A stretch of 64,000 bases of DNA from Tautonia plasticadhaerens (GTDB lineage: Bacteria > Planctomycetota > Planctomycetia > Isosphaerales > Isosphaeraceae), in contig NZ_CP036426.1 of the NCBI RefSeq assembly GCF_007752535.1, positions 8,122,001 to 8,186,000 of the forward strand. Direction: 5' to 3'. Of the stretch, positions 1-64,000 are shown piece after piece. The stretch's first letter is position 1. Each line of letters starts with the position of its first letter. The notes under the pieces were generated by a model, which had not been told where the DNA came from, made no database searches, and worked only from the letters and a program-made list of their open reading frames with translations. Made by a program: the position numbers and the translations under genes.

Positions 1-164
1 AGGCCGACCTCTTCGGCCGCATCAGCCTGGCCGCCCCGGACGACGACGAGGACGACGAGGGCGAGGGCGAGGACGAAGGGAAAGACGACGCCGAGCCCCT
101 GCCACCCCCCTCCGCCTCCCAGGGCCGCACGCCCGTCGAGGCCGGCACCACCCCGGCCGGGTGA
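1..164 (+). CDS. C-terminal end of an acidic protein (partial)
   Basis: Only the last 53 codons are in the window; the first complete codon is at position 3 and the stop TGA is at 162-164. The visible tail has an almost uninterrupted Asp/Glu/Gly run followed by a Pro/Ser/Thr-rich end, so it looks like a disordered acidic C-terminus. Codon third positions are nearly all G or C, as in the neighbouring genes, which supports coding. The family cannot be named from this tail. It converges on the small gene at 269-499. Confidence 0.55.
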   Translation, partial: ADLFGRISLAAPDDDEDDEGEGEDEGKDDAEPLPPPSASQGRTPVEAGTTPAG

Positions 165-207
165 TCGGCTCCCGGTCGACCGGCCGATCGCGGCCCGGAC
201 GCCCCGC

Positions 208-240
208 GATGCGACCGGCCCCCCCCGGCCCGGTCGCATC
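208..240. terminator. Hairpin between convergent genes
   Basis: An 11-bp perfect inverted repeat (208-218 with 230-240, arms GATGCGACCGG/CCGGTCGCATC) lies between two gene ends that face each other. There is no T-run on either side, so intrinsic termination is an inference from position and symmetry. Confidence 0.4.
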
Positions 241-268
241 GATCTCCGGGGAGGGGGGGGCCGGGCCC

Positions 269-499
269 TCAATGCCATCCCGGGATGACGTCCACCCGGC
301 CATCGGCGTACCGCCTCCAGGTGCCTTCTCCCTCCCCATCCCGGTCCGCGTCGACGGGGCCGAGTGCGACGACGGTCGTCCGCCGCCAATGGGTCACGCT
401 CGCCGACCCGAGGGCCGCGACGGCGACCAGGACGAGGAGCATCCACAACCGGAACCGCGTCCGGCGCCCGGGCGGGCTCCCCCGGCCACGTGCCCCCAT
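269..499 (-). CDS. Small single-pass membrane protein, unknown function
   Basis: A 76-residue protein starting at ATG 499. A basic N-terminus (residues 1-17) precedes one hydrophobic stretch (about 18-34, LWMLLVLVAVAALG) and a short soluble tail rich in Asp, Gly and Arg that ends in IPGWH. It begins 29 nt after the stop of the GspE-type ATPase gene upstream and is probably cotranscribed with it. The basic-hydrophobic order predicts an inner-membrane anchor with the tail outside. It could be a pseudopilin-like or accessory piece of the ATPase's system, but no family motif is visible. Confidence 0.55.
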   Translation of the reverse strand: MGARGRGSPPGRRTRFRLWMLLVLVAVAALGSASVTHWRRTTVVALGPVDADRDGEGEGTWRRYADGRVDVIPGWH

Positions 500-528
500 C
501 TCGCCTCCCTCCCCCGGCCCCCGACGGG

Positions 529-2040
529 TCAGAGCGTCACCCGGTACATCTCCTCGATGGTCGTCACCCCCTGGATCACCTTGGTGATGGCCGCCTGGCG
601 GAGGGTCTTCATCCCCTCGTCCCGGGCGACCTGGCGGATGACCTCCTTGGTCGTCTGCAGCAGGATCAGCTCCCGGATCAACTCGGAGACGTCCATCACC
701 TCGTAGATCCCCGTCCGCCCGTGGTAGCCGGAGTGGAAGCAGGAGGCGCAGCCCTCTCCCCGGTAGAGGGTCAGGCCGCGGTGCTCGGAGGGGTCGAGCT
801 TCAACGCCCGGACGACCGTCTCGTCGGCCCTGAAGCTGACCCGGCAGTTGGGGCAGATCGTCCGCACGAGCCGCTGGTTGACCACCCCCTGCAGGGCGCT
901 GCTGAGCGTGTAGCCGGGCACGCCGTAATTGAACAGCGAGGTGATCGTGCCGGCGGCGTCGGAGGCGTGGATCGTGCTGAAGACGAGCACGCCGGTCAGG
1001 GCGGCCCGGATGCCGATGGCGGCCGTCTCGTCGTCCCGGATCTCGCCGATCATCAGCACGTCGGGGTCCTGCCGGAGGATCGACCGGAGCCCCTGGGCGA
1101 AGGTCAGGCCGATCTGGTTGTTGATCTCCACCTGGTTCACCCCGGGGAAGTTGTACTCGACCGGGTCCTCGATCGTCATCACGTTGCGGCGCGGGTGGGT
1201 GACGCGGTCCAGGCAGCTGTAGAGCGTCGTCGTCTTCCCGGCGCCGACCGGCCCGCCGACGAGCACCGCGCCGTAGGGCCGGGAGAGGAACTGGTTGATC
1301 TTGGTCGCCTGCTCCGGCTCCAGGCCGAGGTTGCCCATCTCGAACCGGACGGAGATCGGCTCCAGCACCCGGAGCACGACCTTCTCGCCCCGGGTCGTCG
1401 GCAGGGTCGAGCAGCGGAGGTTGTGCGTCCGGCCCTGGTGTCGGACCGTCAGGGCGCCGTCCTGGGGGTGGCGGCACTCGACCAGGTTCATCTCCGAGAG
1501 GATCTTGATCCCCCGGACGACCGCCTGGCCGGTCTCCAGGTCGAGATCCACCATGTGGTGCAGCTGGCTGTCGATCCGGAACCGGACGAGGTAGCGGTCG
1601 TCGTGCGGGTCGAGGTGGATGTCGGTGGCCCGGGCCAGCAGCCCCCGGATCATCACCTGCTCGATCAGGTCGGAGGGGACGGCCGTCTCGGCGATCCCGC
1701 GGAGCTCGGCCCTCAGGTCGCGCTCGGCACGTTCCTCGTCGGCGACCGGCTCGGCGGCCGGGGCGTCGGGCGTGAGGCCCTCGGCCTCGGCCTCGGCGCG
1801 GGCCCGCTCCTCGTCCTCCTGCTCCGCCAGGCGGTCGGAGACGGCCTTCTCCAGGTCCTCGGGGGCGACCAGGTGCAAGTCTCGCAGGGCGCGCATCAGG
1901 GCGATGTCCTGCTCCTGGGCGTGTCGCTGGGCGACCAGCAGGCGGTCGGTCGACAGCAACTGGCGTTCGAACAGGACCCGGACCAGGGCCTCGTCGTCGA
2001 TCGCCGTGTCGGCATCCCGGGTCACCACGTCCTCGGCCAT
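529..2040 (-). CDS. GspE/PilB-family secretion or pilus ATPase
   Basis: A 503-residue hexameric ATPase of the type II secretion/type IV pilus class. An N-terminal MshEN-like helical region (about 1-70) is followed by an acidic linker, the N2 domain, Walker A GGPVGAGKTTT near residue 265, Walker B and Asp box around LMIGEIRDDETA, the His box, and a zinc-type tetracysteine region (CPNC and later CASC) typical of GspE/PilB. The start was chosen at ATG 2040 because GGAGG sits 8 nt upstream; an in-frame ATG at 2088 lacks such a site. The family powers assembly or retraction of pseudopili at the inner membrane. No other pilus genes are in the window, so pilus and T2SS roles cannot be separated. Confidence 0.93.
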   Translation of the reverse strand: MAEDVVTRDADTAIDDEALVRVLFERQLLSTDRLLVAQRHAQEQDIALMRALRDLHLVAPEDLEKAVSDRLAEQEDEERARAEAEAEGLTPDAPAAEPVADEERAERDLRAELRGIAETAVPSDLIEQVMIRGLLARATDIHLDPHDDRYLVRFRIDSQLHHMVDLDLETGQAVVRGIKILSEMNLVECRHPQDGALTVRHQGRTHNLRCSTLPTTRGEKVVLRVLEPISVRFEMGNLGLEPEQATKINQFLSRPYGAVLVGGPVGAGKTTTLYSCLDRVTHPRRNVMTIEDPVEYNFPGVNQVEINNQIGLTFAQGLRSILRQDPDVLMIGEIRDDETAAIGIRAALTGVLVFSTIHASDAAGTITSLFNYGVPGYTLSSALQGVVNQRLVRTICPNCRVSFRADETVVRALKLDPSEHRGLTLYRGEGCASCFHSGYHGRTGIYEVMDVSELIRELILLQTTKEVIRQVARDEGMKTLRQAAITKVIQGVTTIEEMYRVTL

Positions 2041-2560
2041 CGCGATCGCCTCCGGGGGGCCCTCGCACCGTCGCTGGTCGACGGGCATCCGATCCGAACC
2101 TCGTGCGGCGTGCCGTCGCATCCCCACGTTGCGAAATTGTAAGCCCCGGAATCATGCGACGAAACTTATTTCCCAACCTCATCAGGACTTCGATCCCGGC
2201 GAGGCCCCCCGGCCGCCGGGGCGGGCCTCGCCGACGGCCGATCCCCGGCCGGTCGGGGCGGTCGACCCATCGACGGCCGGCGGCATGTTCACCCCCTCCC
2301 GGGCGACCGGGGCCCGAGGCGAGGCGACGCGGGACCGAGGGGTCCCGGCCCCCCGAGGCGGCCCCCCCCGGCGACCCGGGCCCGAGCCCCGGGCGCCGGG
2401 GCCGCCCCGAGGTGGCCTTGCCCGGCGGGGCGATCCGGGGTAGGGTGACGCCCCACGTCGCCGACGCACCGCGAGGAGGGACCGGACGAGCCCGGCCCTC
2501 GAGCCCCTCCCCGTCGCCCGACGCCCGGACCCCGGGCGTCGGCCCGAGCCTTCACCCGAG
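2041..2560. other. Divergent intergenic region
   Basis: About 520 nt between the minus-strand ATPase gene and the plus-strand DUF2752 gene. It holds an AT-richer pocket at 2130-2180 with a promoter candidate, followed by extremely C/G-rich DNA with short inverted repeats. No convincing gene was found in it. Confidence 0.5.
2136..2164 (-). promoter_or_regulatory. Possible promoter of the GspE-type ATPase gene
   Basis: On the minus strand a TACAAT box (2136-2141) fits a -10 element at five of six positions and lies in the only AT-rich patch of the gap. The -35 region about 17 nt upstream (TTTCGT) matches poorly. This would give a leader of roughly 90 nt. Confidence 0.4.
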
Positions 2561-2998
2561 ATGACGACCCCGACGCGACCGAGGCTGGGCCCGAGGACCC
2601 GAGTCGCCCTGGCCCTCGGCGCGGCCGCCCTGCTGGCGGCGCTGGGCGTGGCCCGGACGCTCGAACCGGACCCCAGGGGGTTCGGCACCCACGAGCGGCT
2701 GGGCCTGCCGCCCTGCGCCTCCCGGCTCCGGACGGGCGTCGGCTGCCCGACGTGCGGGATGACCACGAGCTGGGCCCTGGCCACCCGGGGGAGACCCCGG
2801 GAGTCCTGGCGGGCCAGCCCCGCCGGATGCCTGCTGGCGCCGGGCTCGGGTCTCCTGGCGGCCTGGATGGCCTGCTCGGCCGCCTCGGGGCGGCCCCGGC
2901 CGTTCCGGACCGCCTCCGGCCCGATGGCCGGGGCGGTGGTGGTCGCCTCGGCGTCGGGACTGGCGGCCTGGATCCTCCGGACCTACTGGTCCGGGTAA
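2561..2998 (+). CDS. DUF2752 membrane protein
   Basis: A 145-residue protein with a hydrophobic N-terminal segment (about 14-32), the hallmark DUF2752 motif GCPTCGMTTS at residues 61-70, and two more hydrophobic stretches (about 85-105 and 121-137). This matches the usual length and order of this small three-helix family. The paired cysteines suggest a membrane-embedded metal or disulfide site, but the family's function is unknown. The following lipoprotein gene starts 31 nt after the stop and could be cotranscribed. Confidence 0.85.
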   Translation: MTTPTRPRLGPRTRVALALGAAALLAALGVARTLEPDPRGFGTHERLGLPPCASRLRTGVGCPTCGMTTSWALATRGRPRESWRASPAGCLLAPGSGLLAAWMACSAASGRPRPFRTASGPMAGAVVVASASGLAAWILRTYWSG

Positions 2999-3029
2999 GC
3001 TCGATCAGCACTCAAGGGAGGGGACACGG

Positions 3030-3740
3030 ATGACCCTTCGGCCATTCGATCGGACGCGACGGGCGGTCGCCGCCGCGGCGCTGGGCCTCGCGATGCTCTC
3101 CCTGGCCACCGGGTGCGACCCCCGCGCCCTGGCCTACTTCCTCCAGCCCTTCGAGCCCAAGGTCGACCCCCCGGGGCCGTCGCTCAAGGGGAAGAAGGTC
3201 GTGATCCTGACCCACGCCACCACCGGCACCCGGGGGGACTTCCCCGACCTGGAGGCGGACCTGGCCAAGGGGCTCGGCCGGGCCCTCGCCGCCGAGGTGA
3301 AGAAGATCGAGGTCGTCCCCTACCCCAAGGTCAAGGTCTGGGCCGACGGCCACCCCAACTACACCGACCCCGCCGCCGCCGGCATCGACTTCGACGCCGA
3401 CGCGGTCGTCTTCCTCGAGGTCGAGGGGATGGAGATCGACAACCCCAGCAGCCCCGGCCTCTTCCAGGGGCTCTCCCGGATCCACGTGAAGGTCTTCGAG
3501 CTGACCACCCCCACCGACGAGAAGGGCAAGCCCATCCCCGGGCGGGACGAGGAGATCCTCGTCACCTACGACCAGGTCCTCGAATCCAACTTCCCCCGCA
3601 CCCAGGGGGCCATGCCCATCAGCGCCACGGTCAACCGCACCGCCTTCCGCCGGAAGTTCATGGAGGTCGTCCTCTCCGAACTCTCCTGGCAGTTCATCCC
3701 CCACGCCAACGCGGACACGATCCAGGACACGAGCCTCTGA
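3030..3740 (+). CDS. Predicted lipoprotein, unknown function
   Basis: A 236-residue protein with a signal peptide ending in lipobox LATGC, so the mature N-terminus would be Cys29 followed by Asp. The rest alternates strands and helices with no catalytic motif that I recognise (segments such as KKVVILTHATTG and DADAVVFLEVEGMEIDN). GGAGG lies 8 nt before ATG 3030. It resembles conserved hypothetical lipoproteins of planctomycetes, possibly an ABC-type auxiliary component by its VVIL...LEVEG architecture, but that is a guess. Confidence 0.8.
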   Translation: MTLRPFDRTRRAVAAAALGLAMLSLATGCDPRALAYFLQPFEPKVDPPGPSLKGKKVVILTHATTGTRGDFPDLEADLAKGLGRALAAEVKKIEVVPYPKVKVWADGHPNYTDPAAAGIDFDADAVVFLEVEGMEIDNPSSPGLFQGLSRIHVKVFELTTPTDEKGKPIPGRDEEILVTYDQVLESNFPRTQGAMPISATVNRTAFRRKFMEVVLSELSWQFIPHANADTIQDTSL

Positions 3741-3761
3741 CCCGGGCCTCGTGACGGAGGA

Positions 3762-3839
3762 CGGAGGACGGATGCGATCCGGCCCCGGATCGAGGCCGAC
3801 GCGATCATTCGCCCCGCCGGCCGGGCCATCCGTCCTCCG
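3762..3839. terminator. Bidirectional inverted repeat between convergent genes
   Basis: A 13-bp perfect stem (3762-3774 with 3827-3839, arm CGGAGGACGGATG) encloses a second palindrome, GATCCGG/CCGGATC. It fills the gap between the lipoprotein stop (3740) and the ceramidase-like stop (3850). There is no T-run, so it would act as a shared structured 3' end. Confidence 0.45.
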
Positions 3840-3849
3840 CCATCCCGCA

Positions 3850-5235
3850 TCAGTCGGCCGCCCTCGGCGATTCCCCCAGCAGGCGGGCGATCGCGTCCAG
3901 TAGCACGATCTCGACCGTCGGGGCCACCTTCGACGCCCGGTCGCTCGCCTCGTAGCCGACCTGGTCGTAGGCGTGGGCGGTGCCGATGTAGCCGGGGCCG
4001 TAGTCGCCGTAGGCGGCCATGCAGACGAACCGGTCGAGGCGGATCGCCTGGGCGGCGAGCTGGTACTCCACGAACAGCTCGCCCGGCAGGTGCAGCACCT
4101 TCGCCGGCCCGATCGACAGGCAGGAGACCGGGATCGGGTCGCCCGCCCGGCAGCGCCTCAGCCAGGCCAGGCCCCGGGCCGCGGACACCCGGCCCTCGGC
4201 GTCCCCGCCCTCGAGGGTCGCCTCCAGCTCCTCCTCGACCAGGTGTTTCCCCGGCGGCAGGAGCACCGGCACCGCCTCCCACCCCAGATCCCCGGCCGAG
4301 ATCGGGTGCCGGGCCGTCGAGGCGGCCTCCCAGGCCCGTTTCATGCCCTCGGCCAGGCGATCGGCGAGGAGCCGGCGGTTCTCGGGGGCCCCGTCGTTCC
4401 ACTTGCCCGCGCCGATGTTCCCGCCGGCGCCGTCGAAGTGGACGTGGGGCACGCCGGTCTCGTCCTCCCGGGCCTCCCGGGCGAGGCCGGGGAAGTCGCA
4501 CGAGGCCAGCCCGGTGCGGTAGTAGCTCTGGGGATGGGTGGCGTAGTACGACAGGGCGGCGACCGGCTCCTCGCCGTCGAAGAAGGCGAGGAGCTTGACG
4601 TCCGGGTCGATCGTCCCGGCCGGCTCGGCGCGGAGTTCCACGTCCTGGCAGGCGGTGTACCGGGTGGCCCGGACCTTGCCGTCCTCGCCGAGGATCCGGC
4701 GGTTCGAGGCCACCTGCCCGACCATCCCCTCGCCGATGCCGAGGTGGGTGACGGGCCTCGCCTCGTCCTTCGCCTCGCGGGCGGCCTCGGCGGCCCGGGC
4801 GATCACGTCCCGGGCGAAGTCGGGGTCGAAGTAGGACTCGGCCGGGTCGATGCCGTGCTCGACGAGCAGGTCGGCGACGGTGAAGTCGCAGGTCGGCGCG
4901 TCGTGCTGGTGCAGGGCATGGACGGCGACCCGGTCCGGGGTCGTGCCGACCGCCCCGGCGATCGCCCGCTTGAACGCGTCCTGGCCGCCGTTGCCGATGC
5001 CGATCCAGTCGACCGCCACCAGCACGATCGGCCCGCCCTCGCCGACGAGCACCACGCCCTTGCAGTGCAGGGGGTCCTGCACCCCCTCGGTCGGGTCGTA
5101 GGCCATCGGCGTGCCGACCGGCGGCGAGGCGTCCACGTCGAAGGTGCCGACCTTCAACGGCTCGCTCGCCGGGGAGGGCGGTGCGGCCAGGCCGAGCAGG
5201 GCCAGCACCGCCATTGCGACGGAGTCTATGCGCAT
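3850..5235 (-). CDS. Neutral/alkaline ceramidase-like secreted hydrolase
   Basis: A 461-residue protein with an N-terminal signal peptide (MRIDSVAMAVLALLGLAAPPSPAS) and the start of the neutral/alkaline ceramidase N-terminal domain: VGTFDVDASPPVGTPMAY, then VDWIGIGN, then the His-rich HALHQHDAPTC, where His residues of this family bind zinc. Later SYYATHPQSYYR and FDGAGGNIGAGKWND fit the same fold. Eukaryotic ceramidases are much longer; this short form is common in planctomycetes, where the substrate is unknown. It starts 5 nt after the stop of the DUF1080 gene, indicating one transcript. Export to the periplasm is predicted. Confidence 0.82.
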   Translation of the reverse strand: MRIDSVAMAVLALLGLAAPPSPASEPLKVGTFDVDASPPVGTPMAYDPTEGVQDPLHCKGVVLVGEGGPIVLVAVDWIGIGNGGQDAFKRAIAGAVGTTPDRVAVHALHQHDAPTCDFTVADLLVEHGIDPAESYFDPDFARDVIARAAEAAREAKDEARPVTHLGIGEGMVGQVASNRRILGEDGKVRATRYTACQDVELRAEPAGTIDPDVKLLAFFDGEEPVAALSYYATHPQSYYRTGLASCDFPGLAREAREDETGVPHVHFDGAGGNIGAGKWNDGAPENRRLLADRLAEGMKRAWEAASTARHPISAGDLGWEAVPVLLPPGKHLVEEELEATLEGGDAEGRVSAARGLAWLRRCRAGDPIPVSCLSIGPAKVLHLPGELFVEYQLAAQAIRLDRFVCMAAYGDYGPGYIGTAHAYDQVGYEASDRASKVAPTVEIVLLDAIARLLGESPRAAD

Positions 5236-5240
5236 CGGGA

Positions 5241-5969
5241 TCACTCCGGGCTGGTGGGCAGCGGTCGGATGCTGACCTCCTTGAAGAAGACCACGTCGCC
5301 GGGGTCGTGGACCTGGAGGCCGATGTAGCCGGCCCGGGGCCGCACCGGCTCCCGCTTCGGCTCGTACCACTCGGTCCGGGGGGGCAGGTCCTCGGCCTTG
5401 GGGTCGAACTCGGAGAGGCGGACGCCGTCGACGTCGACCGTGACGAGGTCGCCGTCGAGGGTGATGACCATCGTCTTCCACTCCTCGGGGGCCTTCTCCG
5501 GGCTCGACGTGGCCGGGGCGAGGGAGTAGATGGCGCCGGTGCGGTGCAGCGGGTCGGGGAAGTCGCAGATCTGCACCTCGTAGCCGTGGTGGACGGCGAA
5601 CCAGGCGCCGGTCTCGGCGTCGGGGTCGGAGGGGGCCTTGAGCTTCTCCAGGTCGTCGGCCACCCGGACGTGGACCCCGGCGTTGTCCCGGGCGTCCTCG
5701 GAGCGGTAGACGACCCGGATCTGGCAGTCTCCCAGCGTCTCCTTCGTGTAGAGGAGCACGCCGAGGCCGTCGGGCGAGGGGTCCGTCCGCAGGGAGCCGT
5801 CGACCAGGGAGAAGCCGCCCCCGCCGACCTGGGTCCAGGCCTCCCGGTCGAGGGCGGTGCCGTCGAACAGGGGGCGCCAGCCCTCGTCGTCGGCCGCGAG
5901 GCAGGGGGCGGGGGCGGCCCCCCCCAGCAGGATCATCGAGAGCAGGGCGACGCGGGGGGATCGGGGCAT
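5241..5969 (-). CDS. DUF1080 (3-keto-disaccharide hydrolase-like) secreted protein
   Basis: A 242-residue exported protein. After a signal peptide comes the concanavalin-like DUF1080 fold: WRPLFDGTALDREAWTQVGG near the mature N-terminus, SEDARDNAGVHVR mid-protein and YIGLQVHDPGDVVFFKEVSIRPL at the end. Members of this domain act on 3-keto sugars as hydrolases or lyases. ATG 5969 was chosen because GGAGG lies 8 nt before it; the GTG at 5978 overlaps that site. It is the first gene of a two-gene unit with the ceramidase-like enzyme, both secreted. Confidence 0.88.
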   Translation of the reverse strand: MPRSPRVALLSMILLGGAAPAPCLAADDEGWRPLFDGTALDREAWTQVGGGGFSLVDGSLRTDPSPDGLGVLLYTKETLGDCQIRVVYRSEDARDNAGVHVRVADDLEKLKAPSDPDAETGAWFAVHHGYEVQICDFPDPLHRTGAIYSLAPATSSPEKAPEEWKTMVITLDGDLVTVDVDGVRLSEFDPKAEDLPPRTEWYEPKREPVRPRAGYIGLQVHDPGDVVFFKEVSIRPLPTSPE

Positions 5970-6116
5970 GGGATGCACCTCCGGGGGCCTCGGCCGGGGA
6001 GGACCGCCGTCCGGCGTCGACCGGTCGGCCTCCTTTCGGCGGTCGGAAACCCGGAGGATAAGGCCCGATCGCCCCCGTGTCCAGGACCGGCAGCGGGCCG
6101 GGCCGGGCCGGGCGTC

Positions 6117-7199
6117 TCAGCCCCCGAGGCCCCAGTCGAGCCAGTCGTACGCCCGGGCCTGGGCCTCGGGCGGGTAGGCGTGCCCCTGGCGGTGGTTGAA
6201 CAGGCCGAGGGCGTCGGGGGCGCCGAGCAGGCGATAGGCGGGCAGGCAGGCCTCGATGTAGGGCCAGCTCCGGTCGCCGTCGGCCGAGTCGCCGCCGATG
6301 AGCAGGAACGGGCGGGGAGCCACCAGGGCGAGCACCTGGGCGTGGTCGAGGGCGAAGCCGGGCCGGTTGACCGCCTCGCCGTGGTACCAGGGGGCGTCCC
6401 AGTTGGAGTAACCGATGCCGATGCCCCCCTCGCTGGAGACGGTCGCGGCGACCCGGTCGTCGAGGGCGGCCAGGAACAGCGCCTCCTTGGCCCCGAGCGA
6501 GTGGCCGATGGCGGCGACCCGGTCCCGGTCGACGTCGGGCTCGGCCAGGAGCAGGTCGAGGGCGCGCCGGGCGTCGAAGGTCATCTGGGCGGTGCCGGTC
6601 GCCCCGGGGTGGCGTCGGCGCTGCCAGGCGACGGCGTCCTGGTAGCGACCGGGGCCGCCCTGTTCCCAGAGGAAGCAGCGGGGGCAGACGGCGACGTAAC
6701 CCCGTCGGGCCAGGTGCAGGCCGATGGACTTGTCGGCGGGCCCTTCGAGCCCGGCGGGCTGGCGGATCGTGTAGTCGACCGTCGAATGGAGGACGACCGC
6801 GCCGGGGCGGCTGGCGAGCGGGGCCGGGTCGGCCGGGCGGAGCAGGTAGGCCTCGACGAGTCGGCCGGGCTCCGGCTCATACCGGACGAGCAGGCGATCG
6901 ACCGGAGGCTGGCCGTCGGCCTCGGGGGCGACGGTGTCCCGCCCCAGGACGGTCGGGGGCGGGAGCGGGCCGGGGTCGTCGATGCGGCCGAGGAAGTCGA
7001 GCCAGGCGCGTCGCAGCTCGGCCCGGCGGCGCGCCCAGGCGTCGGGCGAGGGGATCGGCCGCCCCCCGGCGTCGAGCAGGGCAGGGGCGGGCCGGTCGGC
7101 ATCCGCCGGGATCGAATCGGGGGGCGTCTGGACCTCGGCCAACCAGGGGGGTGGGGTGCCGCGATCGGGGCGGGGGGCGGTGCGGGACGGGGATCGCAT
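6117..7199 (-). CDS. Alpha/beta hydrolase, dienelactone hydrolase or acetyl-esterase type
   Basis: A 360-residue alpha/beta hydrolase. The nucleophile elbow GHSLG (Ser about residue 231), an acidic candidate in LIGGDSADGDRSW and a C-terminal His in FNHRQGHAYPPEA give a plausible triad. The N-terminal 100 residues form the extension typical of planctomycete acetylxylan-esterase-like proteins. No clear signal peptide is present, so it may be cytoplasmic. GGAGG is 10 nt before ATG 7199. Substrate cannot be told from the sequence. Confidence 0.85.
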   Translation of the reverse strand: MRSPSRTAPRPDRGTPPPWLAEVQTPPDSIPADADRPAPALLDAGGRPIPSPDAWARRRAELRRAWLDFLGRIDDPGPLPPPTVLGRDTVAPEADGQPPVDRLLVRYEPEPGRLVEAYLLRPADPAPLASRPGAVVLHSTVDYTIRQPAGLEGPADKSIGLHLARRGYVAVCPRCFLWEQGGPGRYQDAVAWQRRRHPGATGTAQMTFDARRALDLLLAEPDVDRDRVAAIGHSLGAKEALFLAALDDRVAATVSSEGGIGIGYSNWDAPWYHGEAVNRPGFALDHAQVLALVAPRPFLLIGGDSADGDRSWPYIEACLPAYRLLGAPDALGLFNHRQGHAYPPEAQARAYDWLDWGLGG

Positions 7200-7296
7200 G
7201 GGTCGGCAACCTCCGATCGGTGTTCGATGGGCCGGCTCGTCCCGTTCGTTCATCCGAGGGTGGTGCAGGCGGGGCCGGGCGTCCCGGTCAGAGCCT

Positions 7297-7463
7297 CCCC
7301 TCTCCCCGCTCGCGGGGAGAGGGGGGCAGATCCGGACCCTCGCCCCCGTCTGCGGGGGAGAGGGTGGGCGAAGCCCGGGTGAGGGGGATCGGACGACGCG
7401 AACGGCCTTGCGATCTTGCACCGACCCCTCACCCCAACCCTCTCCCCGCGAGCGGGGAGAGGG
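7297..7463. repeat. Cluster of three GC-rich palindromic repeats
   Basis: Three related hairpins follow each other: 7297-7324 (CCCCTCTCCCCGC with its complement, 2-nt loop), about 7338-7366 (CCCTCGCCCCCG and complement), and 7439-7462 (CCTCTCCCCGC, loop GA). The third is preceded by CCCCTCACCCCAA. The same consensus recurs at 26527 and 34191-34337, always between genes, so this is a dispersed intergenic repeat family. Confidence 0.8.
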
Positions 7464-7532
7464 GGGCGGAGTGCCGGGCGATGCCCGGCGTGAGGGCGGT
7501 CGGCCGGGCCCGGCCCGGACGGCCGGTCGGGA

Positions 7533-8054
7533 TCACTCGGCGCCCTCGGCGGGGGCGGACTCGCCCTCGGCGCCCTTCTTGGCCTTGGGCTTGGGGCCCT
7601 CGGTGGCGCGCTGGGCGCGGGCCTCGATCTTGGCGGCCTTCTTGACCTTGCGGGCCTCGCGCTTCTGGACGCGGGCGGCGGCGGCCTCGGCCTCGCTCGC
7701 CTTGCCGCGGACGCGCTCCTTCAGGCGGACGGCCTTGCCGACGCGGTCCCGCAGGTAGTAGAGCTTCGCCCGGCGGACCTTGCCCGAGCGCTTCACGGCG
7801 ACGTCGGCGATCCGGGGGGAGTGGACCGGGAAGGTCCGCTCCACGCCCTCCCCGGCGACGATCCGGCGGACGGTGAAGACCTCACGGACGCCGCCGCCGG
7901 AGCGGGAGATGACGACGCCGTTGAAGATCTGGATGCGTTCCTTGTCCCCTTCGAGGATCCGGACGTGCACGTCGACCGTGTCGCCGATCTCGAAGTGCGG
8001 GACCGTCTCGCGGAGGCCGGTCTTCTCGACCAGCTCCATCAGGGCGTTCTGCAT
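7533..8054 (-). CDS. rplS: 50S ribosomal protein L19
   Basis: A 173-residue L19 with the full conserved core ([29 protein letters not shown], then [18 protein letters not shown]) in residues 1-115. L19 lies at the 30S-50S interface. The usual protein is about 115 residues; here a lysine/alanine/glutamate-rich tail of about 55 residues is added, which is probably helical then disordered. It is the last gene of the ffh-rpsP-trmD-rplS cluster, 46 nt after trmD. Confidence 0.97.
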
Positions 8055-8100
8055 GGCTGGGGTCCTCGTGTCGGATGACTGCGATTGGATTGATGATCGG

Positions 8101-8781
8101 TCAGGCCGGGGGCCCGGCCTCGCGGCGGTGCCGGCGTCTCCAGCGGTCGATGGCGGCGTGGTCGCCGCCCAGCAGGACCTCGGGGACGCCCAGCCCGCGA
8201 TAGGAGCGGGGCCGGGTGTAGTGGGGATATTCGAGGCCGCCGTCGGGGCCGAAGGATTCGTCGAGGGCGCTCCGCTCGTCGCCGAGCACGCCGGGCACCA
8301 GCCGCATGACCGCGTCGATGACCGCCATGGCCGGGACCTCGCCGCCGGAGAGGACGTAGTCGCCGATGGAGAGGGCCTCGGGCCGGAGCACGTCGAAGAT
8401 CCGCTGGTCGAAGCCCTCGTAACGGCCGCAGAGCAGGACGATCCGGGGCTCCCCGGCCAGTTCCGAGACGAACGCCTGGTCCAGCCTCCGGCCGGCGGGG
8501 GTCATCGCGATCAGCCGGCCGGGCCCGTCGCCGAAGCTCGCCCGCACGGCCTCGACCGCCGAGACGACCGGGGGGGCCATCATCAGCATGCCGGGGCCGC
8601 CGCCGAAGGGGGTGTCGTCGACGCTCCGGTGCTTGTCCAGCGCCCAGCGGCGGATGTCCCAGAGGTCGACCGAGACCAGCCCTCGGCGGATCGCCCGCTT
8701 CAGGATGCTCTCGGAGAGGAACCCCTCGAAGAGGCCGGGGAACAGGGTCAGCACGTCGAACCGCAGGGGCGGCGGGGGCAT
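8101..8781 (-). CDS. trmD: tRNA (guanine37-N1)-methyltransferase
   Basis: A 226-residue SPOUT-class enzyme that methylates G37 next to the anticodon with S-adenosylmethionine. Visible signatures are [15 protein letters not shown] at the start, [12 protein letters not shown] and [11 protein letters not shown] (the trefoil-knot AdoMet site), and the C-terminal helical domain. ATG 8781 fits the family start; the longer frame upstream is not conserved. It sits between rpsP and rplS as in most bacteria. Confidence 0.97.
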
Positions 8782-8930
8782 CGTCGGGTGGACCTGGGCG
8801 GCGGCCGTTCGGGGGGGAGGGTGGGTGACGGATGGTGGGCGACGGAGGTCGGGGATTCGGGATCCGGACCCCGCCATCGGTCATCCGCCACCGGGCGTCC
8901 CCGCCCCGGCGGCCGCGGCGGGCGAGCGGC

Positions 8931-9371
8931 TCAGGACGACGATTCCTCGGCCTTGGCCTCCTCGGCGGCCGGGGCGGCCTCGGCGGCCGGGGCCGGCTCG
9001 GGCTCGGGGGCCGGGGGGGCGGCCTTGGCCTTGGGGGCGGGGCCGCCGGTCAGGTGCGTGGTCTTGGCGCCGGGGGCGGGACGCTCCTCGGCCGGGACGT
9101 TGTCCCAGGGCTCGCCGTTGCCCGGCTTGGTGATGCCGTGCCGCTTGAGCATGGCGGCCACCTTCTCGGTCGGCTGGGCGCCGACGGACAGCCAGTAGCG
9201 GACCCGCGGGGTGTTGAACCACTCCCGGGCCGCCTCGTTGCGCACCAGCGGGTCGTACCAGCCGAGTTCCTCGATGGCGCGGCCATCGCGGGGGGTGCGG
9301 GCGTCCATCACGCAGATGCGGAAGAACGGGCGGTGCCGCCGGCCGAACGACTTCATGCGAATCTTGACCAT
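8931..9371 (-). CDS. rpsP: 30S ribosomal protein S16
   Basis: A 146-residue S16: the conserved domain is residues 1-85 (MVKIRMKSFGRRHRPFFRI, then EELGWYDPL and RVRYWLSVGAQPTEKV). The remaining 60 residues form an Ala/Pro/Glu-rich tail ending in SSS, longer than usual and similar in style to the tail of L19 here. The tail is probably disordered. A 149-nt gap to trmD replaces the rimM gene usually found there. Confidence 0.97.
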   Translation of the reverse strand: MVKIRMKSFGRRHRPFFRICVMDARTPRDGRAIEELGWYDPLVRNEAAREWFNTPRVRYWLSVGAQPTEKVAAMLKRHGITKPGNGEPWDNVPAEERPAPGAKTTHLTGGPAPKAKAAPPAPEPEPAPAAEAAPAAEEAKAEESSS

Positions 9372-9593
9372 CTGGATCGATCACTCCCGGTGGGTCGGGG
9401 CGCGGCTCGGACGCATGTTCGAGGGTCCCAAACTGGCGGGCACCCCCCTGCCCTTGCGCCTCGCAAGGTCGGGGGGCGGGGCCGGTTCCCGAGCCATCGG
9501 CGGCCCCGCGGCCGGGGTCGACCCAAGAGGGTCGGTCCCGGCTCATGCCCTCTCATTCGGCGATCGGCGAGACGTCGTTCCTGTCGTCGGATG

Positions 9594-9639
9594 ACGGCCC
9601 GGCCCCTCGTCGTCTCGCCTGCCGAGGGGGCCGGGCCGT
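9594..9639 (-). terminator. GC-only hairpin after the ffh/M-domain genes
   Basis: A 16-bp stem with one bulged G (9594-9609 with 9623-9639) begins 22 nt past the stop of the last M-domain-like gene. No T-run follows on the minus strand. It probably ends or stabilises the ffh transcript and separates it from rpsP. Confidence 0.5.
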
Positions 9640-9661
9640 GGTTCGGTGGTGGTTCGTGGGC

Positions 9662-10216
9662 TCAGTCGTCGAGGGTGAAGTCCCAGGCGTGGAACTCGCG
9701 ATTCCAGGCCGAATACCAGGGCCCCGCCCCGTGCGGGGGGACGCGGCCGGTCCGGGTCAGGTGTTGCCAGAGTTCCCGGAACTCCCCCGGCTCCGAGGGG
9801 TGGAGCCGGGAGGCGTCGAGCCGGCCGACGCGGCTGTCCGGGGGCACCCGGTCGCCCGGGTCCTCCCCGCGCAACTCCCGCTCGACCGTCCGGAGCAGTT
9901 CGCGGTAGAGGTCGAGCACCGTCGCGACCTGTGCCGGCTCGACGCCCGCCGCGGCGGCGACCCGCCGGGCCCCCTCGGCGTCGATCGCGGCCAGGTCGGC
10001 CCGATCGGCGGGGGTCACGGCGTCGAGGATCGCCAGGTAGCGGTCGACCCCCGCGTCCGGGTCGAGGAGGTGGGGGTCGAACAGCGGGCCGAACAGCTCG
10101 GGCAGCTTGCCGCGGAACGCCTCCCGGATCGTCACCCCCCGGCCCCGAATCTCGGCGATCAGGCCCCGGAAGTGGGAGAAGGTCAGCAGGGAGGCGGGGT
10201 CCCCGGGGTCGCTCAT
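9662..10216 (-). CDS. SRP54 M-domain-like protein, second copy
   Basis: A 184-residue protein of unknown function. Residues about 8-110 align with the M domain of Ffh encoded just upstream: an FxxFRxxI start, then AILDAVTPADRADLAAID, then ARRVAAAAGVEPAQVATVL, matching the Ffh segments around MTPDERRDPHSID and RRIASGAGCEPQDV. The SRP-RNA-binding RRIASGAG is degenerate here (RRVAAAAG) and the methionines of the signal-peptide groove are gone. The C-terminus ends in WDFTLDD, shared with the first copy. ATG overlaps the preceding stop (ATGA), so translation is coupled. Confidence 0.7.
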   Translation of the reverse strand: MSDPGDPASLLTFSHFRGLIAEIRGRGVTIREAFRGKLPELFGPLFDPHLLDPDAGVDRYLAILDAVTPADRADLAAIDAEGARRVAAAAGVEPAQVATVLDLYRELLRTVERELRGEDPGDRVPPDSRVGRLDASRLHPSEPGEFRELWQHLTRTGRVPPHGAGPWYSAWNREFHAWDFTLDD

Positions 10217-10776
10217 GGCCTCGGCCCTCCCGAGGAGGGGTCGAGGGTGAAGTCCCAGAGGCGCTGGTCGCGGTCCTTGTGGTCGGCCAGGGGGCCGATC
10301 GACCGGTCGTAGCGGGCGGGACCGACGAGGTCCCGGACCAGATCCCGGTGCCGGGCCTGGGCGGCCGGGTCGGGCGCGTCCGGCCGGGACCCGGCCGGGG
10401 GGCTCGTCAGGAGGAGGAAGTAATAGGACAGCGCCTCCGGCCAGGGCATGGGCTGTTTCTCGGCGATCATGCCGATGGCGGAGAGTCGGCAGAGGATCGC
10501 TTTGACCCGGCCGGGCTCGACCCCGGCCGCATGGGCGATGCGGCGCCGGGCGAGGCCGTCGATCGAGCCCAGGTCGGCACGCTCCCGCGGGGTCATCGCG
10601 TCGAGGACCGCCAGGATCACGGCGACCTCGGCCCCGGGGGCCCGGACTCGGGCCCAGTAGGGCTCCAGGTTCCGGTGACGGACGACCTCCTCGGCGAGCG
10701 TCCCGGCGTCGATCAGCCGGGCGAGCTGGGATCGGAAGGCGTCGAGGTCGAAGGGGGGGATGGGCCGGTCGCTCAC
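10213..10776 (-). CDS. SRP54 M-domain-like protein, first copy
   Basis: A 187-residue protein that starts at GTG 10776 overlapping the ffh stop (GTGA), so it is coupled to ffh. It lacks NG domains. FDLDAFRSQLARL at residues 8-20 matches FDLDDFRKQIVTM at the start of the Ffh M domain, and LDAMTPRERADLGSID with ARRRIAHAAGVEPGRV matches the core M-domain helices including the RNA-binding arginines. The tail (about 115-187) is not SRP-like and ends WDFTLDPSSGGPRP, resembling the second copy. A role in signal recognition, 4.5S RNA binding or regulation of Ffh is inference from homology and location. Confidence 0.72.
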   Translation of the reverse strand: MSDRPIPPFDLDAFRSQLARLIDAGTLAEEVVRHRNLEPYWARVRAPGAEVAVILAVLDAMTPRERADLGSIDGLARRRIAHAAGVEPGRVKAILCRLSAIGMIAEKQPMPWPEALSYYFLLLTSPPAGSRPDAPDPAAQARHRDLVRDLVGPARYDRSIGPLADHKDRDQRLWDFTLDPSSGGPRP

Positions 10777-12275
10777 GGGTTGGGCCCCCCCTTGCGCTTC
10801 TCCCGCAGCTCCTTCTGGATGCGGCGGGCCTCCTTCTCCCGGAGCTTCTTCTGCTTCTCGCGCTCCTTGGGGGTGAGGCGCTTGCCGGTGCTCTGCTTGG
10901 TGGTCTTGAGGATGGCGCCGGGGTTGAAGGCGCCGGCCTTGCCCAGGCCGGAGAGCATCCGGACGCGGTCCATCATGCTCATCTGCGACATGCCCTTGAC
11001 CATCGCGGCCATGGCGTCGAACTGCTTGACCAGGCCGGAGACGTCCTGCGGCTCGCAGCCGGCGCCGGAGGCGATCCGGCGGCGTCGGCCGATGTCGATG
11101 GAGTGGGGGTCGCGGCGCTCGTCGGGGGTCATGCTGTCGATGATCCCCTGGATGCGCTTGACCTCGGCGTCGGCGTCCACCCCCTCGAGCATCGCCCCCA
11201 TCTGGTTCATGCCGGGGATCTTGCCCATGAGGTCCTTGACCGACCCCATCTTCTTCATGGTGACGATCTGCTTGCGGAAGTCGTCGAGGTCGAACTTCCC
11301 CCTGGCCATCCGCTCCTGCTGGCGCCTCGCCTCGTCCTCGTCGACGGCGTCCTTGGCCGCCTCGACGAGGCCGACGATGTCGCCCATGCCCAGCATCTGG
11401 CCGACGATCCGCTCGGGGTCGAACGGGTCGAGCCGCTCCAGCTTCTCCCCCATGCCGACGAACTTCACCGGCACGCCGGTGACCTGCCGGACCGACAGCG
11501 CGGCGCCGCCGCGGGCGTCGCCGTCGAGCTTGGTCATGATGACGCCGTCGAGCTCCAGCGCCTCGTTGAAGGCGCCGGCCGAGGCGACGGCGTCCTGGCC
11601 GGTGAGGGCGTCGCAGACGAAGTAGACCTGGTGGGGGCGGACCTTCTTCTCGATCTTCTTGAGCTGGCCCATCAGCTCGTCGTCGACGTGCAGGCGGCCG
11701 GCGGTGTCGAGGATGACGGTGTCCCGGCCCAGCTTCTCGGCCTCGAGCACGCCCTTGCGGCAGACCTCGACGGGGTCGGCGGCGGCGGGGTCCTCGGCGT
11801 GGACGGGCACGTCCAGCTGCCGGCCGAGGACGAGGAGCTGCTCGATGGCGGCGGGGCGCTGGAGGTCGGCGGCGACCATCAACGGCTTGCGGCCGAGCCC
11901 GATCAGCCGCCGGGCGAGCTTGCCGCAGGTGGTCGTCTTGCCCGAGCCCTGGAGGCCGCAGAGCATGATGACCGTCGGCCCGGCCTTCTCGAACCGGATG
12001 TGGGGGTCGCCCTCCCCCATCAGCTCGATCAGCTCGTCGTGGACGATCTTGACGATCTGCTGGTCGGGGCGGACGCTCTTGATCAGCTCCTGGCCGGCGG
12101 CCTTCTCGGTCACGCGCTTCATGAAGCGCTGGACGACCTCGTAGTTGACGTCGGCCTCCAGCAGGGCGGTGCGGACGGCCCGCAGGCCCTCCTGCATGTT
12201 GGCCTCGGTCAGCTTGCCCCGGACCTTGAACCGGCCGAGGGCGTCCGACAGGCGGTGCTGGATGTCGTCGAACAT
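10773..12275 (-). CDS. ffh: Signal recognition particle protein Ffh (SRP54)
   Basis: A 500-residue GTPase that binds signal peptides and 4.5S RNA for cotranslational targeting. N domain residues 1-95, G1 loop GLQGSGKTTT near 108-117, G3 DTAGR, G4 TKLDGDARGG, then the methionine-rich M domain from about 320 with IDSMTPDERRDPHSID, RRRRIASGAG and KQFDAMAAMVKGMSQMSMM. The length is a little above the usual 450 because of a basic C-terminal tail rich in Lys/Arg. It heads a cluster in which the next two genes are M-domain paralogs. Confidence 0.97.
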   Translation of the reverse strand: MFDDIQHRLSDALGRFKVRGKLTEANMQEGLRAVRTALLEADVNYEVVQRFMKRVTEKAAGQELIKSVRPDQQIVKIVHDELIELMGEGDPHIRFEKAGPTVIMLCGLQGSGKTTTCGKLARRLIGLGRKPLMVAADLQRPAAIEQLLVLGRQLDVPVHAEDPAAADPVEVCRKGVLEAEKLGRDTVILDTAGRLHVDDELMGQLKKIEKKVRPHQVYFVCDALTGQDAVASAGAFNEALELDGVIMTKLDGDARGGAALSVRQVTGVPVKFVGMGEKLERLDPFDPERIVGQMLGMGDIVGLVEAAKDAVDEDEARRQQERMARGKFDLDDFRKQIVTMKKMGSVKDLMGKIPGMNQMGAMLEGVDADAEVKRIQGIIDSMTPDERRDPHSIDIGRRRRIASGAGCEPQDVSGLVKQFDAMAAMVKGMSQMSMMDRVRMLSGLGKAGAFNPGAILKTTKQSTGKRLTPKEREKQKKLREKEARRIQKELREKRKGGPNP

Positions 12276-12319
12276 GGGGACGTACCGTGATCGCCGCGTT
12301 TCGTGGTCGCGAATCGCCA

Positions 12320-12348
12320 ATTCTAACGATCGCGCCGACGCCCGGCAA
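12320..12348 (-). promoter_or_regulatory. Sigma70-type promoter of ffh
   Basis: Minus strand: TTGCCG (12343-12348) and TAGAAT (12320-12325) with a 17-nt spacer. Transcription would start near 12313, about 38 nt before the ffh ATG. Confidence 0.6.
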
Positions 12349-12430
12349 TGGCATCCGATCGGCCGTCGGGGGCCGCCCCGGCGAGGCCGGCCGGGATCGT
12401 CGCGGGGCGGGCCCGGCGGCCGGTGGGACT

Positions 12431-12708
12431 CGGGCGGTGCGCCGATGGCGATTCGGCGATTCTGAGACAAGGCAAGGAGTTGCGCCGAAGAAATGGGTTC
12501 GCTCGGCGCCGTGCACACCGGGGAGGCGGCGGCGAGGACCGGGGAACACCCCGGCCACCCGGCGGACGGAGATCCGGGGCGAGAACGGTGCGGCCGGTGC
12601 GCCGGGACGTTCGCGGGCGGTGCGCCAAACTCGAATTCGAGATTCCCAGGCGAGACAAGGGGTTGCGTCGAGCAATTGGGTTCGCTCCGTCGCGGCGCAC
12701 CGAGGAAC
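12431..12708. repeat. Imperfect 95-bp direct repeat upstream of ffh
   Basis: Two units, 12431-12525 and 12614-12708, align without gaps over at least 80 nt at about 72 percent identity by eye; both begin CGGGCGGTGCGCC and share ATGGGTTCGCT/ATTGGGTTCGCT. The spacing is 183 nt. No gene covers them. They could be two copies of a small dispersed element. The rest of the 860-nt gap to 13137 holds an AT-richer pocket at 12861-12905 with nothing identifiable. Confidence 0.6.
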
Positions 12709-13081
12709 GCCCGAGGATCGGCGGGCGATCCGGGGTGACCCGGGATCGCGTTGTCCCGCAACCCCTCCGGCCCGGGGTGGCTGGGATCCGCGCAGCGGCC
12801 CCCGGCGACGGGCACCTCCCGACCGGGTGCCCGCCCCGCTCGACCCCGGCCACCCCCGAGGAAATCATTGCTATTGAGAACGCATCAAATGGTCCATGTG
12901 GGCATCTCTGGAGTGCCGTCAGCCGTTTCCGTGTGGCGCCGGAACAATGGGACCGGAGGACCGGGCGCAGGAGGGCCGGGACGCCGGGGGCGTCGGAGGG
13001 GGATCGGGGGGCACGGGGGGCGGTTTTCGGCACGTCGAGCAGGCCCGCGCAGGGGGAAGTTTGGCGGGGCCGAACGGACGA

Positions 13082-13110
13082 CCCCTCCCCTATAAGATCG
13101 TGGGGAGGGG
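13082..13110. terminator. Hairpin with T-run on the plus strand
   Basis: A 9-bp perfect stem CCCCTCCCC/GGGGAGGGG with an 11-nt loop is followed by CGTTTT on the plus strand. It lies 28 nt past the stop of the minus-strand LamG-like gene and could end transcription in either direction; the T-run favours the plus strand. Confidence 0.45.
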
Positions 13111-13137
13111 CGTTTTCAGTCACACGAACCGGCGCCC

Positions 13138-14031
13138 TCAGCGGTCGAGCAGCGGGGAGCCGTCCCGGGCGATCTCGGCGAGCGTGGCGACCTCGTCGGC
13201 GGAGAGGGGGCGGTCGAAGACCATCAGGTCGTCCATCAGGCCGGCGTAGCCGAGGCCGAGGAAGACGACGGCCTCGTCGGGATCCCAGGTGTAGACCTGG
13301 TTCCGGCCGGAGACGGTGCCCTGGGGCCGGCCGTCGAGGTAGAGGCGGGCCTCGCCGTCGGCCCGGCCGGTGTTGAAGCGGTCGAAGGTGATGGCGACGT
13401 GCGTCCACCGGCCGGAGGCGAAGGGGGTCTGATCGACGACCACCACCGGCTTCTCGGAGGCGGGCATCGTCTCGAAGTCCTTGTTCTCGGGGTTCCAGAC
13501 CTCCAGGTCGGCCAGGACGCCGAGCCGGAAGACCCGGGGGCGGTCGTCCCTGGTGAAATCCGTCCAGATGGCGGCGTCGTTCCAGGCGCTGTCGGTGATC
13601 TGGATCGGGTCGGCGAAGCGGGGGGGCAGATCCGTCTCGGGGTCGAGGCTCAGGAAATAGGAGATCGTGCCGGACCAGCCGTCGGGGCCGGAACCGGGGG
13701 GGGTGTAAGGGAGGTTCCCCGGGACCCTGTAGAAGTGGGCCCGGGTGTTCTCCGGGGAGAACCGGAGGGCGCCCCCGGCCCGGCCCCCCTCGGCCAGCCG
13801 TTCGAGGCCGGGGCCGGCGATGCCCTCGACCGGGTCCTCCCGGGAGGCCGAGGCGGAGGAGTAGAAGGTGGGATCTCCCCGGGCCAGGTCGGCGTCGAGG
13901 CCGTCGTCGAAGCTGACGGCGAAGGTGAGGGACTCGGCCATCGACGCCGGCAGCGGCCCGTCGGCGGCGGTCGCCGGGGCGGTCGCGGCGAGGGCCAGGA
14001 GCAGGGGGAGGCAGGGGCGGCGGTCGGTCAT
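13138..14031 (-). CDS. Secreted LamG/concanavalin-like domain protein
   Basis: A 297-residue exported protein. A signal peptide (PLLLALAATAPATAA) precedes a single jelly-roll domain: LTFAVSFDDGLDAD near the mature start, then WTHVAITFDRFN, ARLYLDGRPQGTV and YAGLMDDLMVFDRPLSADEV, the classical LamG-like end. Such domains bind carbohydrates or surfaces and need no catalytic residues. GGAGG lies 8 nt before ATG 14031. No enzyme module is attached, unlike many planctomycete LamG proteins. Confidence 0.85.
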   Translation of the reverse strand: MTDRRPCLPLLLALAATAPATAADGPLPASMAESLTFAVSFDDGLDADLARGDPTFYSSASASREDPVEGIAGPGLERLAEGGRAGGALRFSPENTRAHFYRVPGNLPYTPPGSGPDGWSGTISYFLSLDPETDLPPRFADPIQITDSAWNDAAIWTDFTRDDRPRVFRLGVLADLEVWNPENKDFETMPASEKPVVVVDQTPFASGRWTHVAITFDRFNTGRADGEARLYLDGRPQGTVSGRNQVYTWDPDEAVVFLGLGYAGLMDDLMVFDRPLSADEVATLAEIARDGSPLLDR

Positions 14032-14123
14032 CGGCGCGTCCTCCGGTCGGTCGTTCGGTCGCGGCGGGTCGGAGCGTGGGCCGCGATCATCTTTATCCGA
14101 CGGGAGGGGGGATTCCCAGCGGG

Positions 14124-14789
14124 TCAGGGGAGGAGGTCGGGTCCCCCCGGGGCGTCCCCCCCTGCCCTCCGGGCGCCGGAGTGGTCCGCGTAGGTGGCCC
14201 AGGAGGGGGCGTAGCCGTCGACGGCCTGGAGGCCCCAGGAGGACCAGCCGGGGCGGGTGCCCCGGGCGAAGAGTTCGAGGTGGGGGCCGGGGGAGCAGGA
14301 CTCGATGATCGGGTACTGGGCGTCGGGCTTGCGGCTGTGCTCCTGCTTGCGGGAGGCCAGCAGGTTGACCTGGCGACGGCCGGCGGCCAGGGTCCGGGCG
14401 TTGCGGCCCCGGACGCCGAAGAGGAGCAGCTCCGTGACGTTGCGGAAGTAGAAGCCGACGCCCCGGCCATCGCTGCCGCCGTCCTTGCGGACCTTGTGCC
14501 AGACGAGGTTGGCCTTGTAGCGGAAGCCCCAGGCCGAGAGCACGGCCAGGCCCTCGGGCAGCAGCGCGTTGGGGACCCAGAGGTAGAGGTGGGCCGGCTC
14601 GTCGACGACCCGAGAGACGGGCAGCGCGGCGATCTCGTCGAGGGTCATCGTGCCGTACCGGCTGAGGCGTCGGTGCTCCGGGGCGACCTTGCCGGTCCGG
14701 TTCTGGAACCGCCAGGGTGGGTCGGCCAGGACCGTCCGGAAGCGGCGGTCGGCGGCGAAGGCGAGCAGGTCGGTCGAGGGGCTGGTCAT
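14124..14789 (-). CDS. MT-A70-family adenine N6-methyltransferase
   Basis: A 221-residue protein with the catalytic DPPW motif at about residues 23-26 (VLADPPWRFQNRTGK), followed by the MT-A70 pattern LPVSRVVDEPAHLYLWVPNALLPEGLAVL, GFRYKANLVWHK and the C-terminal SRKPDAQYPIIES. The family transfers a methyl group to N6 of adenine in DNA or RNA. It is short, has no target recognition domain and no restriction gene nearby, so it is an orphan enzyme whose substrate is unknown. It is transcribed away from the membrane protein at 15099. Confidence 0.9.
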   Translation of the reverse strand: MTSPSTDLLAFAADRRFRTVLADPPWRFQNRTGKVAPEHRRLSRYGTMTLDEIAALPVSRVVDEPAHLYLWVPNALLPEGLAVLSAWGFRYKANLVWHKVRKDGGSDGRGVGFYFRNVTELLLFGVRGRNARTLAAGRRQVNLLASRKQEHSRKPDAQYPIIESCSPGPHLELFARGTRPGWSSWGLQAVDGYAPSWATYADHSGARRAGGDAPGGPDLLP

Positions 14790-15098
14790 CGTCGGGGGCC
14801 GCTCCGGCTCCGGGGGCGCGTCGGATCACCTTGAGCCTACCATCGTCCCGGCCCGGCGGCCCGGCGGCCCGTCGGCCCGGCCGGCTCGCCGCCCCGGGGC
14901 CGGGCCCTTGTGCCGGGCCCGCGACCGCCTGTCTAATGACGAGAGGCCGGTCCAGGGATTCTGGGTAAAATGGGGATTCTCCGCGACGGCTCGATGGTGC
15001 GAGCCGGGTGCGTGGGTCCCCGCGAGGGCCCGGCCGATCGCCGACCCCGGGCCGCGGTGCCGCCCGCCCGGCGAGGTGAGGGGAAGTGGAGGTGGGTG
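14790..15098. other. Divergent gap, weak promoter only
   Basis: 309 nt between divergent genes. A TAAAAT hexamer at 14966-14971 could be a plus-strand -10 box, but no -35 partner is visible. Nothing else was found. Confidence 0.3.
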
Positions 15099-17342
15099 AT
15101 GGGTGGGGGAGATGCGCGGGTGGTGGACGCCTCGAGACGCCGGGGCCGGTGGATGTGGAACTTGATCGCCCTTTGCAGCGGCATCGGGGCGGTGCTGCTG
15201 CTGCTGGTCGGGCTGGGGTCGGCCGCCTACCTGGTCGCGGTCCCGCTGCTGGGGCTGGGGGACGTCGCCTACCGGGCCGAGCCGTCGTCGATCGTCTGGG
15301 CGGTGCTCGTCTCGTCGCTGGCGGCGTCGACGGCGGTCGTGCTGCTGACGGCGCTCGTGGCGGCCCTGGTCCTGCGGGCGAGCCGGGAGGCGGCGCCGCT
15401 GTTCGGCCGGACGGCGCTGGCCCGGCTGCTCGGGCTGGGGGTGATCGCGTATTTCTTCCGCGAGTCGATCGGGGCGATCCTGCGATCGGTGGGCGAGTTG
15501 CTGGGATCGATCTGGCTGCTGATCCCGAACGCCTCGTCCCGGCTGATCGAGCAGCTCCTGAGGTGGCCGGGGGACTTCGACCAGCCCGGGCTCCAGGCGG
15601 ACGTCGTCGGCATCTTCTTCGAGCAGCTCCAATACGTGGTCTCGTTGCTCACCCGCCAGTTGCTCACGACCTTCCCCCTGGTCGACCTGGTCCTGATCCT
15701 GGCGGCCTGGGCCGTCGTCGGCCGGGCGTTCGGCCCGATCGGCGAGGGGCGGGGGGCCGGGGGCGGGGAGGCCCGGCCGGGCGGCCTGGTGGGGGCGATC
15801 CGGGGGATGGACCGCGTCACCAGGTGCAACATGGTGCTCTTCCTGCTAGTCGCGATCGCCCTGTACCTGAGCGTCGCGGCGATCGTCACGATCCCCTGGC
15901 TCCAGGAGTTCGACGACCCGACCGTGCCGACGTCCCAGGCCCTGCGCGAGCGGCTGGTCGGGCTCTCCCCCAGCGACGAGACGTTCGCGGGGCGCTTCCC
16001 CGCGGACCTGACGATGCCGGCCGACGGCACGGCGGAGGGGCTGGGCCGCGCCATCACCGAGGCCGAGGGGGAGATGGGAGCGGCCCCGGATCGCGACCGG
16101 GTGGCGGCGGCGATCGCGCAGGCGAAGGCCGACCTCGAGCAATATGCCGAGGAGAAGATCGATAAGTTGAATGCCTACCGGGGGGACCGGAACTACGTCC
16201 TCGACGAGCTGGCGCGGCTGCGCGAGCGGGCGTGTTCGTCCTACCAGTCGGCCGGGATCATCGGCAACGGCCGGAAGGAGCGGCTGTCCTACTTCCAGAG
16301 GCTCGAAGGCTGGTATGAGGGCAACATGCACAGCCTGCTCGTGGGGTTGCAGTATTCGAAGGGGTCGGCGATCCGGTTCGGGGAACGCCAGGACGAGTTG
16401 CTGGGCCAGGCGGAGGATCGGCTCCGCCTGGCACTGGCCGACGAGCCCCCGCCGTTGGGCACCTTCGTCCCCTTCCCCGAGTACCTCCCCGGGCGGGCGT
16501 CTCCCGCGATGCGGAACGCGTTGCCCGGGCTCCCCGGGCTGGACGACCCGACGGCCCCCCCCGGCCAGGAGGTGGGCGTGGTGGGGTCGATCGTCCCCTC
16601 GCCGCCCCCGCCGGGGCTGGATCTGGGGCCGTTCAACTTCGTGGCGGGGTGGCTCCTGCGGACGCGATCGCTGGCGCTGTCGCTGATCATCGGGATGCTC
16701 GGGTTCGGGCTGCTGGGGTCGGCGGTGTCGACGTTCGTGCGGGAACAATCGGCCCGGGAACGGACCCGGGAGGACGGGGGCCCGCTCGTCACCGACCTGA
16801 CCGGGGTGGTCTTCCGGGGGTTCTCGGCGACGATCGTCGTGTTCCTCGCGGCCGTCGGCGGCCTGGCGATCTTCGGGTCGGGCCAGGCCGACCCCAATCC
16901 GTACGTCCTGTTCTTCGGCTGCCTCGTGGGTGCCGTGTTCAGCCAGGAAGTGTGGGCCTGGGCCCGCAATCACTTCCTCAGTGTGGAAGACGCCCCGCCC
17001 GACGTACCGCCTGCCACTCCCAGCGTAACGCCGGACGACCAAGACGTACCGCCGGCCCCCGGCGGCGTACCGTCGGACGATCCCGACGTACTTCCGGCCG
17101 CCAAAACTGTGTCGCCGGCCGCGGACGACGTAAGCTCAGGCGACCCCAACGTACCACCGGCCCGGGACGAGCCGAAGCCGGATCGGCGATCCCGCTCGGA
17201 CGAGCAGCGGCGCGAGGCGGTCAGGCGGTTGGAGGCGGGAGGATCGCCCGAGGAGGTCGCCGGGCGGTTCGGCGTGACGACGAAGACGCTGCGGAACTGG
17301 CAGAGGAACCCCCGCCTCCGGCCGGACGCCGGGCCGGGCTAA
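15099..17342 (+). CDS. Multi-pass membrane protein with C-terminal helix-turn-helix
   Basis: A 747-residue protein; ATG 15099 has GGAGG 6 nt upstream. Hydrophobic segments occur near residues 25-45, 65-95, 105-125, 190-212, 245-265, 525-550 and 575-620. Between them (about 275-500) lies a soluble region with helical stretches and no recognised domain. After a Pro/Asp/Val-rich linker of degenerate repeats (xDVPPAxxxVxPDD, about 630-690), the last 45 residues read as a helix-turn-helix of the IS3/IS911 type (RREAVRRLEAGGSPEEVAGRFGV.. then TLRNWQRN). The combination suggests a membrane-bound DNA-binding protein. The function is unknown; there are no transposase features elsewhere. Confidence 0.8.
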   Translation: MGGGDARVVDASRRRGRWMWNLIALCSGIGAVLLLLVGLGSAAYLVAVPLLGLGDVAYRAEPSSIVWAVLVSSLAASTAVVLLTALVAALVLRASREAAPLFGRTALARLLGLGVIAYFFRESIGAILRSVGELLGSIWLLIPNASSRLIEQLLRWPGDFDQPGLQADVVGIFFEQLQYVVSLLTRQLLTTFPLVDLVLILAAWAVVGRAFGPIGEGRGAGGGEARPGGLVGAIRGMDRVTRCNMVLFLLVAIALYLSVAAIVTIPWLQEFDDPTVPTSQALRERLVGLSPSDETFAGRFPADLTMPADGTAEGLGRAITEAEGEMGAAPDRDRVAAAIAQAKADLEQYAEEKIDKLNAYRGDRNYVLDELARLRERACSSYQSAGIIGNGRKERLSYFQRLEGWYEGNMHSLLVGLQYSKGSAIRFGERQDELLGQAEDRLRLALADEPPPLGTFVPFPEYLPGRASPAMRNALPGLPGLDDPTAPPGQEVGVVGSIVPSPPPPGLDLGPFNFVAGWLLRTRSLALSLIIGMLGFGLLGSAVSTFVREQSARERTREDGGPLVTDLTGVVFRGFSATIVVFLAAVGGLAIFGSGQADPNPYVLFFGCLVGAVFSQEVWAWARNHFLSVEDAPPDVPPATPSVTPDDQDVPPAPGGVPSDDPDVLPAAKTVSPAADDVSSGDPNVPPARDEPKPDRRSRSDEQRREAVRRLEAGGSPEEVAGRFGVTTKTLRNWQRNPRLRPDAGPG

Positions 17343-17646
17343 GTCACGCCCGCCCGGTAGGGATCCGCTGAGGTCGGTCGGCGTCCCGCATCCGTACCAC
17401 GACTAGGGGCGTCTTCCCCACCCCAGAACGCCCGCGAGGCCGGCGGCGTCGGGGCCCCGACCGTCGACGCCCTGACTGGGGGGGACAGCCGGGGATCGGG
17501 AGAAACCCCGGGATTCTCGGTGAGCCCCCGGGGTCGGGATTCCGAGGCGCGGCGGTTGCACGACGGCCGATGGGGGGGGATCCTGGGGCGATCACCCCCG
17601 CCTCCGGGAGGCGGGACGACTCCGGCCAACCGAGGAGGGCGAGGCG
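17343..17646. other. Intergenic gap with no recognised feature
   Basis: 304 nt between the membrane-HTH gene and the HAD phosphatase gene. Short ORFs on both strands lack ribosome binding sites and conserved features. I see nothing convincing in it beyond the Shine-Dalgarno-like GGAGG just before 17647. Confidence 0.4.
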
Positions 17647-18312
17647 ATGGCAGGGGCGAAATTCCGGTCGGTCCTGGTGACCGACTTCGACGGCACGCTG
17701 ACGGACCAGGACTTCTACAAGCTCGTCCGGGAGCGGCTCGTCCCCCCCGGGACGCCCGACTTCTGGGCCTCGTACCGCGAGGGGACGCTGACCCACTTCG
17801 AGGCGCTCCGGGCCTACTTCGCGTCGGCCCGGCCGGACGAGGAGGCGCTGGTGGGGATGGTCGACGAGATGGGCCTGGAGCCGGAATTGCCCGAGGCGGT
17901 GGAGCTGCTGAACCGGGCGGGCTGGAAGGTGGTGGTCGTCTCCAGCGGCTGCCATTGGTACATCGACCGCCTGCTGGCGAAGGCCGGGGTGGCGCTGGAG
18001 GTCCACGCCAACCCGGGGGGGATCGAGGGGGGGCGGCTGGCGATGCACTGGCCGGCGGGGACGAGCTACCCGTCGAAGCAGACCGGCGTGAGCAAGCCGG
18101 CGGTCGTCACCTCGTTCCTGGAGGAGGGCCGGGCGGTGGCCTACGCCGGGGACGGCGACACCGACGCCGAGGCGGCGGTGCTGGTGCCGGCACACCGTCG
18201 GTTCGCCCGGCAGGACCTGGCGGAGGCGCTCCGGGGTCGGGGGGAGGAGTTCCGGCCGTTCGACCGCTGGATCGAGGTGGCGAGGGCGCTGGCCGAGGGG
18301 CCGGCGTCGTGA
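17647..18312 (+). CDS. HAD-IB (MtnX/SerB-like) phosphatase
   Basis: A 221-residue haloacid dehalogenase-type phosphatase. Motif I is DFDGTLTDQD (residues 13-22), motif II the VVVVSSGCHW serine, motif III the conserved Lys in the KQTGVSKP region, and motif IV YAGDGDTDAEAA. The cap pattern fits the MtnX-like subfamily of phosphoserine or methionine-salvage phosphatases. Its TGA overlaps the start of the glycerol-1-phosphate dehydrogenase gene (GTGA), so the two products are made together and may act on connected substrates. The true substrate is not evident. Confidence 0.88.
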   Translation: MAGAKFRSVLVTDFDGTLTDQDFYKLVRERLVPPGTPDFWASYREGTLTHFEALRAYFASARPDEEALVGMVDEMGLEPELPEAVELLNRAGWKVVVVSSGCHWYIDRLLAKAGVALEVHANPGGIEGGRLAMHWPAGTSYPSKQTGVSKPAVVTSFLEEGRAVAYAGDGDTDAEAAVLVPAHRRFARQDLAEALRGRGEEFRPFDRWIEVARALAEGPAS

Positions 18313-19367
18313 CCGGGTGGCGGGCGGAGGTGGGCATCCCGTCGTTCGTGAGGATCAAGCCGGGTGCGATCGACCGGCTGGGGATCTACGCGGCCAGGCA
18401 TTCGCACCGGAGGGTGGCGCTGGTCGTCAGCGAGGGCCTGCCGGGGGGCATCGTCGATCGGGCCGAGGCGGGCCTGGGGGGCGAGGGTGCCGAGCGGGTG
18501 GACCGGATCGAGGCGGGAGAGGCGAGCTTCGAGGCGGCCTCGGCGATCTTCTCGGCCTTGCCGACGGACTGCCAGGCGGTGATCGGCCTGGGAGGGGGCA
18601 AGGCGCTCGACCTGGCGAAGTACGCCGCCTTCCTGGCGGGCCGGCCGATGTACGCGGTGCCCACCTCGCTGTCGAACGACGGGTTCTGCTCGCCGCAGTC
18701 GAGCCTGACGCTGGGGGGGGCGAGGCGGTCGCTGCCGGCCCACCTGCCGTTCGCGGTGGTGGTGGACACGGCCGTCTGCCTGGGGGCGCCGAGGCTCCTC
18801 TGGTGGTCGGGGGTCGGCGACCTGTCGGCCAAGGTGACGGCCGTGAGGGACTGGAAGCTGTCGTACCACGCCACGGGGGAGCCGGTGGACGACTTCGCCG
18901 CGCTGCTCTCCGACGCCACCGTCTCGCAGTTCTTCGGCGGCCCCTCGCACGACGAGGAGGGGATGCGGCTGCTGGCCACGGCGCTGTTGCTCAACGGGAT
19001 CGCGATGGCCGTCTGCGGGTCGTCCCGGCCGGCGAGCGGGGCGGAGCACCTGATCTCCCACGCGCTGGACGCGATCGCCCGTCGTCCGAGGCTGCACGGG
19101 CTCCAGGTCGGCGTGGCGACGTACCTCGTCAGCCGGCTCCAGGGGGGCGGGGGGACCGCCCGGATCGCCGAGGCCTTCGACCGCACCGGCTTCTGGGAGG
19201 GGGTCCGGGCCGACCCCTTCCCGAAGGCCGAGTGGCTGGAGGCGGTGCGTCGGGCGCCCGCGATCAACCCGGGGCGCTACACGGTGCTCTCGACGAGGGA
19301 CTGCGTGCCGGAGGTCGCGGCGATGATCGAGGGGGACGGGCTGCTGCGGGGCTGCTTCGAGGGGTGA
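18309..19367 (+). CDS. sn-Glycerol-1-phosphate dehydrogenase (AraM/EgsA type)
   Basis: A 352-residue member of the iron/zinc-containing alcohol dehydrogenase superfamily, G1PDH group. NAD-binding GLGGGKALDLAK, the PTSLSNDGFCSPQSS substrate loop, and metal ligands in GVGDLSAKVTAVRDW, SGAEHLISHALD and LHGLQVGVAT are all present. The family reduces dihydroxyacetone phosphate to sn-glycerol-1-phosphate, the archaeal lipid backbone; in some bacteria it feeds ether-lipid-like phosphates. GTG 18309 overlaps the HAD stop. No prenyl transferase follows, so the downstream step is not seen here. Confidence 0.88.
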   Translation: MTGWRAEVGIPSFVRIKPGAIDRLGIYAARHSHRRVALVVSEGLPGGIVDRAEAGLGGEGAERVDRIEAGEASFEAASAIFSALPTDCQAVIGLGGGKALDLAKYAAFLAGRPMYAVPTSLSNDGFCSPQSSLTLGGARRSLPAHLPFAVVVDTAVCLGAPRLLWWSGVGDLSAKVTAVRDWKLSYHATGEPVDDFAALLSDATVSQFFGGPSHDEEGMRLLATALLLNGIAMAVCGSSRPASGAEHLISHALDAIARRPRLHGLQVGVATYLVSRLQGGGGTARIAEAFDRTGFWEGVRADPFPKAEWLEAVRRAPAINPGRYTVLSTRDCVPEVAAMIEGDGLLRGCFEG

Positions 19368-19437
19368 TCGGCGGGCGAGCCCCGGGCCGAGGCCCGCCGC
19401 GCCCGTGCCCCCGGCGGGCGGGGAGGCCCGGGGTCCC

Positions 19438-22400
19438 TCACCAGCCGAGGCCGAGGGAGGAGAGCTCGTCCCGCAGGGCGAGGAGGTCCCAGGCCTCGAC
19501 GATCCGCTCCTCGGAGCCCCGGCCGTCGATGCAGGCGAGGCGCCGGCCGTCGGGGGAGAAGATGAGGCCGAAGACGGCGTTGCGGCGGCCGGGCAGCCGG
19601 AACAGGCGGCGGGGCCCCTCGGCGTCGTCGAGGGCCCAGAGGGCGAGCGCGCCGTCGTAGTCGCCCACGGCGATCGAGGATCCGTCGGGGGAGAAGGCGA
19701 CGGCGGAGGCCCATCGGGGGCGGGCCGGGTCGGGGGCCGAGAGGCGGTCGAGGACCTCGAAGGTCCCGGTCGAGACCAGGGAGACCTCGCCCCCCTCGCC
19801 GCCGAGGGCCAGCGTCGAGCCGTCGGGGTGCATCGCCAGGCTCCCGGATCGCCCCATCGGGGGGATCGCCAGGGGCCCGGGCCGGCCGTCGTCGAGCGAC
19901 CAGGCGTGCAGGTCGCCGCGGTCGAGGAAGTACAGGCGACGGCCGCCGGGGGAGAGCGCCGAGGCGGGGACGAAGGGGGGAGGGGGTGCGTCGGGCCGGG
20001 GGAACCGGCCGATCCGGACGCCCTCGACGAGCCCCCGGAGGGCCTCCTCGATCCGCTCCTGGGTGCGTCGGGAGGGGGGGAGGTCCCCGTCCCGGGAGGG
20101 GAGCAGGCCCGCCAGCGCCTCGAAGGCCGACGCCCGGCCGGGGAGCGACCCCGAGTCGTCGTCGAGGACCATCCGCCCCTCGGAGTCGAAGGCCCGGACC
20201 CGGGCCGTCCCGCCGACGGGGGCGACGACGACCAGGTCCCTCCCCTCGGGGGGCAGCCCGGAGGGGTCGTCCATCGGCGGGAGCACGAGGATCTCGGCCC
20301 CCCGGGGGGGGGCGAGCCGGGTCAGGGAGCCGGGGCCCCCCCGGTCGTCGGCGCGCCAGAGCCAGAGCTGGTCCGGGTCGCGTCGGGCCGGGTTGCCGGG
20401 CCCGGGGGGCTCCCGAGGCCGGCTCGGGTCGTCCTCGGGCCAGTCGAAGTCCCGGAGCAGCACGACGGCGAGGCGGTCGGGGGACCGGGCGAGCACCCGG
20501 ATCCCCCGGAATTCGGCAGGGGTGCCGTCTCCCGGGTCCCGGTCGGGCCCGGCGTCGGCGGACGGCCAGGGGAGCCGGTCGACGGGGGGCGCGTCGTCGG
20601 GGGTGTCGAACCGGGAGAGGCCGTCGGGGCCGAAGGCGAGCAGCAGGCCGTCTGGCCCGAGGGCGAAGGCGGCGGAGTGGACCTCGGGCCGGTCCCAGGG
20701 GCGGGCCCGGGTGGGGCAGTGGTCGGGGTGCCAGACGCGGGGGGAGTCGTCCATCAGGGGCATGACCAGCAGGCCGTCGGCCCCGAAGGCGGGCAGGCGG
20801 GTGGGGGCGTCGGCGGCGAACTCGAAGGCGACCCGGCCGATCGGCTCGGCGATCGACCAGACCTCGGTCGACGGCCCGGAGGCGACCAGCAGGGTGCGGT
20901 CGTCGGCGAAGGCGGCGTCCTGGACCCAGCCCTCGGTCGAGACCACGGCCACCGGGGAGTTGGCGGCCGGGTCCCACAGCTCGACCCCGGTGTTCGTGCC
21001 CACCGCCGCCAGCAGCCGGCCGCTGGGGTTGAAGTTGAGCTGGCGGATGTAGCCGCCGCGCGGCTCGCTGAGGCCGGGCAGCTGGATCGGGTCGGCGCCG
21101 GACCAGGGGTCGACCTCCCAGAGCAGGATCCGGCCGTCCCCGGCCGTGGCGACCAGGCCGTCGGGCCCGGCGGCCAGGGCGGTCAGGCCCATCCCGGCGC
21201 CGAAGCCGGCCAGCCGGCCGCCGTCGTCGGCGTCGAAGATGACCACCCGGGACTCGGGGGAGGACCGCGCGACGAGGACCGTCCGGCCCCCGGGGTCGAC
21301 GGCCACCAGCGGGCGGATCTCCCCGAACCTCGGGCCCGGCTCGACCTCGATCTCGTCGAGCGTCTCCAGCTCGGCGGCCGGGATGGTGTCCAGGTCCCAG
21401 AGCCGGATCCGGAAGCCGACCAGCGACCCCCGGCCGTCGCGGTCGTCGGCCCGGCGGCGGTCGGCGGCGGCGTCGTCCGGGGCGTCCCCCCCCCCCGACC
21501 GGTCGGGGGGGGGCCGGCGGGTCGCCTCGATGGTAACGAGGCGCCGGCCGTCGGCCGCCGCCAGCAGGCCGAGGACCTCGGCGCCGTCGAGCATCAGCTC
21601 GGAGGAGGATCCGGAGGCGGGGTCGACCAGCAGGACGCCGGACCCGTCGGGATCGGGCACGGCGACGGAGCGGTCGACCAGGGCGGCGCCCGGCCAGGGG
21701 GGGGTCCAGCCCCCCCTGCGGGACGACTCCCCCGGGGCGTCCTCGCCCCCGGCCGGGACGGCGGGGCGGAGCCGATGGGCGGCCGGGGCCCGGCCCTGCT
21801 CGACGTCCCAGATCGAGAGGGTCTCGCCGTCCTCGCCGAGCACGGCGACCGGCCCGGCCGGGCCGTCGGGCCGGGGGTCGATCGGGGCCAGGCCCCGGAC
21901 CCGGCCGGTGGCCAGGGCGGGGCGGTCCTCCACGTCCCGGTCGGCCAGCAGGGCGACGGCCTCGTCCCGGAGCCGGAGGCGCATCGACTCGTCGGGGGCG
22001 AGCCGGGCGGCCTCGTTGAGCTTGGCGCGGCCGGCCTCCCGACGCCGGGGCATGATCGAGTCCCGGAGCACGGGGAGCTGGCTGAGCAGCTCGCCGGCCC
22101 GGGCGGCCCGCTCGGACCGGGTGGCGGCGCGCGACACCTCCAGGGCGTCGGCCAGCTCGGCCCGGGCGGTCTGCGCGGCCCGGGTGGCGTCGCGTTGCTT
22201 CTCCAGGGCGTCGGCCACCCGGTCGCGCTCGTTGGCGATCCGGACGTAGGCGAAGGCCGCCGTGGCCAGGATGGCCACGGCGGCGGCCGAGGAGATGATC
22301 GAGGCCGCCGGGTGCCGCCGGGCGAGCCGCCAGGTCCGGCCGACGGGGCTGATCCGCCGGGCCCGGACCGGCTCGAAGTCGAGGAAGCGGCCGAGGTCCT

Positions 22401-23670
22401 CGGCCAGCTCGGCGGCCGATTCGTAGCGGTCCCCGGGCCGCTTGGACATGGCCTTCAGGACGATCGTCTCCAGGTCCCGGGGCAGGCGTCGGGCGAACTT
22501 GCGGGGCGGCGGGGGGTCGCGGTCGGCGATCTGGCGGACCAGCTCGGCGGTCGACCGGCCGTCGAAGGGGGGGCGCAGCGTCAGCAGCTCGTACAGGGTG
22601 GCGCCGAGGCTGTAGACGTCGGTCGCGGGGCCGACGGTGCGGCCCTCAGCCTGCTCGGGGCTCATGTAGCGGGGGGTGCCGACCAGGCCATCCCCCCGGG
22701 TCTGGCCGGGATCCTCCAGGCGACGGGCCAGGCCGAAGTCGGCGACCCAGACGATCCCCCGGGCGTCGACCAGCAGGTTCGACGGCTTCACGTCGCGGTG
22801 GACGACCCCGCGGCGGTGGGCGTAGGCCAGCGCCTCGGCGGCCTGCCGGCCGACCCGGGCGACCCAGCGGTGGTACTCGGACCCGGTCGGCGGCAGGAAC
22901 GGCGGCGGCCGGTCGTCGCGCCGACGGGGGGCCCCCACGGGGGCGCCGACCCCCGGGGCCCAGCTCGTCGTGCTCCCCTCGCCCCGGCCGGGGACCGAGA
23001 GCAGGCCGGAGGCGGAGGCCGAGTGGTGGTCGTCGTCGAGGACGGCCGTCGGGGGCGTGGGGCCGGAGGGGGCCCGGCCGCTGGGGGAGCCGGAGGCGGT
23101 CAGGCGGTCCCGGCGGAGGACCCGGAGGACCCGGTCCAGCCCCGAGCCCTCGATCCGCTGCATGGCGTAGTAGCAGAGCCCGCCGACCTGGCCGACGTCG
23201 AAGACCGGGACGATGTGCGTGTGGTGCAGGCCGGCGGCCGTCTTCGCCTCGTTGAGGAACCGCCGACGCCCCGAGGAGCCGGGGGCGGCGTGGCCGCCGA
23301 GGATCTTCAGCGCGACCGGCCGGTCGAGGTCGACGTGGACGGCCTCGTAGACGACCCCCATGCCGCCCCGGCCCAGCTCCCGGACGATCCGGTAGCCGGC
23401 CACCCGGTAGCCGGCCTCCAGCCGCCTCGGGCCGACGCCGCCGGGGCCGACCCCCGAGCCGACGAGCCCCTGGACCAGCGCCAGGCCGTCGAGCGCCTCC
23501 CGGAGCTCGTCGCCCAGGTCGGGGTACTCGGAGACGAACGACTCCAGGTCCGGCGCCCGGCCGGATTCGGCCAGCTCCAGGAACGCCTCGACGGCCTCGC
23601 CGAGCCGCTCGTCGCGGTTGCCGGCGCCGGGAGCGGGGCCGGGTCCGGGTCCTGCCTGGGGGGGCATCAT
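19438..23670 (-). CDS. Large Ser/Thr protein kinase with beta-propeller-like C-terminus
   Basis: A 1,410-residue membrane kinase. Residues 1-90 are an ordered N-terminal extension (AVEAFLELAESGRAPDLESF). The Hanks-type kinase runs about 93-415: GRGGMGVVYEA, VALKIL, HRDVKPSNLL near 290, DFGLAR and GTPRYMSPEQ. It carries an unusual Pro/Ser/Gly-rich insert of about 80 residues before the catalytic loop. One TM helix follows at about 453-475, then a coiled-coil-like stretch, then many WD40-like blades to the end (for example AVAFSPDGSSIAVGDYDGALALW). The start is the first of two ATGs after GAGGG. An ECF sigma gene lies upstream on the same strand. The kinase is predicted cytoplasmic with an external propeller sensing or scaffolding. 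Confidence 0.92.
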   Translation of the reverse strand: MMPPQAGPGPGPAPGAGNRDERLGEAVEAFLELAESGRAPDLESFVSEYPDLGDELREALDGLALVQGLVGSGVGPGGVGPRRLEAGYRVAGYRIVRELGRGGMGVVYEAVHVDLDRPVALKILGGHAAPGSSGRRRFLNEAKTAAGLHHTHIVPVFDVGQVGGLCYYAMQRIEGSGLDRVLRVLRRDRLTASGSPSGRAPSGPTPPTAVLDDDHHSASASGLLSVPGRGEGSTTSWAPGVGAPVGAPRRRDDRPPPFLPPTGSEYHRWVARVGRQAAEALAYAHRRGVVHRDVKPSNLLVDARGIVWVADFGLARRLEDPGQTRGDGLVGTPRYMSPEQAEGRTVGPATDVYSLGATLYELLTLRPPFDGRSTAELVRQIADRDPPPPRKFARRLPRDLETIVLKAMSKRPGDRYESAAELAEDLGRFLDFEPVRARRISPVGRTWRLARRHPAASIISSAAAVAILATAAFAYVRIANERDRVADALEKQRDATRAAQTARAELADALEVSRAATRSERAARAGELLSQLPVLRDSIMPRRREAGRAKLNEAARLAPDESMRLRLRDEAVALLADRDVEDRPALATGRVRGLAPIDPRPDGPAGPVAVLGEDGETLSIWDVEQGRAPAAHRLRPAVPAGGEDAPGESSRRGGWTPPWPGAALVDRSVAVPDPDGSGVLLVDPASGSSSELMLDGAEVLGLLAAADGRRLVTIEATRRPPPDRSGGGDAPDDAAADRRRADDRDGRGSLVGFRIRLWDLDTIPAAELETLDEIEVEPGPRFGEIRPLVAVDPGGRTVLVARSSPESRVVIFDADDGGRLAGFGAGMGLTALAAGPDGLVATAGDGRILLWEVDPWSGADPIQLPGLSEPRGGYIRQLNFNPSGRLLAAVGTNTGVELWDPAANSPVAVVSTEGWVQDAAFADDRTLLVASGPSTEVWSIAEPIGRVAFEFAADAPTRLPAFGADGLLVMPLMDDSPRVWHPDHCPTRARPWDRPEVHSAAFALGPDGLLLAFGPDGLSRFDTPDDAPPVDRLPWPSADAGPDRDPGDGTPAEFRGIRVLARSPDRLAVVLLRDFDWPEDDPSRPREPPGPGNPARRDPDQLWLWRADDRGGPGSLTRLAPPRGAEILVLPPMDDPSGLPPEGRDLVVVAPVGGTARVRAFDSEGRMVLDDDSGSLPGRASAFEALAGLLPSRDGDLPPSRRTQERIEEALRGLVEGVRIGRFPRPDAPPPPFVPASALSPGGRRLYFLDRGDLHAWSLDDGRPGPLAIPPMGRSGSLAMHPDGSTLALGGEGGEVSLVSTGTFEVLDRLSAPDPARPRWASAVAFSPDGSSIAVGDYDGALALWALDDAEGPRRLFRLPGRRNAVFGLIFSPDGRRLACIDGRGSEERIVEAWDLLALRDELSSLGLGW

Positions 23671-24144
23671 GATCGACCCTCGGGTCGGTTCGTCGGAGTC
23701 GAAGGGAGGAGATCCGGCGGGGATGGGGGCCGGACGGGGACGCGGAGAGGGGCCGGGGCCACCCTCGGGGGTACGCGATCGAGGGGACGGACGCAAGCCC
23801 CGAGGCGGCCCGGCCGCCGCAGACGGGGACGAGGGCCGGCGGGGCCGATCCGGGGGGTCGGCGTCCCTCGGTCGGCCGCCCGGCGCCGCGAGGGCCCACC
23901 TGCCGGCGACCGGGTCCGCCCCGGGCGAGGGGGCGGCCTCCCCGGGCGGGCGGTCCCGGCCGGGGCCCCGGCCCCCGGCTTTTTTCAGCGATATTCGGGG
24001 GCGGGTCGGCCCATCAATCTCCGCCGGACCGGCGGGACGGGCCGCGCCCCTCCCGGGACTGCATGGATTGATGACATCCACCCGGCGGGCCGTGCGGGGC
24101 CCGGGGCCCGGGTCGGGACGGCGGGCGGGATCCGGGCGCCCGGG
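23671..24144. other. Leader region of the kinase gene
   Basis: 474 nt between the ECF sigma stop and the kinase start. On the minus strand it contains a rare AT-rich block at 23979-23997 (AATATCGCTGAAAAAAG) that could be part of a promoter, about 310 nt before the kinase ATG. No ORF here has a ribosome binding site. Confidence 0.35.
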
Positions 24145-24807
24145 TCACTGCCCCTCGAAGCGGAGCGAGCCGCCGGGGGGCCCCTCCAGGGTCTGCTTCA
24201 GGCGCTTGAGGCCCTTGGCCCAGAGGCCCCGGACGACCTTGCGGCCGACGCCCATCTGGTCGCCGATGGCCTCGAAGGACTGGTTCTCGGCGTGATAGCG
24301 CCAGAGGACCTCGGCCTCGGCCTCGGGCAGGTCGGTGAGGGCGTCGGCCAGCAGGACGATCAGCTCCCGGCGGCTGGCCTGCTCGCTGGGGCTGGTCTGG
24401 CTCAGCGCGAGCACGTCGAGCAGCCGGCCGCCCCCCTCCCCCTCGCCCGGCGGGCCGCCCCCCTCGGCATCCCAGGGGGCGTCCAGGGGGAGGGCGTGGC
24501 CGTCCCCCCCCCGCTTGGCCCGGCTGTGATAGCGGCCGAGGTCCGCCAGCTTCTGGCCGACCAGGCGGCGGAGCCAGCCGACCAGCGCCGCCTCGTTCTG
24601 GCCGGTGAAGGCGGGGAACTGGCGGACGACCTCGACGAGCGTCTCCTGCACCACGTCGGAGAGCTCGACCCGCTCCCGGAGCCGGGGCCCCATGCCGGAC
24701 CGGACGACCATCCGCAGGTAGTTGCGGTAGAGGTTGCAGAGTTCCCCCAGCGCCTCGGCCCGTCCGGCCCGGGCCTCGGCCATCAGTTCGGTCGGTCCGG
24801 CTCCCAT
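24145..24807 (-). CDS. ECF-type RNA polymerase sigma factor
   Basis: A 220-residue sigma70-family protein. Region 2 is visible as EALGELCNLYRNYLRMVV with VELSDVVQETLVEVVRQFPAFTG, and region 4 as ADALTDLPEAEAEVLWRYHAENQSFEAIGDQMGVGRKVV, followed by the recognition helix. Both regions and the long linker with a Gly/Pro insert are typical of planctomycete ECF sigmas linked to Ser/Thr kinases. ATG 24807 has GGAGG 9 nt upstream; the longer frame adds a poorly conserved basic segment. It lies directly upstream of the large kinase gene, which suggests a phosphorylation-controlled regulon. No anti-sigma gene is visible. Confidence 0.93.
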   Translation of the reverse strand: MGAGPTELMAEARAGRAEALGELCNLYRNYLRMVVRSGMGPRLRERVELSDVVQETLVEVVRQFPAFTGQNEAALVGWLRRLVGQKLADLGRYHSRAKRGGDGHALPLDAPWDAEGGGPPGEGEGGGRLLDVLALSQTSPSEQASRRELIVLLADALTDLPEAEAEVLWRYHAENQSFEAIGDQMGVGRKVVRGLWAKGLKRLKQTLEGPPGGSLRFEGQ

Positions 24808-25018
24808 CGGCGATGGCCTCCGCGGGCGTCCGCCGGTGACCGGCCGGGGGGCCGTCGGCGACGCTTGCTCGGGGGGGCGTGCGGTCGATCCGGGCCGCCT
24901 CACTCCGAGTTCCTTCATCATCGGCCCCGGGCCGCCGCCCGGCAAGGGGAGTCGGCCCGAACCCCGACGACCGCCCGACGCCGGGGCCTCGGGGGGTGGC
25001 GGGGGGGCGCAACGGGGA

Positions 25019-25050
25019 ACGCCCCGCGCCGGTGGGCCGGCGCGGGGCGT
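25019..25050 (-). terminator. Perfect 14-bp hairpin after the PEP-CTERM gene
   Basis: Arms 25019-25032 and 25037-25050 (ACGCCCCGCGCCGG) with a TGGG loop. It starts 43 nt beyond the stop on the minus strand. There is no T-run, as with most candidate terminators here. Confidence 0.55.
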
Positions 25051-25092
25051 CGTGGTGTGGTGCGTCGGGCTCGGCCCGAGGCCGAGGCCGGG

Positions 25093-25824
25093 TCAGGCGG
25101 CCTTGTGGGCCAGGGCCCGGCGACGCAGTCCCAGGCCGCCGGCCAGGGCGACCAGGAAGACGGCGATCGAGGCCGGCTCAGGAATCTGCACGGCTTCGAT
25201 GCGGCCCTGGATGCTGGTGCGGCCGCCGTTGGTGGTGAAGGGGGCGATGTCCACCGGGTCGATCTTGGTGATCTTGGCGATGAAGTCGCCCACCTGGAAG
25301 GTCGGCAGGTTGTCCGGGTCGAGGTTGAACGTCGCGGTGACGCTCGACTGGGTCTCGCCGGTGATGACGCCGTTGAGCACGCCGTCGATGAAGATCGGCG
25401 TGTCGTTGGGGCTGGGCGCCTGGCCGTTGACCTCGCCCACGGTCAGGGCGATGGTGAAGGGCATGTCCTCGTAGGTCGTGGAGACGTTGGCGCCGAGGTC
25501 CGGCAGGACCTGGAACTCGCCGAGGCTGATGTTCGACGGGGTCCGGACGGTCTGCTGGATGATCCCGTTGTAGTTGAGCAGGTTGCCGTTGGTGACCTTG
25601 GCGGTGTCGCCGAAGGTGCCGGCGGTGCTGAACCGCATGAGCGGGCTCGCCGGGACCGGCTCGGCGGCCACCGGCTCGAGGACCTGGGTCGTGGCGATCT
25701 CGTCGACGACGGTCTCGTCGACGTCCGTCTCGATCTCGTCGGCGAAGGCCGACGGGGCCACCAGGCCGAAGGCCAGGGCCAAACCCGCCAACCGCAGCCC
25801 GGCCCAGCCGTGAATCGTGTGCAT
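25093..25824 (-). CDS. PEP-CTERM sorting-domain protein
   Basis: A 243-residue secreted protein: signal peptide (LRLAGLALAFGLVAPSAFA), a short acidic Thr/Val/Glu-rich stretch, a beta-rich middle, and the C-terminal sorting tail IPEPASIAVFLVALAGG followed by Arg-rich residues. The tail is recognised by an exosortase, which is not encoded in this window. The middle has no enzyme motif. Ribosome binding site AGGAGGG is 5 nt from the ATG. Confidence 0.93.
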   Translation of the reverse strand: MHTIHGWAGLRLAGLALAFGLVAPSAFADEIETDVDETVVDEIATTQVLEPVAAEPVPASPLMRFSTAGTFGDTAKVTNGNLLNYNGIIQQTVRTPSNISLGEFQVLPDLGANVSTTYEDMPFTIALTVGEVNGQAPSPNDTPIFIDGVLNGVITGETQSSVTATFNLDPDNLPTFQVGDFIAKITKIDPVDIAPFTTNGGRTSIQGRIEAVQIPEPASIAVFLVALAGGLGLRRRALAHKAA

Positions 25825-26526
25825 CCTTACCCTCCTGAATCATCGAAGATTCGACGCCCTTCCAGGGCGCCGGGACCGGGCCGCCTCCGCGGTGCGGTGG
25901 CCGCCCCGGCCTCGGAATCGTGGCCAGACCCCCGGGGCCCCCCTGCCCTCGCCGACGCACCCCGCCGCGAGGCGGCCGGGGCGACGGTTCGGGAAGAGCG
26001 GCCCGCGATCCGGGTCCGGGGAAGCACCCCCCGGGTCCCGTTCACGTCCTCGCCCCCCTCGCGTCTTCTGGGGGGGCGTTCGGACCAGAGCCTCTCGGTT
26101 CGAGCGACGGCGACCTTGCCGGGCCCAGGTGTCTCGTCTCGGCGGGTCAATCGATGGGGACGCGGTCCGGGTCGAGAGCGATCCATCTCCACCGGCCTCC
26201 CTGCCGGCCCGAGTCGATGGGTCGTCGGTTCCGTCGCAACGATCCTCAAGGTGGAGTTCCGAAACCGGGGCGGAGGATACTGGAGGCCCCCGAGGCTGTC
26301 CACCTCAAGTTCCCCCATTCCGGGGGAATTCGCTGAAGTTCTCCCCGGGACCCGCCGAAGCCCCGGCCGGGATCGGCCCGGGGGGCGGGACGAGGGGACC
26401 GACGACCGGCCTCCGTGCCCGGCGATCAAGGCGGCGACCCGCTCCCCCGCCCCCGGGGAGCGCGTCGCCGCAGCCCGAGGTGAGGGGGCCCTGGCGAGGT
26501 GCCGGGCCCCGCGTCCCGTTCGCGGG
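25825..26526. other. Intergenic region before leuA, upstream half
   Basis: About 700 nt without a credible gene between the PEP-CTERM gene and the leu leader. It contains a small hairpin TTCCCCC/GGGGGAA at 26310-26328 and scattered short palindromes. Long ORFs through it have no starts with ribosome binding sites. Confidence 0.4.
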
Positions 26527-26568
26527 CCCCTCACCCCGGCCCTCCCCCCGAGGACGGGGAGGGGGGGG
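26527..26568. repeat. GC-rich palindromic repeat, single copy
   Basis: CCCCTCACCCCGGCCCTCC followed by its complementary GGGGAGGGGGGG arm. Same family as 7297-7463 and 34191-34337. Confidence 0.65.
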
Positions 26569-26651
26569 CGGATCCGGCCGGTCGATCTCCCCGAAGGCCC
26601 GGCTCGATCTCGCCCGCCGGGGTCGCCCCGCCGGCGTCGCGGGTTTCCTGG

Positions 26652-26681
26652 TTGACGATCCCGAATCGCCCGCCGTAAGAT
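26652..26681 (+). promoter_or_regulatory. Sigma70 promoter of the leu leader and leuA
   Basis: TTGACG (26652-26657) and TAAGAT (26676-26681) with an 18-nt spacer, the best promoter match in this region. Transcription would start near 26688, 63 nt before the leader peptide ATG. Confidence 0.7.
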
Positions 26682-26750
26682 CAGGGTGACTCGGACGAGG
26701 CAACGGGCGGCCCGTGCGCCCCGGCCCATCCCGACGATTCGCGAGCGACC

Positions 26751-26831
26751 ATGCCGACCCCCTCCCTCCTGCTGGGCCTGCGACTTCCTCTGGCCCTCGG
26801 CCTGCTGCTAACAGGCCGGGTGGGGGCTTAG
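26751..26831 (+). CDS. leuL: Leucine-rich leader peptide for attenuation
   Basis: A 26-codon ORF from ATG 26751 to TAG 26829-26831. Ten of 26 residues are leucine, arranged as MPTPSLLLGLRLPLALG and LLLTGRVGA. One leucine codon is CTA, rare in such a GC-rich genome, and one is CTT. It lies between the promoter and the terminator hairpin at 26874, exactly as in known leu attenuators. Ribosome binding site is weak (GCGAG). Stalling at leucine codons under low Leu-tRNA would favour the antiterminated transcript. Confidence 0.85.
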   Translation: MPTPSLLLGLRLPLALGLLLTGRVGA

Positions 26832-26873
26832 GGACCGTCGTCGGCGAGGCGTCGCGAAGACTCGAACGACACT

Positions 26874-26928
26874 CGACGGAGCCCCGAGACCCACCCGGCC
26901 GGTGGATCTCGGGGCTCCGTCGCGTTTT
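26874..26928 (+). terminator. Attenuator terminator upstream of leuA
   Basis: A perfect 16-bp stem (26874-26889 with 26907-26922; arm CGACGGAGCCCCGAGA) carries an inner 5-bp stem CCACC/GGTGG and is followed by CGTTTT. The segment CCGTCG at 26835-26840, just after the leader stop codon, can pair with CGACGG at 26874-26879 and could form an antiterminator. It ends 84 nt before leuA. Confidence 0.9.
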
Positions 26929-27012
26929 AGCGACCGAGTCGAATCGATCGATCCACTGCATCCCCACCGGCCTTCTCTGGACCTCAGGATTTCGAGAGAG
27001 GACAGGCCCCCC

Positions 27013-28587
27013 ATGGCCGACGACCAGCGGATCCGGATCTTCGACACCACGCTCCGGGACGGCGAGCAGTCCCCCGGCGCCAGCATGACCCACGCCGAGA
27101 AGCTGGAGATGGCCCGGGCGCTTGCCGACCTGGGGGTCGACGTCATCGAGGCCGGGTTCCCGGTCGCCTCGATCGGCGACTTCGAGGCGGTCCGGGCCAT
27201 CGCCGCCGAGATCACCGGCCCGACCATCTGCGGCCTGGCCCGCTGCAACGACCGCGACATCGACCGCGCCTGGGAGGCCGTCCGGTACGCCCAGCGGCCG
27301 AGGATCCACGTCTTCCTCGCCACCTCGGCCATCCACCGCGAGCACAAGCTCCGGATGACCCCCGAGCAGATCGTCGAGCGGGCCGTCGCCGGGGTGAGGC
27401 GGGCCGCCGGGTACTGCCCCGACGTCGAGTTCAGCCCCGAGGACGCCGCCAGGACCGAGCTCGACTTCCTCTGCGCCGTGGTCGAGGCCGCCATCGACGC
27501 CGGGGCGACCACGGTGAACATCCCCGACACCGTCGGCTACGCCACGCCGAGCCAGTTCTCGAAGGTCATCCGGACGCTCAGGGAGCGGGTGCCGAACATC
27601 GGGAAGGCGGTCATCAGCGTCCACTGCCACGACGACCTCGGCATGGCCGTGGCCAACAGCCTGGCGGGGGTCGAGGCCGGGGCCAGGCAGGTGGAGTGCA
27701 CCATCAACGGCATCGGCGAGCGGGCCGGCAACGCGGCGCTCGAGGAAATCGTGATGGCGCTGCGGACCCGACGCGACTACTACGGGGCCGACACCGGGGT
27801 GAAGACCGAGCGGCTCTACCCCACCAGCCGGCTCCTGACGACCGTCACCGGCCTCTCGGTGCAGCGGAACAAGGCGATCGTGGGCCGCAACGCCTTCGCC
27901 CACGAGTCGGGCATCCACCAGGACGGCATGCTCAAGGAGCGGTCGACCTACGAGATCATGAGGCCGGAGGAGGTGGGCGTCCCCAAGACCGACCTCGTGC
28001 TGGGCAAGCACTCCGGGCGTCACGCGTTGAAGGACCGGGCGATCGGGCTGGGCTTCCACCTCACCGACGAGCAGCTCAACGCCGTCTTCGACGACTTCAA
28101 GGCGCTGGCCGACAAGAAGAAGGAGGTCTACGACGACGACCTCGCCGTCCTGATCGAGAAGCAGATCGGCGACGACGTGCCCAAGGCCTGGGAGCTGATC
28201 AGCGTCCAGACGACCACCGGCTCGAACATGCTGCCGACGGCCACGGTCTGCATCCGGAGGCCCGACGGCGAGATCGTCCAGGACGCGGCGATCGGCACCG
28301 GCCCGGTCGACGCGATCTTCAAGGCGGTGGAGCGCGTGACCGGCGTGCGGGCCAGCCTGCACGACTTCGCCATCCGGAGCGTGACCCGGGGCAAGGACGC
28401 CCAGGGCGAGGTGACCCTGGAGCTGGCCGTCGAGAGCGACGACATCGACTTCCGGGGCCGGGCCGCCTCGACCGACATCATCGAGGCCAGCGCCCTGGCC
28501 TACATCAACGCCGTCAACGCCATCGCCTCCCGTCGCGAGCGGGGCCGGGTCCGGGAGGTCGCCGGCCGCCCCGGCGCGGGAGCCTGA
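27013..28587 (+). CDS. leuA: 2-Isopropylmalate synthase
   Basis: A 524-residue enzyme catalysing acetyl-CoA plus 2-oxoisovalerate to 2-isopropylmalate, the first committed step of leucine synthesis. The TIM barrel begins with IRIFDTTLRDGEQSPGASM; metal ligands include HCHDDLGMAVANS and the NGIGERAGNA region; ARCNDRDID and HESGIHQDGML also match. The C-terminal allosteric domain (from about 390) is the part that binds leucine. It is preceded by a promoter, leucine-rich leader and attenuator, so it is likely controlled by both feedback and attenuation. The upstream in-frame extension to 26902 overlaps the terminator and is not used. Confidence 0.97.
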   Translation: MADDQRIRIFDTTLRDGEQSPGASMTHAEKLEMARALADLGVDVIEAGFPVASIGDFEAVRAIAAEITGPTICGLARCNDRDIDRAWEAVRYAQRPRIHVFLATSAIHREHKLRMTPEQIVERAVAGVRRAAGYCPDVEFSPEDAARTELDFLCAVVEAAIDAGATTVNIPDTVGYATPSQFSKVIRTLRERVPNIGKAVISVHCHDDLGMAVANSLAGVEAGARQVECTINGIGERAGNAALEEIVMALRTRRDYYGADTGVKTERLYPTSRLLTTVTGLSVQRNKAIVGRNAFAHESGIHQDGMLKERSTYEIMRPEEVGVPKTDLVLGKHSGRHALKDRAIGLGFHLTDEQLNAVFDDFKALADKKKEVYDDDLAVLIEKQIGDDVPKAWELISVQTTTGSNMLPTATVCIRRPDGEIVQDAAIGTGPVDAIFKAVERVTGVRASLHDFAIRSVTRGKDAQGEVTLELAVESDDIDFRGRAASTDIIEASALAYINAVNAIASRRERGRVREVAGRPGAGA

Positions 28588-28601
28588 TCTCGGCCCGATC
28601 G

Positions 28602-28639
28602 CCCCGGCCCGACGCCCGATCCCGGGCGTCGGGCCGGGG
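28602..28639 (+). terminator. GC-rich hairpin after leuA
   Basis: A 17-bp stem (28602-28618 with 28623-28639) with loop ATCC lies 14 nt past the leuA stop. No T-run follows. The downstream gene begins 19 nt after the hairpin, so it may insulate or attenuate. Confidence 0.5.
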
Positions 28640-28658
28640 GCCTCGACGAGGGCGTGCC

Positions 28659-29765
28659 ATGCGGCTGATCGAGGTCCTGCTGCTGTCGATCCCCCCCGCG
28701 ACGGCCCCGGGGTCCTCCCGGGACGGCCAGGCGGTCGAGGCGATCGAGTACCTCGGCCAGGCCACCCTGCCGGGCACCTTGACCGAGGACGGCACCCGGG
28801 TCGGCGGGCTTTCCGGCCTGGCCTTCGACGAGGGGGAGGGGGTGTTCCTCGCCCTCTCGGACGACCGGGGAGGCCCGGATTCCCCCGCGCCGAGGGCCTA
28901 CCGGCTGCGGATCGACCTGGCCGACGGCCGGCTCGACCCGGGGGACGTGGGCGTCGAGGGCGTGCTCGTGCTGACCCGGCGGGACGGCTCGGCCGTGCCG
29001 GCCGGGACGGCCGACGCGGAGGGGATCGCCCTGGGGGGCGGCGGGGGGCTGTTCATCGGCTCCGAGGGGATCCCGGGGGCGGATCCGCCGGTCCCGCCGT
29101 CGGTCGACCGGTTCGATCGGGGGGCGGGGAGGCACGTCGGGGCGTTCGAGGTCCCGGCCGCCTACCGTCCCGGCCCCGGCCGGGGGGTCCGGGAGAACCT
29201 CGGCTTCGAGTCCCTGACGATCACGCCGGGGGGCCGGTTCGTCGACGCGGCGACCGAGAACGCGCTGCTGCAGGACGGCCCGGCGGCCTCGGTCGAGTCG
29301 GGGACGACCTGCCGGATCCTCCGGTTCGACCGGGCCTCTGGGGAGCCGGCGGCCGAGTTCGCCTACGAGGCGGGGCCGATCGTGGGCAGGATCGGGCCGA
29401 GGGTGGCCGGGCTGGTGGAACTGCTGGCGATCGACGAATCGCGGTGGCTGGCGCTGGAGCGGTCGTTCTCGGCCGGCTCGGGGTGCTCGATCCGGCTGTT
29501 CGAGGCGTCGATCGATGGCGCGACGGATCTCCAGGGCGTCGACGCCCTCGCCGATCGCCCCGGGGTGGTGCCGGTGAGCAAGCGTCTGGTGCTGGACCTG
29601 GGGACGCTGGGCGAATTCCTGCCGACGAACCTGGAAGGCATGGCCTTCGGCCCGGACCTGCCCGACGGCCGGAGGTCGCTGATCCTCGTCGCCGACAACA
29701 ACCGGATGGCGCTCTTGCCCTCGCAGTTCGTGGCGTTCGGGGTGACGATGGCCCCTTCGGAATGA
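28659..29765 (+). CDS. Phytase-like esterase-domain protein
   Basis: A 368-residue protein of the 'esterase-like activity of phytase' family. Matching elements are VGGLSGLAFDEGEGVFLALSDD, ADAEGIALGGGG, RENLGFESLTITPGG and LPTNLEGMAFGPDL with LILVADNN. This is a beta-propeller fold related to Bacillus phytase. A weak signal sequence (residues 1-16) suggests export. ATG 28659 has a poor ribosome binding site. Substrate unknown; it is not evidently connected with leucine synthesis. Confidence 0.8.
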   Translation: MRLIEVLLLSIPPATAPGSSRDGQAVEAIEYLGQATLPGTLTEDGTRVGGLSGLAFDEGEGVFLALSDDRGGPDSPAPRAYRLRIDLADGRLDPGDVGVEGVLVLTRRDGSAVPAGTADAEGIALGGGGGLFIGSEGIPGADPPVPPSVDRFDRGAGRHVGAFEVPAAYRPGPGRGVRENLGFESLTITPGGRFVDAATENALLQDGPAASVESGTTCRILRFDRASGEPAAEFAYEAGPIVGRIGPRVAGLVELLAIDESRWLALERSFSAGSGCSIRLFEASIDGATDLQGVDALADRPGVVPVSKRLVLDLGTLGEFLPTNLEGMAFGPDLPDGRRSLILVADNNRMALLPSQFVAFGVTMAPSE

Positions 29766-29778
29766 CCCAGGGTCACGG

Positions 29779-30480
29779 TCACTCCCGGACGAGCACCGCC
29801 CGGGCGAGCCGGCCGTGCAGCATCCCGACGCCCCGGATGACCAGCAGCATCAGCCAGAGCAGGACGACCCCGAGCGCCGCCAGGCCGATCAGCAAGGCCG
29901 GGCCGACCTCCGGCTCGGCCCCCACGAAGCCGAGCTGGATCCGGGCATACTCGCTGCCGGTGGCCAGGTCGATCAGCGACCCGAGGGTCAGCGACACGGG
30001 CACCGTCAGGCCGACCACGACGAGGACGAAGTAGGCGATCCCCAGCGGCAGCATCAGGATCATGTTGGCCAGGGTCGACCAGGTCCGGGGGTCCAGGAAC
30101 GCGCCGAGGACGCCGCGGTCCCCCCCGGCGAGGTCGAGCGTCGAGCCGGGGGAGGACCGGGACATCCGGACGCCCAGCAGCCCCTCGACCAGCCAGCCTT
30201 CGAGCACGCCGACGAACCGGACGGACATCAGGAACATCATCAGCAGGGGGATGCCCACGAGCACCACGACCAGCGAGACGGAGACCGTCAGCCCGACCAC
30301 CGCCCAGGTGAAGTAGGCGACCCCGGTCCCCAGGGACGTCAGCAGGTAGAAGATCGCCCCGTACGTCCTGGGGTCGGTCAGCACGCCGAGGGGGTTGGCG
30401 GCGGGGTGGCCCGGGAGAGGATCGGCCCCGATCTCGTCCCACTCCCACTCGGGGATCGGTGCCCTGGCCGGTTTGCCCAT
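29779..30480 (-). CDS. Sensor-domain multi-pass membrane protein with internal duplication
   Basis: A 233-residue protein with four or more hydrophobic helices arranged as two similar halves: LTDPRTYGAIFYLLTSLGTGVAYF at about 33-56 and LDPRTWSTLANMILMLPLGIAYF at about 127-149, each followed by two membrane segments. This matches the 'putative sensor' family in bacterial membranes. No kinase or output domain follows, so it may act as a stand-alone membrane module. GGAG is 7 nt before the ATG. Downstream hairpins separate it from the sigma gene. Confidence 0.75.
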   Translation of the reverse strand: MGKPARAPIPEWEWDEIGADPLPGHPAANPLGVLTDPRTYGAIFYLLTSLGTGVAYFTWAVVGLTVSVSLVVVLVGIPLLMMFLMSVRFVGVLEGWLVEGLLGVRMSRSSPGSTLDLAGGDRGVLGAFLDPRTWSTLANMILMLPLGIAYFVLVVVGLTVPVSLTLGSLIDLATGSEYARIQLGFVGAEPEVGPALLIGLAALGVVLLWLMLLVIRGVGMLHGRLARAVLVRE

Positions 30481-30692
30481 GATCCTGCTCCGGTGGCCTC
30501 GGTGGCGTCGCCCCCGGGTCCGGGCGCCGTCCGGGGCGGGGGCGAGGCGATCACCCCATGATACGAGTTCGGCGGGCCATCGACCGGGGTCGTCCCGCGG
30601 AGGATCTTCGGTCGGGGCGGGCCGGGATTGGGCTCGCGATCGCCCCGTGCCCGGGCGGAGCGGGTCGGGGAGGAGGGCGTCGGGGACGGAAT

Positions 30693-30740
30693 CGGGCCCG
30701 GCCCGGCCCCTTCCTGAGCGAAGGGGCCGGGCCGGGCCCG
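30693..30740 (-). terminator. Very long GC-only hairpin after the flagellar sigma gene
   Basis: A perfect 21-bp stem (30693-30713 with 30720-30740) with loop CTGAGC lies 95 nt beyond the sigma stop on the minus strand. No T-run. The rest of the 355-nt gap to 30480 shows no gene. Confidence 0.6.
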
Positions 30741-30835
30741 GGGGATGATCGTCCGGCCGGGATGACGGGGGAGGCGGCCGGCAGGAGGGCGGACGGCCGG
30801 GACGGCCCCGGCCGGGATCGATCGGCCCGGTCGGC

Positions 30836-31612
30836 TCAGGTGCCGAACTCGGGACGCCGGCCGTTGAGCTGGGCCTGGAGCCGCTGGATGATCGAGGAGT
30901 GCATCTGCGAGACCCGGGACTCGGAGAGGTCCAGGGTCGCGCCGATCTCCTTCATCGTCAGCTCCTCGTAGTAGTAGAGGATGATGATCAGGCGCTCGTT
31001 GCGGTTGAGCCCCTTGGTCACCATCCGCATGAGATCCTTGCGCTGGAGGCGACGGGTGGGGTCCTCCCCCTTCTTGTCCTCCAGGATGTCGATCTCGCGG
31101 ACGTCCTTGTAGCTGTCCGTCTCGTACCACTTCTTGTTGAGCGAGATGAGGCCGACGGCGTTGGAGTCCATCGCCATCTTCTCGTATTCGCCCATGCTCA
31201 GGCCGAGGCGTTCGGCCAGCTCCCGGTCGGTGGGCGGGCGGCCGTGCTCGGCTTCGAGGGTCTTGCGGGCCTCCTCCATCTTGGTCGCCTTGGCCCGGAC
31301 CAGCCGAGGGACCCAGTCCATGGTGCGCAGCTCGTCGAGCATGGCACCGCGGATCCGGGGCACGCAGTAGGTCTCGAACTTCACGCCCCGGCCGAGGTCG
31401 AAGGCGTCGATGGCGTCCATCAGGCCGAAGACGCCGGCGGAGATGAGGTCGTCGAGGTCGACGCCCTCGGGCAGTCGTTGCCAGATCCGCTCGGCGTTGT
31501 ACTTGACCAGCGGCAGATAGCGCTCGACGAGCCGGTTCCGCAACTCGGTGGTCGGGTGTTCCTTGAATTGACGCCAGAGTTCAGCGACATCCACGTCCAC
31601 CTTGGCAGTCAT
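30836..31612 (-). CDS. fliA: FliA/WhiG-type flagellar sigma factor
   Basis: A 258-residue sigma factor with region 2 (LVKYNAERIWQRLPEGVDLDDLISAGVFGLMDAIDAF, FETYCVPRIRGAMLDELR), region 3 (LEAEHGRPPTDRELAERLG) and region 4 (ERLIIILYYYEELTMKEIGATLDLSESRVSQMHSS). The length and spacing fit FliA/SigD/WhiG. It would direct late flagellar genes. GGAGG is 6 nt from ATG 31612. It ends the flhA-flhF-flhG-fliA strand run; no FlgM-like antagonist is seen. Confidence 0.93.
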   Translation of the reverse strand: MTAKVDVDVAELWRQFKEHPTTELRNRLVERYLPLVKYNAERIWQRLPEGVDLDDLISAGVFGLMDAIDAFDLGRGVKFETYCVPRIRGAMLDELRTMDWVPRLVRAKATKMEEARKTLEAEHGRPPTDRELAERLGLSMGEYEKMAMDSNAVGLISLNKKWYETDSYKDVREIDILEDKKGEDPTRRLQRKDLMRMVTKGLNRNERLIIILYYYEELTMKEIGATLDLSESRVSQMHSSIIQRLQAQLNGRRPEFGT

Positions 31613-31777
31613 CCTTGACCTCCACGGGGGGTCTGCGGAGAGGCCCGTGCGCCATCCTGGCCGCCGGGGACGGCCCGCCGACCCGCCCCGCTCGGGGGGC
31701 GTCTCGGCGGGTGGGGTCGCCCGCGACGGGGCCGGAGTGGAGCCCACTCCGGGGCCGGGCGACCCGCTCTCACGCTA

Positions 31778-31807
31778 GATATCGGACAACCGGACGAACC
31801 GGCTTGA
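31778..31807 (-). promoter_or_regulatory. Possible sigma28-like promoter before fliA
   Basis: On the minus strand TCAA (31804-31807) is separated by 16 nt from GTCCGATATC (31778-31787), similar to the flagellar sigma -35/-10 pattern (TAAA and GCCGATAA). It lies 166-195 nt before the fliA start. Weak match. Confidence 0.3.
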
Positions 31808-31842
31808 ACCTCGCACTCATTTCTTTCCCTGGCGAACTCGAA

Positions 31843-32796
31843 TTATCGAGACGCCATTTCAGGCGAACCGCGGCCGATGAGCGCCGCCAGCAGGCCGGGA
31901 CGTCGGGGGGCCGAGCCGGAGGCCTCGTCGGCCTCGGCGGCGACGGCCCGGGCCAGGCGCCTGATGCAGCGCGAGGCCTCGCAGCCGGGGGCGTCGAGCA
32001 GGAACGGGCGGCGGCGGCGGACGGCCGTGGCCACCTTCGGGTCGAAGCGGACGAAGCCGGGGCCGACCGGCCGCACGGCGGCGCCCAGGAACGATCGGCA
32101 GGCCGAGGAGAGGCGGTCCAGCGCCTCGATCGCCTCGGCGCTGGAGCGGGCCTGGCCGATCACCGAGCGGATCGGCGGGCAGCCCTGCCGCTTCCTCAGG
32201 CGGGCGACGACCGCCTGGGCGTCGGCCAGGGCCGTCGGCTCGGGGGAGGCGACGACGACGACCGAGTCGACCGCCGAGGCCAGCATCGAGCCGCTGGGGG
32301 CCAGGCCCGAGCCGCCGTCGATCAGGACGAACTCGGCCTCGGTCTGCCGGGCGATGTCGGGCAGCTCGGCGGCCAGGCGGTCCCGGGCGGCCTCGACGGC
32401 GCCGTCGGCGGCGCGGGCGGCGTGGACGCCGGAGAGGAAGCGGATGGACTCGGGGCCGTCGACGATCGTCTCGGCCAGGGGGCGGTCCTCGGCCATGGCG
32501 TCGCCGAGGTCCCGGTCGAGCGACAGGCCGCAGAGCAGGTCGAGGTTCGCCAGGCCGGCGTCGGCGTCGATCAGGACCACCCGGCGGCCCATCATGCCCA
32601 GGGCGACGGCCAGGTTCAACGTCAGGTTCGAGGTGCCGACGCCCCCCTTGCCGCTGGTGATCAGCAGCGAACGGGCCGGGGCCGGGGCGGGCCCGGGTCG
32701 GGTCGGGGAGGGCGCGGGCAAGGGCTCGGTCTTGATCCGCTTGCGGAGCAGGTCGGCCTGGTCGGGCATGGGGTTCCCCTGGCTGGCGAGGGTCAT
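31843..32796 (-). CDS. flhG: FlhG/MinD-like flagellar number regulator with altered P-loop
   Basis: A 317-residue ParA/MinD-family protein. MPDQADLLRKRI at the start is the FlhG-type helix that stimulates FlhF. The P-loop region reads SGKGGVGTSNLTLNLA: the signature lysine of SGKGG is kept but the invariant second lysine (GVGKS/T) is Thr. VLIDADAGLANLDLLCGL and FVLIDGGSGL are the switch regions. FlhG normally limits flagellar number and placement with FlhF. ATG 32796 has GGAGG 7 nt upstream; a GTG at 32913 overlaps the flhF stop (GTGA) and would add 39 Pro-rich residues. Which start is used is open. Confidence 0.88.
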   Translation of the reverse strand: MTLASQGNPMPDQADLLRKRIKTEPLPAPSPTRPGPAPAPARSLLITSGKGGVGTSNLTLNLAVALGMMGRRVVLIDADAGLANLDLLCGLSLDRDLGDAMAEDRPLAETIVDGPESIRFLSGVHAARAADGAVEAARDRLAAELPDIARQTEAEFVLIDGGSGLAPSGSMLASAVDSVVVVASPEPTALADAQAVVARLRKRQGCPPIRSVIGQARSSAEAIEALDRLSSACRSFLGAAVRPVGPGFVRFDPKVATAVRRRRPFLLDAPGCEASRCIRRLARAVAAEADEASGSAPRRPGLLAALIGRGSPEMASR

Positions 32797-32909
32797 GGTG
32801 GGTCCTCCGTCTCGGTCGGGCTCGGGTGGCGTCGGGGCGTCGGCGGTCGGCCCCGGCCCGGGGGCCGGGGCGCCGGGGTGCTTCGGGCGGGCGTCGGGCG
32901 AGGAGGGAC

Positions 32910-34052
32910 TCACGAGGGCGCCTCCCGGCCCAGGATCAGGGCGGCGAGGCGGTCCCCGTCGGCGGGCTCGATGTCGTCGGGCACGCCCTGGCCGGTGGTC
33001 AGGTAGCTGATCGGTCGGGAGGCCCGGGAGACGACGCCGAGCACGGCGCCCAGGCCGTCGGCCTCGTCGAGCTTGGTCAGGATCAGCCGGTCGAAGCCGA
33101 GCGGCTCGAAGCGGTCGACGACCGCGCGGAGGCTCTTCTCCCCGGCGGCGGCCGAGAGCACGAGGTGGACCTCGTCGGGCCGGCAGACGGCGAGGAAGGC
33201 GGCCAGCTCCCGGATCTTCACCTCGTCCCGGGGGCTCCGGCCGGCGGTGTCGACGAGGGCGAGGTCGACGGGGCCGAGGTCGTCGAGCGCCCCGGGCATC
33301 CGGCCGGGGGCGTCGGCCACGGCGAGGGGGAGGTCGATGATCTCGGCGTACGTCCTCAATTGTTCGACCGCGGCGATGCGGTAGGTGTCGACCGTCACCA
33401 GGCCGACCTTGAGCCCGAGCCCGAGCTTGGCGTTGGCCGCGAGCTTGGCCACGGTGGTCGTCTTGCCCACGCCGGTCGGGCCGACCAGGGCGACCACCCG
33501 CCGCGTCCCCGCCACGGCGCCGACCGGCGGCGCCACGGGGAGGCAGAGGCCGATGCCCCGGCGCAAGGCCTCCTCCACCGCCTCGGGCCGGTGCATCTCG
33601 TCGGGCTCGACCGAGTCGGCCACGAACCGGACGAGCCTCCGGGCCAGGTGCTCGGGGATCTCGGCGTCGAGCAGCCGGGCGTAGGTCGGCGCCAGCTCGG
33701 TCGGCACGTCGATGAGCAGGTGGTCGAGCATCCCGAGCCGGGTCAGGCCCTCGACCGCCTCATGCACCCGGCCGAGCCGGTCGTCGAGCCCCGGCCGGGC
33801 CGGGGGCGGGGGCGACGCCGGGCCGACCCGATCGACGCGGGCCGAGACCTCGATCCCCCCCCGGCCGGCTCGGGCCCCGGGCGGCGCGGCCGTCACCTCG
33901 ACCAGCTCCCGCCCCCCGAGGCCGAGCAGCCGGCGGCGGCGCAGCTCCCTCGTGCCGAGGATGACCGCCGAGCCGCCCAGGTCGCGACGGACCCGGGCGA
34001 GGGCCTCCTTCAGCGTGCCGGCTCGGTAGGTTCGGGGGGCGGGCTGGGGCAT
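32910..34052 (-). CDS. flhF: FlhF, SRP-type GTPase for flagellar placement
   Basis: A 380-residue protein with a basic N-terminus (RTYRAGTLKEALARVRRDLGGSAVILGTREL), a Pro-rich linker, an N domain, and the SRP-family G domain: VGPTGVGKTTTVAKLA near 190, VDTYRIAAVEQL, VDTAGRSPRD and ILTKLDEADGLG. FlhF places the flagellum at the pole and recruits FliF. It is followed by flhG in an overlapping arrangement, as is usual for this pair. Confidence 0.95.
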   Translation of the reverse strand: MPQPAPRTYRAGTLKEALARVRRDLGGSAVILGTRELRRRRLLGLGGRELVEVTAAPPGARAGRGGIEVSARVDRVGPASPPPPARPGLDDRLGRVHEAVEGLTRLGMLDHLLIDVPTELAPTYARLLDAEIPEHLARRLVRFVADSVEPDEMHRPEAVEEALRRGIGLCLPVAPPVGAVAGTRRVVALVGPTGVGKTTTVAKLAANAKLGLGLKVGLVTVDTYRIAAVEQLRTYAEIIDLPLAVADAPGRMPGALDDLGPVDLALVDTAGRSPRDEVKIRELAAFLAVCRPDEVHLVLSAAAGEKSLRAVVDRFEPLGFDRLILTKLDEADGLGAVLGVVSRASRPISYLTTGQGVPDDIEPADGDRLAALILGREAPS

Positions 34053-34190
34053 GGGGATCGGTCGGGTCCTGTTCGTTCGGGTTCGCTGGGAGGACCGGCC
34101 TGGCCTCGCGAGGGTCGATGGCAGGGGCCGGGATCGGGAGGGGGACCTCAGTGGTCCATCCGCCGTATTGGTCGACAGATCGGTTTCCGT

Positions 34191-34337
34191 CCCCCCCTCC
34201 CCGCTCTCGGGGAGAGGGTCGGGGTGAGGGGGCCCGGCGTTCGACCTGAAACCTTGCGCGTCGTCGGCTCCCCCCTCAACCGGCCTCCGGCCACCCCCTC
34301 CCCCGCAAGCGGGGGAGAGGGTCGGGGACGACCGCCC
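34191..34337. repeat. Two GC-rich palindromic repeats in the flhA-flhF gap
   Basis: Copies near 34191-34231 (CCCCTCCCCGCTCTCGGGGA with GTCGGGGTGAGGGG) and 34269-34335 (CCCCCTCAACC then CCCCTCCCCCGCAAGCGGGG). Same family as 7297-7463. The 435-nt gap between flhA and flhF holds no gene. Confidence 0.7.
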
Positions 34338-34487
34338 TCGTCAGGGATCGTCCCGGATGGACCATCCGGTCGGGGATGATCGTGGCGTGTCCCGACCCCT
34401 CGGACACCCGCTCGCACGGCCATTTCACATCCATCGTTCCCCATCCGTCTCCTCCCGTCCGCGGTCTCGCGTCCGTCATCACCCCGG

Positions 34488-36779
34488 TCATCTCGCGTCC
34501 GTCGATCGCCCCTCCCCCGCCGCCGTCCCGCGTCGGGGGTCGGCCGGGGCCCGGGTGGAGATCGGCGCGTGGGGCCCTCGGAGGATGGACGGGATGCCCG
34601 AGGCCGGGGCCGGCACCGGGGGCACGGGGCCTTCGGGGGGGTCCTGCTCGACGACGGTGCCGATGACCTCGATCGGCGTGTCCCGGGGGACTTCCCGGCG
34701 GCTCAGGACGACGAGCCGGGGCAGGTCGGCCCGGGTGAGGTCCTTGAGCACCGGGCGGGCCTCGGCGGAGCAGAGGATGACCGGGTGGACGCCGCCGGCC
34801 ACGGCGGCGGCGACGCCGTCGGCCACGGCCCGGACGACCCCCCGGGCGGAGTCCTCGCCGAGGGCCTCGGTCGGGCGGTCCTCCTCGCGGGCGGCGGCGA
34901 CGAGCCGGGCGTCGAGCGGGGCGTCGACGGAGACGACCCGGAGGCGGCCGTCGAGGCCGAGGTACTGCTGGGCGATCCGGCGGCCGAGGGCGCGCCGGAC
35001 GCATTCGGTCAGGTCGTCGGTGTCCCGGGTCCGGCCGGCGTGCTCGGCCAGGGCCTCGAGGATCGTCTCCAGGTCCCGGACGCTCACCCGTTCCCGCAGG
35101 AGGTTCTGCAGGACGCGCTGGACCTCCCCGGCCCGGAGCATGCCGGGGACGACCTCGATGACCAGCGCGGGGGAGGTCTCCCGGGCCCGGTCGAGCAGGC
35201 GGTAGACCTGCTCGTGGGTCATCAGCTCGTCGGCGTGCCGGGCGACGATCTCGCCGAAGTGCTCGGCGATGGAGGCCGAGGGCTCGACGATCCGGCACCC
35301 GGCCCGCTCGGCCGGCTCCCGGCCGTCGGCGTGGATCCAGACCGCCGGGCGCCCGGTGGCGGGGTCGACGCCGTCCCTGCCGTGGACCTGGGGCCCGGTC
35401 AGCCCGGCGGGGGGGACGGCGAGCAGCCGGCCGACGAAGGCGGTCCCCTGCCCCACCACGGCGCCCCGGATCTTGATCCGGTAGTCGTGCGGGGGCAAGC
35501 CCATCTCGTCCCGGATCCGGACCTGCGGGACGATCAGCCCCAGTTCCCGGGCGACCCGGTGGCGGACGGTCCGGATGCGGTCGAGCAGGTCGCCGCCCCG
35601 GGTGGGGTCGGCCAGGGCGATCAGGCGGAAGCCGATCTCCAGCTCCAGGGGGTCGACGTGGAGCAGGTCCTCCATCCGCTCGCTCATCCCCTCGGCGAGC
35701 GTCCCCGAGGGGGCCGGGGCCGACGGCGTCGGCGCTTCGTGGCGAGTCGTCGGCTCGGGCGCGGTCGGCTCCGACCCGGCGGCCTCGCCGAGGGGCTTCG
35801 ACCGGGAGGCGACATACGCCCCGGCCCCCAGCCCGGCGGCGACGGTCAGCAGCGGCACGGCCGGCAGGCCGGTGAAGGCGAGCAGGCCGATCGAGACGGC
35901 CGAGACGGTCATCACCTCGGGGCGGCCGAGCAACTGGCCGACCACGTCGCGGCCCAGGTCCGACTCCCCCGAGGATCGGGTGACGATCAGGCCCGCGGCC
36001 AGCGAGGTCAGGAAGGCGGGCACCTGGGCCACCAGGCCGTCGCCGATGGTCAGCTTCGTGAAGACCTCGACCGCCTCGAGCGGCGCCATCTCGAAGCGGA
36101 TGACGCCGATGGCCAGGCCGCCGACGATGTTGATGGCCGTGATGACGACGCCGGCCATCGCGTCGCCGCGGACGAACTTGCCGGCGCCGTCCATGGCGGC
36201 GAAGAAGTCGGCCTGGCGCTGGACGCCGTCGCGGCGCCGGGCGGCCTCGGCGGCGTCGATGGCCCCGGCGTGCAGGTCGGCGTCGATGGCCATCTGCTTG
36301 CCCGGCATCCCGTCGAGCATGAACCGCGCGGCCACCTCGCCGATCCTCCCCGCCCCCTTGGTGATGACCAGGAACTGGATCGCCACCAGGATCAGGAAGA
36401 TGACGGCGCCGACGATCACCTCGTCCCCCGAGACGAACTCGCCGAACGCCTGGACGACCCCCCCGGCGGCGTCGAGGCCCTCGGTCCCGCCCCGGGTGAG
36501 GATCAGCCGGGTGGTGGCCACGTTGAGCACCAGGCGGGTCAGGGCGGTCGTCAGCAGGATGGTCGGGAAGGCGCTGAATTCCAGCGGGGTCCGGATCGCC
36601 AGGGTCGTCAGCAGGACGACCACGGCCAGCGCGATGTTGCCGGCCAGCAGCAGGTCGAGCGCCCCCGGCGGCACCGGCACGATGAGCACGAGCACGGCGC
36701 CGACGATGGCGACGGGCAGGGCCGCGTCCACGATCGTCGAGCGGCCGAGGGCGATCATGCGATGGGGGGACGCGGGCAT
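34488..36779 (-). CDS. flhA: FlhA, flagellar export gate protein
   Basis: A 763-residue export-gate subunit. Eight hydrophobic helices lie within residues 10-335, with the FHIPEP signature region TALTRLVLNVATTRLIL and the conserved cytoplasmic loop FVRGDAMAGVVITAINIVGGL. A Pro/Ala-rich linker leads to the soluble domain (about 400-760) that binds late chaperone-substrate complexes. GGAGG is 5 nt before ATG 36779. The core is full length, unlike FlhB and FliG here. A promoter candidate sits 200 nt upstream. Confidence 0.96.
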   Translation of the reverse strand: MPASPHRMIALGRSTIVDAALPVAIVGAVLVLIVPVPPGALDLLLAGNIALAVVVLLTTLAIRTPLEFSAFPTILLTTALTRLVLNVATTRLILTRGGTEGLDAAGGVVQAFGEFVSGDEVIVGAVIFLILVAIQFLVITKGAGRIGEVAARFMLDGMPGKQMAIDADLHAGAIDAAEAARRRDGVQRQADFFAAMDGAGKFVRGDAMAGVVITAINIVGGLAIGVIRFEMAPLEAVEVFTKLTIGDGLVAQVPAFLTSLAAGLIVTRSSGESDLGRDVVGQLLGRPEVMTVSAVSIGLLAFTGLPAVPLLTVAAGLGAGAYVASRSKPLGEAAGSEPTAPEPTTRHEAPTPSAPAPSGTLAEGMSERMEDLLHVDPLELEIGFRLIALADPTRGGDLLDRIRTVRHRVARELGLIVPQVRIRDEMGLPPHDYRIKIRGAVVGQGTAFVGRLLAVPPAGLTGPQVHGRDGVDPATGRPAVWIHADGREPAERAGCRIVEPSASIAEHFGEIVARHADELMTHEQVYRLLDRARETSPALVIEVVPGMLRAGEVQRVLQNLLRERVSVRDLETILEALAEHAGRTRDTDDLTECVRRALGRRIAQQYLGLDGRLRVVSVDAPLDARLVAAAREEDRPTEALGEDSARGVVRAVADGVAAAVAGGVHPVILCSAEARPVLKDLTRADLPRLVVLSRREVPRDTPIEVIGTVVEQDPPEGPVPPVPAPASGIPSILRGPHAPISTRAPADPRRGTAAGEGRSTDAR

Positions 36780-36981
36780 CCGAACCTCCGAACCGAACCG
36801 TCCGGCCGCCGTCCTGCGGCGGCCCGACCAACGGGCGCGGCCGACCCGGACCCGGCGCGGACCCCGAGCGACCCGGGACGCCTCCGCGGCGTCTCGGTCG
36901 TCGGCTCCCGACGGCGGGGGCGGGCCGTCTCGAAGTCGCGGCTCTCAAGGGTGGGAACGGCCGGGCCGGATAGGTGCGGGG

Positions 36982-37010
36982 ACGATACTGCGGGCCGGGG
37001 CTCCTGTCCA
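36982..37010 (-). promoter_or_regulatory. Promoter of flhA
   Basis: Minus strand TGGACA (37005-37010) and TATCGT (36982-36987) with a 17-nt spacer. This gives a leader of about 195 nt. The same -10 hexamer occurs at 49305. Confidence 0.5.
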
Positions 37011-37172
37011 GTGCGATCGGCGGGGCGTCCGGTCGTGCCGCCTGGGGCGATCCTGCCGATTGGGACCGGGGGACCGGATGGGCAGGGCGTATTTTCTCGC
37101 GAAGAAATGCGGCAGGCTGGGGAATACATCCTGCACTTCACCCGGGGGAACCGAGCACGGCCGGAGGCGACG

Positions 37173-37793
37173 ATGGGCACCTTCTTCCTGATCTGCGCGG
37201 CGATCGGCGGGACGATCCTGGTCCTGCAACTCGGCCTGACGCTGCTGGGCCTCGGCGGCGACCTGGCCGGGGCGGACGCGGTGGACCTGCCGGACCTGCC
37301 CGACGGCGACGGGGGGGACGGGGCCGTCGGCCACGAGGGAGCCGGCTTCTCGGACCTGGCCCGGAAGCTGACGTTCCAGGCGGTCGTCTCGTTCCTGGCC
37401 TTCTTCGGCATCGGCGGGCTGTCGGCCCGGGGGTCCGACTGGTCCCCCGGCCTCAGCCTGGCGACGGCGACGGCGGTCGGCCTGGCGGCGACGGCCCTGC
37501 TGGGCTACGCCTTCGGCGGCCTGAGGAAGCTCCAGGGCAGCGGCTCGTTGCGGCTGTCGAACGCCGTCGGCGAGGTCGGCCGGGTCTACCTGCGGGTGCC
37601 GGGCGGCGAGGGGGGCGTCGGCAAGGTGATCGTGACGGTCCAGGGCCGCTCCGAGGAGCTCCGGGCCGTCACCCCCGGCCCCGAGCTCCGGGCCGGGGAG
37701 GCGGTGGTTGTCACCCGGGTGGTGGACGACCGCACGCTGGAGGTGGTCGACCAGGCCGCCCACGTCGCCAAGTCGGCGTCGCTCGCCGACTGA
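37173..37793 (+). CDS. NfeD-like membrane protein (YuaF type)
   Basis: A 206-residue protein with N-terminal TM (FFLICAAIGGTILVLQLGL), an acidic stretch, two more hydrophobic segments (about 70-83 and 95-114), and a C-terminal OB-fold (SNAVGEVGRVYLRVPGG...GKVIVTVQG...ELRAVTPG...GEAVVVTRVVDDRTLEVV). This is the short NfeD type that partners with flotillins. GGAGG lies 5 nt before the ATG. The flotillin gene follows by 70 nt, as in many bacteria. Confidence 0.88.
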   Translation: MGTFFLICAAIGGTILVLQLGLTLLGLGGDLAGADAVDLPDLPDGDGGDGAVGHEGAGFSDLARKLTFQAVVSFLAFFGIGGLSARGSDWSPGLSLATATAVGLAATALLGYAFGGLRKLQGSGSLRLSNAVGEVGRVYLRVPGGEGGVGKVIVTVQGRSEELRAVTPGPELRAGEAVVVTRVVDDRTLEVVDQAAHVAKSASLAD

Positions 37794-37863
37794 TCGATTC
37801 GGTTCGGATCGGATCGATCCGCCCTCGCACCCCTGATGACCTTGACTTCGAGGATCTGCAGCC

Positions 37864-39594
37864 ATGAACCCGATCCCGCTCCTGCTCGTCGCCCAGGTCC
37901 CCGCCGTGGAGGGGAACATCTGGCCGGTCGTCGGCGCCGCGTTGTTCGCGATCGCGGCGTTCAGCATCGTGACGACGGGCGTGAAGTGCTACAAGCGGTG
38001 CCCGTCGAACAAGATCCTGGTGAAGTGGGGGGCCGGCTCGGGCAAGCAGGCGGCCAAGTGCGTGCAGGGCGGCGGCGAGTTCGTCGTGCCAATCATCCAG
38101 GATTATGATTATCTGAGCCTGGAGCCGATCCAGATCGAGATCCCCCTGCGGGGGGCGCTGTCGTTCGAGAACATCCGGGTGAACGTGCCGAGCGTCTTCA
38201 CGGTGGCGATCGGCTCGGACCCGCAGGTGCAGCAGAACGCGGCGATCCGCCTGCTGGGCCTGAGCCGGGAGCAGGTGAGCAGCCAGGCCAGCGACATCAT
38301 CTTCGGCCAGCTCCGCCAGGTGATCGCCTCGATGACGATCGAGGACATCAACCGGGACCGCGAGAAGTTCCTGGAGAACATCCAGCTCTCGCTGGAGTCG
38401 GAGCTGAACAAGATCGGCCTGGTGCTGCTGAACGTCAACATCACCGACCTGACGGACGACTCGGGCTACATCGAGGCCATCGGCCGCAAGGCCGCCAGCA
38501 CGGCGGTCAACCAGGCCGAGATCGACGTGGCCGAGCAACAGAAGAAGGGGTCGATCGGCGTCGCCCGCGCCGAGCAGGAGAAGGCCGTCGAGGTGGCCAA
38601 CGCCGAGAAGCTCCGGGAGATCGGCACCAAGACCGCCGAGCGCGACCGGACGCTCCAGGTGGCCGAGCTGACGAGGGCCCAGCAGGTCGGCGTCGAATCC
38701 GCCCGCTTCCAGCAGCAGGCGGGCATCAAGGACGCCGAGCGCGGCATGCGGATCCAGCTGGCCGACGCCGACGCCCTGGCCATCGCCGGCGAGAACGAGG
38801 CCAAGGCGAAGATCGCCGCCAGCAAGGCCGAGCTGAACGTGAAGGAGGCCGAGGCGTATCAGATCGGCGAGACCCGGCGCCGGGAGGCCGAGGCCGCCGT
38901 GGCCGAGGCCCAGTTCCGGGCCCAGGCCAAGGCCGCCCTGGCCGAGGCAGAGAAGGTGGAGGCCGAGCAGCGGGCCAAGCTCGAAGCCCAGGCCAAGGCC
39001 GAGAAGGCCCGGGTCATCGTCGACGCCGAGGCCGCCGCCGAGCGCCGACGCCTGGAGGCCCGGGCCGAGGCGGACGCCGTCTTCGCCCGGCTGGAGGCCG
39101 AGGCCCGGGGCCAGTACGAGCAGCTCGCCAGGAAGGCCGAGGGCCTCAAGGCCATCGTCGAGGCCTGCGGCGGGTCGCAGCAGGCGTTCCAGCTGCTGAT
39201 GCTCGAACACATGGACAAGCTCTCCGAGACGGCCGCCCAGGCGATCTCGAACATCAAGTTCGACAAGGTGGTCGTCTGGGACGCCGGGGCCAACGGCCAC
39301 AACGGCCAGGGCGACGGCCCCGGGGTGGGGGCCACCGCCGGGTTCCTCCGCAACATGGCGCATACCCTGCCGCCGATGCTCCAGATCATGCAGGAGATCG
39401 GCGGGGTGAAGATGCCCGACTACTTCGGCAAGATGGTCGGAGACGACCCCGGCAAGGGCAAGGGAGAGGGCGAGTCCTCCCCCAACGGCTCGGCCCCCGA
39501 GCACGCCGAGGCCGGCACCGGGGGAGAGCCGAAGGGCGGGCGTCCCGGCCCCGGTCCGAGCCGGGGCCCCGGGAACCGGCCCTCAAAGTCGTAG
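37864..39594 (+). CDS. Flotillin-family membrane scaffold protein
   Basis: A 576-residue protein: TM anchor near residues 17-40, the SPFH/band 7 domain to about 200 (VVPIIQDYDYLSLEPIQIEIPL, LENIQLSLESELNKIGLVLLNVNITDLTDDSGYIEAIGRKAA), then a long Glu/Ala/Lys/Arg coiled coil of AEA-type repeats (about 210-430), and a Gly-rich tail. Flotillins organise membrane microdomains with NfeD partners. It is a complete copy, longer than the usual 500 residues owing to the tail. It converges on flhB. Confidence 0.95.
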   Translation: MNPIPLLLVAQVPAVEGNIWPVVGAALFAIAAFSIVTTGVKCYKRCPSNKILVKWGAGSGKQAAKCVQGGGEFVVPIIQDYDYLSLEPIQIEIPLRGALSFENIRVNVPSVFTVAIGSDPQVQQNAAIRLLGLSREQVSSQASDIIFGQLRQVIASMTIEDINRDREKFLENIQLSLESELNKIGLVLLNVNITDLTDDSGYIEAIGRKAASTAVNQAEIDVAEQQKKGSIGVARAEQEKAVEVANAEKLREIGTKTAERDRTLQVAELTRAQQVGVESARFQQQAGIKDAERGMRIQLADADALAIAGENEAKAKIAASKAELNVKEAEAYQIGETRRREAEAAVAEAQFRAQAKAALAEAEKVEAEQRAKLEAQAKAEKARVIVDAEAAAERRRLEARAEADAVFARLEAEARGQYEQLARKAEGLKAIVEACGGSQQAFQLLMLEHMDKLSETAAQAISNIKFDKVVVWDAGANGHNGQGDGPGVGATAGFLRNMAHTLPPMLQIMQEIGGVKMPDYFGKMVGDDPGKGKGEGESSPNGSAPEHAEAGTGGEPKGGRPGPGPSRGPGNRPSKS

Positions 39595-39623
39595 GCCGAT
39601 CCGAGCCGGGGCGGGGACGGGCC

Positions 39624-39656
39624 GGGCCCGACGCCCGATGGCGTCGGCCCGGGCCC
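39624..39656. terminator. Hairpin between convergent flotillin and flhB
   Basis: GGGCCCGACGCC (39624-39635) pairs with GGCGTCGG/CCC (39640-39650) with one offset. It occupies the 190-nt gap. No sequence resembling the missing FlhB C-domain (NPTH) is found here. Confidence 0.4.
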
Positions 39657-39785
39657 CTCGACCCGCCCGGGGGGCCGATCCGTACTGGCCGGCGCCGATG
39701 ACCTCGCCCCCTCTCGGGTGTGCAACGCCCGGTCGATCGATGCCGGGGCCGGCGGGGCCCACCCGGTTCGGGCGTCCGCCCGCGG

Positions 39786-40565
39786 TCAGATCGCACCGGG
39801 GCCGGCGGGCTCGGCGACCCCGGGGGCCGGTTCCCCCCGCCTCCCCGCCCGGAGGCGGGCACGGATGCCGGGATTCCCCCCCTGCTCGCGCTGCTCCTCA
39901 CGCTGCTCCCGGGGAGAGATGCGCAGCCGGGCGTCGAGCCGCCGGACCTGCACCGCGCGGTGGACCAGGCCGACCGCCAGCAGGGCCAGGCCCAGCCGGG
40001 AGATCGAGGCATGGAGCGTCCCCCCCGCGAGCCGGATCACCTCCGAGGGGTCGGACGCGGTCGAGGCGGCGGGATCTCGGAGGACGCCCCGGATCGCCCA
40101 CCAGGTCAGGGCGACCAGCACCACGGCCCGGGCCACCAGGCCGGCGGCCCGGCCGAGGCGGTCACCGGGGGTCCCCGCCGAGGCTCCCGGCCGGAGCCGG
40201 GCCGGGTCGGGGAGGGCCAGGCCCGGCCGGAAGAGCCCGCCGGCCTGGACCTGATGGGCCACCAGGCTCGCCAGCACCGGCACCGCCAGGATGACCGCCA
40301 TCGGCGACGCGACCGAGCCGATCGCCGAGCGGACGAGGGCGACGAACGTCGAGGCGTCGGCGACCGCGAGGTCCTCGCCGGAGAGCCCCTCCCGGATCAG
40401 CCCGAGCATCCCCGAGAGCAGCCCCTCGCCCCAGACCCCCAGCGCCGCCGACGCCGCCAGCAGGCCGACCGCGGCGGTCAGCTCGCCGCTGACCGGCACC
40501 ATCCCGCGATCCCGGGCCTCCCGGAGCCGCCGGGGAGAGGGTTCGAGCGTGCGATCGTCGGACAT
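39786..40565 (-). CDS. flhB: FlhB, N-terminal membrane domain only
   Basis: A 259-residue protein. The N-terminal signature EPSPRRLREARDRGMVPVSGEL and four TM segments (about 28-48, 85-110, 140-160, 180-200) are FlhB-like, and the juxtamembrane stretch ISPREQREEQREQGGNPGIR aligns with the usual linker. Then the protein stops. Normal FlhB has about 100 further residues with the autocleaving NPTH motif that switches export specificity. No frameshifted remainder exists in the 190 nt to the flotillin stop. ATG 40565 is the first gene-start after fliR. Confidence 0.9.
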   Translation of the reverse strand: MSDDRTLEPSPRRLREARDRGMVPVSGELTAAVGLLAASAALGVWGEGLLSGMLGLIREGLSGEDLAVADASTFVALVRSAIGSVASPMAVILAVPVLASLVAHQVQAGGLFRPGLALPDPARLRPGASAGTPGDRLGRAAGLVARAVVLVALTWWAIRGVLRDPAASTASDPSEVIRLAGGTLHASISRLGLALLAVGLVHRAVQVRRLDARLRISPREQREEQREQGGNPGIRARLRAGRRGEPAPGVAEPAGPGAI

Positions 40566-40677
40566 GGGGCCGCCCGTCGTCGGGGTTGGTGGGGAGGGAG
40601 CCGGGTCGGGGCCGGGGGCCGGGGCCCTCGGGCGGACCCGAGATTACGGGGTCCCGCATGCTCATCCCTGCCGGCGT

Positions 40678-41457
40678 TTATCCAGCCGGGAGCGTCGCTG
40701 ACCACGCCGAGGCGAGCGCCGAGGCCATCCCGGCCACGCCGAGCAGGGTCAGCAGCAGGCCGATCCCCAGCCGGACCGGGAGCCAGGCCGAGAAGCTGGA
40801 CAGGGCCGGGGCCGACCGGGCGAGCAGCCCGACGGCGACCTGGGCCACGAGCAACGCCAGGGCGATGGGCGCCGCCAGCCGGAGGGCCAGGCCGATCGCC
40901 TGGGAGACCATGGCGAATGCCGACCGCAGGGACGCCTCGCCGGTCACGCCGACGACGCCGACGCCCCCCGCCGGGCCGATGCGATAGCTCCCGGCCAGGG
41001 CGATCATCAGCCGGAAGGGGCCGTCGAGCGCGGCGAAGGTCGCCAGGGCGACCAGGCCGCCGAGCGTGGCCAGGGGGGGCTCCGGGCCGTCCTCGGCCCC
41101 GGGCCCGGGGGCGATCGAGGCGGCGGCCGAGAGCCCGGCCTGGGCCCCGATCACCTCCCCCGCCAGCCGGGCCGCCGCGGCGATCAGCCCCGCGCCGATC
41201 CCCAGGACGGCGCCTGCCATCGCCTCGTACAGGGCGAGGCCGCCCAGGGCGAGCGGATCCGACGAGGTCGGCACGTCGTCCCCCACCAGCGGCGACACCG
41301 CCGCGGCGATCACCGCCGACGCCGCCAGCCGGACCCGCAGCCCGGCCCCCGCCCCCCCCGCCAGCCAGGCCAGCGCCCAGACCAGGCCCACCGATCTCGA
41401 CAGCACCAGCAGGAACGCGGCCGGGCTGCCGAGCAGGTCGAAGGGCGGCGGGGGCAT
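40678..41457 (-). CDS. fliR: FliR, flagellar export apparatus
   Basis: A 259-residue export-gate membrane protein with six hydrophobic helices, including VLSRSVGLVWALAWLAGG near the start and the C-terminal FSAWLPVRLGIGLLLTLLG. The length matches FliR (about 260). It forms a helical gate with FliP and FliQ. The 193-nt gap from fliQ contains an 11-bp inverted repeat (41499-41509 with 41610-41620). Confidence 0.92.
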   Translation of the reverse strand: MPPPPFDLLGSPAAFLLVLSRSVGLVWALAWLAGGAGAGLRVRLAASAVIAAAVSPLVGDDVPTSSDPLALGGLALYEAMAGAVLGIGAGLIAAAARLAGEVIGAQAGLSAAASIAPGPGAEDGPEPPLATLGGLVALATFAALDGPFRLMIALAGSYRIGPAGGVGVVGVTGEASLRSAFAMVSQAIGLALRLAAPIALALLVAQVAVGLLARSAPALSSFSAWLPVRLGIGLLLTLLGVAGMASALASAWSATLPAG

Positions 41458-41650
41458 GGGGGTCCCTCCTCGGGCCGTGGTCGGCGGTCGACCTGCGGCG
41501 GATGGCGGATGATCGAGGGGAACGGTCGGCCGAGGACGGACGACCGGCGGTCGACGACTCGGGATCGGCCGAGGATGGTCGGGGCCGTTCCGGCGGCCGG
41601 CATCCCAGGTCCGCCATCCGAATCCCGCCCCGGGCCCTCCCGGATCGACG

Positions 41651-41917
41651 TCAGAGCAACTCCGGGAACCCTCCCAGGGCGGCGGCGGCGAAGTCGAGCC
41701 AGCGGGCGAGGAGCCAGGGGAGCAGCAGCACCGTGACGGCGGCGACCGCGAGCAGTCGGGCGACGAGGCCGACCGTCGGCTCGTTCATCTGGGTCATCGC
41801 CTGGCCGAGGGCCGCGAGGAGCCCGACCACGAGCGCCGCCCCCAGCGGCCCGGCCGCCAGCAGCAAGGCCAGGCGGACCGCCTCCCGGGTCGCGCCGATG
41901 AGAACCGCGTCTCCCAT
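41651..41917 (-). CDS. fliQ: FliQ, flagellar export apparatus
   Basis: An 88-residue protein with two TM hairpins (AVRLALLLAAGPLGAALVVGL and LLAVAAVTVLLLPWLL) and the family motif QAMTQMNEPTVG between them. ATG 41917 has GGAGG 6 nt upstream; the ATG at 41923 overlaps that site. It starts 52 nt after fliP. Confidence 0.93.
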   Translation of the reverse strand: MGDAVLIGATREAVRLALLLAAGPLGAALVVGLLAALGQAMTQMNEPTVGLVARLLAVAAVTVLLLPWLLARWLDFAAAALGGFPELL

Positions 41918-41968
41918 GATCATCCTCCGATTTGATCCCGGCAAGCGTGGTCCCGCCCGATCGATCGG

Positions 41969-42946
41969 TCATCCGCCGCCGGGGGAGCCGACGGCGAAGG
42001 TGCGCAGCAGGGCGTCGGCCACCAGCCACCAGCCGTCGGCCAGCACGAAGACCGCCAGCTTCAGCGGCAGGGCCACCTGGGCCGGGGGCAACATGATCAG
42101 CCCGGTGGCCGCGAGCACGGCCGAGGCCACCAGGTCGATCACCAGGAACGGCAGGTAGATGACGAAGCCGATCCAGAGCGCCGTCGTCAGCTCGCTGATG
42201 AGGAAGGCCGGGGCGACCACGCGGAGCGGCGGCGACGACGAGGCCGACCCCGCCCCCCCCGCCCCCCCCGATCCGCCGCCGACCTCGGCCGCGCGGGCCT
42301 CCAGGGCCTCGAGGTATCGGTCGTGCCCGGTGCGGCGGATCTGGTCGAGCATGAAGGCCTTGATCGGCCCGGAGCCGGCCCGCCAGGCCTCCTCGGCCGA
42401 CAGCTCGCCGTCGGCATAGGGTGCGATGGCGTCCCGGTAGACCGACTCGGCGGCCGGGGCCATGACCATCGCCGTCAGCAGCAGGGAGAGGGCCATGAGC
42501 ACCTGATTGCCCGGCACCTGGGGGCTGCCGATCGCCTGCCGGAGCAGCAGCAGGACGACATTGATCCGCACGAACGCCGTCGCCATCAGCACCGCGACCG
42601 GCGCCAGCGAGACGGCCGCGAACAGGCCGACCGTCCGCGCGACCCGCTCCAGCTCGTCCCGGGCCGGGGGGGCGACGACCGCCTCCCCGGCGCCGGCCGA
42701 CTGCACGGCGGAGGCCGGGGCGACCGCCTCGTCGAGTTCGATCGACCACCGGTCGAACATCGCCGGGTCGACGCCCATCAGCGAGGGTCCCGCCGGGGAG
42801 GGCGGGACGCCGCCCCCCTCGCCGCCGAGGGCGAGGGGCCCCGCCAGCAGGCCGAGCAGGAGCACGCCCGGGCCGATGATGAAGTTGACGGCGGGCCGAC
42901 GACGGTCGGCGGGCCGATCCTGCGGTCCCGGGGTCGATCGCCTCAT
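41969..42946 (-). CDS. fliP: FliP, flagellar export apparatus
   Basis: A 325-residue protein. A signal/TM (IIGPGVLLLGLLAGPLALG), the family core LLLLRQAIGSPQVPGNQVLMALSLLLTAMVM, and LMLPPAQVALPLKLAVFVLADGW at the end are clear. A Gly/Ala-rich insert (about 215-235) lies between helices. Typical FliP is about 245 residues, so the N-terminal region is extended by about 80 residues before the core. ATG overlaps the fliO stop (ATGA). Confidence 0.93.
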   Translation of the reverse strand: MRRSTPGPQDRPADRRRPAVNFIIGPGVLLLGLLAGPLALGGEGGGVPPSPAGPSLMGVDPAMFDRWSIELDEAVAPASAVQSAGAGEAVVAPPARDELERVARTVGLFAAVSLAPVAVLMATAFVRINVVLLLLRQAIGSPQVPGNQVLMALSLLLTAMVMAPAAESVYRDAIAPYADGELSAEEAWRAGSGPIKAFMLDQIRRTGHDRYLEALEARAAEVGGGSGGAGGAGSASSSPPLRVVAPAFLISELTTALWIGFVIYLPFLVIDLVASAVLAATGLIMLPPAQVALPLKLAVFVLADGWWLVADALLRTFAVGSPGGG

Positions 42947-43431
42947 CCCTTCCCTCCCGGTCGAATCGGGTCGGCAGGTAACCCCGGGGCCGGTTCGGCG
43001 GACGTCTCCAACTCGCCGAGCAGGGCCGGGGGCCCCTGGGAGCCGACGCCGAGGATCAGCGTCCGGTCCCCGGCCCGGAGCAGGTAGACCGCGTGTCGGC
43101 CGGTCAGGTGGGCGCGGCCGACGACCCGGAGCGCCCCCGCACCCCCGGCCGGCCGGAGCCGTCCGGAGGCCAGCACCGCGACCCCGAGCACGGCGAGCAC
43201 GGCGGTCGCCGCGACCCCGATCGACCCGTCGAATCCGATCCCCCCGCCCCCGCCGAAGGCCGGTGCGGGATCCCCTCCCGTCCCCGTCGCCTGGGGGGCA
43301 TCCTGGGCCCTCGACGGCGACCCGGCGAGGACCAGGGCCGCCGCGAGCACGGCCGGGAGCGCGGCGAGGCGGCGGGGTGCCGAGCCGGGGCCGAGGCCGG
43401 GGGACGTTCGGGAGGTCATGAGCATGAGCAT
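42943..43431 (-). CDS. fliO: FliO-like flagellar membrane protein
   Basis: A 162-residue protein with a cleavable or anchoring hydrophobic N-terminus (about 22-41), a Gly-rich linker, one TM (GVAATAVLAVLGVAVLASG) and a short C-terminal domain (RVVGRAHLTGRHAVYLLRAGDRTLILGVG), the usual FliO order. FliO helps assemble FliP. It overlaps fliP by ATGA. Three in-frame ATGs (43431, 43425, 43419) are possible starts, none with a strong ribosome binding site. Confidence 0.8.
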   Translation of the reverse strand: MLMLMTSRTSPGLGPGSAPRRLAALPAVLAAALVLAGSPSRAQDAPQATGTGGDPAPAFGGGGGIGFDGSIGVAATAVLAVLGVAVLASGRLRPAGGAGALRVVGRAHLTGRHAVYLLRAGDRTLILGVGSQGPPALLGELETSAEPAPGLPADPIRPGGKG

Positions 43432-43589
43432 GCCGATCGGTGGAAGGGACGATGCATCCCGGTCGGGCCGCGTCCGCCCGGCGCCCGTCCCGGCCGTGGG
43501 ACGGGCAAGTCGCGCCGCCCGGGGGATCGCCGGGCACCCCGGAGGTCGGTCCTCCGGGCGACCCGGCCTCGCCGGGTCCCGCGCCCGGC

Positions 43590-44141
43590 TCAGACGAAGA
43601 CCGCCTCCCGCCCGGCGGGCTCGGGGAGGGTGATCAGGCCCCGGTCGTGGAGCCGCCGGAGGTGCTCGGCCAGCTCGGCCTGGGCGGCCTCGGCGTCGTC
43701 CAGGCGGAAGGGGCCGAGCCCTTCCATCGCCGCCCGGAGCGTGTCGGCCGACCCGGGGGGGAGGGCCTCGAGCACCGTGTCCCGGACCGACCGCGCGGCG
43801 CCGGCCAGGGCGAGCGCCCAGAGCGGGGCGTCCTCGTCGTGGTAGGAGGACCGGAGGTCCCGGGCGAGGAGCTTGACCACGTCGTCGAAGGAGAACCAGA
43901 GCCGCCGCAGGCCGAGGTCGAAGAACTCGCCGAGCACCCGGCGCTGCTCGACCGGGTCGATCCGCTCCAGGCGGGCGATCTCCAGGGTCACCGCCTCGAC
44001 GGCACCCCGGTCCAGCTCGGCCAGCAGCTTGGAGGCCAGCGGCTGCTCCAGGCTGACGACCAGGATCGCGGCCTTGCGGATCGGCGGGATCGCGTCGGGG
44101 TCGGTCGCGTCCTCGGCCGTCTCGAAAAACTGCGTGCTCAT
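43590..44141 (-). CDS. fliG: Mini-FliG lacking the middle domain
   Basis: A 183-residue FliG. Residues about 20-80 (RKAAILVVSLEQPLASKLLAELDRGAVEAVTLEIARLERIDP) match the N-terminal domain that binds FliF. Residues about 80-180 (FSFDDVVKLLARDL, GLGPFRLDDAEAAQAELAEHLRRL) match the C-terminal torque domain. The middle armadillo domain with EHPQ, which contacts FliM, is absent; usual FliG is about 330 residues. The normal RAAxxLxxDL helix is here GSADTLRAAM. ATG overlaps the fliF stop (ATGA), so it is made with FliF. Confidence 0.85.
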   Translation of the reverse strand: MSTQFFETAEDATDPDAIPPIRKAAILVVSLEQPLASKLLAELDRGAVEAVTLEIARLERIDPVEQRRVLGEFFDLGLRRLWFSFDDVVKLLARDLRSSYHDEDAPLWALALAGAARSVRDTVLEALPPGSADTLRAAMEGLGPFRLDDAEAAQAELAEHLRRLHDRGLITLPEPAGREAVFV

Positions 44142-45667
44142 GCGTCGACTCCCTGCTCGACCCAGCGTCTCAGCACGGCGGCGGCGGCCGACGGGTCGCG
44201 CCGGACCAGCTCCCGGACGCGGTCGGCCGGGCCGGGCGCGTCGTCGTCCCGGAGGTCCGGGAGGTGCGGCCTCGGGGGTTCGGCGGCGGCCGGGGCCGAC
44301 CCCGGGGGCGGCCGAAGGCCCGGCAGCCATCCCCCGGCGGAGGCGAGCAGCGCCAGCGCCGCCCCGACGCCGATGATCACGGCCGGCGCCCACCAGTACT
44401 CCGGCCAGCCCCGGGCCTCCCGGGCCCGGGGGGCGTGCTCGGCCGGCTCGGGGGGCAGCGGCCCCATCAGGATCTGGACCGGGCCGCGCGATTCCTCGGG
44501 GATCACGTGCGTGACGATCCGACGGACGTAATCCTCGGTGTAGGAGACGAACCGGTCCAGGACCTCCCGCCTCGGCTGCTTCCCGTCGGCGAAGGCGTCG
44601 TGACGGGCCAGGTAATACCCCGCCGGGACCTCGACGAGCACCTTCGCCCGGGGGGCGACCGCCCCGGGCCCCTCGGAGTCCGTCGGGGGCGACGCCCGGG
44701 GCGGGGCCGGCCGGGCCAGCGACATCGGCCCGTTGGGCACGACCGCGACGGCCGTCCACCGGGGCGCCTCGGGCTCCTCCCGGGCGGCCGTCGGCCCGGG
44801 GGCCCGGGGGGAGGGGCCCGGGGGCCCCTCCAGTGTGACCTCGACCCGGACCCCCTCGACCGACCGGCCCAGCTCCTCGGCGATGGCGGCCTCCCAGCCC
44901 CGGGCCCGGGCCTCGGCCTGCATGCTCTGCGCGTATCGATCGTCGCCGGCCTTGAGCAGGGCGTCCCCCTTGGCGTCGATGATGGTCACGTCCTTCGCCT
45001 CCAGGCCGGTGAAGGCGGTCACCACGTTGAGGACCCGGCCGACCGTGTCGGGCGAGATCGCCCGGTCCCGGTCGGCCGTCAGGCGGATCCCGGCCCGGGC
45101 CGGCTCCGGGTCGGCGAAGGGACGGGACGGGCCCGGGTGCAGCTCGACCTCGGCCGACAGGAGGCCGGGGATCCGCTCCAGGGCCCCCCGGATCTTCGCC
45201 GCCTTGGACGTGAGGACCACCTGTGCCCGCTCCCTCGCATCGGCCAGGATGCCCGGCCGGAGCGGGTCGGCGAACTCCCGGCTCAACGGCCGTCGGGCGA
45301 GCCCCTCCTGCTCGAGCACCTTCAGCGCCTCGGCCTCCCGGTCGGGCGAGACCCCCAGCCGGCCCCGATCGTCGGGCTCGGCGCCGATCCCCTTGATGGC
45401 CAGCGCCCGGTCCAACGCCTCCAGCTCGTCGGGGGCGAAGGATCGGCCGTTGTCGAGCCAGGAGACCCGGGGGGACTCGGGGGAGACCAGGGCCATCCCC
45501 GCCGCGGCGGCCAGCGCCGAGGCGACGGCCAGGGCCGCCGCCCTCCTCGACGCGCCCCGGCGATCCCGGAACCACCGGCCGATCGGCCCCAGCCGATCGG
45601 CCAGCCGCCCCTTGCCGATCGCCGGGGCCGGACGGGCCCCGACGGCCTCGCGATCCTCGATCCGCAT
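44138..45667 (-). CDS. fliF: FliF, MS-ring protein
   Basis: A 509-residue MS-ring protein: TM1 at about 42-62, YscJ/FliF ring-building motifs (SWLDNGRSFAPDELEALDRALAIKGI...KVLEQEGLARRPLSREFAD) and the RBM3 region, TM2 near 430-450, and the C-terminal FliG-binding tail DRVRELVRRDPSAAAAVLRRWVEQG. The tail is intact although FliG is reduced. It is the first gene of the operon behind a strong promoter. Confidence 0.95.
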   Translation of the reverse strand: MRIEDREAVGARPAPAIGKGRLADRLGPIGRWFRDRRGASRRAAALAVASALAAAAGMALVSPESPRVSWLDNGRSFAPDELEALDRALAIKGIGAEPDDRGRLGVSPDREAEALKVLEQEGLARRPLSREFADPLRPGILADARERAQVVLTSKAAKIRGALERIPGLLSAEVELHPGPSRPFADPEPARAGIRLTADRDRAISPDTVGRVLNVVTAFTGLEAKDVTIIDAKGDALLKAGDDRYAQSMQAEARARGWEAAIAEELGRSVEGVRVEVTLEGPPGPSPRAPGPTAAREEPEAPRWTAVAVVPNGPMSLARPAPPRASPPTDSEGPGAVAPRAKVLVEVPAGYYLARHDAFADGKQPRREVLDRFVSYTEDYVRRIVTHVIPEESRGPVQILMGPLPPEPAEHAPRAREARGWPEYWWAPAVIIGVGAALALLASAGGWLPGLRPPPGSAPAAAEPPRPHLPDLRDDDAPGPADRVRELVRRDPSAAAAVLRRWVEQGVDA

Positions 45668-45813
45668 GGTCGCCCCGCTCCTCCGAGCGATCGCCGGGGC
45701 CGGCCCGCAGGGCCTCTCGGCCCGGGTCGGTCCGACACCGCCCCTCGCGGCTTCGCCCCCGGGTCCGATCGCGTCGCGACGGCACCCCGGCGGCCCTCCT
45801 CCCGAGCGGGCGA

Positions 45814-45842
45814 GTTATCCGACAATCCCCCGGTCTTGTCAA
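45814..45842 (-). promoter_or_regulatory. Promoter of the fliF operon
   Basis: Minus strand TTGACA (45837-45842) and GATAAC (45814-45819) with a 17-nt spacer. It gives a leader of about 140 nt to fliF ATG 45667. Confidence 0.7.
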
Positions 45843-46015
45843 TCTCGGCAGCGTCGCCGACCCGGGGGGGAAATGCGGGCGGGGCGGCCCGCCTCTCGGC
45901 GGGTCGCCCCGTGTGGTGTGGGCTCGGGGTGCTCGTCATGATCGACCGATCGGACGGCCGGCGTTCGCCGGCCTCGGGCCGCTTCGGTCACCCGGGATCA
46001 TCGGCCGATCGGGCC

Positions 46016-46669
46016 TCAGCGGTTGGTGCCAAACAGCGAGGAGCCGAGGCGGCCGTAGGCGCTGGGGACCACCGGGGCCTCGGGGGCCTCGTCGGTCTCC
46101 GGGGCGGCCGGGGTCATGTCGCCGGCGGGGACGGGCTCGGCGCCGTACATCTGGCCGGTCGCCTGGCCGGCACCGTAGGCCTGGCCGGCGCCGTAGACGT
46201 CGCCCGAGTACTGGGCGGTGGGGTAGGCCTGCGGGGCGGCTGCGACCTGCGGGCTGGCGTACTGGCCCGAGGGGTAGACGTCGCCGCCGTAGGCATAGCC
46301 GCAGTCCTCGGCACCGCCGTGGCCGCAGCCGCCGCCAAGCATGCCCATCAGGCCGCCGCCGCAGCGCTTCTTCTTCAGGACCCACTCGTACTCGAAGCAC
46401 TTGGGCGGGCACTTGGGCAGCTCGATCTTCGGCAGGCAGATCTTCGGCATGTGCAGCTTCGGCAACTTGAAGCCGCAGTGCTTCGGCTCGGGGGCGCAGT
46501 AGTCGGCGACGTAGCCCTGGCCGGAGGGCAGGACGCCCTGGGCGCTGGGGGCGACGTACTGGGGGGCGGCCTGCGGGGTGGGCAGCAGCCCGCCACCGGC
46601 CTTGGCGATGCCGCTCGTCGAGGCGAGCGCGAGGGCCAGGCAGACGCTCAGGGTCAGGGGCTTCGACAT
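46016..46669 (-). CDS. Secreted Cys-rich protein with xxPK repeats
   Basis: A 217-residue exported protein with signal peptide (LTLSVCLALALASTSGIAKA). Residues about 60-95 contain a run of Pro-Lys repeats with regular cysteines (KLPKLHMPKICLPKIELPK), then a cysteine/glycine patch CGGGLMGMLGGGCGHGG, then a Tyr/Gly/Ala-rich low-complexity tail (GAGQAYGAGQATGQMYG). It resembles planctomycete surface or storage-like proteins of unknown role. ATG 46669 was chosen over GTG 46681, which overlaps the GAGGAG site. It is transcribed after a 720-nt gap. Confidence 0.75.
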   Translation of the reverse strand: MSKPLTLSVCLALALASTSGIAKAGGGLLPTPQAAPQYVAPSAQGVLPSGQGYVADYCAPEPKHCGFKLPKLHMPKICLPKIELPKCPPKCFEYEWVLKKKRCGGGLMGMLGGGCGHGGAEDCGYAYGGDVYPSGQYASPQVAAAPQAYPTAQYSGDVYGAGQAYGAGQATGQMYGAEPVPAGDMTPAAPETDEAPEAPVVPSAYGRLGSSLFGTNR

Positions 46670-46932
46670 GGGAGGTAGCACTCCTCAGGAATCTCACCCG
46701 ATCGGGTCCCGGGCCGCTCGGTCGATCGGCCGTCCCCAATCGGAATTCGTATGACTGGCGCCTCTGCACGGCGGACGTTCCCGGCGTCCGGGGCCGACCG
46801 GCCCACCCGTCGAGAGGACACCCCCTTGGGTCTCGATGCTCCCGAGTCCTCGCCGCGGCGTGACCTTGGCGAGCCACCCGTTGTATCGTCATGGCGCGGG
46901 GCGCCCTTGAGCACCTTCCCCCTTTTCCTGCA

Positions 46933-46999
46933 AGGGTTTAGGGCGATCGACCCTGGCGGTCGCCCCGATCCCGAAAGGATGACCGCCTGGGTAAACCCT
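46933..46999. other. Nested long hairpin in the leader of the Cys-rich gene
   Basis: AGGGTTTA (46933-46940) pairs with TAAACCCT (46992-46999). Inside it GGCGGTC pairs with GACCGCC, and ATCC pairs with GGAT around a CGAAA loop. About 19 bp are paired. It lies about 265 nt before ATG 46669 on the minus strand. The remaining gap to 47260 carries another hairpin at 47128-47156. Confidence 0.45.
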
Positions 47000-47260
47000 G
47001 ATGCCGGAACGACCCTCACGCCCGCGACGACCGCAACCGGAGCCCCTCGCCCATCGGAGAACTCACGCCGATCGGCCCGCCTTGCCCGGCGGGTATCGGG
47101 ACCCGATCCGGCAAGCTCTCGCACGACGCCCCCCGGGCGAGCCTCGCCCGGGGGGCGCGTCGGCGCGGTACGCCCCCCGAGGCACCCGGGACCGGCGCCG
47201 ATCGCATCGAGCCCGCCCGAGTCCGGCCGGGGCCGGCGCCCGGACAGGGGCGAAACGACC

Positions 47261-47301
47261 GGGGCCCGGCGCCCGCGACCAGGTCGCGGGCGCCGGGCCC
47301 C
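47261..47301 (-). terminator. 18-bp GC-only hairpin after the ArnT-like gene
   Basis: Arms 47261-47278 and 47284-47301 (GGGGCCCGGCGCCCGCGA) with loop CCAGG. It is 90 nt past the stop on the minus strand, without a T-run. Confidence 0.55.
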
Positions 47302-47390
47302 TGGGTCAGATCGTGCCGGCCGGGACGACACGGTGATTCGAGATCGCCCGGATCGGCCACCCGGACGCAAGTCTTCCGGGCGATGCGGCC

Positions 47391-49214
47391 TCAGCGGAGC
47401 GGGCCCGTCCCGAGGTCGGAGGCGGGGTCGGCGTCGGCCGAGGCGACCGTGCCGGCGGGCGCGTCGACGCGGAGCAGGACCAGTTCATTGCGGCCCAGGT
47501 CGGGCTCCCGGTACAGCTCGGTCGTCAGCCCCCGGAGCGCGGGGGCGAAGCGATCGTAGAGGCGGTCCCGGATCAGGAAGTGGCGCGCCTCCCGGTCGGG
47601 GTCGGCGATCCAGCCGAGTAGCACGTCGAGTTCCTGCTGGAGCCGCAGGCCGGGATCCTCGACGAGGGTGCCCTGGCGGGCCTCGACGACCATGTCGTGG
47701 GCGTCGTTGGTGCTCGGCTGGCTGCCGGGCACGGGGGCGAGCGCGCGGTCCCGGAGGTAGAACCAGAGCCCCTCGTCCAGTTCGTGGAAGAACAGGACGG
47801 TCGACTCGTCGTCGGGGACGAGCCGGTCGATCGTCGCGGCCAGGGGGCGGTGGCTCTGGGAGCCCAGTAGCGGCCGGGCGATCGCCCCGTAGGCGATCAG
47901 GACGCCGACGGAGACCGAGGCGGCGATCGGCGCCAGCGCCGTCGCCTCGGCCCCCCTCCTCCAGGCCACGGCCGAGGCGACCACGCCGGCCACCACGACC
48001 GCCGCCAGCGCCAGCGACGCCCCGAGGAACTCGGGGGCCCGCTGCGAGACGACCACCGGGGCCGCGCAGGCGACCACGAACAGGACCACCCAGAGCGACT
48101 GGAGCATCAGCCTGGGGCCGATCGCCCCGGACCTCGCCTCCCGGGCCATCCGGATCCACCCCGACCCGGCCAGCAGCGCCACCGCCGGCAGGCAAGGGAC
48201 ATAATAATTGGGCTTGGCCACCGACCAGGTGCTGAACATCGCCAGGTTGGCGAACGCCCAGAACCAGGGGAACCAGGGGGTCGACCTCGACGCCCGGCCC
48301 CTCGCCGTGAAGGGCACGACCAGGGCCAGGATCGCCAGGGGGGTCCAGGGCATCGCCATCCAGAACCACTCGGCGACCAGGGGGGTCCGCCAGTCGTGGT
48401 GCGCCACCCCGGCCGAGCCGACCTTCTGGCCGATTTCCAGCATCCAGACGCTCAGCGCGTCGAACCGGGAGACCAGCACCGGCACCGGCCAGCAGAGGCA
48501 GAGGGCGGTCATCAAGGCGACCCCCCGCCAGTCCTGCAGCAGGAGGAGCCCCGCCTTCAGCCGCCTCGAGACGGCGAGGTACGGCACCACCGTCAGCCCG
48601 ACGAGGACCAGGATCACCGGCCCCTTGGTCAGGAAGCCCAGGCCCAGGCTCGCGTACATCAGGATCGACCAGCCCCGGGGGCCGGGCTCCTCCGATGGCG
48701 GCGGCAGGCCAGGCCCGACCCGATCGCCGTGCAGCCGACGCCAGGCGGAATAGAGGGCCAGCGTGGTGAAGAAGGCGAGCGGCCCGTCGTTGCCGGCCTG
48801 GCGGTGCTCGGTGATCGCATAGAAGGTCGAGCAATACGCCAACCCCGACGCGATCCCGACCCACCGCCCCCCGAGCCGACGACCCAGGTCGTAGACCAGC
48901 AGCGCCACGCCGACGGCCGCCAGGGCCGAGGGGAGGCGGACGATCACCTCGTCGCTGCGGCCGGTCAGCAGCATCAGCGAGGCGCTGGCCCACCTCGGCA
49001 GCGGCGGCTTCTCCAGCCGGGGGCGGCCCTGGATCTCGGCGATCAGCCAGTGGCCGTGGTTCACGGTGTCGAGGGACTCGGCGGCGGCGCGCTGCTCGCG
49101 CTTGCCCCAGAGGTCCACGGCACCGAGCAGGCCGACGAAGGTCACCAGCGCCGAGGCGAGCAACACCAGCTCGGGCCAGCGCGACCGGACCCGGTGCCCG
49201 AAACGAAGCGGCAT
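47391..49214 (-). CDS. ArnT-like glycosyltransferase (GT-C)
   Basis: A 607-residue multi-pass membrane protein. The N-terminal motif region (ESLDTVNHGHWLIAEIQGRPRLEKPPLPRW) carries the GT-C type acidic and KPPL residues, followed by about 12 hydrophobic segments and a soluble C-terminal domain from about 470. Such enzymes move sugars from polyprenyl phosphate carriers to lipids or proteins. GGAGG precedes ATG 49214 by 10 nt. A second copy is at 59030. Acceptor and sugar are unknown. Confidence 0.88.
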   Translation of the reverse strand: MPLRFGHRVRSRWPELVLLASALVTFVGLLGAVDLWGKREQRAAAESLDTVNHGHWLIAEIQGRPRLEKPPLPRWASASLMLLTGRSDEVIVRLPSALAAVGVALLVYDLGRRLGGRWVGIASGLAYCSTFYAITEHRQAGNDGPLAFFTTLALYSAWRRLHGDRVGPGLPPPSEEPGPRGWSILMYASLGLGFLTKGPVILVLVGLTVVPYLAVSRRLKAGLLLLQDWRGVALMTALCLCWPVPVLVSRFDALSVWMLEIGQKVGSAGVAHHDWRTPLVAEWFWMAMPWTPLAILALVVPFTARGRASRSTPWFPWFWAFANLAMFSTWSVAKPNYYVPCLPAVALLAGSGWIRMAREARSGAIGPRLMLQSLWVVLFVVACAAPVVVSQRAPEFLGASLALAAVVVAGVVASAVAWRRGAEATALAPIAASVSVGVLIAYGAIARPLLGSQSHRPLAATIDRLVPDDESTVLFFHELDEGLWFYLRDRALAPVPGSQPSTNDAHDMVVEARQGTLVEDPGLRLQQELDVLLGWIADPDREARHFLIRDRLYDRFAPALRGLTTELYREPDLGRNELVLLRVDAPAGTVASADADPASDLGTGPLR

Positions 49215-49304
49215 CGTGAGCAGCCCTCCCTGGCCGTCCCGGCCGTGGCCCGGCCCGCCGCCCGGCGGCGAGGCGCGAAGCAGGCCGGCCTCGATCGATC
49301 GGGG

Positions 49305-49333
49305 ACGATAGCCCAACCGGGCCCGACCGGCAA
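49305..49333 (-). promoter_or_regulatory. Promoter of the ArnT-like gene
   Basis: Minus strand TTGCCG (49328-49333) and TATCGT (49305-49310) with a 17-nt spacer, about 90 nt before the ATG. Confidence 0.5.
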
Positions 49334-49472
49334 CCCGAACCGGCCCGCGTCGGGGCAATCCGGGAATCTCCCGGGGAATTCCGCCGTCACTACCCCGACC
49401 GACCCGCAACGCCCCCCGGAGATTGCGCCGATTCGGCCCGGGACGCGCCACTCGGCGTCGCCTCAGCCCGAG

Positions 49473-49502
49473 TTGACAGGCCCTCCGGCCTTCGGTTATA
49501 CC
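49473..49502 (+). promoter_or_regulatory. Promoter of the MBOAT acylation locus
   Basis: TTGACA (49473-49478) and TATACC (49497-49502) with an 18-nt spacer, on the plus strand. Transcription from here would leave a leader of about 380 nt before ATG 49887. Confidence 0.6.
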
Positions 49503-49886
49503 CACGCCCCAATCGACCCGTCGTGGGACGGACCTCGGGGCTCCGAGCGTCCGGACCGCCCGGGTCGACGGCGCCCGGGATGCCGGACCATCGGCCTCCC
49601 CGAGGCGTCGGAGCGTGCAAGGATGCGCCCGCGGGGGGGCACCAACGGGCACAGGGACGGCCCGGCCCCCTCGCGTCCCCGATCACCCGCCGTCGAGGCG
49701 CGGCGAGGGAAGACGAGAGGCCCGGCAGGCACCGCACCGCTCCCATCCGACCCGACCGGCCGAGGCGGGATCCGCCGGGCGATCGAGGCCCGAGCCCCGC
49801 TCGCCCCCGGCCCGCTCGCCCCGTCCCGACCGATCGATCGACGCCTCGAGCCCGATACTCGTCCGCCACGGAAGGGGGATGGCCCC

Positions 49887-51287
49887 ATGCGGCTCGCCAT
49901 GACCAGGATCGTCGCGCCGCCCCGCGCGCCCCACCGCCGGTACGTCCGAGAGCGGACCGAGGTGGACCCCGCGCCCCGGCCGGCCGGCCTCTACCCCGGC
50001 GAGCCCGACTCCTGCCGTCGGAGCTTCCGTCTCTTCCTGCCGGTGGCGCTGCAGCTCGGCCTGCTGGTGGCCGTGGCCGAGGTCTACAACCTCGAAGGCC
50101 GGGCCTTCCGGCTGCTGCTGGGGATCGCCGCGGCCGCGTTGCCGGCCCATTACCTGCTGCCCTATCGCTACAAGAAGCCGTTCTTCGTGGCCGCCTCGGT
50201 CGTGGGCCTGGCCTGGGTCTTCGGCTTGCAGACGACGGCCGTGGTGCTGCCCGCCGCCTTGGGGCTGATCGGCCTCTGCATGGCCCCCCTGCCCTGGCGG
50301 GTCCGGGTGGGCGGGGTGGCGGCGGTGGCGATCACGCTCGCCCTGGTCCGGGGCGGGGCGATCGAGGCCGACCTGCCCTCGCCGGTCCTGCCGGTGCTGG
50401 GCACCATGTTCATGTTCCGGCTCATCATCTTCCTGTACGAGTTGAAGCACGCCGAGGCGCCCGAGACGCCCGCCGACGTGCTCAGCTACTTCTTCCTCCT
50501 GCCGAACTACTGCTTCCTGCACTTCCCGGTGGTCGACTACCGGACGATGCAGCGCGGCTACTTCTCGGGGGAGGTGCACGCCGTCCAGCGCGACGGCCTG
50601 CGGATGATCTTCCGGGGCTTCGTCCACCTCCTGCTCTACCGCCTCGTCTACCACGAGCTGCTCATCACCCCCGAGCAGGTCGCCGGCCCGGGGAGCCTGG
50701 GGCGTTTCCTGGCCTGCAACTATTTCCTGTATCTGCACGTCTCGGGGCAATTCCACGTCGCCTGCGGGATGCTCCACCTCTTCGGCTTCAAGCTGCCCGA
50801 GACGCACCACAACTACCTGCTGGCGACCGGCTTCACCGACTACTGGCGGCGGATCAACATCTACTGGAAGGACTTCATGGTCCGGGTCGTCTTCAACCCG
50901 GTCGCCTTCCGCCTCAAGCGGAGGCCCCAGTGGCAGGCGCTGGCCGCGGCGACCTCGGTCGTGTTCGTCGCCACCTGGCTGCTGCACGCCTACCAGTCGT
51001 TCTGGCTGAGCGGCTCCTGGCACTTCAGCGTGCCGGACGCCCTGTTCTGGGGCGTCCTCGGCGCGTTCGTGCTGGTCAACGTCCAGCTCGACGCCCGGCG
51101 CCCCCGGGCCCGCCGCCTGAAGAAGCCCGCCGACCCGACCCGTTGGCGGTCCGCCCGGGCGGGGCTGATCCGGGGGTCGAAGGTGCTGGGCACCTTCACC
51201 ACGATCGCCCTGCTCTGGTCGCTCTGGACCAGCCCGAGCCTCGACTCCTGGCTGGCGATGCTCCGCCGGGGCCTGGGGGTCGAGTGA
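49887..51287 (+). CDS. MBOAT-family O-acyltransferase
   Basis: A 466-residue protein with 8-10 TM segments. The MBOAT core is visible in GFTDYWRRINIYWKDFM and the catalytic His in VATWLLHAYQSFW (about residue 367). The family (AlgI, DltB) moves acyl groups from a carrier across the membrane to surface polymers or lipids. Length and topology fit AlgI/DltB. It starts a block of SGNH, adenylating and acyltransferase genes. ATG 49887 follows GGAAGGGGG; a 380-nt leader precedes it. Confidence 0.9.
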   Translation: MRLAMTRIVAPPRAPHRRYVRERTEVDPAPRPAGLYPGEPDSCRRSFRLFLPVALQLGLLVAVAEVYNLEGRAFRLLLGIAAAALPAHYLLPYRYKKPFFVAASVVGLAWVFGLQTTAVVLPAALGLIGLCMAPLPWRVRVGGVAAVAITLALVRGGAIEADLPSPVLPVLGTMFMFRLIIFLYELKHAEAPETPADVLSYFFLLPNYCFLHFPVVDYRTMQRGYFSGEVHAVQRDGLRMIFRGFVHLLLYRLVYHELLITPEQVAGPGSLGRFLACNYFLYLHVSGQFHVACGMLHLFGFKLPETHHNYLLATGFTDYWRRINIYWKDFMVRVVFNPVAFRLKRRPQWQALAAATSVVFVATWLLHAYQSFWLSGSWHFSVPDALFWGVLGAFVLVNVQLDARRPRARRLKKPADPTRWRSARAGLIRGSKVLGTFTTIALLWSLWTSPSLDSWLAMLRRGLGVE

Positions 51288-51340
51288 CCCTCCCGACCGG
51301 CCGCGATCGCTTCCGTCCCCGAACCGAGCCCGACGGCACC

Positions 51341-52468
51341 ATGGCCGCCTCCCGAACCTTCCCCCCCCAGTTCGCCCTGACCGCCGCCCTGCTCGCCTGG
51401 GGCCTGGCGCCGGACTCGGTCCGCCCCCGGGCCGCCGACGCCCTGCTCCGATCGGGGAAGAACCGGGCCGACCTCGATCGCCTGGAAGCCGGGTATTATG
51501 AGCACCTGCTCGACACCGGCCGACGACTCGACGACGACGCCGTCACGCCCCCCCCGGCCCCGTTCAAGGACGGCCCGCTCGCGATGAAGGTCGAGGACCT
51601 CCGGGAGTGCGTCCTCCGTCCCGACCTGGCCACCACCTTCCGGGGCGCCCGCTGGACGACCAACCGGCTCGGCCTTCGGGACGACGGCTGCGAGGCCGGG
51701 GATGCGGCGGGCTCGTACCGGGTCGCCGTCATCGGCGACTCGATCGGCGTCGGCTGGGGCGTCCACGACGGCGAGGGGTTCGAGCCGAGGCTGGAACGGG
51801 CGCTCGACGCCCGGTCGGCCGACCTCGGGGGACCCCGGGTCGAGCTGCTCAACCTCTGCGTCCCCGGCTACGCCCCCGGCCAGCGTCGGGAGCACCTGGA
51901 GCGGCTCGGGTGGTCGTTCGGGCCCGACCTCGTGCTGTACCAGGCGACGGCGGCCGACATCGGTTGGGACGAGCGACGCCTCCGCGCCCTGCTGCCCGGG
52001 GGCATCGGCTGGGACGCCCCCATGTACCGGGAGGCGATCGCCTCCGGCGGCCTCCGCCCCGGGGACGGCCCCGACCGGGTCCGGGACGCGCTGAAGCCGA
52101 GGCGACTGGACATCCTGGCCGGCGTCTATCGGGCGGTCGTCGCCGACGCGAGGGGCCGGGGCGTGCCGATCGGCTGGGTCCTGCTGCCCCGGGTCGGCCG
52201 GCCGATCGACCCCCGGGAGCGTCGATCGCTCGTCGGCCTGGCCACGGTCGCCGGCTTCGACCCGATCATCGACCTGTCCGACGCCTTCGACGGACTCGAC
52301 CCGCGGTCGATCGCCGTCGGCCCGGACGACTACCACCCGAACGCCGACGGGCACGCGATCCTCGCCCGCCGGCTGGAGGCCGCGCTGGCCACCCGGCCCG
52401 GCGTGCCCTGGACCGACCCGACCGAATCGAGCCGGCCCGGATCGGCCGGGGGAGCGACCCGACGATGA
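51341..52468 (+). CDS. SGNH-hydrolase-like protein (AlgJ/DltD type), first copy
   Basis: A 375-residue protein with an N-terminal hydrophobic anchor (about 7-22). Block I is VIGDSIGVGWGV (Ser about 131), and the C-terminal catalytic pair is DDYHPNADGH (about 330). This is the SGNH fold used by AlgJ/AlgX and related acyl-transfer partners of MBOAT proteins. ATG 51341 aligns with the start of the next paralog; a GTG at 51284 overlapping the MBOAT stop (GTGA) would add 19 residues. It overlaps the next gene by ATGA. Confidence 0.85.
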   Translation: MAASRTFPPQFALTAALLAWGLAPDSVRPRAADALLRSGKNRADLDRLEAGYYEHLLDTGRRLDDDAVTPPPAPFKDGPLAMKVEDLRECVLRPDLATTFRGARWTTNRLGLRDDGCEAGDAAGSYRVAVIGDSIGVGWGVHDGEGFEPRLERALDARSADLGGPRVELLNLCVPGYAPGQRREHLERLGWSFGPDLVLYQATAADIGWDERRLRALLPGGIGWDAPMYREAIASGGLRPGDGPDRVRDALKPRRLDILAGVYRAVVADARGRGVPIGWVLLPRVGRPIDPRERRSLVGLATVAGFDPIIDLSDAFDGLDPRSIAVGPDDYHPNADGHAILARRLEAALATRPGVPWTDPTESSRPGSAGGATRR

Positions 52469-53742
52469 CCCGGACCTCCGCCTCCCAGGCCCCCCGCGCC
52501 TCGCTGCTGACGGCCCTGCTCGCCTCGGCCGCCCTGCTCGCCGCCGGGCTGGCCGACTGGCCCGCCGGCCGGGCCCGGTCGGCGATGCAGTCGCTCCGCT
52601 CGGCCGAGCCGAACCGGGCCGACCGGGAGGCCACCGCCGGGGGCTACTACGAGGGGCTCATCAACCGGGGAGCCCCCGAGGATCGCGCCACCGACGAGGT
52701 CGCCCTCCGGCTGCTCGGCACCCCCGACCGCTGGGTCAGCTTCCACGACATGGGGGCGACGCACTACATCCCCGACGCCTTCCTCCAGTTCCAGCTCCAC
52801 CCCGACGTCCGCCGGCCGGTGCTCGACCACGAGTTCACCACCAACGCCCTCGGGCTCCGGGACCGGGACGGCTATACCGTCGAGAAGCCGGAGGGGACGT
52901 TCCGGATCGTCCTGCTCGGCTCGTCGATCGACATGGGTTGGGGCGTCGACGTGGAGGACACCTACGAGAACTGGCTGGAGGACTGGCTCAACGCCCGGGC
53001 CGAGAAGATCGGGCTCGACCGCCGCTTCGAGATCCTGAACTTCGCCATGGCCGCCTACGGGCCGGCCCAGCGGCTGGAACGCTTCCGGACGTATGCCGCC
53101 GGGTTCGACCCGGACCTCGTCCTCTACTCGGGCACGATGCTCGACCCGAGGCTCTCGGAGATCCACCTCTGCGACCTGATCCGCTACCGGGCGGACCCGA
53201 CCTACGACTTCGTCCGGGCCGTGCTCGACGTCGCCCGGCTGACCGACGAGGACACCGAGCTCGACCCCTCCGGCCAGCTCGAGAGGCGGAGCCGCCTGAA
53301 GGCCAAGCTCGCCCCCTACCTCTGGGCGATGGTCGACGGCTCGGTCGGCACGCTCGCGACCGAATGCCGGGCCCGGCACCTGCCGCTGGCCTACCTGGTC
53401 GTCCCCCGGGCCGGCCTCTCCGACGTGCCCGGGACCCGGGACCCCGGCGTGAGCCGGCACGTCGAGATCGCCACCCGTCACGGCGTCGACCTGCTCGACC
53501 TGACCGGAGCCTTCGACGACGACGACCCCGACGCCCTGGCCCTCGCCCCCTGGGACGACCACCCCAACGCCGACGGCCACCGCCTGATCTTCTATGCCCT
53601 GGCCGAGGCCCTGGTCGCCGACCCCGGCCTCTCCCGCCTCCTCTTCGGCGCCGAGGGCGGCGGCCGCGTCCTCCACCCCGGCGAAGGCCCGGTCGCGGCC
53701 GAGTCGGGGCGTTGGGGGAGGGGCGGGGGGAGGACACGATGA
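52465..53742 (+). CDS. SGNH-hydrolase-like protein, second copy
   Basis: A 425-residue paralog of the preceding gene. After the N-terminal anchor (about 13-30) comes a longer N-terminal region; block I is LLGSSIDMGWGV (GSS instead of GDS, near 151), and the C-terminal pair is WDDHPNADGH (about 365). The Asp in block I is lost, but the Ser and the DxxH remain. It may be a non-catalytic or altered partner of the MBOAT system. The C-terminus is a Gly/Arg-rich tail. Confidence 0.85.
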   Translation: MTRTSASQAPRASLLTALLASAALLAAGLADWPAGRARSAMQSLRSAEPNRADREATAGGYYEGLINRGAPEDRATDEVALRLLGTPDRWVSFHDMGATHYIPDAFLQFQLHPDVRRPVLDHEFTTNALGLRDRDGYTVEKPEGTFRIVLLGSSIDMGWGVDVEDTYENWLEDWLNARAEKIGLDRRFEILNFAMAAYGPAQRLERFRTYAAGFDPDLVLYSGTMLDPRLSEIHLCDLIRYRADPTYDFVRAVLDVARLTDEDTELDPSGQLERRSRLKAKLAPYLWAMVDGSVGTLATECRARHLPLAYLVVPRAGLSDVPGTRDPGVSRHVEIATRHGVDLLDLTGAFDDDDPDALALAPWDDHPNADGHRLIFYALAEALVADPGLSRLLFGAEGGGRVLHPGEGPVAAESGRWGRGGGRTR

Positions 53743-53763
53743 TGAGCGGGGACCGGGAGGTCG

Positions 53764-55632
53764 ATGGCTGATGAGTTCGCCCCCTTCCCCGGCCCGGGCG
53801 GCGTGACGCCCTCCCCCCGCCGCCGACCCGATCCAGCCCGGCGATCCCGCGGGACGCCGGCCCGTCGCATTCCACTCGCCCCGATGCCCGTCAACGGATT
53901 GACGATCATGCAACCCAGAACGACCCAGCCGCGCACCGCCCCCGCCCGGACCACCCCGGTCACGACCCCGGCCCTCCAGGACGATCGCCTGCGGCCCGAC
54001 CGCCGCGTCGACCCCGCCCACGCGGCCCACCGACCGGCCCTGGCGCCGAGGGAGACCATCCACCTGGCGCAGTTGCTCGACCGCGCCGCCACCCGGTGGC
54101 CCGACCGCCCGGCCGTCGAGGCCGAGGACGGGAGGGTCCTGACCTACGACCAGCTCGACCGGGCCGCCGACCGGCTCGACGCCCGGCTCGCCCGCTACGG
54201 GATCGGCCGGGGGGACCGCGTCGGCCTGATGCTGCCGAAGTCCCCCGAGGCGGTGGCCGCGATCCACGGCGTCCTCCGATCGGGCGCCGCGTACGTCCCC
54301 GTCGACCCGACCGCCCCCCCGGCCCGGGGGGCCGGGATCCTGGCCGATGCGTTCGTGAAGGCGGTGGTGGTCGACTCCGGGCTGGTCGACGCGCTCCGCT
54401 CCTGCTGGCCCGGCCCCGGGCCGATGCCGAAGCTGATCGTCGTGGGCGAGGGGGCCGCCGACCACCCCGACGGCGTCTCCTGGGCCGAGGTCATGGCCGA
54501 CGAGGCCCCGACCCCCGACCCGTCCCCCCGCTTCGACGGCGACGTGGCGTACATCCTCTACACGTCGGGGTCGACCGGGACGCCCAAGGGCGTGACGCTC
54601 TCTCACGCCAACGCGCTCTGCTTCCTCGATTGGTGCGCCTCCGCCTTCGGCGTCGAGCCGGGCCGCCGGTTCGCCTCGCACGCGCCCTTCCATTTCGACC
54701 TGTCGGTCTTCGACCTCTACGCCTGCTGCCGGGCCGGCGGGACCCTGGTGCTCGTCGGCGAGGGCCTGGGCAAGGACCCGGCCCGCCTCGGCGATTTCCT
54801 GACCGACCGCGCCATCGACGTCTGGTACTCGGCCCCGTCGATCCTCGCCCTGCTCTCGGAGTACGGCCGGATCGACCGGCCGGGGCTGACCCCGCCGAGG
54901 CTCGTCCTGTTCGCGGGCGAGGTCTTCCCGATCGCCCACCTCCGCCGGCTCCGGAGGCTCTGGCCGTATGCGACGCTCTGGAACCTCTACGGCCCGACCG
55001 AGACGAACGTCTGCACCGCCCACCGCATCCCCGAGGCCATCGCCGACGACCGGGACGAGCCCTTCCCGATCGGCCCGGTCTGCCCGCCGCTGCGGGCCCG
55101 GGTGGTCGACGAGCAGGGGGACGACGTGCCCGACGGCGACGAGGGGGAGCTGCTCATCGCCGGCCCCGGCGTGATGCGCGGCTACTTCGGCCGGGACGAC
55201 CTGACGGAGGCCGCCTTCATCGAGTCGGTCGACGGCACCCGCTGGTATCGCACCGGCGACCTCGTCTCGGATCTCGGGGGCGGCTGCTTCTCCTACCACG
55301 GCCGCCGGGACCGCATGGTGAAGAAGCGCGGCTACCGGATCGAGCTGGGCGAGATCGAGGCCGCCCTGCACCGCCTCGACGGCGTCTCCCGGGCCGCCGT
55401 CGTCGCCACCCCGACCGCCGAGGGGCTGGTCATCTCGGCCTTCGTCGCGATGAAGGCGGGGCAGAAGGGATCGATCATCGCGCTGAAACGCCATTGCGCC
55501 TCGGTGCTCCCGTCCTACATGATCCCCGACGCGATCCGATTCCTCCCGTCGATCCCGTCGACCTCGACCGACAAGGTGGATTATCCCCACCTCGGGGCCC
55601 TCGCCTCGGGCCCCGAGCCGGAGGCCGCCTGA
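53764..55632 (+). CDS. AMP-forming acid/amino-acid adenylating ligase
   Basis: A 622-residue adenylation-domain protein. Motif A3 is YTSGSTGTPKGV (about 264), A5 is NLYGPTETNVCTA, A7 YRTGDLV, A8 GRRDRMVKKRGYRIELGEIE, and A10 reads STDKVD. This is the class of DltA and NRPS initiators that load a carrier protein. No carrier gene is present beside it. The first about 95 residues are Pro/Arg-rich and disordered; alternative starts are 53884 and 53908. The substrate acid cannot be read reliably, so D-Ala is only one possibility. Confidence 0.88.
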   Translation: MADEFAPFPGPGGVTPSPRRRPDPARRSRGTPARRIPLAPMPVNGLTIMQPRTTQPRTAPARTTPVTTPALQDDRLRPDRRVDPAHAAHRPALAPRETIHLAQLLDRAATRWPDRPAVEAEDGRVLTYDQLDRAADRLDARLARYGIGRGDRVGLMLPKSPEAVAAIHGVLRSGAAYVPVDPTAPPARGAGILADAFVKAVVVDSGLVDALRSCWPGPGPMPKLIVVGEGAADHPDGVSWAEVMADEAPTPDPSPRFDGDVAYILYTSGSTGTPKGVTLSHANALCFLDWCASAFGVEPGRRFASHAPFHFDLSVFDLYACCRAGGTLVLVGEGLGKDPARLGDFLTDRAIDVWYSAPSILALLSEYGRIDRPGLTPPRLVLFAGEVFPIAHLRRLRRLWPYATLWNLYGPTETNVCTAHRIPEAIADDRDEPFPIGPVCPPLRARVVDEQGDDVPDGDEGELLIAGPGVMRGYFGRDDLTEAAFIESVDGTRWYRTGDLVSDLGGGCFSYHGRRDRMVKKRGYRIELGEIEAALHRLDGVSRAAVVATPTAEGLVISAFVAMKAGQKGSIIALKRHCASVLPSYMIPDAIRFLPSIPSTSTDKVDYPHLGALASGPEPEAA

Positions 55633-55820
55633 GCGGATCGGGCGGGATCCGGGGGCAGAGCCGATCACCCCCGTCGGCGGAGGCATCCCGGATGAGGCGG
55701 GGCGGGCGGCCGACGCCGGATGGCGGGCGGGGGATGCCCCACTCCGGTCCGATCGCCCCCCCCGGACGGGCCGATCCCTTCCCGAGTTCCTCGCCGCGAC
55801 GCTTCGAGTCCTGGCCGCCC

Positions 55821-56915
55821 ATGCCCGGGATCGAGAACCCGGATTCCTCCCCGACCGAGGTCCCCGTGCGTCCGATCCCGCGACACCTCACCAGCTGGAA
55901 GCCCTGGTTCTACCGGGCGATGCTCCCGGCGCTCCGCCGGCTCGGCCCCGAGGGGTGCGACGCCGCCCTGGTCGCCGTCGGCCTCGTGCTGGGGACCGTG
56001 CCGGGGCGGCGGGGTCGGATCGACCGCCGGTTGCGGTCGGCGCGGTCGGCGCTCGGGTGTGTCTGGGACCTCGAGGTCGCCCGGTCGGGCCTGGCCGGCA
56101 ACCTCGCCCGGTTCGCCGCCCGGGACTGCACCCTGGAGGGCCTGGCCGACGACGAGGCGATCGCCCGGTTCGACGTCGACGGGGCCGGGCACCTCGACGC
56201 GGTCCTGGCCGATGGCCGGGGGGCGATCCTGCTCGGCGGCCACTTCGGCGCCTATCTCTCGGCGATGCACTGGCTCGTCCGACGACGGGTGCCGATGCGG
56301 GCGATGGTCCAGCGGCCCCGGCACGTCTCGGCCGAGCTGGCCCGCTGGTTCGACCGGGCGGGCACGGCCGGGGATCCCGACTCCCTCGGCCGACACCCAC
56401 AATCCGGGTTCTTCCTCCGCCGGTCGATGCCCCCGGGAGAGGGGGTCCTCCGGGTGCTCCGGGCCCGATCGGCGCTGCGCGAGGGGATGGCGATCTTCAT
56501 CAATGGCGACGTCGCCTGGGACGCCGGCTGCGCCCGCCCCGGTCGGCTGCTCGGCCGGGAGTCGAACTACCAGTCGGCCTGGGCCGACCTGGCCGCCATC
56601 ACCGGGGCGCCGGTCCTGCCGGTCTTCTGCTCCCACCGGCCCGGCGGCCGGTTCTCGATGACGATCGACCCGCCCTGGTCCCTTTCGGCGGGCGATCAGC
56701 AACGCGCCGTCGACCGCTACCTCTCCCGGCTCGAATCGGCCATCGCCGCCGAGCCGGCCGAGGCGATCGCCCACCTGCTCTGGGCCTCCTCCCCCCTTGC
56801 CGTCCTCGGTGACCGTCCCGTTGGCCGCCCCGCGAGGCCCGTGCCCTCGGCCAAGCCTCGGGTTCGGGTGCGAGGGCGGGTCGGCCCGGATCGGGCCCCG
56901 TCACCGCTGCGCTGA
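55821..56915 (+). CDS. LpxL/HtrB-like lysophospholipid acyltransferase, motif altered
   Basis: A 364-residue protein. The signature region reads LLGGHFGAYLSAMHWL; LpxL-type enzymes have HxxxxD/E here, so the acid position is Leu. Downstream the block INGDVAWD and GAPVLPVF fit the family. Residues 30-55 (TSWKPWFYRAMLPALRRLG) look like the membrane-binding helix. It closes the MBOAT-SGNH-ligase block. Either the catalytic acid is elsewhere or it is inactive. ATG 55821 is the most plausible start. Confidence 0.8.
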   Translation: MPGIENPDSSPTEVPVRPIPRHLTSWKPWFYRAMLPALRRLGPEGCDAALVAVGLVLGTVPGRRGRIDRRLRSARSALGCVWDLEVARSGLAGNLARFAARDCTLEGLADDEAIARFDVDGAGHLDAVLADGRGAILLGGHFGAYLSAMHWLVRRRVPMRAMVQRPRHVSAELARWFDRAGTAGDPDSLGRHPQSGFFLRRSMPPGEGVLRVLRARSALREGMAIFINGDVAWDAGCARPGRLLGRESNYQSAWADLAAITGAPVLPVFCSHRPGGRFSMTIDPPWSLSAGDQQRAVDRYLSRLESAIAAEPAEAIAHLLWASSPLAVLGDRPVGRPARPVPSAKPRVRVRGRVGPDRAPSPLR

Positions 56916-57182
56916 CGGACCGGGCTGCGCCGACGGACTGGGGCACGCACGGTCCGATTCGGCGACTCGGCCTCGCAAGAACGTCCGGGCATCGCTCCTC
57001 CTCGGCCTCGCCGCCTGCCTCCGGGTCCTCCCGCAGGGACGCGTCCTCCCGGCACGCACAGCCTGACGGGAAGATCGGGAACGGGCGGGTAGGATCAAGA
57101 CACCGACCGATTCCTGACGATTTCACAGGAGCGACGGGCGGCGAGGGGAATTCGGGCCGGGGGAAGTGGAGGGCGTCACGAC

Positions 57183-57767
57183 ATGCTGCCGACCGTACTC
57201 CTGCCGACGCTTCTGTGGCTGGGCCAGTCTCCCGGCATCACGTTCCTCGCACCCGTCCCGCCGGGTCCACGGCCCGACTACGCCCGGCCCGTGGTGCAGT
57301 CGGACCGGGCGGTGGTCCCGGAGACGGTGGCCGGCTGCATCCACCGGCCGGCGGAGTTACCGTTCAACCCGGAGCAACTCGACCGGGCGGCGATGCGGAT
57401 CCTCCAGCTCATCAAGTGGAGCCGCCTCCGGGAGGCGAAGCACTTCGCCTCGCTCGGATCTCCGGCCGCCCCGGACCGACGCCTGATCCCGAGGCGGCCG
57501 CCCTCGCCCGAGGAGCGCCTCCGGCTGAGGGCGATCGCCGCCGCGATCGACGAGCACTGGAAGTACTTCGAGGCCAGGCTCTACGAGGTCCGGATGTTCC
57601 GCCACCGCCCCGAGGAGGGTCAGCTCGCCTGCCGACGGGCCGCCGAGGCCTGGGACGCCCTGCTCGGCCTGATCCGGCAGCACCCCGATCCCCTGCCGCC
57701 CGACCTGGTGAAGGAGTTCGAGGCGGTCGACGCCCTGGTCGCCGTCATCCGGGCCTCATCCATCTAG
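57183..57767 (+). CDS. Small secreted protein, unknown function
   Basis: A 194-residue protein with a short hydrophobic N-terminus (LPTVLLPTLLWLGQSPGITF) that is probably a signal peptide, and a helical, Arg/Glu/Leu-rich remainder without a recognised motif. GGAGG is 10 nt before ATG 57183. It lies alone between the acylation locus and the PEP-CTERM gene. No cysteine motif or catalytic triad is seen. Conserved hypothetical at best. Confidence 0.65.
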   Translation: MLPTVLLPTLLWLGQSPGITFLAPVPPGPRPDYARPVVQSDRAVVPETVAGCIHRPAELPFNPEQLDRAAMRILQLIKWSRLREAKHFASLGSPAAPDRRLIPRRPPSPEERLRLRAIAAAIDEHWKYFEARLYEVRMFRHRPEEGQLACRRAAEAWDALLGLIRQHPDPLPPDLVKEFEAVDALVAVIRASSI

Positions 57768-57809
57768 CCACTTCCCATCTTATCTAGATCCCCGGCCCAA
57801 TCGAATCAT

Positions 57810-57985
57810 CTGCCGACGTCGATAAAACGCAACGCCGCGGGGCGGCAAAGTCTGCCGGCTGCGTCCAGGACTGCATGGTGACACGTAGGGAAGCTGGCGT
57901 CCCCCCGACATCGTGAGCGTGCCGGGTTTCCCTCGCCGAATCACCCCCGACGCAGATGGCCCCCGGGCTCGGCCCGGGGGGCCCG
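57810..57985 (+). other. Structured leader upstream of the PEP-CTERM gene
   Basis: CGGCAAAGTCTGCCG forms a 5-bp hairpin near 57842-57858, and the GCAAAG/CCGG surroundings faintly recall c-di-GMP-I riboswitches, but the second tetraloop receptor half is not convincing. A strong hairpin (57958-57968 with 57972-57983) follows. No gene of its own is visible. Confidence 0.3.
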
Positions 57986-58067
57986 ATCGCGCTTGGGCCA
58001 CGGCAGGAAATCGGGGCGGGATGGGGCGCCTGGCCCGGCTTTGAGACGCAGCAAGGAGCAAGCTCTG

Positions 58068-58880
58068 ATGCAGTTTGAAACGATGGCCCCCCGCCTCAGC
58101 GGCGGGGGTACGATGTCCCTGGTCCGCGCCCTCGCCCTCGCGGCGGTCGCCCTGGCGATGGCCGCCGCCCCGAGGCCGTCGGCGGCCGATCCCTTCCGGT
58201 TCGCGCAGTTCGATCCCCTGGTCGGTCAGGACCAGAACGGTCAGCCGATCTACAACCTGAGCTATCGCGATTCCGGCTCCGGCGGCAAGGAGTTGGTGAC
58301 CACCTCCTACCCGAGCGGCGCCCGGGCCGTGGTCCCGGTGGCCTTCGAGTTCACCGCCTTCGACTCGATCCTGCCCGCGGCCCTGCAAGGCAGGCTGGAC
58401 GCGACGCTGGACATCGACATCGACCTGGCCCCCGGCATCTCGGGCACGACCCGGCTGTCGCAGGCCATCACGTCCGGGACGATCACCGTCCGCCTGGACT
58501 CCCCATACCTCGGCCAGGATCTGCTGCTGAAGGCCGTCTTCACCGGCGGAGAGATCACCGGCCGGCCCGGCGCCACAGCGGGCTTGTCCGACGTCTCCGT
58601 GACCGCCGGGGACGCAATCACCTTCTCCTCGGACTTCCTCGATTTCTCCCAGGCCACCACCGAGGGGATCACGCTCGACCTCAACCCCCTGTTCCCGAGC
58701 CTCCAGAAGTTCGGCGCCAACTCGTTCCGGGACTTCCGGGCGACCGGCTCGGGCCAGTTCTCGCTCGACGGCCGGGTCACCCTCCAGTCGGTCCCCGAGC
58801 CGTCGTCGATCGCTCTGCTCGGCCTGGCCGGCGCCCTCGGCGGGCCGGTCGCGCTGGCGCGGCTCCGACGACGGCGCTGA
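58068..58880 (+). CDS. PEP-CTERM sorting-domain protein, second copy
   Basis: A 270-residue secreted protein with signal peptide (LVRALALAAVALAMAAAPRPSAA), a beta-rich body (ARAVVPVAFEFTAFDSIL, DIDIDLAPGISGTTRL, GQFSLDGRVTLQ) and the sorting tail SVPEPSSIALLGLAGALGG ending in Arg-rich residues. AAGGAG is 9 nt before ATG 58068. The middle is a roughly 200-residue domain without known motif. No exosortase is in the window. Confidence 0.92.
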   Translation: MQFETMAPRLSGGGTMSLVRALALAAVALAMAAAPRPSAADPFRFAQFDPLVGQDQNGQPIYNLSYRDSGSGGKELVTTSYPSGARAVVPVAFEFTAFDSILPAALQGRLDATLDIDIDLAPGISGTTRLSQAITSGTITVRLDSPYLGQDLLLKAVFTGGEITGRPGATAGLSDVSVTAGDAITFSSDFLDFSQATTEGITLDLNPLFPSLQKFGANSFRDFRATGSGQFSLDGRVTLQSVPEPSSIALLGLAGALGGPVALARLRRRR

Positions 58881-59029
58881 GGATGCCCGTCGCCGCCAGT
58901 CGGGGCGGACCCCCTCCGGCAGCGGCCGGCGGGCGTCCCGCCCCGTCCGTCGTCGGCCCCCGGAGCCGCCCGATCACCGGCTCCCGGTCCGGGGATCGGG
59001 CGACGCCCCCCCGGGTCCCGGCCCGTCGA

Positions 59030-60760
59030 TCATCGGCGGGCGGTCGTGACCGGCCTCCGGCCCGAGACGACCGCCGCCAGCCGATCGGGGTCGGGCCGCA
59101 GCTCGACGGCGATCATGCGATCCCGCTCCCCCTTGCGGGGGTGGACCGAGGCGGCCTGGTCGATCACCCGGATCTCCCCCATCCGGCCCAGCGGCCCCAG
59201 GATCAGCCTGGGGCCGACGACATACACCGGGCCCCGTCGCTCGACGCCCGTCGAGGCCGCCAGCCGATCGGCCAGCGATCGGGGGTCGTCGTGCCTCCGG
59301 ACCGGGATCGGCAGGTAGTAGGTCACCTGGGGGTCGGGGATGGCGACCACCGACAGGTCGGCCCCGGCCGGGAGGCTCGCCGAGAGCCGGAGGGCCAGGT
59401 CCGACTGACCCCGGTAGTCGTCGAACCCCGGCATCGCCAGGGAATGCACGGCGACGAACGCCGCCCAGGCCGTCGCGAAGATCCCGGCCGTCGCCACGCC
59501 CGGGCGCCCGGCCCTCCGCCATCGCTCGGCGATCGTCAGCCCCAGGCCGACCAGCCCGGCCACGGCCCCGACGGCCAGGACCAGCCTCGACCCCGATCGC
59601 ATCCCCGCCAGCCCGGCCGAGAACCCGGCCAGCGCCAGGATCGGCAAGGTCGGCCGGAGCCGGGACCGGAGCCGGGACCAGCGTCCCCCCTGCTCCGCCG
59701 AGACGAGCCGGGACAGGCCGATCGCCGCCCAGATCGACAGCGGGGGCAGCGCCGGGATGATGTAATGCTTGTGCTTCCACGCCGAGAGCGAGAGCACCAG
59801 CGCCATCCCCAGGGACCAGCAGGCCAGCAGCCTGCCCCGCCCCCCCCGGCCCTCGCCCGACCGCCAGGCCGACGCGATCCCCGCCGCGGCGACGGGCGTC
59901 CAGGGCAGGGTGAGCCAGAGGGACGTATACAGGTAGAAGAACGGGTCCTTGCCGCCCCCGGCGAGGTCGCCGCTGAAGCGCTCGACGTTGTGCCGCCACC
60001 AGACGTCCAGCAGGCCCGGCTCACGGAGCATCGCCGCCGCCGGCCAGGCGAGGATCAGGGCGAGCATCACCCCCCAGCCGATCGGGTCGAGCAGCAGCCG
60101 CCAGGGGGCCCATCGCCGCTCGACGATCGCGAACAGCCCGCCGCCGGCGGCGACCAGCGCCGGGCCGATCGGACCCTTCACCAGGAACGACAGCCCCGCC
60201 GCCCCGAAGTAGAGCAGCGTCCAGGATCGGGCGGGGCGATCTCGACCGACCACGCCGACGGCGAAGCTCGCCATCGCCGCACTCACGGCGGCGCAGAGCA
60301 TCATGTCCGCCTCGGCCAGCCTGCCCTGCATGAACACGTAAATCGAGCTGGACTGGACCAGCCCCGCCAGCAGCCCGACCCGGCCGCCGAACCACCGGGC
60401 GGCCAGGGCGGCGACGACCAGCGAGGTGGCCACGGCCGACAGCGCCGCGGGCATCCGCGCCGCCCACTCCGCCTCGGTGCCGAAGGCGGCCATCGAGGCG
60501 GCGATCGACCAGTGCATCAGCGGCGGCTTGTCCCAGAGCGGCCGGCCCATGATCCGGGGGACCAGCCAGTCCCCCGAGCGGAGGAACTCCCGGGCCGGCC
60601 CGGCGAAGTTGACCTCGTGGAAGGTCAGGGCCCAGGGCCTGCCCGGGTTCACCAGCAGGATCGACACCCCGTAGGCCGCGACCGCCGCCGTCGCCCACCC
60701 CCAGGGGAGGCCGCGGGCGTCGGGGGCGTTCGCCGGTCCCTCGGGATTGCTCGGCTTCAT
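59030..60760 (-). CDS. ArnT-like glycosyltransferase, second copy
   Basis: A 576-residue membrane protein related to that at 47391. Signature WALTFHEVNFAGPAREFLRSGDW with GRPLWDKPPLMHW matches the ArnT-type N-terminal motif (Asp/Glu, KPPL). About 11 TM segments and a soluble C-terminal domain (from about 450) follow. Predicted to use polyprenyl-phosphate sugar donors. ATG 60760 follows a promoter candidate at 60882-60910. Acceptor unknown. Confidence 0.88.
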   Translation of the reverse strand: MKPSNPEGPANAPDARGLPWGWATAAVAAYGVSILLVNPGRPWALTFHEVNFAGPAREFLRSGDWLVPRIMGRPLWDKPPLMHWSIAASMAAFGTEAEWAARMPAALSAVATSLVVAALAARWFGGRVGLLAGLVQSSSIYVFMQGRLAEADMMLCAAVSAAMASFAVGVVGRDRPARSWTLLYFGAAGLSFLVKGPIGPALVAAGGGLFAIVERRWAPWRLLLDPIGWGVMLALILAWPAAAMLREPGLLDVWWRHNVERFSGDLAGGGKDPFFYLYTSLWLTLPWTPVAAAGIASAWRSGEGRGGRGRLLACWSLGMALVLSLSAWKHKHYIIPALPPLSIWAAIGLSRLVSAEQGGRWSRLRSRLRPTLPILALAGFSAGLAGMRSGSRLVLAVGAVAGLVGLGLTIAERWRRAGRPGVATAGIFATAWAAFVAVHSLAMPGFDDYRGQSDLALRLSASLPAGADLSVVAIPDPQVTYYLPIPVRRHDDPRSLADRLAASTGVERRGPVYVVGPRLILGPLGRMGEIRVIDQAASVHPRKGERDRMIAVELRPDPDRLAAVVSGRRPVTTARR

Positions 60761-60881
60761 GTCGCGGTCATCCTCGGCCGTGACGGCACCGAGGCGAGGG
60801 TCGGGCCCGCCCCCTCGCCCGCCGCGCCGCGCGGCCCGCCGTTCGCCCTCCGACGCGAGCACGGCTCCGGAGGGCCGGATC

Positions 60882-60910
60882 ACTATTCCAGGTCGCCCCC
60901 ACGCGGACAA
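60882..60910 (-). promoter_or_regulatory. Promoter of the second ArnT-like gene
   Basis: Minus strand TTGTCC (60905-60910) and AATAGT (60882-60887) with a 17-nt spacer, about 120 nt before the ATG. The divergent gap continues to 61374; its xseA-side promoter could not be identified. Confidence 0.5.
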
Positions 60911-61374
60911 CCCGACTTCCTCACAAGTTCGGCCGAGCCCGTCGAACACTTGAGGCCTCGGGGCGGATCCGGCCGGGCGACCCCGGTCGATTCGGCGTGA
61001 TCGTCGCCCCCCCCGACTCGGCCCGAGCACCTCGGCCCACGCGTCCCGATCGAACCCACGACCGCCCCCGCGTCGATCGGTCACCTCGGCGGCATCGCCC
61101 CCCGAGCGCCGACCTCGCCCCGACGATCGGCCCGATCGGCGCCCGGGAGGAGGTGGCCCCGCTCGTCGCCGACCCGATCGCCGAGACCGATGATCGGCGC
61201 GGGAACGCGGCGTGTCCGAGACCCTCGATCCGCAGGCCGCCGCCCCCCGGCCGGCGGCCGGGCGTCCAACCGGCCTGGGAGCGACCCGTCCCAATCGCTA
61301 AACTGACAGGGCGGGCGTCCGATAGGGACGCCGGCCCCGCCCTTCGTGCCGCGACCGCCACGGACCGCCCCCCC
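60911..61374. other. Divergent gap before xseA, no gene
   Basis: About 460 nt. A TAAACT box near 61300 is the only promoter-like element seen on the plus strand. No gene, repeat or RNA was recognised. Confidence 0.3.
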
Positions 61375-62748
61375 ATGCCCGGCCCCCCGCTGTTCGACTT
61401 CGGACCCGACCCCGACGACGAGACCGAGGCGGCCGTCGGCCTGCCCCCCGGCCCGCCGATGCTCGCCGTCTCGGAGCTGACGGCGTTGATCAAGGAGGTC
61501 GTCGAGACCGGCTTCGCCGACGTCGGCGTCTTCGGGGAAATCTCCAACCTCTCCCGGCCCCGCTCCGGCCACGTCTACTTCGACATCAAGGACGAGGGGG
61601 CCCGCATCCGGGCCATCCTCTGGCGGGGGCAGGCCGCCCGGGTCCCCTTCGAGCTGGAGAACGGCCTGGCGGTCCGGGCCTGGGGCGGCCTCGACGTGTA
61701 CCCGCCCCAGGGTGCCTATCAGCTCATCGTCCGCAAGGTCGAGCCCGAGGGGATCGGCCCGCTCGAACTGGCGTTCCGCCAGCTCTGCGACCGCCTCCGC
61801 GCCGAGGGGTTGTTCGACCCGGGCCGCAAGCGGCCGCTGCCGCCGTTCCCTTCCCGGATTGTCGTCGTCAGCAGCCCGACCGGCGCCGCCGTCCGGGACA
61901 TCCTCACGATCACCGCCCGGCGTTGGCCCGCCGCCGAGATCCTGATCGCCCCGGCGAAGGCCCAGGGCCAGGGCGCGGCCGGGGAGGTCGCCGCCGCCAT
62001 CGAGCTGGCCAACCGGGTCGAGGGGGTCGACCTCGTCCTCGTCGCCCGGGGGGGCGGCAGCCTGGAGGACCTCTGGGCCTTCAATGAAGAGGTGGTGGCG
62101 CGGGCGATCGTCGCCTCCCGGGTGCCGGTCGTCTCCGGGGTCGGCCACGAGACCGATCTGACCATCGCCGACCTCGCCGCCGACGCCCGGGGGCCCACCC
62201 CCAGCGGCGCCGCCGAGCTCGCCGTGCCCGACGCCCGGGAGATCCTCGCCCGGCTCGACGCCGACGCCTCCCGGATGGGCCGGGCCCTGACCACCCGGGC
62301 CGCCGACGCCAGGGCCCGGGTCGAGTCCCTCGCCGACCGCGCCGACCTCGCCGTCTCCCGATTGCTCGACCGCCGCCGCGACCGCCTCGCCGCGATCGCC
62401 GCGCAGCTCGACGCGCTCAGCCCCCTGGCCGTCCTCTCCCGCGGCTACAGCCTCACCCAGCGGGCCGACGACTCCCGGATCGTCCGGGCCCGCGAAGATG
62501 CCCGGCCCGGCACCCTGATCCGCACCCGGCTCGCGACCGGGTCGGTCCTCAGCCGGGTCGAGCCCGATGCCGAGTCCCTCCCCGAGCCGCCCACCCCCGC
62601 CGAGCCGGCCGATCCCCCCCGCCCCTCCCGGCTCGACCGCCGCCCCGCCCCCGGGGCCGCCGCCCCGGGCCCGACCGATCGCCCCCGCAAGCCGCGTGCC
62701 CCCTCCGGCGGCGCCGGCCCGTCCCGGACCGACCCCGAGCGGAGCTGA
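61375..62748 (+). CDS. xseA: Exodeoxyribonuclease VII large subunit
   Basis: A 457-residue subunit of ExoVII, which degrades single-stranded DNA with XseB. An N-terminal OB-fold (ISNLSRPRSGHVYFDIKDEGARIRAILWRG) is followed by the nuclease core (VVSSPTGAAVRDIL, LVARGGGSLEDLWAFNEE, PVVSGVGHETDLTIADLAAD, RGPTPSGAAELAVP) and a helical region. The Pro/Arg-rich tail (about 400-457) is an added disordered end. ATG 61375 keeps the conserved start; the upstream extension is not family-like. xseB follows 6 nt after the stop. Confidence 0.96.
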   Translation: MPGPPLFDFGPDPDDETEAAVGLPPGPPMLAVSELTALIKEVVETGFADVGVFGEISNLSRPRSGHVYFDIKDEGARIRAILWRGQAARVPFELENGLAVRAWGGLDVYPPQGAYQLIVRKVEPEGIGPLELAFRQLCDRLRAEGLFDPGRKRPLPPFPSRIVVVSSPTGAAVRDILTITARRWPAAEILIAPAKAQGQGAAGEVAAAIELANRVEGVDLVLVARGGGSLEDLWAFNEEVVARAIVASRVPVVSGVGHETDLTIADLAADARGPTPSGAAELAVPDAREILARLDADASRMGRALTTRAADARARVESLADRADLAVSRLLDRRRDRLAAIAAQLDALSPLAVLSRGYSLTQRADDSRIVRAREDARPGTLIRTRLATGSVLSRVEPDAESLPEPPTPAEPADPPRPSRLDRRPAPGAAAPGPTDRPRKPRAPSGGAGPSRTDPERS

Positions 62749-62754
62749 CACGCC

Positions 62755-63045
62755 ATGCCCCCGACCGAGCCCCCATCGACCCCCGACGACCCCCGGACCT
62801 TCGAGGCCGCCCTCGGCCAGCTCGAGACGATCGTCGCCGAGCTGGAGCGCGGCTCCCTGGACCTCGACGCCTCCCTCTCCCGCTACGAGCGCGGCGTCCG
62901 CCTCCTGTCGAGGTGCCGCTCCACCCTGCGGGACGCCGAGCGCCGGGTCGCGCTGCTCACCGGCTCCTCCCCCGACGGCTCCCCGATCACCACCCCCTTC
63001 GACGCCCCCACCGCGGCCTCGCCGGACGAGCCCGACGACGATTGA
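62755..63045 (+). CDS. xseB: Exodeoxyribonuclease VII small subunit
   Basis: A 96-residue protein with the XseB signature RTFEAALGQLETIVAELERG followed by LDLDASLSRYERGVRLLSRC. It binds XseA. The tail beyond about residue 70 is Pro/Asp/Ala-rich and longer than usual. It lies directly after xseA, so the two are coexpressed. Confidence 0.95.
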   Translation: MPPTEPPSTPDDPRTFEAALGQLETIVAELERGSLDLDASLSRYERGVRLLSRCRSTLRDAERRVALLTGSSPDGSPITTPFDAPTAASPDEPDDD

Positions 63046-63126
63046 ACCGCCGAGCCCCGCCCCGACGCCGCCCATCCTCGGCCGCCCCGTCCGGCCGGAT
63101 CCGGCATCCCCCAACCACCCGCCGCC

Positions 63127-64000
63127 ATGCGTCTCCGCCGCATCGACCTGAAGCTCGTCCGCCTGCCGCTGGTCCGCCCCTTCCGGACAAGCTCCAGCGT
63201 GAAGGACCACCTCGCACACATCGTCGTCCGCGTGGAGTCCGACGACGGCCTCGTCGGCTGGGGGGAATGCGCCAGCCCGTCCGACCCCTACTACTGCCCC
63301 GAGACGACCGAGACGTGCTGGCACCTCCTGCGCGACTTCCTCGGCCCGCTCGTGCTGGGCCGGGAGTGGGAGGCCATCGACGACCTGACCGCCTTCTATC
63401 GGTTGGTCAAGGGGAACAACTTCGCCAAGGCCGGTCTGGAGATGGCCTGCTGTGACCTGTTGGCGAGGGCCGAGGGCGTCCCGCTCGCCGCCTTCCTCGG
63501 CGGCGTCCGGCCCCGGATCGCCTCGGGCGTGAGCCTCGGCATCGAAGACGACACGGCCGCCCTCCTGGACACGATCGAGCGCCACCTCTCCTCGGGATAT
63601 AAACGCATCAAGCTGAAGATCGGCCCCGGCCGGGACGTCGAGGTCGTCCGGGAGGTCCGCCGGGCCTACCCCGACATCCTGCTCCAGGTCGACGCGAATT
63701 CGGCCTACACGCTCAACGACATCGACCTGCTCCGCGCGCTCGACGAGTTCGACCTCCTGCTCATCGAGCAGCCCCTGGCCCACGACGACATCATCGACCA
63801 TGCCCGCCTCCAGGCCGCGTTGCGGACGCCGGTCTGCCTCGACGAGTCGATCCACTCCGAGGCCGACGCCCGCAAGGCCCTGGAGCTGGACGCCTGCCGG
63901 GTCATCAACATCAAGGTCAGCCGGGTCGGAGGCCTGATGGAGGCCCGACGCATCCACGACCTCTGCTTCACCCGGGGCGTCCCGGTCTGGTGCGGGGGCA
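63127..64000 (+). CDS. menC: o-Succinylbenzoate synthase/N-acylamino-acid racemase type enolase (partial)
   Basis: The first 291 codons; the stop lies beyond the window. It is an enolase-superfamily enzyme of the MenC group: GWGECASPSDPYYCPETTETCW near 55-75, the catalytic lysine pair in RIKLKIGPG, metal ligands in VDANSAY, LIEQPL and CLDESI, and the second Lys in INIKVSRVGG. MenC makes o-succinylbenzoate in menaquinone synthesis; some relatives racemise N-acylamino acids, so both activities are possible. ATG 63127 fits the family start. Confidence 0.9.
   Translation, partial: MRLRRIDLKLVRLPLVRPFRTSSSVKDHLAHIVVRVESDDGLVGWGECASPSDPYYCPETTETCWHLLRDFLGPLVLGREWEAIDDLTAFYRLVKGNNFAKAGLEMACCDLLARAEGVPLAAFLGGVRPRIASGVSLGIEDDTAALLDTIERHLSSGYKRIKLKIGPGRDVEVVREVRRAYPDILLQVDANSAYTLNDIDLLRALDEFDLLLIEQPLAHDDIIDHARLQAALRTPVCLDESIHSEADARKALELDACRVINIKVSRVGGLMEARRIHDLCFTRGVPVWCGG

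Follow-up and report, generated by a model that had tools for sequence, protein, structure and literature searches.

SRP54 is found almost everywhere in life, and its division into three domains is usually treated as invariable. What, then, are the two short reading frames that follow ffh, the SRP54 gene, in the planctomycete Tautonia plasticadhaerens, and do they represent an M domain that has been set free from the rest of the protein? Here, we describe these frames, M1 and M2, in a window of 64,000 nucleotides (the whole stretch of DNA that was analyzed), their likely origin and their counterparts in other Planctomycetota. The original prediction reported two ORFs of 187 and 184 residues directly after ffh, linked by GTGA and ATGA overlaps, and this arrangement was seen: the GTG of M1 overlaps the ffh stop codon (GTGA at 10773-10776), and the ATG of M2 overlaps the M1 stop codon (ATGA at 10213-10216). 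On the minus strand, the gene order is ffh, M1, M2, rpsP, trmD and rplS (Table 1). No rimM lies between rpsP and trmD (8878-8930), where it stands in E. coli.

Table 1. Features of the ffh-M1-M2 locus (window coordinates) and related genes in other genomes (coordinates within the locus named)
Feature	Position	Strand	Remarks
ffh (SRP54)	10773..12275	-	N, G and M domains complete; starts at the ATG of MFDDIQ
M1	10213..10776	-	Free-standing M-domain paralog, 187 aa; GTG start
M2	9662..10216	-	Second free-standing M-domain paralog, 184 aa; ATG start
Inverted repeat	9594..9640	.	G+C-rich, 3' of M2; found by eye; lacks a T-run
Candidate rpsP leader RNA	9404-9507	-	Just 5' of rpsP
rpsP (S16)	8931..9371	-	Next gene 3' of M2; from the ORF list, with tblastn synteny in relatives
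trmD	8101-8877	-	After rpsP
rplS	7533-8054	-	After trmD
M-only gene, g32 genus	L060 3627-4076
M-only gene, g32 genus	L095 4553-4981	-
M-only gene, g32 genus	L096 4222-4575	-
60-codon ORF, G001	L061 2842-3024

M1 and M2 look like real coding sequence, because their G+C content by codon position (0.77/0.53/0.93 in M1 and 0.78/0.51/0.95 in M2) resembles that of the neighboring genes and the codon period changes frame approximately where M2 begins. Open frames on the strand opposite ffh, M1 and M2 were discounted as G+C-rich. The inverted repeat that follows M2, similar to those seen in two genomes of the same genus (G001 and G003), is possibly the end of the ffh-M1-M2 transcript; a terminator scan of positions 9300-12700 returned 0 sites. 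The only check for a viral or mobile origin was a PHROGs search, in which M2 had no match at E <= 0.1 and the end part of M1 weakly matched a 453-position family (0.036). The 9.4 Mb genome carries one SRP RNA above the Rfam cut-off, and within positions 5000-16000 of the window Rfam gave, at E <= 1, a single weak and unrelated match (Pseudomon-groES, 0.62).

The stretch just 5' of rpsP also holds a candidate leader RNA, with no Rfam family match at E <= 1. It is represented by 15 distinct sequences, from the window and 14 relatives, and the motif is missing in some family members. Its hairpin, GGGGCCG...CGGCCCC, shows compensating changes when paired by eye (GAGGCC/GGCCUC, AAGGCC/GGCCUU and GAAGCC/GGCUUU), and its loop, GGCUCGG, could pair with CCGAGCC shortly 5' of the start codon to form an H-type pseudoknot, also recognized by eye.

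The Ffh encoded in the window scores 530.8 bits against TIGR00959 (cut-off 473.2), with matches to PF00448 and PF02881 and with 99.3 bits against PF02978 (SRP_SPB), the M-domain entry. Against PF02978, M1 scores 27.2-28.7 bits (E 5e-6 to 1.2e-5) and just passes the cut-off of 27, and M2 scores 22.3-23.8 bits (E 2e-4 to 4e-4) and falls under it; the higher figures (28.7 and 23.8) come from the genome search. BLASTP aligns M1 (35%, E 1e-12) and M2 (32%, E 1e-9) to their own Ffh, with the best segment over the M domain in both cases, and the two to each other (30%, E 6e-8). A profile of M1 and M2 searched against PDB sequences returned Ffh/SRP54 as the top 17 rows and as 21 of 23 rows overall (best E 6e-5); M1 alone reached Ffh at E 0.017 at best. 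Neither protein matches PF00448 or PF02881 at E <= 1, so both lack the N and G (GTPase) domains, as had been claimed. At the level of sequence, the resemblance to the M domain is beyond chance.

Some details of the alignment differ from what had been proposed. Similarity running from FDLDxFR to RRIAxxAG was claimed for both proteins; M2 lacks the FDLDxFR start, retaining FR alone, and reads VTPADRADLAAID and RRVAAAAG. The WDFTLD motif is present in both copies, as suggested, and in M1 it is not the C-terminal end, since eight further residues follow.

An AlphaFold2 model of M1 was built from an alignment in which M1 was joined by M2 and by the M domain of the Ffh from the window, an input that may favor that fold. 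Mean pLDDT is 57, rising to ~80-92 over core residues 48-107, and residues 124 to 187 are mostly without a confident fold. Among the 50 Foldseek rows listed for this model, all those with a probability of at least 0.9 are Ffh/SRP54, and the lowest E-value belongs to a mitoribosome chain from Toxoplasma (probability 0.84); E-values were ~0.05 and above, with no match at E <= 0.001. In VIA-align, where helical bundles without kinship can score up to Z ~13, the M1 model aligned with 4xco_D (Z 11.2, 2.2 A over 90 residues), 1hq1 (Z 10.8, 1.4 A over 76) and the mitoribosomal chains 9i05_AI (Z 8.6) and 6z1p_AT (Z 8.4), and, outside the SRP and mitoribosomal chains, the highest score was Z 6.1. M1 is thus predicted to adopt the M-domain fold. 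The profile and fold comparisons proposed along with the original prediction both gave matches to SRP54 M domains, and the observation is confirmed: M1 and M2 are M domains of SRP54/Ffh type that stand alone and have diverged.

As the best-conserved half of M1 and M2 is the helix-turn-helix (HTH)-like core of the M domain, one might ask whether this half now binds nucleic acid, or acts in autoregulation, in the ffh-rpsP region. The weak fold matches (Z ~4) do include homeodomains and further HTH chains, but they lie far under the top SRP54 rows, three-helix folds commonly give matches of this kind, and neither M1 nor M2 matches an HTH family in Pfam at E <= 1. We consider such a role very improbable.

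We compared M1 and M2 with 110 distinct Ffh M regions, 109 of them planctomycete (many from the family of the window) and one from E. coli, and use E. coli numbering for positions. We take the region of S397, R398, R401, G405 and K418 to be in contact with SRP RNA, as in E. coli M-domain:4.5S RNA structures. R398, R401, G405, G407 and K418 are invariant in all 110 Ffh sequences, and S397 is present in 95. The series S397/R398/R401/G405 becomes L, A, R, A in M1 and E, G, R, A in M2, and K418 is replaced in both. A degenerate RNA-binding motif had been ascribed to the second copy; it is found there and in M1 too, where R398 and G405 have both become alanine. The suggestion that the proteins could bind 4.5S RNA therefore looks unlikely, the altered residues being ones that do not vary among the 110 Ffh. 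The claimed scarcity of methionine is borne out: over roughly the M region, M1 has 3 and M2 has 0, compared with an Ffh mean of 11.2 (range 5-20). In the sequences of M1 and M2, neither the SRP-RNA site residues nor the methionine-rich signal-peptide groove of a functional Ffh/SRP54 is kept. A lone M domain without the GTPase, the RNA residues and the methionine groove cannot act as an SRP, and it is unlikely that M1 and M2 load signal peptides as Ffh does.

To place the two proteins, a main tree of 53 rows was built, including 18 proteins that consist of an M domain only (M-only), with a bootstrap that was not quite settled. M1 and M2 group with 16 Ffh of their own family (support 98/97), and in a 40-row tree, where the window Ffh is the sole family Ffh, they join it with support of 96/91. 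Their branches are very long, 1.79 and 2.68 changes per column, so their placement within the family is unsure. Since they fall inside their own family's Ffh, the tree indicates that M1 and M2 arose by local copying of the 3' end of ffh; duplication and strong divergence would have followed.

Searching 45 genomes of the family with PF02978 (two were incomplete and had no match) brought up no additional M-only gene, a result that leaves room for copies of even greater divergence; in G033, the same search gave a weak partial match in a 480-aa frame, taken from the search output. The nearest relative by ffh is G001 (dS 0.23, compared with 0.41 for G002 and 0.47 for G003). At the equivalent site, with the same GTGA overlap, G001 has a 60-codon ORF that joins the FDLD start of M1 to the tail of M1 (61% over 49 residues), the M core being absent. 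In G002 and G003, the M1/M2 site is no more than a short gap, and the genes are absent. Given this remnant and the gaps in G002 and G003, M1 probably predates the split between the window genome and G001, and the M core would have been lost in G001. A match to the M1 tail in G014 (C1:989615-989824, E 9.8e-4) was rejected as an unsupported frame; it lies opposite a frame that, by eye, we presume to be proC-like.

Searching 392 Planctomycetota genomes with the M1+M2 profile (E <= 1e-6, with mostly 8 candidates scored per genome) returned M1, M2 and a 149-aa M-only ORF in G049, the remaining matches being frames of 437-703 aa taken as Ffh; no donor lineage for M1 and M2 was found by this search. 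The order ffh-M-M, which was to be sought in other planctomycetes, occurred neither there nor in the PF02978 search of family genomes, and two tandem M-only genes were not seen outside the window genome. A single M-domain gene directly between ffh and rpsP does occur in other planctomycete lineages, as described below.

Are M1 and M2 being maintained? Constraint on the two genes is weakly supported by their sequences, and this is the main argument for a close rival to our preferred explanation, namely that they come from a passing duplication of the 3' end of ffh, evolve with little constraint or none, and will go the way of their counterpart in the sister species. Comparing the M1 tail with the G001 ORF gives dN 0.27 and dS 0.29 over 42 codons, with differences spread evenly over codon positions, so that this tail looks nearly unconstrained; ffh in the same genome pair has dN/dS values of 0.038/0.23. 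Between M1 and M2, differences by codon position are 0.44/0.48/0.43 over 152 codons, with no third-position excess, and 0.27/0.24/0.41 over a 41-codon core, where such an excess is seen. Decay would also fit the in-frame remnant in G001, the missing genes in G002 and G003, the lack of M-only matches in the other family genomes searched and the length of the two branches, and open frames could persist because a G+C content of ~75% leaves few stop codons. Against it stand the full length of both frames, their normal composition as coding sequence and their overlaps of exactly 4 bases, an M core that has some third-position excess and folds confidently, and W-D-F-T-L-D kept in both copies. We regard the transient duplicate as distinctly possible, if tentative.

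The wider phylum bears on this choice. A PF02978 search of the 392 genomes, with 36 followed up, together with a profile for a family of 100-aa M-only proteins, identified M-only genes in 37 genomes, all of which were checked in sequence. They comprise all 16 genomes of group f30, 7/7 of f26, 6/6 of f81, 3/3 of f76, the one genome of f54, three of the four genomes of g32 and the window genome. Dropped from this count were G300, G324 and G331, in which ffh is split across two contigs; G323, in which an ffh end runs up to the edge of a contig and another match lacks tblastn support; and G338, likewise without tblastn support. A 172-aa frame in G431 (27.2 bits with neighbors) was read and kept apart as weak.

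M-only genes lie mostly beside ffh or directly before rpsP. In f30, the gene is directly 5' of rpsP (87-301 nt) in 14 of 16 genomes (L104-L109, L111 and L192-L200), a site that ffh occupies in the window and in the remaining relatives examined; the exceptions are G261, with rpsP 1.5 kb off, and G329, a short contig without rpsP. Where M-only gene and ffh share a contig (8/16), they are ~8-22 kb apart and on opposite strands in six of the eight. The 10 genomes of f54, f76 and f81 have a 100-aa M-only gene between ffh and rpsP. In f26 (L097-L103), three of seven genomes have the gene immediately upstream of ffh and in the same orientation, one has it upstream on the other strand, and three have no ffh within the stretch retrieved. 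A DUF6576-like stretch (PF20216, E 0.0064 to 2.9e-7) was also noted near the C-terminus of all six f26 proteins scanned, of seven, passing the cut-off in two. In g32, the gene is directly upstream of ffh in G049, G057 and G434, and G387 has none.

A scan of named genomes extended the 100-aa family to 59 loci, whose titles name Planctomycetota groups in 58 cases (many of them Phycisphaerae/Sedimentisphaerales) and an 'uncultured bacterium' in one. At these loci, ffh ends <=700 nt upstream in 41, 1.5-1.9 kb upstream in 15 and is not seen in 3, and rpsP starts <=700 nt downstream in 44, further away in 3 and is not seen in 12. The identification of this family as an M domain is good but not conclusive, being drawn from sequence comparison and modeling. 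Its members match PF02978 weakly (24/37 at E <= 0.1, best 5e-4), and its profile reaches SRP54 in the PDB at E 0.87, level with unrelated rows. Of six weaker genome matches to the profile, five were ffh and one an unrelated frame (G223). A model made without Ffh in the alignment has a pLDDT of 80.5, a best Foldseek E-value of 0.057 and, against 2ffh, Z 10.2 with 5.0 A over 96 residues, values that helical bundles can reach.

By the main tree, the M-only genes would form at least three separately derived lineages. A single clade of all 18 M-only proteins is rejected (AU p 0.0275), and six label changes are needed, at least four of them forced by well-supported branches, with gains and losses indistinguishable. 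A separate origin from the remaining lineages appears best supported for the window and g32 genes, because each groups with its own Ffh; f30 and f81/f76 have long branches and an unsettled placement.

Some of the losses seen in M1 and M2 recur in these lineages. Among the 18 M-only proteins aligned, G405 and K418 survive in two, both from g32 (G049 and G057), and R398 is kept in 15, the exceptions being M1, M2 and the f76 protein; R401 is replaced by glutamate in all five aligned f30 proteins. The other M-only proteins have 1-6 methionines, of which the f30 protein of G112 (6) and the f26 protein of G248 (5) are inside the Ffh range, and the two young g32 copies have 11 and 9. Within the g32 genus, three stages can be seen, from a near-intact M-domain copy to one without the RNA-site glycine: G049 keeps the listed positions, G057 is without R401, and G434 is without G405 and K418.

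Pairwise dN/dS is well under 1 in the other M-only lineages (f81 0.042/0.43; f26 0.039/0.168; g32 0.18/0.62; f30 0.257/0.738 and 0.225/1.34); between f81 and f76, dN is 0.54 and dS is saturated. That comparable genes elsewhere have a low dN/dS counts against M1 and M2 being mere decaying duplicates. The explanation we prefer, at a rough probability of 45%, is that M1 and M2 are a young instance of a recurrent splitting off of the M domain, giving small accessory proteins, at the ribosome exit or in the SRP pathway, that keep its fold and are free of RNA and GTPase. After copying of the ffh 3' end in this lineage, duplication and strong divergence, M1 and M2 would keep the M fold, work without SRP RNA and without a GTPase, and be made together with Ffh from one message. 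The other M-only genes are like them in being free-standing, near ffh or rpsP, and in having lost Gly405 and Lys418 in all examined but the two g32 copies; they differ in their low dN/dS, in their tails (such as the DUF6576-like one of f26) and, at least for g32, in their apparently separate origin.

What such proteins would do is suggested by a known system. The original prediction knew of no described stand-alone M-domain family in this position; taken in general this does not hold, because MAP67/mL105 is one, in mitochondria. The excerpted texts describe it as a stand-alone M domain at the mitoribosome tunnel exit, with a C-terminal helix that enters the tunnel in Tetrahymena and an association in Polytomella with density taken for an insertase (PMC8321541, PMC7326499, PMC9576764). 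It is proposed to go back to a copy of Ffh from which N and G were lost, and some lineages have extended its C-terminus (excerpt of PMC8321541). M1 and M2 are alike in being lone M domains from an Ffh copy, and mitoribosomal chains of Toxoplasma and Tetrahymena match the predicted M1 fold. MAP67/mL105 is eukaryotic and mitochondrial, whereas M1 and M2 are bacterial, their neighbor is an intact ffh, and their genome also encodes an SRP RNA. Because M1 and M2 group with the Ffh of their own family, the main tree, which holds no MAP67 sequence, speaks for a separate origin. Ffh/SRP54 itself shares with M1 and M2 the sequence profile, the predicted helical fold, the origin and the gene neighborhood, and differs in that M1 and M2 lack N and G, are methionine-poor, have R398, G405 and K418 replaced and carry an extra C-terminal tail with WDFTLD.

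By analogy with mL105, M1, M2 and their counterparts may attend the ribosome exit and the nascent chain, or they may tune the SRP. A more specific form of the second idea makes M1 and M2 regulators that pair with Ffh or FtsY, or occupy the Ffh site on the ribosome, and so damp or tune targeting. The overlap with the ffh frame, the recurrent placement beside ffh and the survival of the M fold after loss of the GTPase, the RNA residues and the methionines would suit it, but the altered SRP-RNA residues argue against competition mediated by RNA, and we think it improbable. The broadest reading, in which Planctomycetota have repeatedly split off and kept an RNA- and GTPase-free M domain at the ribosome exit, convergent with mL105, so that a second, lone M domain would be part of the co-translational targeting machinery in several lineages, with M1 and M2 the newest and a paired case, strikes us as rather unlikely in that full form.

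M1 and M2 are real and well identified, and they belong to a recurrent pattern for which we found no description in the open-licence literature, as excerpted, nor one of any bacterial stand-alone M-domain protein. The recurrence across Planctomycetota is a stronger find than the M1/M2 pair. If lone M domains did arise repeatedly in this phylum, shed the RNA site and stay under selection, the M domain must be useful independently of SRP RNA and the GTPase, and mitochondrial mL105 would have bacterial counterparts. The stages seen in g32, from a fresh copy to a heavily changed protein, make this evolutionary path testable.
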